The notes under the pieces are model-generated. The model worked only from the letters and a program-made list of their open reading frames with translations. It was not told where the DNA came from and did no database searches. Made by a program: the position numbers and the translations under genes. Shown piece by piece: positions 1 to 24,098 of a stretch of DNA of 24,098 bases; positions within the stretch are counted from its first letter, which is position 1, and each line of letters opens with the position of its first letter. Origin of the DNA: a virus; the IMG/VR virus record IMGVR_UViG_3300017951_000133, positions 1-24,098 of that record; one strand, written 5' to 3'.

Positions 1-1146
1 ACTGTCCGCCTCTAGTTCACCTGTGATATTAACACCATCTGATTTCGTGCTGAGTTTTAGATTGTTGTCATAGCGCAGGGCCACTGGACCGTTCTCTGTG
101 GCAGTGATCATCAATTCACCAGTAGCACCTAAAATTGATACCGAGCTTCCCTTGATGGCGTTGCCATTTACATCTAGGTCACCACCAAGCTGTGGTGTTG
201 TGTCCTCCACAACATTATCCAACCCTCCCCCTGAAGGGGCTCCGATCAGGTCAGAGTATGCGCCTGTTGTTGCGACTGTAGCAAGAGTAGTTGGTGTGGC
301 CACGCCACTTGCATTACCAATCCATGCCTGACCGTCGGGGATGTTAGGTACGTCGTTAGATCTACCAGACCCGTAAACTATCCCCGAGCCTCCGCTAGCG
401 CTCGACTTGGTTACAACACCAAGGTTTTGAATAGCATTAGTTCCAGTGGGCTTGACATTGGTAAAGCCTCCTCCGCTGGCAACATATACGACGTCACCAG
501 CACTAAAAGAGCTCGTGTCTATGTCGCTTATAACCCCGACTATAATAGCCTGACCAGAATTGTTGTTGGCTATGTCCTCGTTAAGGACATACGTTGCAGG
601 CATAGCAGATGGTATACTGGCATCAGCAGCTATAACATCGGCAACGTCTGCAGTGGCTCCAGTTGCGTGAACAGGAGTGCCTTTCAAAAGGGTTCCTCCA
701 CTTGTATTCTTTACAGTTACGTAGAGTGTGTTGTAATCAACCCACTCTGTGTCGTAGTCGTCAGAAGAAGCTTTGGCAAGAACTTGCCCCGTAGACCCCC
801 CTGGCTCAACGCCTTGCCCAGTGAGAGCAGATACAGGATCCTCGGTAGTGGATATGCTTGTTACTCCAGTTACGTTCTTGGTGTAAAAGGAATCCTTTAC
901 ATCATCGTACTTCATAACTGGGGCCGTACCAGTAGCCACCTGGTTGGTTATTGACGTTACTACGTCATTGGCTTTGCCGCTGGAAACGGTAAGGATAACC
1001 TTAATTGAGGCACCCTTACCGCTCCTTGTGGCATTGAAGTACGCAGAGACAGTAGTGTCCGTTGTGTACTCTGCATGAGAAAAAGAATCCACAGGCAGTG
1101 CTATGGATTCCGTAGCAGACTTTATAAACAGGAACTGTCTGTTCAT
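1..1146 (-). CDS. Tail fibre or virion surface protein, C-terminus cut by window edge
   Basis: The reading frame is open for 382 codons from the ATG at 1146 to the window edge, so the C-terminus is missing. The ATG shares one base with the upstream stop (TGATG), which fits coupled translation. The first ~75 residues resemble the start of the next gene upstream: a hydrophobic strand, an LPVDSF-type segment, then a GKGASIKVILTVSSGKAN stretch. The middle (about residues 160-270) looks like a beta-rich module common in phage fibres, with SGGTLLKGTPVHATG and later FSAGDVVYVASGGG. Near the edge comes LGGDLDVNGNAI, a motif frequent in fibres that begin a trimeric shaft. Of 22 isoleucine codons, 11 are ATA, unlike the capsid gene. 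The role as a structural surface protein is inferred from these motifs and position; receptor specificity cannot be told. Confidence 0.75.
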   Translation of the reverse strand, partial: MNRQFLFIKSATESIALPVDSFSHAEYTTDTTVSAYFNATRSGKGASIKVILTVSSGKANDVVTSITNQVATGTAPVMKYDDVKDSFYTKNVTGVTSISTTEDPVSALTGQGVEPGGSTGQVLAKASSDDYDTEWVDYNTLYVTVKNTSGGTLLKGTPVHATGATADVADVIAADASIPSAMPATYVLNEDIANNNSGQAIIVGVISDIDTSSFSAGDVVYVASGGGFTNVKPTGTNAIQNLGVVTKSSASGGSGIVYGSGRSNDVPNIPDGQAWIGNASGVATPTTLATVATTGAYSDLIGAPSGGGLDNVVEDTTPQLGGDLDVNGNAIKGSSVSILGATGELMITATENGPVALRYDNNLKLSTKSDGVNITGELEADS

Positions 1147-1964
1147 CAGACCTCTCCGAGTATTCTAATCATTAACTTACCTCCAGTGTAGGTTGCTGCA
1201 GTAGAAGCAGCAGCTCCATTAGCCAAGTACAAGTATGGCTTTGCAACTGTAGGGGCTACAGCGGCGTTAAGTCCAGTTCTAGTCTGAGCGCCAAGAGCAA
1301 TGTCTGAGGTAGTGTCAGCAAGCAAATCTGGAGTGGCGACGGCACCCTGCGCTGCAGTTGTGCCCGTTGCAGAAGCTTGAATAATCAAGTTAGGCTCACC
1401 GCCCTCAATAGCTTCTACACAGGTCATCTCCAGCAAGTGATACACGCTTCCGTTTATTGCAGAATCAAGCTTGATGACGTAAGCATTTGCGTCAGTGTCA
1501 GTTCCTACAATTTTTGCGTCATCAGCAACAGATGCAAGATCTTCGAGGTCAACGATGACTGTAGTCTCAATAAGGTCTCCGACTCTCTTGACAGAGCTCT
1601 TGTAAGTAGCACCAGTTGCACCTGAGCCAGGAGCCATAACCCCACTAGAGGAAACAGCACCAGCCTGAACAGCGCAAGATGTAATGTGACTGCTTACGTA
1701 CTTGTCATTTGTGTCGTCGCAGATAACGATAGAAGCGTCACGGGCACCATTTGCAATAGCTTTTGCAATAGCGTCCATAACCTGCTTTTCCTTACCAGCT
1801 TCGATGTTTAGAGTTACGAACGTTCTAGAGTTGGTTACACCGTCCTTCTCCTCAAAGGTGAGGCGAATTTCAGTGTCTCCAACCTGATCCATAGACAGCA
1901 GTCTGTCTGCAGGAACAGACAGAGCATTGTTGCTTTCTGGATCGAAGTAAAGAAACTTAGCCAT
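1146..1964 (-). CDS. Virion structural protein, paralogue of the following fibre gene at its N-terminus
   Basis: A complete 272-residue protein starting at an ATG that follows the upstream stop by two bases. The first ~75 residues (FLYFDPESNNALSVPADR, then FVTLNIEAGKEKQVMDAI) match in spacing and character the N-terminus of the gene that follows, so the two probably share an attachment or core domain. The rest is rich in Ala, Thr, Gly and Asp and ends with a strand-rich segment, YLYLANGAAASTAATYTGG. There is no signal peptide or membrane helix. It lies in the block after the major capsid gene, so a head or tail surface role is likely. No precise family is recognised. Confidence 0.7.
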   Translation of the reverse strand: MAKFLYFDPESNNALSVPADRLLSMDQVGDTEIRLTFEEKDGVTNSRTFVTLNIEAGKEKQVMDAIAKAIANGARDASIVICDDTNDKYVSSHITSCAVQAGAVSSSGVMAPGSGATGATYKSSVKRVGDLIETTVIVDLEDLASVADDAKIVGTDTDANAYVIKLDSAINGSVYHLLEMTCVEAIEGGEPNLIIQASATGTTAAQGAVATPDLLADTTSDIALGAQTRTGLNAAVAPTVAKPYLYLANGAAASTAATYTGGKLMIRILGEV

Positions 1965-1966
1965 GA

Positions 1967-2458
1967 TTATTCAAATACTCTAAAGACGAAAGAAACTTCG
2001 AACTTACCTCTTCCGTCAGCAGCGACATTAGTGGAAGTCTTAAAGTGAAAGCTTATTTCAGTGTCCTCTGTAACGATATTAGAAGCGGTCTCCGCAGTAG
2101 TATCACCCGTAGCGAGACCTTGACCAACCCACGTAGTGTCAGCGTTAGTTGAGGTCATTTCAAACAAAGTGTTTACAGGGAGAGTGGTACCCCCGTCCAA
2201 CAAGTTGTCGTCACCACTGGTGTTGCTGATGATGTTGTCAAATGGAGAAGCGGTTTCAGTACCAGCTTCAAATCCAATATCTCCTGCAGCGATTTCGGGA
2301 GCCTCAAGAACTCTAATGTAAATCTTCTCGATGATGCTATTTGCTGGCTGAGTCAAGCCATGCTGGGCACCGAACCCAGATGTCCCAACAGCAGGCAAAG
2401 CTTCGTCGGTAATGATTCTTTTAGATACGAGCTGAGGTCCAGGATATGATTTTATCAT
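1967..2458 (-). CDS. Small virion protein downstream of the capsid gene (possible decoration protein)
   Basis: 163 residues from ATG 2458. The sequence upstream of the ATG is A-rich and lacks a Shine-Dalgarno site, as expected in Bacteroidota. The protein is acidic and beta-rich, with a conserved-looking opening YPGPQLVSKRI and a closing strand pair GKFEVSFVFRVFE. It has no membrane segment or cysteine. It is the first gene after the major capsid gene, separated from it by a stem-loop, and it is followed by two larger structural proteins after a 2-base gap. Head decoration or a head-tail completion role is plausible from position only; I do not recognise the family with certainty. Confidence 0.65.
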   Translation of the reverse strand: MIKSYPGPQLVSKRIITDEALPAVGTSGFGAQHGLTQPANSIIEKIYIRVLEAPEIAAGDIGFEAGTETASPFDNIISNTSGDDNLLDGGTTLPVNTLFEMTSTNADTTWVGQGLATGDTTAETASNIVTEDTEISFHFKTSTNVAADGRGKFEVSFVFRVFE

Positions 2459-2480
2459 GTCTTATTGTTTTTAAGGCTTT

Positions 2481-2504
2481 GAGAAGGCCCCGAAGGGCCC
2501 TCTC
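2481..2504 (-). terminator. UUCG-loop stem-loop after the major capsid gene
   Basis: Bases 2481-2490 pair with 2495-2504, giving a 10-bp stem with one A-C mismatch around a CGAA loop, which reads C(UUCG)G on the minus-strand RNA. It starts 15 bases past the capsid stop. The bases after it on the minus strand are AAAGCCTTAAAAAC, not a U-tract, so it may be a weak terminator or a 3' end stabiliser for the capsid mRNA rather than a full intrinsic terminator. Confidence 0.5.
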
Positions 2505-2519
2505 ATCATCTCAGGTTAA

Positions 2520-3911
2520 TTATCCCTTGATAGCTACGTGCTGGTTAGCAGCGCGAGTGATCAAGTTGATCTCAGAGCGGTAGTGGAAGGTTGCAACGTC
2601 CTTACCAGTATCACCGTTGTTGGCGTGGCCCATGACGTTACCTCCAGTTACCCAGTGCTCCATCTCACGGCTGTAACCGTTAGAAGCCTTGTAGTTCATC
2701 TCCAATGCAGGAGCTCTGTTACCAGTCTTTGGGTCAGCAACCGTGGTCATTGGAACCATTGCGCCTTGGTACTGGTTAGTAGCACCCAACAAAGTAGGAT
2801 CGTTCAACAGCTTCCAGTCGTGCTTGTGGAAAGTGTATCCACCGCGAGTGAAGCTCTTGAATCCGAGCTGAACAGCCAAGTCAGAATCGTTGTTGAAGGC
2901 ACCGAACTGTCCTGCCAAACCAGCAGTAACAGAAGTAGCGATACCAGACGCCAACATGTCGTCGATAGCCAAAGACTGCTTTCTGTTCAAGTACATAGCG
3001 TACTCAGCAGGAGCACCCTCCTTGTCCAACTCCAAGATGATGTCATCGAACTCAGCGATAGAATCGAGAGGAGAAGCGTTTGCGTTAGAAACGACAATAC
3101 CTCTGTTCTCAACAGCTGAGAAGTAGCCTTCAGATCCAGTTGGCACTGTATCAGAGCCAGTCATTCCAGCCTGAGCAAAGAGCATCATCATTTCGCGCTT
3201 GTCGTTGAAGCGGTTGCGAGTCTCTTGCTCACCCTTCATGAACCAGCGGTACTCACCGCCGCCGACGTTCACCCAGCCAATGTTAGTTGCCTGAGAGCCG
3301 TTCACTTGGTAGCGCTCCTTGATGATCATGAAAGGATTAACTCTCTTGATCAAGTCAGGCTCCAAGAATGCGTCAGGTTGTTCTGTTCCCTGAGCGTACA
3401 AGTTACCAAGAACGATGTGATCAGTCGTGGTAGACGCATCTGGGAGGGTGGTTCCGTCGAGAGCCACAATCGAGAACACAGTGTGCAAGCCATCATTGTC
3501 AGCGTCAGTTACACCAGCGTCAACAAAAACTCTTGCACCAGTAGACGTGTCCATCAAGACGTCATTGATTCTGACGCCTGCGCCTTCAGTAATAGTGATT
3601 TCATCTTGAGTAGCGTTCACTGCACATGAAACCAATCTGTGACGTCTGCCTTCTTCCCAGTACTGAACTTCGTCCTGAGTAGCAGCAGCGTTCACAGCAC
3701 CAGTGAGCTTCAGAAAGCCAGTGATACCTTGGTCGCCGTAGGTCTTGATCAGAAGGTCTCTGTTGTCTGGCTTTGCGTAGTCATCAACGAGAGAACCAAT
3801 AGTGGTGTAGTTTTCTGGGGTGGCTTTTACCGTTGGGTTGACACCGCCAGATCTAAGGTCCGATGGAGTGGGAGTTAGCCCCCCATCCACTTTATTATCA
3901 ATAGTTGCCAT
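2520..3911 (-). CDS. Major capsid protein, HK97-like
   Basis: 463 residues from ATG 3911. It directly follows a scaffold-like gene and is followed by a stem-loop, the usual arrangement of a major capsid gene. The middle segment NPFMIIKERYQVNGSQA, followed by GEYRWFMKGEQETRNRF, resembles the part of HK97-fold capsid proteins of Bacteroidota phages where the E-loop/P-domain helix begins; the long helix continues through KREMMMLFAQAG. The N-terminal ~190 residues include strand-rich segments and an acidic ADNDGLHTVF stretch that could be an insertion domain. Codon use is strongly selected: 22 isoleucine codons are 16 ATC, 6 ATT and no ATA, in keeping with very high expression. The family call comes from context plus weak motif resemblance, so a profile search would strengthen it. 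Confidence 0.8.
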   Translation of the reverse strand: MATIDNKVDGGLTPTPSDLRSGGVNPTVKATPENYTTIGSLVDDYAKPDNRDLLIKTYGDQGITGFLKLTGAVNAAATQDEVQYWEEGRRHRLVSCAVNATQDEITITEGAGVRINDVLMDTSTGARVFVDAGVTDADNDGLHTVFSIVALDGTTLPDASTTTDHIVLGNLYAQGTEQPDAFLEPDLIKRVNPFMIIKERYQVNGSQATNIGWVNVGGGEYRWFMKGEQETRNRFNDKREMMMLFAQAGMTGSDTVPTGSEGYFSAVENRGIVVSNANASPLDSIAEFDDIILELDKEGAPAEYAMYLNRKQSLAIDDMLASGIATSVTAGLAGQFGAFNNDSDLAVQLGFKSFTRGGYTFHKHDWKLLNDPTLLGATNQYQGAMVPMTTVADPKTGNRAPALEMNYKASNGYSREMEHWVTGGNVMGHANNGDTGKDVATFHYRSEINLITRAANQHVAIKG

Positions 3912-3924
3912 AATAGTCTAAGTT

Positions 3925-5043
3925 TTAGATTTTAAAAGTCATTGCTCCTCTACCAGACATGATTTGTTGTAGTTGATCTGGCAAGGAGGCTTCTCGTGGT
4001 TGTCCCGTGTTTTGGGTTGGGGTTGGTGAGCTTACATTCGCAGCTTTCTCGACAAGACCTCTCTGACCATCGCTCTGCCCCTGCTTATACGCAGAAGAAA
4101 CGATAGCATCAATGTTGTCGATAACAGCTCTGTGCGAGTTGTAAGTGTCGTAATCCCAGCTACCATCCTCACGGATATAAGGATTAAAGTAGTCATCGGG
4201 TCGTGAGTTCACGTCCATGAGCTTGGCCTTGTACTGATCGTTGATTCCGAAAGTGAACGTGTTTCCGTTCCCCAAGTCGAACTCCAATCCAGTCAGTGCG
4301 TCGACCTCTGCATTCAATCCGCGAATCCAGTCTTCGGTGACAAAAGACTCAGCCTCAACATTGTTGTTGACTTCTGGCTCAAGGTACTGACTACGAATGT
4401 CGTCAATGCTTCTACGAGCCTTCTCGCCATCAATCTTAATTTGAAGCTGAGCAAGTTTGACCTCTTCCTCTGAATAGAGGTCGGGGTCGAGTTTGTATTT
4501 GCTCTCAATAAGCATGTTCAACTCCTCTGGAGCAAGGTTGGGGTAATCAGAAGCCATCTGAACACGGACAGCCGTAGCGTCATCCATGTTGTTAGGGTCA
4601 AGCGACTGATACGCAAACCAATCTTGCGGTGATCTGCCAGTGTTTTCCACAAAGCTTGCAATCACCTGGAGTCTCTCGTCTATTTGAGAGCTGGATTGTT
4701 GGTTGAAGTCGTCAATGCTGTTGATCTCGCGCCCGAGCCTTTCGCTCAGATATGTGTAGACAGCTGCCTCGATTTCTTCATCCGAGTAGTTTTCACTATC
4801 ATCATTTGCCTGCGGCTCATCCATCGGCGCTGCCTCTGGATCTACGTATGGCGTTTCCTGAACCTGATCTTCCACTTGCTCCTGTGCAGGAGCCTCTTCT
4901 TGAACTGGTTCTGGTGTAGGCTCCTCCACCTGCTCTTGAACAGGCTCTTGAGATTCTACTTGTGGCTCTTGAGAAAGGTGTTGTTCGAGTTTCTCAGTAG
5001 AGTCGAAGAACTGGAGTCCTTCTGATTGTTGATTGTCTTCCAT
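3925..5043 (-). CDS. Capsid scaffolding protein
   Basis: 372 residues from ATG 5043, ending 13 bases before the major capsid gene. The first ~85 residues are extremely rich in Glu, Gln, Pro and Val (repeats such as QEPVQEQVEEPTPEP) and must be disordered. After that come helical, charged segments (SDEEIEAAVYTYLSERLG; EEEVKLAQLQIKIDGEKARRS) suited to a coiled coil, and a short basic or polar C-terminus with SLPDQLQQIMSGRGAM. Acidic, helical, low-complexity proteins placed just before the capsid gene are typically internal scaffolds that leave or are cleaved during head maturation. No protease motif is seen. The call is based on composition and position. Confidence 0.75.
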   Translation of the reverse strand: MEDNQQSEGLQFFDSTEKLEQHLSQEPQVESQEPVQEQVEEPTPEPVQEEAPAQEQVEDQVQETPYVDPEAAPMDEPQANDDSENYSDEEIEAAVYTYLSERLGREINSIDDFNQQSSSQIDERLQVIASFVENTGRSPQDWFAYQSLDPNNMDDATAVRVQMASDYPNLAPEELNMLIESKYKLDPDLYSEEEVKLAQLQIKIDGEKARRSIDDIRSQYLEPEVNNNVEAESFVTEDWIRGLNAEVDALTGLEFDLGNGNTFTFGINDQYKAKLMDVNSRPDDYFNPYIREDGSWDYDTYNSHRAVIDNIDAIVSSAYKQGQSDGQRGLVEKAANVSSPTPTQNTGQPREASLPDQLQQIMSGRGAMTFKI

Positions 5044-5060
5044 TGTATTTAGGTATTAAA

Positions 5061-5405
5061 TTATGCGTAAACTAAGAACTTATCTCCAGTGCCTCCAGTT
5101 ATGCTGGAGAATCTGCCAAAGATAGTCTGTCCTACCCCGAGTGTAATAGATACGTCGGTGGTAGGGAGGGCCTCATAGTAGCCTGCGGCGTGGGTGGCCC
5201 CAAGAGTAGTTCCGTCAGCAGCAAGGTGCGTTCCGTTGCCACCGTTGGCCGCCAAGTACTCAAATATGCCGCCTCCCGTTACAGTAGCTGTACCGCCATC
5301 AATAGACGTAATAGAGAAAAAGTGTCTACCCTCTGGAGCGTCCAGCTGAGTGGTGGTATCTACGTAGTAGAGGTTCTTGGGTGTATTTTTTGATGGGTGT
5401 GCCAT
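5061..5405 (-). CDS. Small beta-rich virion protein, short paralogue
   Basis: 114 residues. The start ATG shares a base with the upstream TAA (TAATG). It aligns by eye with both ends of the next gene upstream: GRHFFSITS..GG..GGGIFEYLA here against GQHFKYFDS..GG..GGGIVSYYA there, and AGYYEAL..GQTIFGRF here against AGYYEAK..GVPVYGRF there. It is therefore a short copy lacking the central ~100 residues of that protein. Glycine-, threonine- and aromatic-rich composition without cysteine suggests a beta-sandwich or head decoration protein. The function is inferred from position directly before scaffold and capsid genes. Confidence 0.65.
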   Translation of the reverse strand: MAHPSKNTPKNLYYVDTTTQLDAPEGRHFFSITSIDGGTATVTGGGIFEYLAANGGNGTHLAADGTTLGATHAAGYYEALPTTDVSITLGVGQTIFGRFSSITGGTGDKFLVYA

Positions 5406-6079
5406 TATCCGTAAGTAATTGTAACGTCTCCAAGGTTGTTTCCGCTTGATACAGTAGCCTTCGTAAATCTCCCGTAAACGGGAACCCCAGCAGCCATTGT
5501 AATTGCTGTCACCTGACCCTCCTTAGCCTCGTAATACCCAGCGCTAAGAAGAAGGTTTCTTTCAGTAATTGTAAACTCAATAAGACCACCAGTTCCAGCA
5601 ACAATCTTAATGACATCTCCAACCAACAACTCGTCGACTGTGTTTGCGGCATTAACATCTATGTCCGTAAGTGCGTTATCTGCAATATCAATATTGTCAA
5701 AAGTTGGGACGTCGGTGAGGTCATCAGTAATTTCAACTCCGCCTCTAAATACAGTTGCAGCGGCTTCCGTTCCCGCAGTTACGTCTGCATCAGGATTCGT
5801 TACAAGAACGCATTCAGCCAGAACGGATTGATCAGCAATCAAGACGCCCTCACTTCCTGGGTTGATGACTTTATCTCCAGTCACATCACCTTCAGCGTAG
5901 TAGGAAACAATACCGCCACCGTAAAGATCTATATCACCTCCGCCTAACTGAGAAGTAACGGAGTCAAAGTACTTAAAGTGCTGACCGCTGTCAGTGGTTG
6001 GGGCAGTAACAGTGATGTCAGAAGAAGCGTCTTGCGCCACAACGATAAACCTCTGAGGTATTTCTCTATTGCTGCTCAT
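5405..6079 (-). CDS. Beta-rich virion protein, long paralogue with central insertion
   Basis: 224 residues from ATG 6079, which overlaps the upstream stop as TAATG. The N-terminal ~70 residues (GQHFKYFDS, YGGGIVSYYA) and C-terminal ~45 residues (AGYYEAKEGQ, YGRFTKATVSSGNN) match the shorter gene that follows. The middle segment contains an acidic part (DVPTFDNIDIADNALTDIDV) and a beta part (LLVGDVIKIVAGTGG) and looks like an inserted domain. There is no signal peptide or membrane helix. Probably a capsid surface or head-fibre component; the exact role is not recognisable. Confidence 0.65.
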   Translation of the reverse strand: MSSNREIPQRFIVVAQDASSDITVTAPTTDSGQHFKYFDSVTSQLGGGDIDLYGGGIVSYYAEGDVTGDKVINPGSEGVLIADQSVLAECVLVTNPDADVTAGTEAAATVFRGGVEITDDLTDVPTFDNIDIADNALTDIDVNAANTVDELLVGDVIKIVAGTGGLIEFTITERNLLLSAGYYEAKEGQVTAITMAAGVPVYGRFTKATVSSGNNLGDVTITYG

Positions 6080-6486
6080 TAGCTGTATCTAACTGCTGAA
6101 CTATCGAGACCAAATGAACCAAACTCCATGATCTGGTCTACTTTAGTTCCATAAACCTTGAGGTCTGCTGTAGGGTCAACTGGCACAAAGGCAAACTCGC
6201 CCCCACCAAGCTTTACTATGACTGGGTCGTCAGTATCCCCCTCTTCGTAAACGTAAAGGTAATTTTCTCTTGTTGCATCAAGATTCTTCACGTACAAATA
6301 AGAGCTATTAAGCTTCTCGTTGGCCTTGTGAATAACTTGAGCGTCCGACCCTGCAGCTATGCCCAGAACTTTGACGCGCTGGATAGAACCGCTGTCAGCA
6401 GAGATGTCTACGGCAGCAGTGAGGTCGAGGTTCGTGCTCAGGACGTCAGAGGAACTGAGCCGAAGAGTGGCTCGTACTGTCCCCAT
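6079..6486 (-). CDS. Small beta-rich virion protein, paralogue of its upstream neighbour
   Basis: 135 residues, with a TAATG junction to the preceding gene. Its plan repeats that of the gene starting at 6884: an opening RATLRLSSSDVLSTNLDL corresponds to TATITLSSTDLTSDALSL there, YLYVKNLDATRENYLYVYE corresponds to KVYVLNTSTTATEYFIITI, and GGEFAFVPVDPTADLKVY corresponds to AGDWAFIPWASTADFKIT. The pair therefore arose by duplication and divergence. Short beta-rich proteins in tandem just before the scaffold gene are plausible capsid or portal-vertex decoration proteins, but no defined family is recognised. Confidence 0.65.
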   Translation of the reverse strand: MGTVRATLRLSSSDVLSTNLDLTAAVDISADSGSIQRVKVLGIAAGSDAQVIHKANEKLNSSYLYVKNLDATRENYLYVYEEGDTDDPVIVKLGGGEFAFVPVDPTADLKVYGTKVDQIMEFGSFGLDSSAVRYS

Positions 6487-6884
6487 TATTCGTAGATTAC
6501 AGCGTACTCAAGAGTCATCTCCGTGGGCTCGCTAGGCGTGATCTTAAAGTCAGCCGTAGAAGCCCATGGAATAAACGCCCAGTCACCAGCGTAGATGCGA
6601 CCAACAACCTGAGTTCCTATCGTGATGATAAAGTACTCGGTGGCAGTGGTAGACGTATTCAGGACGTAAACCTTAGAGGCCTTGTCGTCCGTGTACTGAG
6701 TTTCTGTAGCGTCAAGAAGAGTGTACTGAGAGCTAGAGGCAGTGGTCTTTCTACCCACCCCTGAGGTCTGAGTCAACCCAGTCGTAGTACCAGCCTTCGT
6801 GATCGTTGACGTCTTAGAGAGAGACAGCGCGTCACTAGTGAGGTCGGTGCTAGACAGAGTAATCGTTGCAGTTGTAGTTGCCAT
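6486..6884 (-). CDS. Small beta-rich virion protein, first gene of the head block
   Basis: 132 residues from ATG 6884, the first gene after a promoter element at 6912-6919, so it heads the transcription unit that runs through the small beta proteins, scaffold and capsid. The leader between the promoter and ATG is about 20 bases and has no Shine-Dalgarno site. The protein is Thr/Ser-rich, with AGDWAFIPWASTADFKIT near residue 100. It is a diverged copy of the following gene. There is no membrane segment or cysteine. A surface or decoration role is inferred. Confidence 0.65.
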   Translation of the reverse strand: MATTTATITLSSTDLTSDALSLSKTSTITKAGTTTGLTQTSGVGRKTTASSSQYTLLDATETQYTDDKASKVYVLNTSTTATEYFIITIGTQVVGRIYAGDWAFIPWASTADFKITPSEPTEMTLEYAVIYE

Positions 6885-6911
6885 TTTGTTTTGTTAGAGT
6901 TTGGTTTGGTG

Positions 6912-6944
6912 CAAATATAACAATTTATCGTTTCTTCTTCACAA
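6912..6944 (-). promoter_or_regulatory. Bacteroidota-type promoter for the head gene block
   Basis: On the minus strand TATATTTG (6919-6912) matches the Bacteroidota -7 consensus TAnnTTTG exactly. A TTG at 6944-6942 sits 22 bases upstream, near the usual -33 distance. The ATG of the first head gene is at 6884, leaving a leader of roughly 20 bases. Confidence 0.7.
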
Positions 6945-7173
6945 CCTTCCATCTGCTCACTCTCCCCTTCTCTCTCTTCTCTCTTTTACCTCTTCTCTTT
7001 TCATATTCAGATAGTTCTCCAGCGGTAGTTGGAGTTTCACTTGAAATCCTTTTCGTGGGACGAAACGACCTGTCACCTTTGGAGTAATCCTTGTCTCCAG
7101 AGAGCGTCCGCCAGTCCTCTTTGAACCAGCGCTTTAGGTTGAGGCCAGCTTTAGTCTTTCTTACTTTCGGCAT
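6925..7173 (-). CDS. Small basic phage protein with MPKVRK start
   Basis: 82 residues from ATG 7173. An upstream in-frame start at 7212 exists, but 7173 gives the MPKV(K/R)K N-terminus shared with two neighbours and a 23-base overlap with the preceding gene. The N-terminal half holds LNLKRWFKEDWRTL, a motif I associate with small conserved phage proteins of unknown function, and a serine/threonine segment RPTKRISSETPTT. The last ~25 residues are almost all Lys, Arg, Glu and Trp (KRRGKREKREKGRVSRWKVV) and would bind nucleic acid or an acidic partner. It is the last gene before the head-block promoter, and its stop lies inside that promoter region. Function unknown. Confidence 0.65.
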   Translation of the reverse strand: MPKVRKTKAGLNLKRWFKEDWRTLSGDKDYSKGDRSFRPTKRISSETPTTAGELSEYEKRRGKREKREKGRVSRWKVVKKKR

Positions 7174-7516
7174 TACCCCAGTTTGATGCACCAACCTTAC
7201 GGCACTTAGCAAGCGCCCCTGATGCGTAAGCAGATGGCCACACGCTGTAGCGAGCCTTTACCTTGTGGTAGCATTCGTCTTTCTTAGCTTTCATCTTACC
7301 ACCCTTAGCCATGTTTGCTGGAGAGGAGTCCACGGATCTACGAATGTAGTTTCCCTCCGAGTCCATAGTGAGCTTAGACTTGAGGCCAGACTTGTTTCCA
7401 CCCTTGGCATCATACATCTTGTCAACTGCCTGCCTGCTTTTACTTTTAGCATAAAACGCAGGGCCAGTTGAATAATCAACGTTTGACTGTCTCTTTATTT
7501 TTTTTACCTTAGGCAT
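7151..7516 (-). CDS. Small basic phage protein with YHKVKARYSVWPSAYASG motif
   Basis: 121 residues from ATG 7516, overlapping the previous stop by 8 bases. It starts MPKVKK like its neighbours. The C-terminal third contains DECYHKVKARYSVWPSAYAS followed by GALAKCRKVGASNWG, a signature I recognise as recurrent in many unrelated phages and annotated there as hypothetical. Two cysteines (in DECY and AKCRK) flank the motif. The N-terminal two thirds are Lys/Ser/Gly-rich and probably flexible. The conserved block suggests a defined fold, perhaps DNA-binding, but no activity is known to me. Confidence 0.75.
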   Translation of the reverse strand: MPKVKKIKRQSNVDYSTGPAFYAKSKSRQAVDKMYDAKGGNKSGLKSKLTMDSEGNYIRRSVDSSPANMAKGGKMKAKKDECYHKVKARYSVWPSAYASGALAKCRKVGASNWGNAESKKD

Positions 7517-7694
7517 GGTTTACAAGTTTGAATTTTGCCTTAGCAACAGCTCCTGGGTGAGGCTTGTAGTCACCCTTCATCAAGAAGTACCTGCCTCTTT
7601 CCTCCATCCAGTGGTAACCATCAGGTGGCGGAACCTCTACAGACTTCTGTGAGATCTTGAGCTTACCGCCTTTGTTGTACTTGACAGAGTTCAT
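7509..7694 (-). CDS. Small conserved phage protein with PPPDGYHWMEERGRYFLMKG motif
   Basis: 61 residues if started at ATG 7694, which shares a base with the upstream TGA (TGATG), the junction used repeatedly in this cluster. A start at 7706 (MELLMNSV) would add four residues. The core PPPDGYHWMEERGRYFLMKG followed by HPGAVAKAKFKL is compact and looks strongly constrained. The protein is basic, without cysteine or membrane segment. I recall similar short proteins in other phages near basic neighbours of this kind, always without assigned function. Confidence 0.7.
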   Translation of the reverse strand: MNSVKYNKGGKLKISQKSVEVPPPDGYHWMEERGRYFLMKGDYKPHPGAVAKAKFKLVNHA

Positions 7695-7984
7695 CAGCAG
7701 TTCCACTTTCTAAGTGCAAGCGCCTTACGTGTAGGCTTGCCGTTAGGCTTCTTCATAGGTCCAGGCATACCGCTCATACGGGCGCAGAAGGACTTTCGTC
7801 TCTTGGCTGCCTTGCTACCTGCCTTAAGCTTAGATGGTGGCGTAGTAACAGCTGTTTTTAGTTTACTCCCTGGGTTGGCTCTGCGGTATGCAGCCACACC
7901 AGCAGCAGTGAGTCCACCAGATCTACTCTTGTGAACCCCCATCTTCATTCTTGGCATTACGCCCTTCTTCTTGACTTTAGGCAT
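7694..7984 (-). CDS. Small basic phage protein, DUF6321-like
   Basis: 96 residues from ATG 7984. A longer frame reaching 8026 would run through the promoter and terminator, so it is not used. It begins MPKVKK and carries GGLTAAGVAAYRRANPGSKL, then KAAKRRKSFCARMSGMPGPM, then KPTRKALALRKWNC at the extreme C-terminus. This combination is a widespread phage and metagenome family that I associate with DUF6321. It is strongly cationic with two conserved cysteines (FCARM and the final WNC). The ATG lies four bases after a TATATTTG promoter element, so its mRNA should be leaderless. It is the first gene of the small-basic-protein unit. Confidence 0.75.
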   Translation of the reverse strand: MPKVKKKGVMPRMKMGVHKSRSGGLTAAGVAAYRRANPGSKLKTAVTTPPSKLKAGSKAAKRRKSFCARMSGMPGPMKKPNGKPTRKALALRKWNC

Positions 7985-7988
7985 AGTG

Positions 7989-7996
7989 CAAATATA
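7989..7996 (-). promoter_or_regulatory. Bacteroidota-type -7 element, leaderless start
   Basis: TATATTTG on the minus strand (7996-7989) is followed by CACT and then the ATG at 7984. A transcript starting 4-6 bases past the element would begin at or within a base or two of the ATG. The terminator of the previous gene lies directly upstream, so this element starts a separate unit. No TTG is seen at the -33 distance. Confidence 0.65.
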
Positions 7997-7998
7997 AC

Positions 7999-8020
7999 AA
8001 AAGGGGCCGAAGCCCCTTTT
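7999..8020 (-). terminator. Intrinsic terminator with UUCG loop
   Basis: AAAAGGGGC (7999-8007) and GCCCCTTTT (8012-8020) form a perfect 9-bp stem around a CGAA loop. On the minus strand the RNA reads GGGGC-UUCG-GCCCC followed by UUUU. It lies just past the stop of the gene at 8023-8376, which it should terminate. Its T-tract runs directly into the next promoter. Confidence 0.8.
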
Positions 8021-8022
8021 TG

Positions 8023-8376
8023 TCATTCTTCAATCAGCGCTCCGCAAAGAGCGAAGAAAGAAGGTGTTAGGTCTACATCGTCTGGAATGTCGCCAAGCTT
8101 GATCTTCACAATCTTGACGTCGGTGTCTTGATCGAGAAGTTCTTGGATCTTCTTCTCTGCTTTAGCAGCTTCCTTCTCATCAATCTTCCCGTCTTTGTCA
8201 GCGTGCTTCTCCTGAAGGTTTTTTACGAGCTTGTTACGCTCATCTTCAAAGGGCTTCACGACTTCCGTGAGACGATTGATGTTCATGGCTACTGCGTAAC
8301 CAGCTTTGACACCGAGGCTTTTTTCGGCAGCCATACCGAGTCCTTGGAGGACATTGATACACTCAAAAAGTTTCAT
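8023..8376 (-). CDS. Small phage protein, possibly DUF1617-like
   Basis: 117 residues from ATG 8376, transcribed alone between a TATATTTG promoter at 8408-8401 and a strong terminator at 8020-7999. The first half is helical, with INVLQGLGMAAEKSLGVKAG and then NRLTEVVKPFEDERNKLVKN. The middle, ADKDGKIDEKEAAKAEKKI, is charged and resembles an EF-hand-like turn, but too loosely to call. The C-terminus is DVDLTPSFFALCGALIEE. The order of segments recalls phage DUF1617 proteins, which are encoded among tail and structural genes. That match is from memory and tentative. No signal peptide or membrane helix. Confidence 0.65.
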   Translation of the reverse strand: MKLFECINVLQGLGMAAEKSLGVKAGYAVAMNINRLTEVVKPFEDERNKLVKNLQEKHADKDGKIDEKEAAKAEKKIQELLDQDTDVKIVKIKLGDIPDDVDLTPSFFALCGALIEE

Positions 8377-8400
8377 TGATTATGAATTAAAAGGTTTGTG

Positions 8401-8408
8401 CAAATATA
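8401..8408 (-). promoter_or_regulatory. Bacteroidota-type -7 element
   Basis: TATATTTG on the minus strand, 25 bases from its last G to the ATG at 8376. This is the same distance as at the portal promoter. It lies between the stop of the giant fibre gene (8413) and the single-gene unit it serves. No clear -33 TTG is visible. Confidence 0.65.
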
Positions 8409-8412
8409 TGAA

Positions 8413-11400
8413 TTATCCTATAGTTATCGGTATGGTGCTGCCGCTTCCCTTTACGATTTTAAGATTTGTTCCATCATACCATATAAGGCACTCGTCAACT
8501 CCAAGAAGGCCGTTATTCCTGATGACTCCTGGGTCATGGTCAGCCGCTCTCAGTTTCATAACCCCGTTTTCAAGATCGAGTCTACCGCTTGACTTAACAA
8601 CAAACATGTCCCTCCCCATAATGTTTCTGCATCTAATGAGGTCTGACTCTGTTGCAGGGTAAACCAAAACGTCTCCGCTACTTGTAGTGATAGCGGAGTC
8701 TAGAGTCATCTCCCTGTTTGTATTGTTTATGTCAACCACTATTTTCCTTTGGAAAGTAGAAGTGTCAGAACCAGAGTTATACTGAAAAGCCCCATCAGGT
8801 CTAACCTTGGTAATTATGTGGTTAGTACCAGCTTCGCTAACGTAAATAGGCATACCAACATACCATCCGCCGTCAGTGTCGTAATCAGCGCCCCATGTTG
8901 AGCTCTCGTCTGTAAATCCAGCAGCGTCCAAATCAGCCTCAGCAAACTTCAAGACTGAAGATGAATTAGAAGCAACAGCACGACTTCCAACTCTCATGCC
9001 TGAAGTAGAAGCAACGACTCTAAGAGCTGCAGCACCGTAGTTTGCCGTATTTATTGCGGTGCCATCATAAGCAACTTGGTTGTCATTACTATAACCAACC
9101 ATGAGCTTAGCTTGCTTCAAGAATCCACCTTGAATCGCTGTCCAATGTGCAACCTCTGTTCCCTCTATGTACTTAAACCAGTGGTCTCTATAGGAGGTGT
9201 AATTCGCTGTACGAGCCAAGTGAAAAGACCCTCCAGCCCCTAGGTTTACGGAACCTGTGCTGGTGTCATTGCTCCTTATGTTGGTACTACCCATATTTAT
9301 GCCAACAGAGCTTCTATTGCTAAAACTCATGGAAACCGTAGCTCCGTCGGTGACAAATGAATCGTTTGACAGAGTGATGACAGTCGCAGTTGAAGAAGAC
9401 CCAAGCTTAGTTGCTGAGATGGTAATTGTGTCCCCCGATCTAAATCCTGTTAAACTGGTAATCTTCTGCCCCCCAGAAATAATCTCTACAGCTGAAACGT
9501 TGTCTGAAGCACTAAGAGTCACCTTAAGAGAAAGATGCCCATCAACAGCGGTGTCGTAAGTACTTGATCCAAGTGTTATCTCTCCAGAATTAGAGGTACT
9601 CAAGACGTAAGACCCAACAGTGCCCCCCGTTACATCTGTTGTAACAGCGTTTACTAGATCGTTGTCTTCTGGGGAAAGGTCTCCTGTAGTTCCGTAGTTG
9701 CTAGCTCTAGTAAAGTTCACTCCGCCAAAACCATACAAAATAGTAGAGTTCCGAGACCTTGGTTCAAAAAACCTTTGCCCCCCTACATAAAGAGCTGTGT
9801 TGATGGTTCCCGCTGTGTTGGCGTTTGTACCACCACTTACGTCCGTCTCGTATGCATTCCTTATCTCAAGGCTCGCTTCTGAGCCAACGACAACACCACT
9901 TAAGCTAGTGTGCAGCCCGTCGGCATCTGTCTGAGACTGTGCAAAAGGAAAAGTAGCACTTATCTTAAGTGTATTCTTGTTGGCAGTGAAGGGGTTGCCT
10001 GTATCTCCTTGAGTGACTGTCTCATCATTAACCACATCGTAATCAAGGCCATAATTGTAAGATGCCCCGTATGCGTCATTTATCTGAGTTCTAATCCTCA
10101 AGTTCTCAAGAGTCGATGGAGCGTCGGCGTAGTGGAAGTACAAGGGATATACAAGGCTTTGATTTACACTTGATCCATCGTTGCCTCCTCCTGTATATCC
10201 GCCATCATTATTAGCATTTGGAAACCTTGGCTTTATATACAGCGGCTTGTCTACTGTAGTGCCAACGGTATCTGTGTTATCCGTTATGGACATTCCATAT
10301 CTCCCAAAAACATAGTGGAAGCTATTGTTATTAGTACCTATCCTAAGTCCGCCGTTGCTGCTGCCAATACCAAGGGTAGCCTGTCTACTGGATTCTGCAC
10401 CTCCACCCTTGAACGATATAGACGAAGAATTTGCAAAAATGTTTTCGTTGGGGGTCGAAATAATAAATCTTCCACCGCTCATTACAAGTCCAGTTCCGTG
10501 AAGGTGAAGAGAACCAGGTGCGGCGGTGCCAGGTGAGTGACTACTTGATAGGCCGCCATCGTAAGACCCTACATTGCCAATAGCTACAGAAGAATCAAAA
10601 ACATGAAGCTTAGCTAATGGGTTGGTGGTACCTATACCGACGTCACCAGTACTAAAGTCCCCGTATATAAGCGGTGTATCGGCGTTTGAATTTGCTATGT
10701 AAAGACGATTGCTTTCAGTAGTCAGATTATAACCAGCCATGTACCCAATAAGCACGTTGCCACTCCCTTCAGTAAGGTTGTAAGCGGATTGCTCACCTAT
10801 AGCTACGTTTTGGCTACCGCTTGTTATATCGTAAGCGCTTTGGTGCCCAATGAACACGTTGTTTGCAAAAGTAACCGTGCTAAGGTCTCCTTCGTCAGTA
10901 GCTATTTGCTGGCTATATGCAGCCTGATATCCAAGAACTATGTTATTGTTAGCGCCAGAATAGGCCCTATACATGGAGCCGTGGCCTAAGGCGATGTTTT
11001 TTGTTCTATTAAGATATCCAGCGTCAGCTCCTTGCTCGTTTCCTCTGAGAGCCGATCCACCTATTGCAACGTTGTAAGAGTCATTGCCTGCGAAATATTG
11101 TGCCGCGTTACCTATTGATATGTTCGACGCCGTGTTTTTAGATGTTTTGTCAGACCACATAACTTGATGGCCAACAATTACGTCCAAGCCACCACTTGAG
11201 ACATTTCTGTAGCTCTCTTTTCCGACGACAGTTGAGTCAACAGCAGAGCCAGATCCAGCAGTATGACCAACGTATGTGCCTCCAGAAATCGACTGTCCAG
11301 CAGCATATCCAACACAAGTATGAGATCCTGTAGCATTTTGACCAGCCCTGAACCCAACGGCTACCGATTGCTGCCCAGTAAAGCTTTTTTGGGCTTGATA

Positions 11401-12789
11401 GCCAACAGCTGTATTGTAACTGCTTGTAGTAAGGTTCTCAAGAGCCTGATAACCAACAGCTGTATTGTTTTTACCAGTAAGAGAGCTCCAGCCAGAACCT
11501 ATAAGAGTGTTACCGTCAGCAGCGCTATCGGCAAGGTACATGCTACCTACAACGTGAAGCTTCTGCGAGGGTGAGGTCGTGCCAAGACCAAGGCCAGTGG
11601 TATTGAAGTGACCCATGACTTCATCATCAAGTACTCCATCAGAAGTGTGTCTGGCAATTTGAACTTTATCATTATTGAAGCCTCCGATAATAACGGTGTT
11701 ATTGTCGTTGGTTCTTATACCGCCCATGAGGGCATTGTCTGTTCTCCTCAAATAAAGACCAGTAAGATCTGAATCAGCTACACCCACATTTATGTCCCCT
11801 AAAAAGTTTCCGCTACCGTTGACTTCGAGGTTAACGTTAGAGACAACCAAGTCGGGCTTCATCTCAAGAATCTCAGTAGGAGATCCGCTGCCAGTATTGG
11901 TGGAGAACAAGAAGTTCTTGTTGCCTATATTTTTAAAGTGAGTATCTCCAGTAGCAGTATCTGGCAAAAGTATTTCTGCTCCATGAGTCACAGTCACATC
12001 GGCCTCTACATCAGAGAAGATCTTATACTCTTGAGGCACCACGGTTACTTTCCTGCCTCCGTCTGATAGCTCCAGGTAGGATTCGTTGTCCTTCATGCGG
12101 AAGAGCATTACTCCGTCACCTTCAGCAAAATCTGTGAACTTAAACCCTGTTTCGTTTACACTGGCAGAAAGAGTCCTAAATTCAGAGAAGCTAGAAGAGT
12201 AATGATCAAGCTTGAAATCATCAAAAGTATTGCCAAACGCTACGCTGGGAGTAGAGGCGAAAGGCTTGGCGACAAACGCATCTCTGTAGGTGTCAGATCC
12301 GTTGTTATACTTAACCGCAAAGTCTTCACTTGCACCGCCTGAAGCATCGGTGTCAATCTTAAAATCAATGCCTGACGCCGACTGTATTTCCGACGCAACA
12401 AGGTGTCCAGATATTTTAGCGTCTCCGTTTACATAGAGCTTTTCATCTCCGCCGTATGTAGATCCGCCAACAATAACTTGATTGCTGTAGTAGATCCCTG
12501 TACCATCACTATCGACTGCCCAGTACGTGTCAGTAGTTGTTCCTTCAAGCAAATCCCAGTTAGCATCGTCTCCCCAATCTTCGTCTGTGTTGAACCTGCT
12601 TTCGTACTGCTTGAACTGAAGCGTGTCTTTCATGAAGGCTAGGTACCCTTGACACCTAAAGTCTTCAGCAAGGGCTGTCCGTGCGTCATTATCAGCAAAA
12701 AAACCAAATCCTCTGATCTGGTTGTCATTTGCATCTATTGAAGGAAACTCCCCTGGAGTCTTCAATCTATCTGGAATGAAAATAGGCAT
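8413..12789 (-). CDS. Giant tail fibre with YadA-head-like repeats
   Basis: 1458 residues, starting two bases after the preceding stop. The N-terminus (about residues 1-110) has a compact RGFGFFADNDARTALAED / QGYLAFMKDTLQFKQYES segment typical of the virion-attachment end of marine phage fibres. Residues ~405-730 carry repeated motifs of the NTAVGYQAL, YNTAVGYQAQ, NVAIGGSAL, NIVLGYQAA and NVFIGHQSA type. This is the left-handed beta-roll repeat of trimeric YadA-like heads and is bracketed by LGLGTTSPSQKLHVVG and VGIGTTNPLAKLHVFD. Further beta-rich domains follow, and the protein ends WYDGTNLKIVKGSGSTIPIT without a recognisable S74 chaperone. Likely a trimeric receptor-binding fibre. Confidence 0.85.
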   Translation of the reverse strand: MPIFIPDRLKTPGEFPSIDANDNQIRGFGFFADNDARTALAEDFRCQGYLAFMKDTLQFKQYESRFNTDEDWGDDANWDLLEGTTTDTYWAVDSDGTGIYYSNQVIVGGSTYGGDEKLYVNGDAKISGHLVASEIQSASGIDFKIDTDASGGASEDFAVKYNNGSDTYRDAFVAKPFASTPSVAFGNTFDDFKLDHYSSSFSEFRTLSASVNETGFKFTDFAEGDGVMLFRMKDNESYLELSDGGRKVTVVPQEYKIFSDVEADVTVTHGAEILLPDTATGDTHFKNIGNKNFLFSTNTGSGSPTEILEMKPDLVVSNVNLEVNGSGNFLGDINVGVADSDLTGLYLRRTDNALMGGIRTNDNNTVIIGGFNNDKVQIARHTSDGVLDDEVMGHFNTTGLGLGTTSPSQKLHVVGSMYLADSAADGNTLIGSGWSSLTGKNNTAVGYQALENLTTSSYNTAVGYQAQKSFTGQQSVAVGFRAGQNATGSHTCVGYAAGQSISGGTYVGHTAGSGSAVDSTVVGKESYRNVSSGGLDVIVGHQVMWSDKTSKNTASNISIGNAAQYFAGNDSYNVAIGGSALRGNEQGADAGYLNRTKNIALGHGSMYRAYSGANNNIVLGYQAAYSQQIATDEGDLSTVTFANNVFIGHQSAYDITSGSQNVAIGEQSAYNLTEGSGNVLIGYMAGYNLTTESNRLYIANSNADTPLIYGDFSTGDVGIGTTNPLAKLHVFDSSVAIGNVGSYDGGLSSSHSPGTAAPGSLHLHGTGLVMSGGRFIISTPNENIFANSSSISFKGGGAESSRQATLGIGSSNGGLRIGTNNNSFHYVFGRYGMSITDNTDTVGTTVDKPLYIKPRFPNANNDGGYTGGGNDGSSVNQSLVYPLYFHYADAPSTLENLRIRTQINDAYGASYNYGLDYDVVNDETVTQGDTGNPFTANKNTLKISATFPFAQSQTDADGLHTSLSGVVVGSEASLEIRNAYETDVSGGTNANTAGTINTALYVGGQRFFEPRSRNSTILYGFGGVNFTRASNYGTTGDLSPEDNDLVNAVTTDVTGGTVGSYVLSTSNSGEITLGSSTYDTAVDGHLSLKVTLSASDNVSAVEIISGGQKITSLTGFRSGDTITISATKLGSSSTATVITLSNDSFVTDGATVSMSFSNRSSVGINMGSTNIRSNDTSTGSVNLGAGGSFHLARTANYTSYRDHWFKYIEGTEVAHWTAIQGGFLKQAKLMVGYSNDNQVAYDGTAINTANYGAAALRVVASTSGMRVGSRAVASNSSSVLKFAEADLDAAGFTDESSTWGADYDTDGGWYVGMPIYVSEAGTNHIITKVRPDGAFQYNSGSDTSTFQRKIVVDINNTNREMTLDSAITTSSGDVLVYPATESDLIRCRNIMGRDMFVVKSSGRLDLENGVMKLRAADHDPGVIRNNGLLGVDECLIWYDGTNLKIVKGSGSTIPITIG
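10600..11575 (-). repeat. YadA-head-like repeat array inside the fibre gene
   Basis: The encoded residues ~405-730 contain roughly a dozen degenerate copies of an N-x-(A/V/I)-(V/L/I)-G-(Y/H/x)-x-(A/S) unit spaced 14-25 residues apart. Copies differ in DNA sequence, so the repeat is conserved at protein level. The limits are approximate and follow the two flanking KLHV segments. Confidence 0.7.
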
Positions 12790-12791
12790 GC

Positions 12792-13934
12792 TTAGTTCTT
12801 AAAGTATATGGCCTGCCCAGAGGTGAAGGCCTTCTTATTTCTAGATCTGTAGACGTGATAATCTGTACTCACTTCTCCGTTTGACAAAGATACAGCTCCA
12901 CCATTCGTTATGTGGATAAAAGCATCGTCTATCTCAAGCCCCTGAGATCCTCCCAACTTGATATCAGTAAGCTCCCCAAGAGAAGCCTCGTAGAAGTAAT
13001 ATGCGTAAGTGCCATCTACCTCAAGATTGTACTTGTCGCTCGTGTTTGAGTACGTATAGTCATCAGCCCTGTCCACTAGCTGCTCTGAGGCAAGACTAGA
13101 CGAAGCTGCGACTATAGCGTCGTAGAGATTCTGTATGTCTGACTGAATCGCCCCCTGAGCAAGCTCCGTGGTACTACCGTAAAACAGGTGTCTAACACGA
13201 ATCTTTATAGCTATATCGTTGCTGTTTCTTACTGCATTGTTTAGAGACAATGCGTCTGTGTACTCTAAGTCAAACACCCTGTCTGTATAGGTAGACGAAG
13301 CGGCGTCATACGTGTAGTTAATGCCGTCGTCTTGAATGTCATAAGAAGTACTAGAGGTGCTTGTTGGGGTTATCTCATCAAAACCAGCGTCAGAACCATT
13401 TATCCTAATTGTAACTCCGCCAGCAAGAGCATCTACTGAAGTAACACTAAAAGAGACGCTGTAAACTTGACGGGGGGTTGATCCGACTTCGTAAGTTCCG
13501 TAAGAGGTAGGAGAGAGGTTTCCTAGTGTAGCGTTGTTCTCTGCTGCAGGAGCAAGAATGTTTGTTATAATCGTCTCTAAGGAAACGTTATCTGCAACAG
13601 AATAAGTCTTATTGACAATGTGGTCAAAACCACCATCGGTGTTGGTAACAGTGATGTCTGAGACTATGTTTCCACTACCTCCACCTACTCCGCTGGAAAG
13701 ATCAATAAAGACAAAGGCCTCTTGGTCTTCGTCATATATTATCATCTGATTGTCCGAAGGAGTCCCCTGTACATCAATAAGATTGGTAAGCCCTTGATAG
13801 GCTACGTTCGGAGACACCGAAACATTCAGTGGAGAAAGGTCTTTAACCGTTATGGCTGGAGAGGTAGACGACGGTATGGTTATGCTTACCGAATCAGAAG
13901 ATGGTGTTACTACGACGCTTATTGAGTCTGCCAT
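12792..13934 (-). CDS. Tail or fibre-associated structural protein
   Basis: 380 residues, two bases from its upstream neighbour and two from the giant fibre gene. The first ~110 residues are Ser/Thr/Val-rich beta repeats (ISVVVTPSSDSVSITIPSS) followed by a glycine hinge (SGVGGGSGN) and SDITVTNTDGGFDHI. The central part contains Ig-like strand patterns (RQVYSVSFSVTSVDAL; GGVTIRINGSDAG), and the C-terminal part is rich in Tyr and Asp. No enzymatic motif is visible. Position between the small Ig-like protein and the fibre suggests an adaptor that mounts the fibre, but this is inference. Confidence 0.65.
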   Translation of the reverse strand: MADSISVVVTPSSDSVSITIPSSTSPAITVKDLSPLNVSVSPNVAYQGLTNLIDVQGTPSDNQMIIYDEDQEAFVFIDLSSGVGGGSGNIVSDITVTNTDGGFDHIVNKTYSVADNVSLETIITNILAPAAENNATLGNLSPTSYGTYEVGSTPRQVYSVSFSVTSVDALAGGVTIRINGSDAGFDEITPTSTSSTSYDIQDDGINYTYDAASSTYTDRVFDLEYTDALSLNNAVRNSNDIAIKIRVRHLFYGSTTELAQGAIQSDIQNLYDAIVAASSSLASEQLVDRADDYTYSNTSDKYNLEVDGTYAYYFYEASLGELTDIKLGGSQGLEIDDAFIHITNGGAVSLSNGEVSTDYHVYRSRNKKAFTSGQAIYFKN

Positions 13935-13936
13935 AG

Positions 13937-14374
13937 TTACCCGACCTTAATGGTGACATCTTCGTTAACTATGAATGAGCCGTACAACCAAGTCTCAATT
14001 TTAGTTATTTTCGTTCCTGCTGCATCAAGCTGCTCTGCCTGCAAGTCATAAACATAAGACCCACCTGGTATTGTGGAGAAAGAAGATGCCGCTATATTCA
14101 ACGTAATCTGTCCGTTAGTGCCGTTGTCTTGGTCGATGGTTATGTTGGCAGTACCAGTAGCAATAGCTGCAGTGTCAGTACTGGCAAAAGAGTTGCTTCC
14201 GTCATCAGTGTCTGACTCCCTTATATCCATACTAAAAGAGTACTCACTGGCAGACACATTAAGAGGCGTAGCTCCGTCAGCCTGATAAAATGTTAGGCCA
14301 AGAGAAAAAGTATCACCTCTTCTACAGGTGATGTCTAGCTGCTGTGCAATATCTAAGTTTACTGATGTTGCCAT
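13937..14374 (-). CDS. BppU-N-like Ig-fold tail/baseplate protein
   Basis: 145 residues from ATG 14374, one base after the portal stop. It opens with ITCRRGDTFSLGLTFYQADG, continues with SEYSFSMDIRESDTDDGSNS and ends with GGSYVYDLQAEQLDAAGTKI and a last strand GSFIVNEDVTIKVG. This R-x-GD-T-F..F...G..PL.....S..M.IR pattern is the one I associate with the N-terminal domain of phage baseplate upper proteins and related short marine-phage proteins. A structural role next to the portal and fibre genes agrees with this. Confidence in the family is moderate; the reading frame is secure. Confidence 0.7.
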   Translation of the reverse strand: MATSVNLDIAQQLDITCRRGDTFSLGLTFYQADGATPLNVSASEYSFSMDIRESDTDDGSNSFASTDTAAIATGTANITIDQDNGTNGQITLNIAASSFSTIPGGSYVYDLQAEQLDAAGTKITKIETWLYGSFIVNEDVTIKVG

Positions 14375-14375
14375 C

Positions 14376-16820
14376 TTAAATCATATTTGAAAATGAATCG
14401 CCCATATTTTGTTCTTCCTCTAGCTCACCTCGGCGGTCTTTCCGCTGAGACATAAGCTTAGACTGCTGAACAGCTTGCTTCTTAACTCTATCGTCTTTTC
14501 TGTCTTCTTTAAGAACCTCAAGCTTTTCTTTAAACTCTTGGTCGTCAGTCTTAAATCCGAGCGAAGCCTGAATCTTAATAGTCTCAATCTCTTTTCTGAG
14601 CTCGTGAGTAGCCTGGGCAACCATAATCTCAGCTTGAGCCTTGGCCTGTATCTTCTGAAGCTCTATCTGAGCCTCCATCTGAGCTTTCTGAGCCTCCATC
14701 TGAGACTTCATCTGCATCTGCTGCTGAGCCATCTGAGCCTGCACCTGCTGCTCTTGCTGAGCTCTAGCCGCCTGATCCATCATACGCTTCTTTCTTCTGA
14801 CCATAAGAAGTCGCTCTGCCTGATCGACATCCTTAAGGTCTCTGATAGCCATAGCGTCTTCAAGGTCTATCTCTTTCTGACCAAGAGAGATCTGCAGCAT
14901 CTGTTCAAGCTGAACCTTATCTCTCTCGTCCATCTCTTTTACAACTTTAACTCCGAAGTTGAACATAGACAAGTCTGAGAAAGAAGAGAGAACCTTCATG
15001 TTTGACTCACCAATAGCGTTGGCATAAGATTCGTACACCTTAGAGCCCTTCGGGAGTATCTGAAGGCATCTTACAATATCGTCACACACTCTCTTAAACA
15101 GGAGCATAGACGAATTTGTGATATCGTAAGTAGCGTTGTTTGAGGCCTGTATAGCCTGCTCTCTTACACCAACAAGTGCTTCGCTGTTTGGAGAGCTGGC
15201 ATCCATAACCTCGTTGATGCCCGTAGAGTCTCTAATGAGCCTCAGGTAGTGGTTGTACAACCCAATAAGCTCGTTGATGTTTCTTATGCTGTTTCCTATT
15301 TCTCGAATAGGAGGGTTCTGGAATCCACCCTCTGGGTTTTTGCTTCTGTAGTAGAAGACACCAGTCTGCTCATATATATCGTGCAAGTCCAGCGGCTGAA
15401 GCTCGCCTCCCTTTCCGAGCTGGACATTCTCCAACCCCTCGATATCAATAATCAACCCGTCAGGCTTAGCTTTAGCTATAGCTTGCTGGATCTTAAGGTG
15501 AGTAAGCTGCAGCATGTCAGCAAACCCAAGACACCCACCAATAAGAGACTTGGGCATCATATCCTGCAAATTTGTTGCAGAGATAGAGTAAGAAAGTCTT
15601 GCTCTAGACAGCTCGTGCATATTCCTTGGGATGTCTTTTCTCATCCCGTAGTTGAAGATGTACTCACACCCAAGAACAAAGCTGCCACCATAGACGGTGG
15701 TGATGTTCATAGGAACTGGAACTCTCTCAGTTATGCTGTTCTGTCTTTCTCTGTACGAGAAACCTTTATGATAAAACCCCTTGTTCCCGTATCTGCTCTC
15801 TTTCTCCTCAAAATACATAGTGTCTACAGACAAGAACTCAAAATCCAAGACCTCTACAAGGTACTCGTCATACCCGTAGTGCGTTCTTCCGCTCGTCTCA
15901 TCGTAGTGACGTCTATTGTAGGTCGAGGAGTTGTTTCCGTGCCTCCCCATAACCTTTTGAGCAATCTTATCATACTGATCCTCAGTAAGCTGATCTCCAG
16001 CCAAGCGCTTAAGTTCTTGTATAGAGATCTTTTTTACGTGACCAGCATATACTATGTCAGAGAAGTTTGGGTCCTCTGTGTAGCTGTGAATGAAATCAAT
16101 CGGATCAACGTACTTCGTTGTTATGCCGTAGTTAGGATCATTATCCCTTTTTACTACAGCCATTCCGCATACAGTAAGGTCTTCAACACATCTGCGGAAC
16201 GTAGTGTCATTGAACTCATTCCAGCTAAGCGTCATGCTAGCACCAACCTGAGCTGCTATCTCAGCGTCTGTCTTGATACTCGTACCCATAAAGATCTCAG
16301 CCTCTTCTAGAGTGTCTGGTATCTCATTGGGGTCCTTACTTACGGTCATCCCTGTCTTCTCCTTAAGCTTTTCGAGCTCTTTTTTGGCAAGGACTTCAGC
16401 CTCCATCTTTTTCTTCTCAAGGTCTTTGTAAGAAGAAGAGAGTGGATCTATAGCCTCTACATTAGGGTATGGGGACCTAGAGAGTACGTTGTTCACTACA
16501 ATACGCGAGAACTTTGGGAGTATGGGTACTGGAGTAAAGTCAAGATTCAAAAGCGTTCCGTCAGATCCATTGGGGTCTAAAGACGTAAGGAGCTTCTTAT
16601 ATATAACTGTATCTTGCGTTCCGTTAGCGTACTTTCTGTTCTTCTTAAAGGTATCATAACGCCTCTTAAAAAGAGAGTTACCATCATCTACGCTCCCCCA
16701 CTGATTCTCTATTGCCTTAGCATACTTCAGGCCATAGCCTTTGGAGGCCTTGTCCTCTGCGGATGCTAGAGGGTCTGGAAACCCTTTTCCAGTTTTGGCG
16801 CCGAAATTATTATTATACAT
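14376..16820 (-). CDS. Portal protein
   Basis: 814 residues from ATG 16820. The open frame extends to a TTG at 16847, but that codon is part of the promoter -7 element, so ATG 16820, 25 bases past the element, is chosen. Following TerL, its size and helical content fit large portal proteins that form the dodecameric DNA gate of the head. Visible segments include an N-terminal YDTFKKNRKYANGTQ region, a strand-rich wing around DPIDFIHSYTEDPNFSDI, and VVKRDNDPNYGITTKYVDP. The last ~190 residues are a long Gln/Met/Ala/Lys-rich coiled coil (about residues 680-760, AQMAQQQMQMKSQMEAQKAQ), ending acidic. That coiled coil is the barrel or an internal extension. Portal identity is inferred from order, length and architecture. 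Confidence 0.8.
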   Translation of the reverse strand: MYNNNFGAKTGKGFPDPLASAEDKASKGYGLKYAKAIENQWGSVDDGNSLFKRRYDTFKKNRKYANGTQDTVIYKKLLTSLDPNGSDGTLLNLDFTPVPILPKFSRIVVNNVLSRSPYPNVEAIDPLSSSYKDLEKKKMEAEVLAKKELEKLKEKTGMTVSKDPNEIPDTLEEAEIFMGTSIKTDAEIAAQVGASMTLSWNEFNDTTFRRCVEDLTVCGMAVVKRDNDPNYGITTKYVDPIDFIHSYTEDPNFSDIVYAGHVKKISIQELKRLAGDQLTEDQYDKIAQKVMGRHGNNSSTYNRRHYDETSGRTHYGYDEYLVEVLDFEFLSVDTMYFEEKESRYGNKGFYHKGFSYRERQNSITERVPVPMNITTVYGGSFVLGCEYIFNYGMRKDIPRNMHELSRARLSYSISATNLQDMMPKSLIGGCLGFADMLQLTHLKIQQAIAKAKPDGLIIDIEGLENVQLGKGGELQPLDLHDIYEQTGVFYYRSKNPEGGFQNPPIREIGNSIRNINELIGLYNHYLRLIRDSTGINEVMDASSPNSEALVGVREQAIQASNNATYDITNSSMLLFKRVCDDIVRCLQILPKGSKVYESYANAIGESNMKVLSSFSDLSMFNFGVKVVKEMDERDKVQLEQMLQISLGQKEIDLEDAMAIRDLKDVDQAERLLMVRRKKRMMDQAARAQQEQQVQAQMAQQQMQMKSQMEAQKAQMEAQIELQKIQAKAQAEIMVAQATHELRKEIETIKIQASLGFKTDDQEFKEKLEVLKEDRKDDRVKKQAVQQSKLMSQRKDRRGELEEEQNMGDSFSNMI

Positions 16821-16844
16821 TATTGGGGATAATCTGCATTTGTG

Positions 16845-16877
16845 CAAATATAGTAAATGCTAGAGTTTCACCTCAAA
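16845..16877 (-). promoter_or_regulatory. Bacteroidota-type promoter for portal and tail genes
   Basis: TATATTTG (16852-16845) with TTTG (16877-16874) exactly 21 bases upstream on the minus strand: the best -33/-7 pair in the window. It begins inside the last codons of the terminase gene and drives portal and probably the three tail genes, whose ends are packed within 1-2 bases. Confidence 0.75.
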
Positions 16878-18973
16878 CTGTACTTCCTAAAGAACTTCTT
16901 ATCAATGAAATTCGCTGGCTCTCTATTTTTCTTGACCTTCTGAGCAGCAAGAAGACACAATCCAGAACTAATACTAAGGTCAAACTTTGTTCTGTTGTCG
17001 ATCTTAAATCCTATCCAGTCTTCGAGAGTCCTGTCAAAGTACATCCTACCCATTTCGCCAGTGTCGTAGTTGATGCCTACGTGGTCGTGAATGTATGCTT
17101 CTATGGCGTGAGCATGAGCTTGAATCACGTCTTGAGAGTTAGACGGGATACCCTTAGTTTTGGTCTTAATGCCTGCGTTTGCGGCAAGAAGGTGCTTTGG
17201 CCTTTCCATTAGATAGCCATCGTAACCTCTTGATTCAAAATATCTTGCAATACCGTACTTGTTGTTCTCAATTAGTATTGGATACCCATAAAAGACAGCA
17301 GCCATCAAGACATCTTCATAGAAGATCTTGGCTAAAGGTGGACGGGACGCATACTCCAGCACAAACATGTTCGATGGGTACTCCATGTGAAACTTGTTGT
17401 ACAGGTGTAGCGCACCCTTAGACCCCCGTCCATCGACGGTGGCATCAAGGTCGTAAGAGTCAACCCCGCCTACCCCCAGCTCTGCATTAGGCGCAATCTT
17501 TTTATTCCTGTCGTACTTGCGGAGATTTCTTATCTCCTTAGGTGGCATCCAGGCAATTCTAAACCTCCCATTGACGTCGGGAGAGAATACAACCTCCGTG
17601 TCTTTCTCCCCTCCCTTCCACTGGAAGTTGCCAATAACAACTGGGTTGGGGTAGAGCTCTTCGTTGTATTGGATCTGCTCATAGATCTTACCAATGTTAA
17701 AAAGGCTTCCGTCAATACTGTCTCTAAAGGCTTCGTCTGTGGTAAAAGGAAACTGCCTTGTCACCTCGTTGAGCTCCGAAGCGTCATGCTTGAGGGCTTC
17801 TCGCTCATTTTTAAGGTACGTCCTGGCTCCGATGACAACATCCTCCCCATCTATTCCTTGTACTGGTTCGGGTGGATTTTTTACTACAGGGTTCCCGTAT
17901 TTGTCAAAAAACCCCTCAAGAGATTCGTAAGCGGGGATAAAGAGCCTATATAGTCCACTCCTGGTCCTCCCATTCGCGTTCCTCTCCGTTGGATCCGAAT
18001 CCTTCCAAAGGTCCTTGTATTCTTTTCCCCCTTTGTCCATCGGATTTACGGTGCTTCCTACCATTGCTTTTCCGACGATTTTTCGCCCTACGATCAAACA
18101 AGTCCGTTGAATCCTCCAGGCGTCCCTTATGTCTGTGGGTTTTTCCCATTTTCCAGCCTCATCTAAATACAGTATGTGGAGCTTCTCTCCATCATACGCA
18201 TTGTTGGTTGTGTTTTTCCAGTTAATTACCGTATTAAGAGCCTCGCCCTTCTGCGCAGTCTTATTCTTCTTCGTGATTCTCTTACTCGGCTCACGAAAAG
18301 CCAGCTCCATGCGTGGGTTAGTGGTACCATCTTGAATGGGTTTGAAGAAGAAGGGGTAGTGGCGGAACATGTAAACCACCTTCTTCATGAATATATTTTC
18401 CTGAGCGTCCTTACCAGTCTTCGACTGGATTCCAAGGAGTTTGTCTTTGACCTGCGTCGCTTCATCTAGAAGGACAGCGGAGCAGATATTCGTATACCCA
18501 CTCCGCCTGCACTTTGTGTACAGCTGGCCAATACAGCGCGGGTCCGCCTCACACGCTGCCAAATGTAAGAAAATTTCTCTTTGGAAGTTTAGGAAGCTCG
18601 GATAACCTATATCCATCCGAGTCCACTGAAGCATCATATAGTGCCTCCCCGTAATATATGTAGGGACACCGTTATTATAAAACCAAAAGCCCTCACGCCG
18701 ACGGCGAAACTCCTCCTCGATATACGGAGAAAACTTCTGTCGAAACTCCCTTGGCATCTCCCCCCACTCATCCATAGACTTAATGCGAGACAGTTCCTCG
18801 GGCATAGGAATTCTCTCCCACAGCTGCATAGACGCTGGGCGTCCATATCCAGCAATTTCCTCCTTGGGAGGTGTAGCGGGAAGTAAAATGACCAGCCCAC
18901 CAATCTCAATACTCTCACCTTCCGTACCCTTGGGGCAAATTCGGATAGGATCCTCATCAGAATACTTGGCCAT
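16868..18973 (-). CDS. terL: Terminase large subunit
   Basis: 701 residues from ATG 18973. A TTG start at 19003 is possible, but the ATG overlaps the zinc-ribbon gene by 17 bases in the local style. TerL pumps DNA into the prohead and cuts it. The ATPase Walker A position is unusual: C155-RRSGYT-N, lacking the classical P-loop lysine, a variation seen in terminases of several Bacteroidota phages. Walker B is LHILYLDEAGKW with D271-E272. The C-terminal RNase H-like nuclease has its first acid in GVGGVDSYDLD (D505), a second in PILIENNKYG, and a last in KFDLSISSG (D665). Domain order and length fit the family. No small terminase subunit is recognised nearby. Confidence 0.9.
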   Translation of the reverse strand: MAKYSDEDPIRICPKGTEGESIEIGGLVILLPATPPKEEIAGYGRPASMQLWERIPMPEELSRIKSMDEWGEMPREFRQKFSPYIEEEFRRRREGFWFYNNGVPTYITGRHYMMLQWTRMDIGYPSFLNFQREIFLHLAACEADPRCIGQLYTKCRRSGYTNICSAVLLDEATQVKDKLLGIQSKTGKDAQENIFMKKVVYMFRHYPFFFKPIQDGTTNPRMELAFREPSKRITKKNKTAQKGEALNTVINWKNTTNNAYDGEKLHILYLDEAGKWEKPTDIRDAWRIQRTCLIVGRKIVGKAMVGSTVNPMDKGGKEYKDLWKDSDPTERNANGRTRSGLYRLFIPAYESLEGFFDKYGNPVVKNPPEPVQGIDGEDVVIGARTYLKNEREALKHDASELNEVTRQFPFTTDEAFRDSIDGSLFNIGKIYEQIQYNEELYPNPVVIGNFQWKGGEKDTEVVFSPDVNGRFRIAWMPPKEIRNLRKYDRNKKIAPNAELGVGGVDSYDLDATVDGRGSKGALHLYNKFHMEYPSNMFVLEYASRPPLAKIFYEDVLMAAVFYGYPILIENNKYGIARYFESRGYDGYLMERPKHLLAANAGIKTKTKGIPSNSQDVIQAHAHAIEAYIHDHVGINYDTGEMGRMYFDRTLEDWIGFKIDNRTKFDLSISSGLCLLAAQKVKKNREPANFIDKKFFRKYSLR

Positions 18974-19139
18974 AGCGGTTGCTTCTAAAGCTGGGAGCAC
19001 CAACCTTTGGGTTAGCTAGCTCCATATATTCGCCGCACTTGTCGCACGTAATCTCGTGACGAGCCTTATCGTTGACGAACTTAATTTTTACTCCACTCGC
19101 CTCTTTCTCTTCTCCGCATTCACACTTGTACTTTGCCAT
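18957..19139 (-). CDS. Small zinc-ribbon protein
   Basis: 60 residues from ATG 19139, overlapping the TerL start by 17 bases. Two cysteine pairs, C6-E-C8 and C32-DK-C35, separated by a short beta hairpin (SGVKIKFVNDKARHEI), form a zinc-ribbon or knuckle. The C-terminus YMELANPKVGAPSFRSNRYG is compact and looks conserved. The gene lies directly upstream of TerL and just downstream of a tRNA gene. It could assist packaging or bind nucleic acid, but this is inference from fold and position. Confidence 0.75.
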   Translation of the reverse strand: MAKYKCECGEEKEASGVKIKFVNDKARHEITCDKCGEYMELANPKVGAPSFRSNRYGQVF

Positions 19140-19154
19140 GTTAATTTAATTTAG

Positions 19155-19228
19155 TACACCTGCAGGGACTCGAACCCCGAACCTGCGCATTAGAAGTGCG
19201 CTGCTCTATCCTGTTGAGCTACAGGTGC
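19155..19228 (-). tRNA. tRNA-Arg (anticodon TCT)
   Basis: 74 bases, complete cloverleaf on the minus strand. The acceptor GCACCTG pairs with CAGGTGT (one G-U), the D-arm is GCTC/GAGC, and the anticodon stem GCGCA/TGCGC encloses loop CTTCTAA with anticodon TCT. The T-arm has the standard TTCGAGT loop. The discriminator base is A and no CCA is encoded. It reads AGA codons, which are common in these phage genes. Confidence 0.95.
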
Positions 19229-19234
19229 TTACGC

Positions 19235-19462
19235 TTACCTGCTTCGTCTACGCCTAGGCCTGTTATTAGCTCTGTTTTTAGATGCAGGCATTGGGGACGT
19301 TCTGTCAGAAGTGCCAACGTGAGCCTCATCAAGTCCGTCTCCATTTCCATACGTACCCTTTCTTCTGTTTATCTTATTCAAGGCTGCACGGTATCTTTTG
19401 GCTTTGCCGCCAGATCCGTACTTGCGATACTCTTCTTTGTAGTTACGCTTCTTGAGCCTCAT
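19235..19462 (-). CDS. Small basic protein, possibly a degenerate HNH-like phage protein
   Basis: 75 residues from ATG 19462. A longer frame to 19501 would run through the promoter element. The layout EEYRKYGSGGKAKRYRAALN, then KINRRKGTYGNGDGLDEAHV, then a C-terminal SKNRANNRPRRRRSR resembles short phage proteins with the order YxxYQG..KxxRAxRNKARR..GDGxDVDH..N..NLR..sxxxNR, which are HNH-like. Here the expected DH pair has become DEAH, so nuclease activity is doubtful. HNH genes often sit next to terminase genes. It is wedged between a tRNA gene and another tiny basic gene. Confidence 0.6.
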   Translation of the reverse strand: MRLKKRNYKEEYRKYGSGGKAKRYRAALNKINRRKGTYGNGDGLDEAHVGTSDRTSPMPASKNRANNRPRRRRSR

Positions 19463-19466
19463 GCTG

Positions 19467-19474
19467 TAAAGATA
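19467..19474 (-). promoter_or_regulatory. Near-consensus -7 element, leaderless start
   Basis: TATCTTTA on the minus strand (19474-19467) differs from TAnnTTTG at the last base only. It is followed by CAGC and the ATG at 19462, the same 4-5 base spacing as the elements at 7989 and 22863. Confidence 0.45.
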
Positions 19475-19497
19475 CAAAAGTGGACACATATATAGCC

Positions 19498-19635
19498 TCA
19501 ACGACCTTGGGCTCTATACACCTTCTTGTAGTTTTTGGAGTTTTTGTTTTTGGACTGCTTAGTCTTAGCGTGCACCCCCTTCCGACGGACGGTCGTTTTT
19601 GTGTAGGTTTCTCCTACTCCTTGTTTCTTTGCCAT
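19498..19635 (-). CDS. Tiny basic conserved phage protein (45 residues)
   Basis: 45 residues from ATG 19635 to TGA 19500-19498. The protein is MAKKQGVGETYTKTTVRRKG, then VHAKTKQSKNKNSKNYKKVY and RAQGR. About 40 percent of residues are Lys or Arg. The closing pattern HAKTK.SKNKNSKNYKK.YR.QGR is one I recognise from hypothetical proteins of many Bacteroidota phages, often encoded near terminase genes. It lies 17 bases downstream of the tRNA-Ile gene and could be expressed from the same transcript. A nucleic-acid-binding role is suggested by charge only. Confidence 0.7.
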   Translation of the reverse strand: MAKKQGVGETYTKTTVRRKGVHAKTKQSKNKNSKNYKKVYRAQGR

Positions 19636-19652
19636 GGTTTAAATTTTATTTG

Positions 19653-19726
19653 TTGGGGCGGTGGGACTTGAACCCACGACTTCCTGTGTATAAGACAGAC
19701 GCTCTAACCAACTGAACTACGCCCCA
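19653..19726 (-). tRNA. tRNA-Ile (anticodon TAT)
   Basis: 74 bases on the minus strand. The acceptor TGGGGCG pairs fully with CGCCCCA, the D-arm is GTTC/GAGC, and the anticodon stem TCTGT/ACAGG holds loop CTTATAC with T33 and anticodon TAT. The T-arm GTGGG/CCCAC has loop TTCAAGT. The discriminator is A and no CCA is encoded. UAU reads AUA directly. Most bacteria read AUA with a lysidine-modified CAU tRNA instead, so this isoacceptor is uncommon. Confidence 0.93.
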
Positions 19727-19779
19727 GTTTGATTACCCCTTGTTTGCGTAGGGGGCCGCCTGACGAAAGTGGATGCCGC

Positions 19780-19923
19780 TTAGTCCTCGAACTCGTCGTT
19801 CCAGGACTCCTCCCAGAATCTAAAATCTGTTTTATTCATTTGATACACTACTTCTTTCCAATCATTTAGAGAACTTTTCAGCGAAACCTCCGCTGTAGTC
19901 CTTGGCTTCTTCGATGCCTCCAT
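19780..19923 (-). CDS. Possible tiny acidic ORF overlapping its upstream gene
   Basis: An ATG at 19923 opens 47 codons to TAA at 19782-19780, overlapping the previous gene in another frame by 62 bases. A shorter alternative begins at an internal ATG and gives only MNKTDFRFWEESWNDEFED. The C-terminal part is acidic and rich in Trp and Phe, not random-looking. The frame also continues the upstream gene after its stop if one base of AAA-TGA is skipped, which would append NDWKEVVYQ-like residues. Without comparison I cannot say which, if any, is made. Confidence 0.35.
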   Translation of the reverse strand: MEASKKPRTTAEVSLKSSLNDWKEVVYQMNKTDFRFWEESWNDEFED

Positions 19924-20152
19924 TTGTAGATAGATCTTTTATCATTTGCTCTAATCGCTGTCTTTCAACAATTAGCTCTTTGCAGTCTGTAGCCGTCTGC
20001 TTAATAGATTGCAGCTCGGCTTTTCTAGCCGCTCCACCAGCTTCAGGGTCAACGGGTTTCTTTACTTCGTCGATCATGTTGTTGATAGCTGCCTCCATAC
20101 TCGCCATTAGGCGCTGGGCGGCATCAATCGTTGTGAACTTCTTCCTCGACAT
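19862..20152 (-). CDS. Small coiled-coil phage protein
   Basis: 96 residues from ATG 20152, overlapping the GroES-like gene by 29 bases. It is mainly helical: TTIDAAQRLMASMEAAINNM, then VKKPVDPEAGGAARKAELQS, then a heptad-like KELIVERQRLEQMIKDLS. It ends DYSGGFAEKFSK. I recall very similar proteins in other Bacteroidota phages, unassigned. Position a few genes upstream of TerL allows the guess that it is a small terminase subunit or DNA-binding partner, but no helix-turn-helix is evident. The guess is weak. Confidence 0.7.
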   Translation of the reverse strand: MSRKKFTTIDAAQRLMASMEAAINNMIDEVKKPVDPEAGGAARKAELQSIKQTATDCKELIVERQRLEQMIKDLSTNGGIEEAKDYSGGFAEKFSK

Positions 20153-20720
20153 ACAAAAGGTCTTGAGATCTTACTCTGTAGTATTCTTTGTCGTCAATAG
20201 AGATCTTGTATTGCATCTTGTCTCTAAACACGACGACATCGCCTTCGCTTACTCCGAGCTCATCCAAATAATCCGCACCAAACGCAACCCTGCCTCTAGT
20301 CGTAGGTGCTTTCTCAAGCTCAACGACTTCAAGGGAATCTGATTTGAGACCTTCGTTTTCGATAGGTTCAATAAGCGTCCATCCCGCGAGAGTATATATG
20401 TGTCCACTTTTTTGGCTCTTATACGCGATCGCTTGGTTGTTGATCGTATGTTCTGGGTCAAATCTAACCAAATAATGGTTATCGTGCCCAGTAAGCACCT
20501 GCCCTTCGTTCATGACTACGAGATGGTGGAAGTACAAGGTGTCGCCCTCCTCTACACCAGTATCGTGTCGGAAAGGGGCGCACACAACTGGGCCCTCTGT
20601 AACCCTCCATTCGAACTCATTGTACTTAGAGTCCAGGTAGAGTTTAGCCCCGTTATTGAGCGTAATTTCGTCATGAGCTTGTTTTTCAAGCTCTACGACA
20701 AACAAGTCAAGTGTTTTCAT
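20124..20720 (-). CDS. GroES-like co-chaperonin with two tandem domains
   Basis: 198 residues from ATG 20720, joined to the upstream gene by an ATGA overlap. Two GroES-like barrels can be read. The first covers residues ~5-100: FVVELEKQAHDEITLNNGAK, EGPVVCAPF, VEEGDTLYFHHL. The second covers ~105-195: GWTLIEPIE, RGRVAFGADY, VSEGDVVVFRDKMQYKI and YYRVRSQDLLYV, the last matching the GroES ending DILAV. GroES has ~97 residues and T4 gp31 111, so this is a fused pair, as in chloroplast Cpn20. Phage co-chaperonins cap host GroEL so the major capsid protein can fold. The link to capsid folding is known for T4 and inferred here. Confidence 0.75.
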   Translation of the reverse strand: MKTLDLFVVELEKQAHDEITLNNGAKLYLDSKYNEFEWRVTEGPVVCAPFRHDTGVEEGDTLYFHHLVVMNEGQVLTGHDNHYLVRFDPEHTINNQAIAYKSQKSGHIYTLAGWTLIEPIENEGLKSDSLEVVELEKAPTTRGRVAFGADYLDELGVSEGDVVVFRDKMQYKISIDDKEYYRVRSQDLLYVEEEVHND

Positions 20721-20863
20721 TGCTTGTACGGAAACTTCTCGTTGAGTTTCTGTCTGCGCTGCTCACACCCGCAATCCTTAGATACGGCCTTTACGAGCTT
20801 TTTTAATCCAGTAGCTGTAGTGACCTTATCTATGGAGTCACCTAAACCTTTGCTTTTAGACAT
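20717..20863 (-). CDS. Small conserved phage protein with DCGC motif (48 residues)
   Basis: 48 residues from ATG 20863, which shares a base with the upstream stop (TGATG), to a TGA that overlaps the co-chaperonin ATG (ATGA). It reads GLGDSIDKVTTATGLKKLVK, then AVSKDCGCEQRRQKLNEKFP. The GLGD..I.K.T.ATG.KK.VKA....DCGC..R...LN..FPY pattern is one I recognise from many hypothetical phage proteins. The C-G-C pair with flanking charges could bind a metal or an iron-sulfur partner. Both gene junctions are tight, so the reading frame is credible despite its size. Confidence 0.8.
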   Translation of the reverse strand: MSKSKGLGDSIDKVTTATGLKKLVKAVSKDCGCEQRRQKLNEKFPYKQ

Positions 20864-21099
20864 CAGAAATTCAAATCGTATTCAATTATACATGGCATAT
20901 CATCTACAGACTTCCAGAGCACTTGCCCCTCATCTGTTTGGATATACACAAAGTAACGCATTTTTCCGTAACGATGCAAATGTTTTCCGTCTAATTCTAT
21001 AGTAGACACCTTTCCGTTGCCAGCTTTCATGCCGACGTAATAAGCCATGGCATCCTTCGGGTCTCTCCCGATAATAATTTTTCTAATAAGTCCCTCCAT
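20863..21099 (-). CDS. Small conserved protein with GRDPKDAMAYYVGMKAG motif
   Basis: 78 residues from ATG 21099 (TGATG junction). It has a basic N-terminal LIRKIIIGRDPKDAMAYYVG followed by MKAGNGKVSTIELD, then RYGKMRYFVYIQTDEGQVLW, ending acidic. The alternation of short strands suggests a small alpha/beta or beta barrel fold. I recall similar sequences in other Bacteroidota phages, uncharacterised. It is translated in line with the genes on either side, in a block of small non-virion genes. Confidence 0.7.
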   Translation of the reverse strand: MEGLIRKIIIGRDPKDAMAYYVGMKAGNGKVSTIELDGKHLHRYGKMRYFVYIQTDEGQVLWKSVDDMPCIIEYDLNF

Positions 21100-21401
21100 C
21101 AGTTAAGTGAAATACCGAGGTCTCCTAGTAGGTCGTCTAAATCTGGACCTTCTTGATCCTCGTATGTGTTTTTAATAAACTCGACAATAACATCGACTTC
21201 TTCTGAAGAACCAAGATTGTAGCTAAAGAGGGCTTTCATGTTGCTGTTTTCCTCGTCAACAGCCTCTAGCACGCCAGTGACGACTACAGACAACACCCTC
21301 TCTCTCATGTCATACTTCTCTATGAGCATCTCCATTTTGTGATGAAGCTGTTGCATTTCGATCAAAAAGTCGTAATCTTCTGTATCTTTATCTTCCATCA
21401 T
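21099..21401 (-). CDS. Small acidic protein, first gene of the minus block
   Basis: 100 residues from ATG 21401; the frame also allows GTG 21404 or ATG 21398. It is acidic, with an N-terminal helix DFLIEMQQLHHKMEMLIEKY, a central VLSVVVTGVLEAVDEENS, and a C-terminal DQEGPDLDDLLGDLGISL. It faces the plus-strand winged-helix gene head to head with only 11 bases between start codons. The family is not recognised. Its acidity and position opposite a regulator could suit a regulatory partner or DNA mimic, but nothing in the sequence proves that. Confidence 0.65.
   Translation of the reverse strand: MMEDKDTEDYDFLIEMQQLHHKMEMLIEKYDMRERVLSVVVTGVLEAVDEENSNMKALFSYNLGSSEEVDVIVEFIKNTYEDQEGPDLDDLLGDLGISLN
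21383..21390 (+). promoter_or_regulatory. Possible -7 element for the plus-strand gene
   Basis: TATCTTTA on the plus strand, one base off TAnnTTTG, ends 22 bases before the ATG at 21413. It lies inside the first codons of the divergent gene. An 8-bp palindrome ACTTAAGT (21403-21410) lies between this element and the start codon. Confidence 0.35.
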
Positions 21402-21412
21402 CACTTAAGTTT

Positions 21413-21832
21413 ATGCCCCGAAGTACAGTATCAAAAAAGAAACTCTTCAGAGAGTTTTCGAAGTTGAATCAAAGGTACGTAAAAAACAACTACCTCAAGT
21501 ACCTAAGAGTCAACATAAGGGACTTCTGCGAGAGGAACGATATATTCGAGAAAGAACTCATGTTTATGCTATGGGCATACGACTTAGAGTTCTGGACGCT
21601 CAGGTACGCAGCAGAGGATTACGACTATTCTGAAAAGAAGTTGGCAGAACGTATTGTCTATCAGCTAGTTAATGCTGGTTACCTCTACAAACACTTTGAT
21701 AAGCTAACCCCTTCTACAACGTATGAAGACCACTTGTTCAGGGAGGAGACCAAGTTTAACTTTAGGGTGAGATATGCACTGACACAAAAAGCAAGGCTTC
21801 TTGTGCAGCGATTCTACAAAGAAATAGAGTGA
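21413..21832 (+). CDS. Winged-helix DNA-binding protein, MarR-like, only plus-strand gene
   Basis: 139 residues from ATG 21413. The order of elements fits a winged helix. Long N-terminal helices (KKKLFREFSKLNQRYVKNNY; FEKELMFMLWAYDLEFWTLR) come first. A candidate recognition helix follows in KKLAERIVYQLVNAGYLYKH, then a wing, and RVRYALTQKARLLVQRFYKE at the end, where Y-x-LT-x-KA/G-x-x-L is the usual MarR/PadR signature. It is the only gene on this strand. It starts 11 bases from the opposing start codon and ends flush with the stop of the endolysin gene. It may regulate its divergent neighbours or itself. No catalytic or ligand residues are evident. Confidence 0.75.
   Translation: MPRSTVSKKKLFREFSKLNQRYVKNNYLKYLRVNIRDFCERNDIFEKELMFMLWAYDLEFWTLRYAAEDYDYSEKKLAERIVYQLVNAGYLYKHFDKLTPSTTYEDHLFREETKFNFRVRYALTQKARLLVQRFYKEIE
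21470..21477 (-). promoter_or_regulatory. Possible -7 element for the 21401 minus block
   Basis: TACCTTTG on the minus strand fits TAnnTTTG, with TTG 18 bases upstream of it. It would give a leader of about 65 bases before ATG 21401 and would lie inside the plus-strand gene, so the two genes would share overlapping transcripts. A chance match inside coding sequence is possible. Confidence 0.35.
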
Positions 21833-22309
21833 TTATTTTTCTCCGAAGATTACTTCGTAGTAAGTCTTTCCTTGATCATCACGACAAGCTTTGAGACACC
21901 TGCCACGATTAATCCCATCGTAAACGAAGCTAACGTGAACCCAATCAGGATTGTCTTCGTCACCAAACTCCCAAATAAGCTGATCAAACGTAAGGTTGTT
22001 GAGTATATACTGGAAGATTTGAGAGTTTGTGCAGCGTCCGAAAACGTCTGCGTCCAGATCGAGTGCTCTGCCTTCCATATGTTGGCTGCGGCTACTGCCA
22101 CCGATAGCAGTGTTGAGCTCAGCTGAGCGATAGCCGCTCGACACGTATATAGGGCACCCGAAAGCGTCCCTAAGAGGTTGAAATACGTTGAGCGCAACTT
22201 GTCGAAGATTTTCTGTAGTCCAGTCATCAGGGGTGTTATCTATACCAAGGCGTTTAGCCGTGGTGCTTTTTGTCACTTCTGCGAGCGACAGATTTTTTGA
22301 CAGCTTCAT
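21833..22309 (-). CDS. Endolysin, M15 zinc D-Ala-D-Ala-type peptidase
   Basis: 158 residues from ATG 22309 (ATGA overlap with the upstream stop). The family motifs are present and in order: SSGYRS (58-62), S-Q-H77-M-E-G-R-A-L-D84-L-D, and W123-V-H125. H77, D84 and H125 are the expected zinc ligands, and E114 (LIWEFG) is a candidate catalytic acid. The length is that of single-domain M15A/peptidase_M15_3 enzymes, with no cell-wall binding domain and no signal peptide, so export would need a holin, and none is recognised here. It should cut peptidoglycan cross-links at lysis. Its stop is adjacent to that of the convergent plus-strand gene. Confidence 0.9.
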   Translation of the reverse strand: MKLSKNLSLAEVTKSTTAKRLGIDNTPDDWTTENLRQVALNVFQPLRDAFGCPIYVSSGYRSAELNTAIGGSSRSQHMEGRALDLDADVFGRCTNSQIFQYILNNLTFDQLIWEFGDEDNPDWVHVSFVYDGINRGRCLKACRDDQGKTYYEVIFGEK

Positions 22310-22542
22310 CCCTTATTGAGAAGGTTGAATGTATCTGGGTAGGCCTTGTCAATGTCGTTGCTCACCTTAAACTTGTTCAAAAGTCTTTTCTTCTCCTCTT
22401 TGCTAATCTTCCCAGAATCAACTTGCTTGTTGAGCATGGCTTCGTATTGCTTAGCATTCATCCCAGAGGAAGGTTTCTTTTCAAGGCGCTTGAGAAGGCC
22501 TTTTACGCTGGGATCTCCTGACTTGTTTTTTAACGTCTTCAT
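22306..22542 (-). CDS. Small charged protein upstream of the endolysin
   Basis: 78 residues from ATG 22542; its TGA overlaps the endolysin ATG (ATGA). It is helical and basic, with an opening MKTLKNKSGDPSVKGLLKRL, a segment KQYEAMLNKQVDSGKISKEE that fits two short helices, and an end SNDIDKAYPDTFNLLNKG. No transmembrane helix is present, so it is not a typical holin. The MKT start is shared with three other genes in this region. Function unknown; co-translation with the endolysin is likely. Confidence 0.65.
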   Translation of the reverse strand: MKTLKNKSGDPSVKGLLKRLEKKPSSGMNAKQYEAMLNKQVDSGKISKEEKKRLLNKFKVSNDIDKAYPDTFNLLNKG

Positions 22543-22618
22543 TGTTTAGGCGTCTTTTTTCATTCTCTACTCCAGAGTCCTTTCGCTTCTGCTTGGGATT
22601 GAAGTAGTATTTCCTCAC
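22481..22618 (-). CDS. Possible tiny basic ORF with GTG start
   Basis: A GTG that overlaps the preceding stop (GTGA) opens 45 codons to TGA at 22483-22481, overlapping the next gene by 62 bases in another frame. The product RKYYFNPKQKRKDSGVENEK and what follows is basic and aromatic at its start, like other tiny proteins here. It fills an otherwise untranslated 72-base gap. The long overlap and non-ATG start make it doubtful. Confidence 0.3.
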   Translation of the reverse strand: MRKYYFNPKQKRKDSGVENEKRRLNNEDVKKQVRRSQRKRPSQAP

Positions 22619-22857
22619 TTAACCCCAGAGAGCTTTCTGTATCTGTCTACAAGAGCCTTCGCTTCAGGAGTGCCTTTAGCTTTCTTGATCTGTTCTTCTA
22701 ACCCTTTCATCATAGCAGCCTTCTTAGGGTCGTAGCTTCCACCATTATTGTACTTCATGCCTTTGCCAGCCTTCTTGACGCCACGGCCTTTGAGTACATC
22801 TGCCATAGTAACCTTTCCGTCACCGTTCAGATCTGGGAATTTCTTTTTTGTCTTCAT
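22615..22857 (-). CDS. Small protein with EF-hand/dockerin-like DLNGDGKVTMAD loop
   Basis: 80 residues from ATG 22857. The frame extends six codons upstream but would cross the promoter. The N-terminal loop D9-L-N11-G-D13-G-K-V-T-M-A-D20 has acids at calcium-loop positions 1, 3, 5 and 12, and is followed by VLKGRGVKK. A single loop of this kind, usually as FPDLxGDGKVTxADxLKGRGV, occurs in many small phage proteins of unknown role. The C-terminal half is a basic helix, DPKKAAMMKGLEEQIKKA, and ends in YRKLSGVK. The ATG is five bases from the -7 element. It probably binds calcium and could help hold virion proteins together, which is inference. Confidence 0.75.
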   Translation of the reverse strand: MKTKKKFPDLNGDGKVTMADVLKGRGVKKAGKGMKYNNGGSYDPKKAAMMKGLEEQIKKAKGTPEAKALVDRYRKLSGVK

Positions 22858-22862
22858 GACAG

Positions 22863-22870
22863 CAAATATA
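22863..22870 (-). promoter_or_regulatory. Bacteroidota-type -7 element, leaderless start
   Basis: TATATTTG (22870-22863) on the minus strand is followed by CTGTC and ATG at 22857. It lies one base from the stop of the preceding gene, so it starts a new unit that may run through the endolysin. No TTG is visible at -33. Confidence 0.65.
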
Positions 22871-22871
22871 A

Positions 22872-23000
22872 TCACTTATTTTTAAAGTATTCTACCTGCT
22901 TAAGCCGCCTCATAGCAGCCAGCCTGCTTCCATAAGGCCCCCCTAAAGCCTTCCCACTTTCACTCTTGACGTAATACCCGTCTTTCTTCTTTACAATCAT
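22872..23000 (-). CDS. Tiny conserved phage protein with RRLKQVEYFK motif (42 residues)
   Basis: 42 residues from ATG 23000, which overlaps the preceding TGA (ATGA), to TGA at 22874-22872. It reads MIVKKKDGYYVKSESGKALG, then GPYGSRLAAMRRLKQVEYFK. The pattern G-x-Y-V-x-S-E-S-G-K-x-L-G-G-P-Y...A..RLxQVEYFK is one I recognise as a short module in many phage and viral proteins, with a beta hairpin followed by one helix. Despite its size the motif and coupled start make it a credible gene. Function unknown. Confidence 0.8.
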   Translation of the reverse strand: MIVKKKDGYYVKSESGKALGGPYGSRLAAMRRLKQVEYFKNK

Positions 23001-23602
23001 TGCATAAGGCTCCTGAAGTGGTCTCTTCTGTCCTTCTCACCCTTAAAGTGTCCAACCTGATACTGATCAGCCCAGTTCTCTTTGCTAGAAAGCACCTTTT
23101 CAACCGAAGTAGAAGGATCTTTAGCAAAGTGAGCCGTAAACAACATATCCTGTATCTCTGGATCCAAAGAACTCACATCCCTCAGCTCATCGTCACTCAA
23201 CTCAGGATACTCCATATCCCTTTTCTCTGCAATAGACTTCAACCTGTTGTATGCTGTCTGTGCTGTAGGGTAGTCAAACTGGTAAGCACCCCTCCCAACA
23301 CCTACAGGTATGTCAACACCATCAACAGTAACTATCTGACGCTGCCTATACGGGTCTGGTGAGTCAGGTCCAGCCTCAACCCTTCTTACTTGATCCCTGA
23401 ACTCTGCAAAATCAATCTCAGAACCCTGATACGGGGCCTGAACAATGCTGTCCAAAGCAGCAAGATTCAAGTAATTGTCACCCTCATCATGAAACTCGCT
23501 AAAACCAACTGGAACCAAGTTGCCAGCCTCGTTGTAACGATAACCCTTAGGGGGATCCTTCTGCACTTTCATGCCCTCTTGGGCTCTGTATACTGTTTTC
23601 AT
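22997..23602 (-). CDS. Lysozyme/transglycosylase-like phage protein
   Basis: 201 residues from ATG 23602; the open frame goes on to a TTG at 23614, but ATG gives the MKT start seen in its neighbours. The region VRRVE76AGPDSPDPY, followed by GVGRGAYQFDYPTAQTAYNR, has the layout of lysozyme-like muramidases: a catalytic Glu at the end of a helix, then a G-A-Y-Q-F turn. The following segments, DPEIQDMLFTAHFAKDP, WADQYQVGHFKG and DHFRSLMQ, are helical with conserved-looking aromatics. No signal peptide. It may be a virion-associated cell-wall enzyme or a second lysis protein with the M15 endolysin downstream. The fold call is inference. Confidence 0.65.
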   Translation of the reverse strand: MKTVYRAQEGMKVQKDPPKGYRYNEAGNLVPVGFSEFHDEGDNYLNLAALDSIVQAPYQGSEIDFAEFRDQVRRVEAGPDSPDPYRQRQIVTVDGVDIPVGVGRGAYQFDYPTAQTAYNRLKSIAEKRDMEYPELSDDELRDVSSLDPEIQDMLFTAHFAKDPSTSVEKVLSSKENWADQYQVGHFKGEKDRRDHFRSLMQ

Positions 23603-23647
23603 GTCTAGATACAACTATTCTCGCGCCATAAAGAAAAAGGACTCTTC

Positions 23648-23657
23648 TGTGTACACA
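23648..23657. promoter_or_regulatory. Perfect 10-bp palindrome upstream of the muramidase-like gene
   Basis: TGTGTACACA is self-complementary and lies 45 bases before ATG 23602, in the region where a promoter is expected. It may be an operator. No consensus TAnnTTTG element is found here; the closest is TATCTAGA just before the ATG, which has two mismatches. Confidence 0.3.
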
Positions 23658-23916
23658 CAAAAACCAACTTTGTATGCTTATTCTTACTTCTGAATCGCTT
23701 CGATGCCGTAAAGGTATAAAGGAATTTTTGAAAAATCAAGATTAAACCAACGCTTTAAGCAAAGGACTCTAATATGCTGTAAAAGAAAGGGTTAGATGGT
23801 TGTTTTTGATGTGTTGTTGATACATTGTTAACCCAGATTAGAGCAGATTTTCGCTCCTGAAGGCAATGATCCGAAAAAATGCGGGAGAAATATGTAGGGT
23901 GGGGATTATATATATA

Positions 23917-24092
23917 TGCGTGCGACGCAGCGAGAGACCCGAAGTGGAGTCCGCTGACCGACAAATCTATGATTTGTAACGATGGCCAAAACATTTCAGC
24001 TTTTTCCTAAAAAGCTGATTGCCAAGCTGTTGGGGCTACTCTGTTAGAGTAGAGGTAGAGGAGAACCTTTCGCACACGATGCTCCGAAGGAG
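23917..24092. ncRNA. Cluster of triloop hairpins, possible structured RNA or ssDNA element
   Basis: Consecutive perfect hairpins with three-base loops: TGCGT-GCG-ACGCA (23917-23929), ACAAATC-TAT-GATTTGT (23961-23977), CAGCTTTTT-CCT-AAAAAGCTG (23997-24017), CTACTCT-GTT-AGAGTAG (24036-24052) and CTCC-GAA-GGAG (24082-24092). A further stem CAGCG/CGCTG (23928-23956) with inner GAC/GTC and CC/GG pairs lies between the first two. They may belong to a structured RNA, or be recognised as extruded or single-stranded DNA. Strand cannot be decided. None has a U-tract suitable for termination. Confidence 0.5.
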
Positions 24093-24098
24093 GCGGAC

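Follow-up and report, generated by a model that had tools for sequence, protein, structure and literature searches.

Why is the edge of a phage contig packed with small perfect hairpins of unrelated sequence? The window analyzed here, by which we mean the whole of a 24-kb IMG/VR virus contig (IMGVR_UViG_3300017951_000133; 24,098 nt), ends in such a run (positions 23917–24092), which a first-pass annotation had singled out from the letters alone. We address the question through the window itself, longer relatives, and known systems that resemble the run.

Hairpins at the window end and the motif before them

The large terminase of the window phage is nearest to those of the Flavobacterium elemo and Cellulophaga podoviruses, at less than 60% identity, and the phage also encodes an endolysin, a GroES-like protein, and two tRNAs. 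The tRNA genes, Arg-TCT and Ile-TAT, adjoin the terminase gene (19154–19228 and 19652–19726), and tRNA pairs are present in four relatives too (L002–L005). The hairpin block occupies the end of the contig, past the final late-module gene, and is oriented oppositely to that module. The divergent module opens with a gene (22997–23614, minus strand) for a 205-aa protein with no assigned function, which served as the query for relatives. On this divergent late side there is also a sequence (TTG...TATACCTTTAC; 23709–23740, minus strand), with relatives in L003 and L006, that we take from its consensus to be of the Bacteroidota -33/-7 promoter type.

Just before the hairpins lies a conserved motif, AGAAATATGTAG-GGTGGGGATTATATAT (23886–23913, plus strand), which is the putative start of an early transcription unit and would act as its promoter. 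The neighboring-protein search yielded three loci that reach this region, all with GGTGGGGATTATAT (position 23898 in the window) just ahead of hairpins. A scan with GGTGGGGATTATATRT returned 68 loci, among which a bimodal context score splits the true sites from chance matches, resulting in a set of 41 distinct and related IMG/VR phage contigs, the window included, that share the block. The motif is single-copy in 18 of the 18 contigs tested, and a search with the first early protein described below found 55 loci, many of which have one to three mismatches in the motif. The phages carrying the hairpins are uncultured Bacteroidota podoviruses.

Within 23917–24092 we found five perfect stems closed by three bases, with lengths of 5, 7, 10, 7, and 4 bp; the triloops and the lower bound of the 4–9 bp range first given for them hold, and the maximum is 10 bp. 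On the plus strand, stem search placed TGCGT-gcg-ACGCA (5 bp) at 23917–23929, ACAAATC-tat-GATTTGT (7 bp) at 23961–23977, TCAGCTTTTT-cct-AAAAAGCTGA (10 bp) at 23996–24018, CTACTCT-gtt-AGAGTAG (7 bp) at 24036–24052, and CTCC-gaa-GGAG (4 bp) at 24082–24092; alignment additionally identified the 5' arm of the 10-bp stem as the conserved leader block CTTTTnAGCTTTTT. An imperfect longer stem, AGCG...CGCT (approximately 23929–23955, plus strand), was recognized from leader alignment and folding as the site of the first conserved leader hairpin. In all five, a pyrimidine precedes the loop and a purine follows it, and the last alone has a C(GAA)G loop. Compared with 2,000 dinucleotide shuffles of the 176 bases, five triloop stems of at least 4 bp stand against 0.63 expected (1/2,000 shuffles reaches five) and three of at least 7 bp against 0.01 expected (0/2,000), and hence the block is real and its hairpin frequency is not reproduced by shuffled sequence of the same composition. 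Elsewhere the window is unremarkable: its other 23.8 kb has just eight stems of at least 7 bp (loops of 3–5 bases). Folding z-scores of the block are -1.8 on the plus and -3.9 on the minus strand. No tRNA or Rfam family was detected in the block, with Rfam applied at gathering and permissive thresholds, and no T-run, the hallmark of intrinsic terminators, follows the stems in the window or in the sequences of its relatives, in agreement with the earlier view that neither a gene nor a terminator explains the hairpins.

A 36-leader alignment and the array profile in relatives identify 23914–24098 (plus strand, approximately 185 bases) as the start of an untranslated leader and hairpin array whose remainder is cut off by the contig end; the window thus covers only the first 200 or so bases of the array. 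Four contigs end at one aligned base (...GAC/AATC, the slash marking the end): the window at 24098, L014, L033, and L021. These shared ends do not establish a fixed genome terminus, as the two ends of the 61-kb L033 contig overlap across the leader and other contigs continue past the point. This self-overlap of approximately 165 nt, with a few mismatches (L079, G004:1-170 against the L033 end), is an indication of a circular map combined with strain variants of the leader.

A hairpin array spanning leader and first early gene

Longer relatives contain a conserved stretch of 1–2 kb, comprising the leader and the first early gene, that consists almost wholly of small perfect hairpins. Counting perfect stems of at least 6 bp with loops of 3–5 bases, we found 151 hairpins against 10.2 expected at +16 to +450 from the motif, 208 against 11.7 at +450 to +1000, and 115 against 9.9 at +1 to +2 kb, whereas upstream of the motif there are 45 against 28 expected. 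Per 500 nt from the motif, the numbers are 9, 14, 4, 1, 1, 2, and background thereafter in the 60-kb contig, and 8, 15, 6, 8, 1, 0 in a second long contig. Hairpin density in whole or long contigs is at background again beyond approximately 2 kb, and annotated relatives that lack the motif have no hairpin peak. The array is larger than first noted, with background density elsewhere in the 60-kb genome. Density is graded across the group, and some members that carry the motif, the leader, and the gene have few or zero hairpins.

The untranslated leader is approximately 450–570 nt long and contains about 8–10 hairpins. It is followed by the gene for the first early protein, which is Lys/Ala-rich, approximately 120–240 aa in length, and begins with MNNFxFSDCRKAVNQATFRPT. 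In array-rich members this gene contains 11–21 hairpins against 1–2 expected from shuffles that fix both protein and codon usage, and its reading frame is intact despite the hairpins. Its codons are thus arranged so as to form hairpins. Perfect inverted repeats within functional protein-coding genes are also known as the coding palindromes of Nematomorpha mitochondria (PMC6649704); those are long, up to 284 bp, and occur in animal mitochondria, whereas the palindromes of the array are many, short (17–20 bp), tiled, and present in a noncoding leader too. The first early protein was found neither in the genome contigs searched for a host nor in isolate phages and matches no PHROG apart from two weak single-member hits, and a DNA search found no homologue of the window end in phage isolates. 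As further observations, the start codons of early genes are embedded in mini-hairpins, on the 3' arm (TTCATC-tac-GATGAA with its variants; +559 from the motif in L018, +563 in L007, +542 in L011, and +556 in L071), some stop codons lie in hairpin loops or arms, and long AT-rich stems such as tatatctctctctctgaacgtagtgaagagagagatata occur between early genes (L003:3340-3390 and 4290-4330; L018 at approximately +1420 to +1465 from the motif).

A probably transcribed leader and stems replaced in place

Pair analysis on 12 leaders gave a consensus structure of 47 pairs with 93.4% of cells paired, a figure that favors itself in being derived from the same alignment, although slid controls drop to 25–45% paired. 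Both sides have changed in 18 of the 47 pairs, and 0 of 500 column shuffles reach any of five measures. Long-range helix 2 (columns 186–202 with 330–346) and helix 4 include sense-strand G-U pairs. Comparison of the leaders thus shows that the leader folds as sense-strand RNA, with long-range helices that covary, in support of the structured phage RNA that had been among the first candidates. GOLLD, ROOL, and similar RNAs are large structured phage RNAs, and the array resembles them in including a long noncoding phage RNA with covarying helices; it differs in having no Rfam match and in being attached to a coding hairpin chain.

Early genes and type I hammerheads lie downstream of the motif in the same sense. 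We found 19 distinct hammerheads, each with three stems and all in sense orientation, and none in shuffled controls; stem I contains G-U in 18 of the 19 copies. One that was tested against Hammerhead_1 and RAGATH-1-hammerhead scored under the Rfam gathering threshold. They have covarying stems and sit between early genes (L104:4137-4191 and 5207-5260; also L089, L093–L098, L101–L103, L106–L108, L112, L114, and L035). Type I hammerheads are known from phage transcripts, where they flank prophage genes and where transcript processing has been suggested (PMC3088659); here they belong to the same transcription unit, downstream and between genes, as a neighboring element distinct from the window hairpins. 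Given the leader RNA structure and the sense hammerheads, transcription very probably enters the region from the side of the motif.

Hairpin sites are kept in place while their sequences are swapped, as in CAACCTC-gaa-GAGGTTG, TAACCTC..GAGGTTA, and TGACCTC..GAGGTCA, and the stems differ from one another, which bears out the earlier description of a repeat of structure and not of sequence. Close relatives show paired changes (CTCTAC..GTAGAG to CTCCAC..GTGGAG) and differences of whole loops; together with the 18 leader pairs, these are the compensatory changes among homologues that had been called for. A tally of broken pairs over all sequence pairs was set aside, as distant sequences misalign. 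The stem AGCCTTC-nnn-GAAGGCT is found with the loops GAA, TTC, TGC, AAA, TCC, and CAA, and lineages have gained some hairpins and lost others. Where all three bases of a triloop differ, 15 of 33 distinct changes are exact reverse complements (chance 1 in 27), and among GNA to TNC switches in either direction alone 11 of 17 are exact (chance 1 in 4, P = 0.0006), counts that are partly nonindependent in that related loci share events. Arm homogenization and spacer inversion mark template switching between inverted repeats (PMC8604942), and both arm homogenization and exact loop inversion are seen in the array. Because they carry these marks, the palindromes have in all likelihood engaged one another as DNA while being replicated. 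Template switching explains the perfection of the stems, not their concentration here.

Explanations for the array

The explanation we prefer, tentatively and with a probability of roughly 0.4, is that the hairpins form a chain in a structured early transcript and that DNA template switching holds this chain perfect, with a function that we infer. The window hairpins would be the promoter-proximal edge of the 1–2 kb array, with which the early transcript would begin. The chain would act in RNA, where any sequence may serve provided that it folds, and template switching between palindrome arms would keep stems perfect and flip loops. As loops are free and stems replaceable, folding itself would seem to matter, and we speculate that the folded chain compacts the earliest RNA made in infection and protects it from Rho, nucleases, or RNA-guided defence, which attack RNA that is unpaired. 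The restriction of the array to the downstream side of the motif, its continuation through the codons of the first gene, the leader covariation, the sense hammerheads, the replacement of stems with free loops, and the loop inversions argue for this reading. Against it stand some relatives with the motif in which leader and gene persist but hairpins are few or absent, and the pairing and loop character of the mini-hairpins.

Among stems of at least 7 bp in the leader and coding part, 131 distinct ones are perfect, compared with 14 with G.T and 31 with A.C; the mini-hairpins are almost purely Watson-Crick, without the G-U pairs seen in helices 2 and 4 and in hammerhead stem I. A pyrimidine-purine pair closes 100 of the 105 triloops in the leader, compared with 61 of the 135 hairpins in the background (P = 3e-18), and 47% of leader triloops are GNA or its complement compared with 12–14% expected or in background (P = 5e-8). 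There is no strand preference (19 GNA versus 30 TNC, P = 0.15). Of the 105 leader triloops, 29 are C(GNA)G or its complement, compared with 6 of 135 in background; the form is enriched, not universal. UUCG loops are favored in RNA, and none was found among 55 leader tetraloops. The loop preferences are strand-symmetric and DNA-like.

The best account of these preferences is the main rival, in which the array works as DNA: the mini-palindromes would extrude as hairpins or cruciforms on supercoiled or single-stranded phage DNA and serve an early polymerase, a primase, or a structure-binding protein. We regard this as rather doubtful, and no less doubtful in its fuller form, in which the opening 1–2 kb would be tiled with sequence-free DNA mini-hairpins that are selected for hairpin stability and form in vivo for a structure-reading step of early transcription or replication. 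Watson-Crick purity and the symmetric excess of GNA loops and pyrimidine-purine closures fit such a role, as d(GNA) loops closed by C-G are the stable DNA triloop family (PMC5815330) and extrusion of N4 promoters requires a C:G closing pair and the loop G and A (PMC4496689). Tens of hairpins rather than three, loop and flanking sequences that are not conserved, and confinement to the transcribed side of the motif argue against it, as does the search for a virion RNA polymerase. None was recognized in the nearest relatives or among those early and virion ORFs of the 60-kb array-bearing contig that were tested, and giant proteins of relatives had no RNA polymerase match (3859 aa against PHROGs, Pfam, and PDB; 3694 aa against Pfam), searches that remote homologues could escape.

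The structured-transcript reading already invokes template switching, and a further alternative makes it the whole explanation: template switching or fold-back synthesis in a region exposed during replication would generate and perfect palindromes, and the array would be functionless. Arm homogenization and exact loop inversions (PMC8604942, PMC8794818) are expected from such a process, which alone predicts Watson-Crick purity and DNA-stable loops, and the gain and loss of hairpins between lineages also fits. We nevertheless consider it unlikely, given the confinement to 1–2 kb of 60 kb, the positions that are kept while sequences are replaced, and the synonymous arrangement in a conserved gene; no replication origin was located at the array, where GC skew is ambiguous. 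Arm homogenization and exact spacer inversion are likewise seen in template-switch repeats of yeast genes, rRNA and microRNA hairpins, and plastid minute inversions; those are isolated, and in rRNA such inversions of loops are very rare (PMC8794818), whereas the array is dense and local and its inversions are common.

The hairpins might also literally be promoters for an N4-type virion RNA polymerase, which we judge very unlikely. N4 promoter hairpins have a perfect stem of 5–7 bp and a 3-base loop, and array hairpins have this size. The likeness to the hairpins required in N4 (PMC4496689) extends, for many array hairpins and not for all, to C-G closure and loops with G and A at their ends (C(GNA)G), and early genes adjoin downstream. 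The N4 promoters, however, are three, with conserved bases, upstream of transcripts, whereas array hairpins number in the tens, are sequence-free, and run through a transcribed leader and along and within coding sequence; the conserved stem and the -17 to +1 bases of N4 have no counterpart, as array stems and spacers differ freely, and in the nearest annotated relative the giant protein of the virion has no virion RNA polymerase match. The single-strand DNA recognition region of N4 type first proposed thus survives as a resemblance in loops and closing pairs, and not in number, placement, or a recognized polymerase. The IS200/IS605, attC, and packaging readings offered alongside it find no support: the stems share no sequence, neither a Y1 transposase nor an integron integrase was called among the annotated genes examined (from which the early side of the window phage is missing), and no fixed genome end was shown. 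Chance, terminators, or assembly artefact have a negligible probability: 15 of the 41 motif contigs break off in the 500 nt that follow the motif (none does so in the 500 nt before it), which points to difficult assembly, but the shuffles, the conservation of positions across dozens of metagenomes, the intact frame, and the lack of T-runs rule them out.

We found no description of such an array in the open-access literature, which does not prove that none exists, and no system known to us has tens of perfect mini-hairpins, unrelated in sequence, tiled across an untranslated leader as well as the codons after it. Whichever function applies, these phages present a natural case of nucleic-acid shape visibly overriding codon choice. 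They also document, at unusual density, how template switching maintains perfect hairpins, which has mostly been reported from single events in other systems. Should the hairpins work as DNA, the N4 principle would extend to a different phage group and to a different scale.
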